Positions 1-11,312 of a DNA stretch of 11,312 nt are shown piece after piece. A model generated the notes under the pieces. The model had not been told where the DNA came from, ran no database searches, and was given only the letters and a program-made list of their open reading frames with translations. Numbering within the stretch: the stretch's first letter is position 1; each line of letters opens with the position of its first letter. Source of the stretch: an uncultured Pseudomonadota bacterium (GTDB lineage: Bacteria; Pseudomonadota; Gammaproteobacteria; Burkholderiales; Burkholderiaceae_C). The DNA is taken from the NCBI GenBank assembly GCA_900320815.1, contig ONTY01000011.1:1-11312 (forward strand), in the 5' to 3' direction. Position numbers and translations under genes: made by a program.

Positions 1-888
1 GATGAATACAATCGTCGTTGGGCCAGCAGCTACGAGGTGCTGCGCGCCTGCCCCTACCGCTTTTTCGTCCAGCGCCTGCTGGCGTTGGCGCCCGAAGAAG
101 AACTGGACGACAGCGGCGTGCCCAAAAAAGACTGGGGCACCTGGCTGCACGCTGCCCTCGAACACTTCCACAAGGCTCTCGAGCGCAGCCCCACGCCAGA
201 CGCGCAGGCGCGCGCCGCCCTCATGGACACCGCCGCCGAGGCAGCAACGGCAGCACTGCGGCTGGACGCCGGCGGCTTCCTGCCCTTTGCCGCTGCCTGG
301 CCCGCGCTGCGCGACGCCTACCTCGCGTGGCTGGCCGCGCACGAAGCGGGCGGCTGGCGCTTTGCCGCCGGTGAAAAAAGCGTGCGCCGTGCCTGTGACG
401 GCGGGCTGGAACTGGCCGGGCGCATCGACCGCATCGACCACAACGCCAGCGGCGCCCACTTTATCCTTGACTACAAAACTGGCAGCCAAAATGAGCTCAA
501 ACAGCGCACCCGCGACGGCGCCGAAGACGTGCAACTGCCTTTTTATGCGCTGCTGCTGGACGTCGCCCCCAGCACCCGCGCCGCGTATTTGTCTTTGAGC
601 GTCAACAAAAGCGAAGGCGAGCCGCAGCTTTTTGAATATGGCAGCCAGCCCAAAGGGCGCGGCAAAAACAAAACGCAGCGCAACCCCGCCGAACTCGCCA
701 GCCTGCTGCGCCGTCGTGCCGCGCAACTGCTGGCGGGCATGGAAAGCGACATGCAGCGCATTGGCGCCGGCGCCCCCCTGCGTTCGCTGGGCGAAGGCAA
801 AGCCTGCCAGTGGTGCGAAGCGCGTGGCCTGTGCCGCCGCGACTGGTGGACGGTGGCCGCTGAAACGCCCGCCGAACCCACTGCATAG
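1..888 (+). CDS. AddB-like PD-(D/E)XK nuclease, C-terminal part (5' end outside window)
   Basis: The reading frame is open from the first base, so only the last 295 residues of a larger protein are present. This is the nuclease domain of an AddB-type subunit of a double-strand break repair helicase-nuclease. Numbering from the window start, visible motifs are a CPYRFF box (Cys17), GxxxH (Gly46-His50), GRID (Asp143), DYKTG (Asp157, Lys159) and QLPFY (Gln178, Tyr182). These form the RecB-family metal-binding active site. A C-x2-C-x5-C cluster (Cys269, Cys272, Cys278) together with Cys17 matches the iron-sulfur staple known from AddB; AddA and RecB nuclease domains lack it. All catalytic residues are present, so it looks active. 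No AddA helicase gene follows; a partner, if any, should lie upstream. A CRISPR Cas4-type nuclease shares this fold, but the residue spacing favours AddB. Confidence 0.85.
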   Translation, partial: DEYNRRWASSYEVLRACPYRFFVQRLLALAPEEELDDSGVPKKDWGTWLHAALEHFHKALERSPTPDAQARAALMDTAAEAATAALRLDAGGFLPFAAAWPALRDAYLAWLAAHEAGGWRFAAGEKSVRRACDGGLELAGRIDRIDHNASGAHFILDYKTGSQNELKQRTRDGAEDVQLPFYALLLDVAPSTRAAYLSLSVNKSEGEPQLFEYGSQPKGRGKNKTQRNPAELASLLRRRAAQLLAGMESDMQRIGAGAPLRSLGEGKACQWCEARGLCRRDWWTVAAETPAEPTA

Positions 889-946
889 GCTCTCCTATAT
901 TCATCACTATAAAATCGTATAGCCGGCAAGATATAAGGGTAAACAA

Positions 947-955
947 TGCTATACT
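947..955 (+). promoter_or_regulatory. Candidate extended -10 promoter for the DUF1963 gene
   Basis: TGC followed directly by TATACT fits the extended -10 form (TGn plus a 5/6 match to TATAAT). No convincing -35 hexamer lies at the normal distance, as is common for extended -10 promoters. It sits in the AT-richer gap after the nuclease gene, about 70 bases before the DUF1963 start. The assignment is by pattern only. Confidence 0.4.
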
Positions 956-1025
956 CACCAACCTCTGCGGTGCGCCCTGCGCGGACAAGAATTTTTTTCT
1001 CAACCGACTTCAAAAGGAAAACATC

Positions 1026-1901
1026 ATGAACAGCGACGCACGCGAGCGCATTGAAGCCTGGCTCAAAGCGCACGAAAAACCCTCCATCCATTTTGATTTT
1101 GCAAAGGTCAGCGCGCCCCTGCCCATTGGCGCCAGCAAAATGGGCGGCTGCCCCGACGTGCCCGCCGGCTTTGAATGGCCGCGCTTCAAAGGCGCCGAAG
1201 ATATTGTGGAGCCAGAGCGCGCCAATATGCAGCGTCCGCTGGTTTTCATGATGCAGCTTGATATGGCGGAGGTTTGTGCCTGTGACCCCGAAGGTTTGTT
1301 GCCAAAAGCTGGGCATCTGGCATTTTTCTACGACGACGAAGGCCAATGCTGGGGCGAGTTGGAGCACAAGGGCTGTGCGCGCGTGTTTTACTTTCCGCCC
1401 GAAGCCGCATTGCAACGCATGGCGCAGCCGGACGATATTGTGTCGCTCAACGACTTGCCAGATTTTGAGCTGAAAATCAGCTGCACGCCACGCGCCAGCC
1501 GTCCTGAATACATGAACTTGCCCGAAGAATTGTTGGATATTATGGACGATGAGTTGAGCGAGGAGTTTTGGCCAACCGAAGATGAAGACCGCGCACAGGC
1601 GCGACATGACTGCCGGATGCTCGGCTGGCCCGTCCTCATTCAGAACCCTATGGAAGAAGAATGCCAAATGCGCTTCATGGGGTTGGACTGGGACGCCTTT
1701 GACAACCCGCAAACCAATGCTGCCATTCAAAAAGGCGCCGCCGACTGGCTGCTGCTGCTGCAAATTCCCACATTCAGCGCAGAGAACGACGGCGAAAGCG
1801 GGGTGTTGTTTGGCGACGCCGGCACCATCTATTACTGGATTCGCAAACAAGACCTGGTGGCACTGGATTTCAGCAACATCTGGCTGAGCGGACAGTGGTA
1901 A
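1026..1901 (+). CDS. DUF1963 (YwqG-like) family protein
   Basis: A complete 291-residue cytoplasmic protein without signal peptide or membrane segment. It shows the conserved blocks of the DUF1963/YwqG family: MGGCPDVPAGFEWP near residues 39-52, PLVFMMQLDMAEV at 71-83, LLPKAGHLAFFYD at 91-103, and a C-terminal GDAGTIYYWIRKQDL block. The length is normal for the family. No biochemical function is established for it; members occur widely as stand-alone genes. The start is supported by an AAGGAA-type ribosome binding site 7 to 8 bases before ATG. The gene has its own candidate promoter and is separated by 137 bases from the nuclease gene, so it is probably monocistronic. It ends at a hairpin terminator shared with the convergent rpoD gene. 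Family assignment is by recognised motifs; the role is unknown. Confidence 0.85.
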   Translation: MNSDARERIEAWLKAHEKPSIHFDFAKVSAPLPIGASKMGGCPDVPAGFEWPRFKGAEDIVEPERANMQRPLVFMMQLDMAEVCACDPEGLLPKAGHLAFFYDDEGQCWGELEHKGCARVFYFPPEAALQRMAQPDDIVSLNDLPDFELKISCTPRASRPEYMNLPEELLDIMDDELSEEFWPTEDEDRAQARHDCRMLGWPVLIQNPMEEECQMRFMGLDWDAFDNPQTNAAIQKGAADWLLLLQIPTFSAENDGESGVLFGDAGTIYYWIRKQDLVALDFSNIWLSGQW

Positions 1902-1945
1902 GCCGCAGCGCGCCCGCGTGAGGTTTGCCTTTTCGGAAAACAAAG

Positions 1946-1973
1946 AAAAAGGCGGCACTGTGGCCGCCTTTTT
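1946..1973. terminator. Bidirectional rho-independent terminator between DUF1963 gene and rpoD
   Basis: A perfect 11-bp stem (AAAAAGGCGGC / GCCGCCTTTTT) closes a 6-base loop. The A and T ends give a U-tract on both strands, so the hairpin can end transcription from both convergent genes. It lies 45 bases past the DUF1963 stop and 19 bases past the rpoD stop. Confidence 0.9.
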
Positions 1974-1991
1974 GTTGTGCAGGCAATGCGT

Positions 1992-4730
1992 TTAGCCTGT
2001 GGTGTAGGTGCGCAGCTTGTCGGCGCGCGAGGGGTGTTTGAGTTTGCGGATGGCTTTGGCTTCGATTTGCCGGATGCGTTCGCGCGTGACGTCAAACTGG
2101 CGCCCGACTTCTTCGAGCGTGTGGTCGTTGCTCATATCAATGCCAAAGCGCATGCGCAGCACTTTGGCTTCGCGTGGGGTGAGGGTGTTGTCGAGAATGT
2201 CGCACACCACTTCGCGCAGGCCGGCCTGCATGGCGGCGTCCACAGGGGCGGTGGTGCTGGAGTCCTCGAGAAAATCGCTCAGATGGCTGTCGTCGTCGTC
2301 GCCCACCGGGGTTTCCATGGAAATCGGTTCACGGGCGATTTTCATGATTTTGCGGATTTTGTCTTCGGGAATACCCATTTGCTCGGCAAGGTATTTTGGA
2401 TCTGGGTCGTGCCCGTGCTCCTGCAAGTGTTGCCGTGAAAGCCGGTTCATTTTGTTGATGGTTTCAATCATGTGTACCGGAATGCGGATGGTGCGCGCCT
2501 GGTCGGCAATGGAGCGGGTGATGGCCTGGCGAATCCACCACGTCGCGTAGGTGGAGAATTTATAGCCACGGCGGTATTCAAATTTGTCCACGGCTTTCAT
2601 CAGGCCAATGTTGCCCTCTTGAATCAGGTCGAGAAATTGCAGCCCCCGGTTGGTGTATTTTTTGGCAATGGAGATGACGAGGCGCAGGTTGGCTTCAATC
2701 ATTTCTTTTTTCGCTTGGCGGCTGTTTTTTTCGCCCCGGTTCATGCGCAGGCTGATGTCTTTGAGCGCAGGCAGGGGCACGGCAGCCTGCCGCTGCAGAC
2801 CGATGAGTTTTTGCTGCAAATCCTGCACCGGCGGGATATTGCGCTTCATGATGGCACTCCAGGGTTTGCCGGCGTTTGCCTGCTGCTCAATCCAGGCAAG
2901 GTTGAGTATTTGCGATTCACGTCCATCGCGCCCAAAGAAGTCGGCTGCAAACATTTCTTGCGGAAAATGGCAGCGGTCGACGATGATGTGGCGCAGTTCG
3001 CGTTCGTGGCGGCGCACTTCGTCAACTTGCCCGCGCACCATGTCGCAGAGTTTCTCAATGGTTTTGGCGGTGAAGCGGATGGTCATCAGGCGCGCGGAAA
3101 GTGCTTCTTGTGCAGCGCGGTAGGCTGGGCTGCCCCAGCCGTTGTGGTCGCGCGCGGCAAGCAGCGCGTCAAACAGGGTCTGGATTTCTGAAAAGCGTTC
3201 GAGTGCCTGGGCTTTGAGTTGCTCGAGCATGCGCGTCATGGCTTCGTCTTCGTCGCCGAGAGCTTCGTCCTGGTCTTCTTCGGCGACGAAGTCGTCGTTT
3301 TCGTCCTGGTCAGTAAAACCGTCAACGACGGTGTTGATTTTGGTTTTGTCGTCGCGGATTTCGGCGGCCATTTTCAGGATTTCAGCGATAGTCGCCGGGC
3401 TGTCGCTGATGGCCTGCATCATGTCCATGAGGCCGCTTTCAATGCGTTTGGCGATTTCAATTTCGCCTTCGCGTGTGAGCAGTTCAACGGTGCCCATTTC
3501 GCGCATATACATACGCACCGGGTCGGTGGTGCGGCCAAACTCGCTGTCCATGGTGGAGACGGCGGCTTCGGCTTCTTCTTCGGCTTCTTCTTCAGTGGCG
3601 GTGGCGTAGCTGCGCTGGGTGTCGGCATCAGGCGGCTGCTCGGAGACGGTAACGCCCATGCTCACGAGCATGGAGATGACGACGTCGCGTGTTTCGGTTT
3701 CCACCATTTTGTCGGGCAGGTGGTCGTTGATTTCGCCGTGGGTGACGTAGCCGCGCGTTTTGCCGAGTTTGAGCAGTTCTTTGAGGCTGGTTTTGCGGGC
3801 GTTGATTTCTTCGGCAGAGAGTTCACGCACGTCGTCGAGGCCGAGTTCTTTCATCAGCGCGCGCTCTTTGGATTTGCTGATTTTGATGCGCAGCGGTTTG
3901 GGCTTGTCGTCGGCAGCGGGAGCCTCAGGGGCGGTTTTTTTGCTGCTTTTGGCTGCTGGTTTTTCAGTTGCCGCCTTTTCTTTTTTGGCAGCGTCTTTCT
4001 TTTCCGCCTTTGGGGCGGTGGCTTTTTTGCCCGCAGGGGCTTTGGGCGGCGCGGGTGATTCGGCGGCGGCTTGCCCGGCAGCATCGGTGGCTTTGGCCTT
4101 GGATGGTTTGGCAGCTTTCGGCGCTTTGGCGGTTTTTGCGGGTTTGGATGCAGCTTTTTCTGGCTCTTTGTCCGCAGCTGCCGAAGTTGGCGTGGCGTCT
4201 TTGCTGCCGGCTTCTGTGGGGGCAGCTTTGGTTGTTTTCTTTTCTGGTTTTGCCGTTTTGCTGGTTTTTGCCGTTTTGCTGGTTTTTGAGGCAGCTTTGG
4301 CGGGCTGCGCTGTGGCGGCGGCGTCTGCGGCTTGCACGGCAGAGGCGGCTTTTGCAGCTTTGGCTGTGGGTTTGGCGGCTTTTTCCGGCGCCGGCACTGC
4401 GTCTTGCGCGCCAGGTGCGGATTTCGCGGTTTTTGCCGCTTTCGCAGTTTTTGCAGTTTTGGCCACTTTGGCTGCGGCTTTCACAGCAGTTTTTTCTGCC
4501 GCTTCGGACGCGGTTTTGGCTGTTTTTGTGGATTTGGCCGCTTTGGCAGGCTTGGGAGCAGCGGCGGCGGTGGCTTGTTCTGGCGCAGCTGGTGCGGCTT
4601 TGCTTGCTTTGGCAGTTTTTACGGCTTTTGCCGTTTTGGAGGCTTTTGCGGTTTTTGTCGCTTTGGGTGCCGCAGCTTTTTTCGCAGGCGGCTGGGTGGC
4701 GGCGGTTTTCTGGCTGTCTGTGTCTGTCAT
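1992..4730 (-). CDS. rpoD: RNA polymerase primary sigma factor RpoD (sigma-70) with long Lys/Ala-rich N-terminal extension
   Basis: The housekeeping sigma factor, which directs core RNA polymerase to promoters. The product is 912 residues, against 613 in E. coli. About 275 N-terminal residues are a low-complexity Ala/Lys/Pro/Thr tail resembling histone H1 tails. Then follow region 1.1 (about 285-365), an acidic linker, region 1.2 (about 400-433, [16 protein letters not shown]), a non-conserved region with an acidic patch, region 2 (from about 682, [16 protein letters not shown] through [15 protein letters not shown]), region 3, and region 4 near the C-terminus with the helix-turn-helix [20 protein letters not shown]. 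Region 2.4 and 4.2 residues match E. coli closely, so standard -10/-35 recognition is expected. The ATG at 4730 is preferred: a GAGG ribosome binding site stands 7 bases before it. A GTG three bases upstream is possible but too close. It follows dnaG on the same strand after 258 bases. Confidence 0.97.
4251..4286 (-). repeat. Two perfect tandem 18-bp copies within the rpoD N-terminal tail
   Basis: The 18-base unit TGCCGTTTTGCTGGTTTT (plus-strand reading) occurs twice back to back, with a partial third copy just before it. It encodes two copies of a six-residue Lys/Thr/Ser/Ala unit (KTSKTA). Because 18 is a multiple of three, gain or loss of a copy would change tail length without a frameshift. 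Confidence 0.85.
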
Positions 4731-4973
4731 CACAACACCTCAGAGGATTTAGGGGAGGGGCGCGCGGCGCGGCGGCAGAAGGCGTGGGGCGCAGCGCGTG
4801 GCGGTGTGGGCGTGGTATGCCCAAGGCGGCAAGTGGGGCGGGCGAACATTTGGTGTGCAGTCCTTGCGGGAAGGGTGGCCGTTTTCCCTGCGGTGGAAAG
4901 TGAGGCGCGTGGGCGCTGGCGCTGCTGGCCGTGCCGGAGGTGCTGCTGTCGCTCTTGCCGCAAAAAACTTGAA

Positions 4974-4979
4974 ATTATA
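4974..4979 (-). promoter_or_regulatory. Perfect TATAAT box upstream of rpoD (possible separate rpoD promoter)
   Basis: The minus strand reads TATAAT just after the dnaG stop codon, 244 bases before the rpoD start. A TTGACG hexamer lies upstream, but only 7 bases away, too close to act as its -35; no good -35 is seen at 16-18 bases. An internal promoter feeding rpoD is known in the E. coli operon, which makes the idea reasonable. The rest of the dnaG-rpoD gap shows nothing recognisable. Confidence 0.3.
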
Positions 4980-4988
4980 CACAGCGCG

Positions 4989-6818
4989 TCAAGTGTGGGC
5001 GCTGGCGGTCTTGTCAAGCTGTTTTTTGAGTTGCGCGGTGTGGCGCACGGCTTCGGCGTACGCCGCGCTGCCGGGCTGGCTGTGCAGGAGGGCGTTTTCG
5101 TGCTGCTGGGCAAAGGCGTGCTGGATGTGCAGCAGGCAGCGCTGGAGGTCGTGTGCGGCAGAGGCCGGAGCCGGGGGGCTGCGGCTGGCGAGGCTGTGCA
5201 GGGCGCTGGCCGGTGGGGCGGCGTGCAGCAGGACGCTGGCCGCTTGTGCGCCGTTTTCTATGGATTGCTGCTCCAGCCAGCGCAGAGCCTCGCCCCACGG
5301 ACTTTGGATGCTGGCCAGCAGGGTGTGGGTGTCTTCGCCCAGGCTGTCCCAAAGGGCGGCGTGGTGCAGCAGCAGGTGCGCGGCGCTGCGTGCGTGCGCG
5401 TCCAGCCCCTGGGGCATGGGGGTGTGCGCCATGCGGGCGACGGTGGTGGTGAGGGGAGGAAGCGGGGCGCGGGCGGGGTGCTGGCGCAGCGTCGCACGCT
5501 GCCATGCCAGGGCTGGAGCGGCGGCGGCGGCCCAGGTGTGCAGCAGGGTGGGGGCGTCAAGCCGCGCGGCGGCAGCGACGTCGGCAAGCAGTTGCTGGCG
5601 CAGCACGCCATCGGTGGGAAGTGCCTGCCAGAGGGGGCGGGCGTTGGCGGCAAAGTGCGCGCGGCCTTCGGCGCTGTGCATGTCGCAGCCTTCGCTGGCG
5701 GCCTCCAGCACAAAGCGCGAGAGCGGCAGTGCTTCTTGCGCGGCGCGGCGCAGGGCGTCGGCGCCTTCGGCGCGGATGAAGCTGTCGGGGTCGTGTTCGG
5801 GCGGCAGGAAGAGGAAGTGGAAGCTGCACGTGTCGCTGGCCAGTGGCAGGGCGGCTTCCAGTGCGCGGTGTGCGGCGCGGCGGCCAGCGGCGTCGCCGTC
5901 AAAGGCAAAGACGATGCGGCTGGCAAAGCGCCGCAGCCGCCGCAGGTGCTCGTCGGTGCACGCGGTGCCGAGGGTGGCGACGGTGTTGGTCAGGCCGAAC
6001 TGCGCCAGCGCGATGGTGTCCATGTAGCCCTCGGTGACCAGTGCCCAGCCTGCCTGCTGGATGGCGCTGCGCGCTTCAAACAGTCCGTAGAGTTCGCGCC
6101 CCTTGTGAAAGAGGGGAGTTTCGGGCGAGTTGAGGTATTTCGGTTTTTCGTCGCCCAGGGTGCGGGCGCCGAAGGCGATGACTTCGCCCTTGATGGAGCG
6201 GATGGGGAAGGTGATGCGGGCGCGGAAGCGGTCGTAGCGGCGTCCGTCTTTTTCCGCCACCAGGCCCGCTTGCAACAGCAGGGCACTGGTGGAGTAGTCC
6301 GGAAAAACGCTGGCGAGTGCGTGCCAGCCTTCTGGCGCCCAGCCGATGCCGAAGTCGCGCGCCATGCAGCCTGTCAGTCCGCGCCCTTTCAGGTAGGCGA
6401 TGGCGCGCGGCGCGCTTTTGAGCTGCTGCTGCCAGGCGCGGGCGGCGCGCGCCAGCACGCCAGCGAGTGTGTCCCGCAGCTGGCGCTGTGCGGCGGCGCG
6501 CTGGCGCTCGTGCGTGCTGCGCGCGTCTTCGGGCACGGGGATGCCGCACTGCTGCGCCAGCTCTTGCACCGCCTCGCGAAAGCTCACGCCGGTGTGCTCG
6601 CGCAAAAACGCGATGGCGTCGCCACTCTTGCCGCAGCCAAAGCAGTGGAAAAACTGCTTGCTGGGGCTGACGCTAAAGGAGGGCGTTTTCTCGCTGTGAA
6701 ACGGGCACAGCCCCTGGAAGTTGGCGCCGGCTTTTTTGATCTGCATGTGGCGAGCAATGACATCCACGATGTCAACGCGCGCCAGCAACTCGTCGATGAA
6801 GTGCTGCGGGATGGGCAT
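4989..6818 (-). CDS. dnaG: DNA primase DnaG
   Basis: Makes the RNA primers for chromosome replication in association with the DnaB helicase. The 609-residue product has the normal domain order. The N-terminal CHC2 zinc-binding domain has Cys38, His41, Cys59 and Cys62 (CPFH and CFGC). The catalytic core holds the TOPRIM fold with Glu263 (VTEGYMD), Asp307 and Asp309 (FDGD), and Asp343/Asp345 (DPDSF); the positions match E. coli DnaG within about two residues. The C-terminal part is divergent and Ala-rich, as expected for the helicase-binding domain. The start has an in-frame stop a short way upstream and no clear ribosome binding site (the preceding bases are C-rich), so initiation may be weak. 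rpoD follows on the same strand, as in the macromolecular synthesis operon, but rpsU is not directly upstream; a nitroreductase gene with its own terminator is there instead. Confidence 0.97.
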   Translation of the reverse strand: MPIPQHFIDELLARVDIVDVIARHMQIKKAGANFQGLCPFHSEKTPSFSVSPSKQFFHCFGCGKSGDAIAFLREHTGVSFREAVQELAQQCGIPVPEDARSTHERQRAAAQRQLRDTLAGVLARAARAWQQQLKSAPRAIAYLKGRGLTGCMARDFGIGWAPEGWHALASVFPDYSTSALLLQAGLVAEKDGRRYDRFRARITFPIRSIKGEVIAFGARTLGDEKPKYLNSPETPLFHKGRELYGLFEARSAIQQAGWALVTEGYMDTIALAQFGLTNTVATLGTACTDEHLRRLRRFASRIVFAFDGDAAGRRAAHRALEAALPLASDTCSFHFLFLPPEHDPDSFIRAEGADALRRAAQEALPLSRFVLEAASEGCDMHSAEGRAHFAANARPLWQALPTDGVLRQQLLADVAAAARLDAPTLLHTWAAAAAPALAWQRATLRQHPARAPLPPLTTTVARMAHTPMPQGLDAHARSAAHLLLHHAALWDSLGEDTHTLLASIQSPWGEALRWLEQQSIENGAQAASVLLHAAPPASALHSLASRSPPAPASAAHDLQRCLLHIQHAFAQQHENALLHSQPGSAAYAEAVRHTAQLKKQLDKTASAHT

Positions 6819-6938
6819 GGGGCGCGTGTGTGCTTACTTAAAAGCGAGAAAGGAGAGGGGGCGTTCAGCCGCGCGTGAAGCGCACAGCAGCGCAGGGGAG
6901 GGTGGACGGCGCTTTTATACTGGTTATGACAAAACAAT

Positions 6939-6963
6939 ATTGCCGGCTTTTTATGCCGGCAAT
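6939..6963 (-). terminator. Hairpin terminator after the nitroreductase gene
   Basis: A perfect 9-bp stem (ATTGCCGGC / GCCGGCAAT) closes a 7-base loop. On the minus strand it is followed by a T-rich stretch (ATTGTTTTG) about 40 bases past the nitroreductase stop, so it should separate that gene from dnaG. The plus strand is also T-rich after the stem, but no plus-strand gene ends here. Confidence 0.7.
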
Positions 6964-7002
6964 TTTATATATACCCATCGCTGTGGTGGGGCGGGGAAGT
7001 GT

Positions 7003-7752
7003 TTACCTGTCCTCCCAGCCCAGCCACTGGGTGAAGTTTTCCAGCGGTTCGCGGCGCGTGGTGAAGGTGTTCACGCGCTCATCTTCATTGGCCCAGCCCA
7101 GTGCCATCGCGCACACCATCACTTCGTCTTCGGCGGCGCCGATGGCGGGCAGCACGATGCTTCCGAAGTCGTTCCACGCCGCCTGCGCGCAGGTGTGCAG
7201 GCCGCGTGCACGCGCGGCGAGCATGACGTTTTGCATGAAGGTGCCGCAGTCCAAGAGGCTGCCTTGCCCCATCATGCGGCTCATGGTGAAGACCATGCCC
7301 ACGGGCGCGTCAAAGAAGCGGAAGTTGCGCCGGTGCTGCGCGTGCATCTTTTCCTTGTCGCCTTTTTCAATGCCCAGCAGTCCGTAGAGCGTCCAGCCCA
7401 CCTCGCGGCGGCGTCCGATGTAAGGCTCCACCCAGTTGTCGGGGTAGTACTTGAAGTGCGGCTTGTATTGCGCGGCAAGCTCCGGGTGCTCGTAGATATC
7501 GTCAAACACCCGGCACACCTTGTCGCAAATCTCGTCGCGCACGGCGCCGGTGAGCACATACACATGCCAGGGCTGGGTGTTGGTGCCGCTGGGCGCGCGC
7601 TTGGAGATGCTGATGATTTCTTCGAGCATGGCGCGCGGCACCGGGTCGGGGCGGAAGGCGCGCACGCTGATGCGGTTGAGGATGGCGGCGTCCACGCTGG
7701 CGGGGTCGGCAATCTTGGCGGTCAGGGGCTTGGAGGGGGGTGTCTGGCTCAT
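7003..7752 (-). CDS. FMN-dependent nitroreductase family oxidoreductase
   Basis: A complete 249-residue soluble flavoprotein of the nitroreductase superfamily, closest in character to the PnbA/NfnB-like group that reduces nitroaromatics or quinones with NAD(P)H. Visible features are the N-terminal RISVRAF FMN-phosphate-binding motif (residues 27-33), [17 protein letters not shown] (53-69), the [22 protein letters not shown] helix cited here as residues 164-185, and a C-terminal [12 protein letters not shown] block (217-228). Length and motif order are normal, so it looks intact. The ATG has a GGAG about 10 bases upstream, slightly far but acceptable. It is transcribed alone: a terminator follows, and upstream lies the divergent phasin gene. 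The substrate cannot be deduced from sequence. Confidence 0.9.
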
Positions 7753-7842
7753 AGGGGGGAGGCTCCGTGCGGGAAGGCGGGGTCAAGAGGAAAGCGGCGC
7801 ATTGTGCCCAAGCGCATCTGACGCTTTGCGTACACGATGTAT

Positions 7843-7882
7843 GTTGCATCAGAGCAACGAAGAATGGTTTGTTGCGGTGCAA
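7843..7882. promoter_or_regulatory. TGC/GCA inverted repeats upstream of the phasin promoter
   Basis: Two small palindromes lie just before the phasin -35: GTTGC-N6-GCAAC (7843-7858) and TTGC-GGT-GCAA (7872-7882). TGC/GCA dyads near phasin promoters are the known type of site for the PHA-responsive repressor PhaR. The assignment is inferred from placement and motif type. Confidence 0.4.
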
Positions 7883-7895
7883 AACGCACACCCCC

Positions 7896-7923
7896 TCGAC
7901 AAGAGTCGGGAAGCGTGCATAAT
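7896..7923 (+). promoter_or_regulatory. Sigma-70 promoter of the phasin gene
   Basis: TCGACA (5/6 to TTGACA) and CATAAT (5/6 to TATAAT) are separated by 16 bases. The predicted start near 7930 gives a leader of about 95 bases before the phasin ATG. It is the best-matching promoter in the window. Confidence 0.65.
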
Positions 7924-7932
7924 CGCGGCTGT

Positions 7933-7955
7933 GCTGATTGCTGCACTGCAACAGC
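7933..7955. promoter_or_regulatory. Dyad overlapping the phasin transcription start (candidate PhaR operator)
   Basis: GCTG-A-TTGC, six bases, then GCAA-CAGC forms a near-perfect inverted repeat with one bulged A. It covers the predicted start of transcription, where a bound repressor would block the polymerase. With the upstream dyads it brackets the promoter on both sides. Confidence 0.45.
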
Positions 7956-8023
7956 ATGGCCACCAAGGCGGTGGTCATCCCTCACACTTTTTCACACCAT
8001 CCACCTTTTTTCGGAGTTCAAAA

Positions 8024-8578
8024 ATGCTCACCCCTGAACAACTCGTTGCTTCCCAGAAAGCCAACCTTGAAACCATCTACGGCCTGACCACCAAAGCCTT
8101 CGAAGGCATGGAAAAGCTGGTTGAGCTGAACCTGCAGGCTGCCAAGGCCGCCCTGAACGAATCCGCCCAGCACTCCCAGGCGCTGCTGTCTGCCAAGGAC
8201 GCGCAGGAACTCCTCGCGCTGCAGGCCAGCATGTTCCAGCCCCTGGCTGAAAAGGCCGCTGCCTACAGCCGCCACCTGTATGACATCGCCTCCGGCACCA
8301 CCGCCGAGTTCAGCAAGGCGTTTGAGCAGAAAGTGGCCGAAAGCCAGGCTCAGTTCGCCACGCTGGTGGACAACGCCTCCCGCAACGCCCCCGCTGGCAG
8401 CGAACCCCTGGTTGCCATGATGAAGAGCGCCGTGGCTGCCGCCAACAACGCTGCTGAATCGGTGCAAAAAGCCGTCAAGCAGGCCACCGACGTGGCCGAA
8501 GCCAACGCCAAGGCCGTGACGGAAAGCATGACCAAGAGTGCCGCCGCCGCCACCAAGGCTGCCAGCAAGCGTTCGTAA
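8024..8578 (+). CDS. phaP: Phasin family protein (PHA granule-associated)
   Basis: A small amphipathic protein that coats polyhydroxyalkanoate storage granules and affects their size and number. The 184-residue product begins [20 protein letters not shown], the typical start of the betaproteobacterial phasin family. It is almost wholly alpha-helical in character, rich in Ala, Lys, Gln and Glu, without cysteine, signal peptide or membrane segment, and ends in an Ala/Lys-rich tail (residues about 150-184). The frame is open far upstream, but the start at 8024 is fixed by GGAG 7 bases before it, by family homology, and by the promoter lying downstream of any earlier start. Its own promoter and terminator make it monocistronic. 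No PHA synthase gene is in the window. Confidence 0.93.
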
Positions 8579-8633
8579 TCGCACCACCTTGCATCCTCTG
8601 GCGCGCTCTGCTGCACTGCGGCGGGGCGTGCAC

Positions 8634-8665
8634 AAGCCGGCTGATTCGGGCAGCCGGCTTTTTTT
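8634..8665 (+). terminator. Rho-independent terminator of the phasin gene
   Basis: A perfect 10-bp stem (AAGCCGGCTG / CAGCCGGCTT) closes a 7-base loop and runs into a T-tract of seven. It starts 56 bases after the phasin stop codon and is a textbook intrinsic terminator. Confidence 0.92.
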
Positions 8666-8722
8666 GTGCCTTGTCGCGTATGAAGGTTCTGCTTGCGCAC
8701 CGCCCGCGCAAAAGTGTCCACC

Positions 8723-8813
8723 CTGTAGGGAGCGCCCTTTTATTTCTTCCCCTCTCCGGCTGCGCCGGCGAGGCGAGGGAATAAATGGGGGCAACACAAG
8801 GGTTGCCCTACAG
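8723..8813. repeat. 91-bp palindromic element with 8-bp terminal inverted repeats (MITE-like candidate)
   Basis: The element begins CTGTAGGG and ends CCCTACAG, a perfect terminal inverted repeat. Inside, a long imperfect palindrome centres on CCGGC-TGC-GCCGG and is flanked by similar TTTATTTCTTCCC-like and GGGAATAAAT arms. A further 7-bp hairpin (GGGCAAC/GTTGCCC) lies at 8789-8808. It has no coding capacity. The structure suggests a small non-autonomous mobile repeat or a repeated extragenic palindrome. Copy number in the genome is unknown from this window. Confidence 0.5.
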
Positions 8814-8907
8814 AAAGCGCGGCGGGGCGGGGGGAATGGATGTTGTGCTGGAAGCAACGCGCCTTGAACCAGTCCATTTTTCTTGTGCGGTGGGTATCAT
8901 GTGGTCA

Positions 8908-9013
8908 CCGGCTTATGAAGCCGGCAGGCAGATGGGTGAATGATGTGTATCAAGACATCATGCAATACCCTTGCAGAATACCTATTCATCACCGGCTTCA
9001 TACGCCGGTGATG
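8908..9013. repeat. Cluster of three hairpins with CCGGCTT cores
   Basis: Three separate stem-loops follow each other: CCGGCTT-ATG-AAGCCGG (8908-8924), ATGATGT-N8-ACATCAT (8940-8961) and CATCACCGGC-N7-GCCGGTGATG (8987-9013, a perfect 10-bp stem). The first and third share an ACCGGCTT half and similar loops, suggesting related units around a middle hairpin. They resemble REP/BIME-type extragenic palindromes. None is followed by a T-tract, so they are not ordinary terminators. Confidence 0.6.
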
Positions 9014-9091
9014 GGCAGATACCCGCTGCACGGATGCGTTGCCGTTGGCGCACGCGCGCGTGAAATACTCGCAACATGGCGTGACCTTGCC

Positions 9092-9097
9092 TATACT
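9092..9097 (+). promoter_or_regulatory. Possible -10 box of the surface-protein gene
   Basis: TATACT (5/6 to consensus) lies 53 bases before the ATG at 9151. The hexamer 17 bases upstream (TCGCAA) is only a weak -35 match. It is the best candidate in the gap, but it rests on one box. Confidence 0.3.
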
Positions 9098-9150
9098 CCC
9101 GCGCCACGTCGCCTGCACGGGCATTCCATTCACATTTTCCCGAGGGTTTC

Positions 9151-11312
9151 ATGAATACAGCTTCCTATACTCCCCCCCCAGCATACCCGGCGGGTTGAGG
9201 CGCTGAGGCGCGCGCTGCCCGTCACGCTGCTGGCGGCGCCGGCGGCGTGGGCGGACAGCGGCGGGATGACCGGGCGCGGCTGGTTTGGCGACGGGTATAT
9301 CGGCTGGGATACCGTCAATGACATGCCCCGTGGCTCAAACAACACCGTCGTCGTCACCAACAGCTACCCTTTCGCCTACGGCGGCTTTTCCGACGGCGAC
9401 GCTCGCGACACGAGATGGATTGACACTTCCGGCATCGCCTCCGGCAACACGCTGACCATTACAGAAAGCGTCAGCGGAGTGATGGGTCCCACAGGGGGCG
9501 GGGCCCGGGGCAGCAATGCCACCGTCTCAAACAACACCCTTTTCATCCGTGGCAATCTGCTTGGAAACGGCGTGGGGGGAGAGAACGAGGGCACCGGGCC
9601 TGTCACGGGCAATCGCGTGCATCTTCAGGCTGGCAGCGTATTTGCGTTGTACGGTGGCCTCGCCAATAACGGCAACGCCACGGGCAACAGCGTCCTCGTC
9701 ACCGGCGGCGAAGTGTTCCGGGTCTTCGAATGCCGTGTGTATGGCGGCTTCACCAGGAAGGGCAACGCCTCGGGCAACAAAGTCACCATTGCCGGCGGCA
9801 AACTGGGGCAGCCGGGGTCTGCTACCTGGGGCGCCAATATGTGCTATGTGTTTGGCGGCCTCACCGTGGACGGCGTCGCCACGCACAACACCGTCACCCT
9901 CACCGGCGGCGAGATTATTGGCGGGGTGCTCGGCGGCCACACCGAAAAAAAAGGGGATGCCGTCACCGGCAACACGCTGAATGTGCAGGCCAAGGGCGTG
10001 GTTGTGCAGGCAGACGCGCGGAATCACGGTGGCGACGTGAAAAATTTTGATGCCGTCAATTTCACGCTGCCCGCCGACTTTGACCCCGCCAAGGACGAGA
10101 TGCTGAGAGTCGGCGGCACTGCCTACTTCGCCAAGGGCACCAAGATTGGCATTGACTTCTCCCAACATCCGGGGAAGGTGAAAAAGGGCGACGAAATCGT
10201 GCTCATCCGAGCCTGGGGCACCATTGAACCCGAGGACGTAACGGAACTGACGCTCACAGAACCCGCCGCCCAGTACTTCCGCCTGGAAAGGCGAGAGCCC
10301 CCAGGCGATTATGGATACGCCTACCTCATCGCCCACGTCCTCAAGGTGCCGGGGGAGAGCTACGCCATCATGGGCACCAGCTCCACCGGCGGCGAGGTGG
10401 ACTGCGACCCCACCGTGATAGACCGGGACATAGGCGCCGCCCGCTGCCGCGCCGTCCCCAAGGCGGGCTACACCTATGTGGAAGGCAGCATGGCGCTGCA
10501 GCCCAACGGGGTATCGACGGCCACGTTCAAGGACTGCGAGCGCCCGGCCGACCTGCCCCTGGGTGGCGAGTGCACGATGACGAATGCCAGGTCGAATGTC
10601 GCCAATCCCTTCCTCTATGTGACCGCCCAGTTCGCGCCCAAGCCAACGCCAAGCTACAAGGTGACGGCCACGGTCAACGGCGCGGGCGGCACCTTGACGT
10701 GCACACCCACCACCGTGCAGCAGGGCAGCGGCACCATGTGCACCGCCACGCCCGATGCGGGGTACCGGCTGGCCGCCTGGGGCGACGCGGGCAGCGGCTG
10801 CAGCAGCGACCGCGACTGGTGCGGCGTCTACGGCATCACCAGCGATGTGAATGTGAGCGCCACGTTTGCGAAGCGCACATACACCGTCACGGGCACCACC
10901 AGCGGCACGGGCGGCAGCGTGACGTGCACGCCCGCCAAGGTGGAGCACGGCGGCGAGGCAACGTGCACCACCCACCCCGAGGCGGGGTATGTGGGCACGC
11001 TGTCCGGCCACGGCTGCAGCGGCGCAAGCTGCGTGCTGACGAACATCAGCAGCAATGTGACGGTGGTGGGGACGTTTACTGATATGCCGTGGTACGACGT
11101 GCGCGCCGTCAGCAGCAGCGGCGGCACGGTGACGTGCACGCCCGCCAGAGTGCAGCACGGCGGCTCCGCCGTGTGCAACGCCAAGCCCGATGCGGGCTAT
11201 GAGGGCGCCCTCTCAGGCGGCGGCTGCAGCGGCGGCACAAGCTGCTCCCTGGTGGACATCACCAGCGATGTGACGGTGACGGGCGCCTTCAAGAAGAAGG
11301 TGTACAAGGTCA
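9151..11312 (+). CDS. Secreted/surface protein with beta-solenoid-like head and InlB-like repeats; start out of frame at a C8 tract (probable phase-OFF), 3' end outside window
   Basis: The start is supported by GAGGG five bases before ATG 9151. From there the frame runs into eight Cs and stops at TGA 9196-9198 (MNTASYTPPPAYPAG). The +1-shifted frame is open from 9155 to the window end but has no ATG, GTG or TTG until ATG 9266. Removing one C joins them. The precursor then starts MNTASYTPPQHTRR and has an Arg-rich n-region, the hydrophobic core ALPVTLLAAPAA and an AWA cleavage site after residue 34. Next comes a Gly/Asn/Thr-rich region (about 9440-9993) with recurring YGG and GNxVxxxGG units, as in bacterial adhesins and autotransporter passengers. 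A globular linker follows (about 10020-10360), then tandem InlB B-repeat-like modules to the end. No membrane anchor or beta-barrel is visible because the gene is cut. Function is unknown; an adhesin or surface role is inferred. If the C8 is real, the copy is not expressed as a secreted protein. Confidence 0.75.
9172..9179 (+). repeat. C8 homopolymer, candidate slipped-strand phase-variation tract
   Basis: Eight consecutive Cs lie at codons 8-10 of the surface-protein gene, between the start codon and the signal peptide. The gene is in frame when the tract has 3n+1 Cs (7 or 10) and out of frame at the observed 8, or at 9. It is the longest single-base run inside a start-proximal coding region of this window. 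Confidence 0.8.
10361..11312 (+). repeat. Tandem InlB B-repeat-like modules with four conserved cysteines each
   Basis: Modules begin at 10361 (degenerate, about 98 codons), 10655 (75 codons), 10880 (71) and 11093 (70); a fifth starts at 11303 (YKV) and is cut. The typical order is Y-x-V, GGxVTCTP, HGG, a second Cys, PDAGY, GCSG, SC, ITSDVTVTGAF. This matches the divergent InlB B-repeat family found in secreted proteins, but every copy here carries four cysteines at equivalent places. The third and fourth copies are also very similar in DNA (shared GTGACGTGCACGCCCGCC), indicating recent duplication or gene conversion. Confidence 0.8.

Follow-up and report, generated by a model that had tools for sequence, protein, structure and literature searches.

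The window analysed here, 11,312 nt in length, is contig C173 of G000, a 2.1-Mb MAG in 339 contigs (81 % complete). G000 is listed in one genus with G027, a 2.0-Mb Ottowia sp. MAG (97 % complete), the proteins of which NCBI names 'Ottowia sp.', a genus of the family Comamonadaceae; the NCBI protein P0121 is 99.8 % identical to locus L071 on contig C14 of G027. The window ends within a large open reading frame preceded by a short leader ORF, a homopolymeric tract and putative expression signals (Table 1). A block resembling the TATACT element of the window, TTGCCTATACT, lies upstream of the paralog on G027:C157, and many paralogs carry GGAG, GAGG or AAGG at about the position of the Shine-Dalgarno-like element. 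Palindromic TCACCGGCTT...GCCGG repeats occupy positions 8905–9013, between a phasin-like gene (judged by eye) and the proposed switch; similar palindromes lie upstream of two family genes in G027.

The first-pass annotation of this locus described a ribosome-binding site and an ATG followed by eight Cs and a stop after 15 codons, with an adjacent frame that encodes a signal peptide directly behind the tract and remains open for a long distance. Both descriptions hold, the frame that begins with the ATG at 9151 yielding the short product MNTASYTPPPAYPAG and the adjacent frame running to the contig end. The C8 tract starts 18 nt past the ATG codon and is therefore a repeat of non-triplet unit within the reading frame, near its start. 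The post-tract frame opens at 9155, is offset from the ATG frame by 1 (mod 3) and encodes HTRRVEALRRALPVTLLAAPAAWADSGG immediately 3′ of the tract; the arithmetic of the annotation, by which seven or ten Cs would restore one continuous frame, is thus correct. Initiation within the post-tract frame itself was considered and rejected: neither ATG, GTG nor TTG occurs in that frame before 9266, and hence no ordinary start takes in the signal peptide. Signal peptides in the window and in all relatives were judged by eye.

Table 1. Features of the window locus (positions on the window) and of the leaders of its paralogs (contigs and loci of G027)
Feature	Location	Strand	State	Basis
TATACT, possible -10 element (putative)	9092..9097	+		sequence
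Shine-Dalgarno-like GAGGG	9142..9146	+		by eye
ATG-frame short ORF (OFF product), 15 codons + TGA	9151..9198	+		sequence
C8 homopolymer tract, proposed switch	9172..9179	+	out of frame	sequence; C7–C13 in paralogs at this place
Signal peptide HTRRVEALRRALPVTLLAAPAAWA, post-tract frame	9182..9253	+		by eye; aligned with family leaders
Post-tract open frame, probable secreted protein, 710 codons, reaching contig end	9182..11311	+		sequence, family alignment
Predicted beta-helix passenger, post-tract residues about 30–390	9269..10351	+
InlB-type repeat stalk, PF18998 (limits approximate)	10352..11290	+		Pfam E 1.3e-19
C7 tracts	C36, C94, C198		out of frame
C10 tracts	C122, C136, C143, C163		out of frame
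C11 tracts	C76, C130		out of frame
C13 tract	C14		out of frame
10-bp CCGGCATTAT array directly after ATG	C29, L067 2591–2698		out of frame	TRF, 10.8 copies
10-bp CCGGCATTAT array directly after ATG	C135, L070 2343–2432		out of frame	TRF, 9.0 copies
8-bp ATTCCGGC array, same leader place	C50, L064 3481–3515		in frame	4.4 copies
Repeat-free leaders	C61, C157, C143 (second gene), C127, C117, C208, C70, C125		in frame

The protein encoded behind the tract appears to consist of a passenger and a repeat stalk. PF18998, the divergent InlB B-repeat family, was detected at 70.4 bits (gathering score 23.6) in three stretches, the best at 10664–10873, while the passenger is predicted to be a beta-helix from VIA-align 2, a structure model and the repeat pattern; Foldseek alone returned no PDB match for it at E <= 0.001. 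A search of 5.8 billion proteins, in which 8000 candidates were scored, gave 149 matches to the window protein; the 120 listed are 27–41 % identical over 15–51 % of the query, and none of these is a second allele of the window gene. Searches of the genome contigs with the window protein and P0124, a relative with a similar leader, found no named relatives of the window gene. Of the 120 relatives of the passenger listed from other bacteria, 19 have an autotransporter barrel (PF03797). In two closer relatives, PF18998 is the only domain, by scan in P0124 and among the precomputed domains in P0133, and 15 of the 18 frames inspected carry a GE-GLLLSG signal instead of a barrel; the window protein is cut at the contig end.

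The C termini of relatives resemble IPTL-CTERM sorting signals, and membership in the IPTL-CTERM/exosortase H substrates (TIGR04174, TIGR04177) was considered. XrtH scores above its cut-off in 25 of the 29 genomes of the genus, among them G000 (G000:C302, 176.7 bits versus a cut-off of 86, cut at the contig end), and IPTL_CTERM (TIGR04174) was detected on a family fragment in the same genome (G000:C264, 23.4 bits versus a cut-off of 20.5). The TIGR04174 search did not detect IPTL_CTERM in P0124 or L132, in both of which PTMGE[LV]GLLLSG can be read by eye. We infer that the window protein would likewise end in an IPTL-CTERM signal, beyond the point at which the contig stops, and that it would be exposed at the cell surface.

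A search of 60 genomes, including that of the window, gave 26 matches in G027, and a profile of the family gave 59; the matches are pieces, with several to a gene. The profile matches the window frame with an E value of 4.7e-156, the window itself being one of the nine profile rows. We judged 22 leaders, window included, leaving out those of G027:C106, C155, C186 and C195, of G000:C264 and of the C2 family match, in which the start is missing, out of view or unexamined. The window leader, MNTASYTPPP, is reminiscent of the MNKASHTxLPPP of the G027 paralogs, and in 11 leaders (the window and ten G027 paralogs) a run of C7–C13 lies between the ATG and the signal peptide. One of the ten, on C136, belongs to the family more loosely: its protein has leucine-rich repeats besides PF18998 and shares the C-terminal motif. 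All 11 poly-C leaders are out of frame, seven by one offset and four by the other, and three further paralogs carry 10-bp or 8-bp arrays in place of the C run (Table 1). With one mismatch allowed, tandem pairs of the 10-bp unit are confined in G027 to two of these leaders (C29 and C135) and are absent from seven other genomes of the genus, that of the window among them. The leader on C70 is like those on C29 and C135 and holds the unit in single copy, which suggests a route by which such an array can arise.

The repeat-free leaders (longest C run 5) are in frame in eight cases out of eight, whereas 13 of the 14 repeat-bearing leaders (11 poly-C, two 10-bp and one 8-bp array) are out of frame (Fisher P 2.8e-5, which is not a strict probability, as the genes are related). 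This difference bears on the reading that the true window tract is in frame and the gene simply ON, its OFF state being an assembly or sequencing error. The fragmented state of the G000 MAG leaves a one-base error in the tract possible, homopolymers are error-prone, and the G000 assembly appears to have struggled at such runs on contig C325 (L088, 3872–3925), where G17 and G18 flank an N gap in what is assembly trouble or an artefact at poly-G. We nevertheless consider an error unlikely, given that the tract position is length-variable in ten paralogs from the separate G027 assembly and that leaders without repeats keep their frame; moreover, an error in the window would alter the reported state alone, with the switch remaining.

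Programmed frameshifting was also thought unlikely, as the displacement goes in either direction among the paralogs and repeat units other than poly-C are in use. For a fixed pseudogene, in which the frame was lost once, the gene is decaying and the tract is incidental, one could cite the prevalence of the OFF state among repeat-bearing leaders and the further lesions in some relatives (a second frame break soon after the signal peptide on C163, an internal stop on C61). We regard this as quite unlikely for the window gene: its 710 remaining codons form an open frame that can be aligned with the family, the disabling mutations downstream that the first-pass annotation named as evidence against a switch are absent from this visible stretch, frame breaks in the leaders coincide with the repeats, and an in-frame natural twin is known for one paralog (C76, see below). 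Decay of some family members may underlie the near-universal OFF state of the repeat-bearing leaders. Tested against an expectation of one third ON, the excess of OFF leaders in the family (13/14) gives P 0.027, and P 0.17 when two non-family, in-frame, secreted-looking genes are included (13/16); an OFF bias among repeat-bearing leaders is thus suggestive only. Among individual members, the gene on C122 has an in-frame ATG 14 nt upstream, with no obvious Shine-Dalgarno sequence, and that on C125, with its repeat-free leader, changes frame at a mid-gene G9 run (L075, 3563–3571).

Tract length itself was of little help. In G000 we counted 32 runs of C or G of at least 8, against about 26.5 expected from local composition (fitted on contigs partly picked for carrying runs), so that C>=8 is not rare there. 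The window tract is short, and chance alone would give runs of its length in G000, which limits the switch reading; support is drawn from the position of the tract and from its relatives. G027 has 12 runs of C>=10, or 13 if one that sits at a contig end is counted; eight of the 12 are found no more than about 30 nt behind an ATG and ahead of a signal peptide (P about 3e-11 for an assumed 2000 genes and target of 45 nt). Counts of C10 runs in other Ottowia genomes were dropped as a sign of genus-wide switching; those of G008, G028 and G007 are artefact-like, many of the runs listed sitting at contig ends and resembling assembly artefacts. Runs of at least 7 were also seen in five loci of other species (L040, L053 and L160, which are the same place in G022, and L043 and L056 in G006); the start is visible in only some of the loci inspected, and switches may exist in other species too.

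A natural counterpart of one paralog came from a search with the P0124 leader. The predicted metagenomic protein P0133, which begins MQKVSYTLPPPPVHV, is identical at 672 of 672 residues to the post-tract frame of G027:C76; there, with C11, the ATG frame stops early (OFF), and P0133 reads in frame. As far as the sequences tell, the two appear to be a natural ON/OFF pair of one paralog, P0133 being known as a predicted protein. Before the tract they differ by one residue (residue 4 of P0133). Given such flanks, the tracts in the underlying DNA would be expected to differ in length by enough bases to shift the frame, and the four prolines of P0133 are compatible with a difference of one. A second protein that reads in frame, P0124, has the MNKASHTILPPP leader. 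In P0130 and P0131, a leader of the P0124 type is reached from a start farther upstream, in a frame other than the MNKAS frame; we read these leaders as containing OFF-type tracts.

The pair also helps in weighing transcriptional or translational slippage, in which polymerase or ribosome would slip on the C run so that an OFF template gives some full-length protein. C runs of this kind can slip during transcription, and the templates in the family, although largely OFF, mostly appear intact behind the leader. We hold this to be very unlikely: the paralogs occur in both offsets (seven versus four), arrays of 10 or 8 bp replace the C run in three of them, so that one frameshift signal cannot serve all, and the frame of the C76 pair differs between genomes.

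In all probability, the C8 tract is a slipped-strand switch of a gene of an Ottowia surface-protein family, here in the OFF state, whose product is probably Sec-exported and XrtH-anchored. The poly-C switch that the first-pass annotation proposed thus finds support in the C7–C13 leaders of a sister species, in the C76 ON/OFF pair and in the two other repeat types found in place of the tract. Replication slippage in the C run would shift its length by single bases and so decide whether the ATG shares a frame with what follows, namely the signal peptide and the beta-helix/InlB-repeat protein (at least 710 codons); slippage in the window tract itself is an extrapolation from its relatives. As the signal peptide lies behind the tract, the whole product would appear or disappear; in the state assembled in the window the gene is OFF. 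When made, the protein would probably be exported by Sec and anchored by exosortase XrtH through its C-terminal IPTL-CTERM signal. Family members would switch independently, the population displaying varying subsets, a likely use being to vary the displayed proteins under pressure from immunity, phages or the niche.

The leaders may, in addition, be exchangeable. Among eight tract-bearing G027 paralogs, leader DNA is 72 % identical on average, versus 48 % over the 500 bases of mature sequence that follow, and P0128 and P0131 share 204 of 213 residues from the mature N-terminus on, with different leaders. Both observations are compatible with leader exchange, a possible reading; shared descent with faster change of the passenger may also produce the contrast in identity. 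We tentatively suggest, as a conjecture we would not yet favour, that this Ottowia lineage practises combinatorial display of some two dozen exosortase-sorted proteins, many with their own switch (of three repeat types), in which leader cassettes comprising promoter, start, repeat and signal peptide are shuffled or gene-converted among unlike passengers. If true, both the set of displayed proteins and the passenger behind a given switch would be changeable.

The slipped-strand mechanism itself is textbook. In Neisseria, the paralogous opa genes are switched one by one, each through its own leader repeat, there a CTCTT pentamer in genes for integral outer-membrane barrels. The window family is alike in per-member leader switching and differs in its lineage and in having three repeat types in one family. 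Bordetella has poly-C switches in the fim promoters, bvgS and tcfA, the fim tract acting in the promoter; these share the poly-C repeat and the order Burkholderiales with the window family, but the gene types differ, and we know of no leader family common to the Bordetella genes. The two relatives examined, P0124 (scan) and P0133 (precomputed domains), lack an autotransporter barrel, which sets them apart from AutB/AutA. AutB of Neisseria meningitidis is nonetheless the closest described design in which slipped-strand events switch the frame of a large surface protein: according to the article, AutB/AutA are type V autotransporters with AAGC tetranucleotide repeats, which in AutB lie immediately after the start codon and show a strong OFF skew, whereas the window family uses poly-C (10-bp or 8-bp arrays in some paralogs) and is of the IPTL-CTERM/XrtH type (PMC5118866). 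Listeria inlA also has a 5′ homopolymer in a surface-protein gene, but according to that report it is a poly(A) tract in a single gene of a Gram-positive species, frameshifting of which leads to a very short product; the tracts described there as enriched at gene starts are poly(A) and poly(T) (PMC2831843).

Literature searches combining Ottowia with phase variation, and Comamonadaceae with homopolymeric and phase variation, found no paper, subscription papers being mostly outside their scope. Among the literature matches listed, with the same bound on subscription papers, the lineage, the exosortase-linked family and the use of three types of repeat at a single site within it appear to be new. 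If the reading is true, exosortase-sorted proteins, a large and poorly understood class, join the surface proteins controlled by repeats, and the three repeat types at one site would offer a natural test bed for the origin and upkeep of repeat switches. Gene callers misread such families: P0121, the NCBI protein from G027:C14, begins inside the protein, past the leader.

Finally, several C runs were seen outside the leader position or the family. The gene on G027:C14 has a second C10 upstream of its Shine-Dalgarno sequence (L071, 3662–3671), besides the C13 after the ATG, which might affect transcription or translation. In two unrelated, secreted-looking proteins outside the family, an ATG, a C run and a signal peptide follow one another in frame: on G000:C2 (C9; L095, 3912–3920), where alpha/beta-hydrolase hits fall below the Pfam cut-off, and on G027:C89 (C13; L129, 4566–4578), in a gene with ankyrin repeats. 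On G000:C57, a C10 (L091, 1415–1424) lies shortly upstream of an acyltransferase-3 gene (PF01757); none of the ATGs ahead of that gene shares its frame and its start is ambiguous, making this tract another switch candidate.
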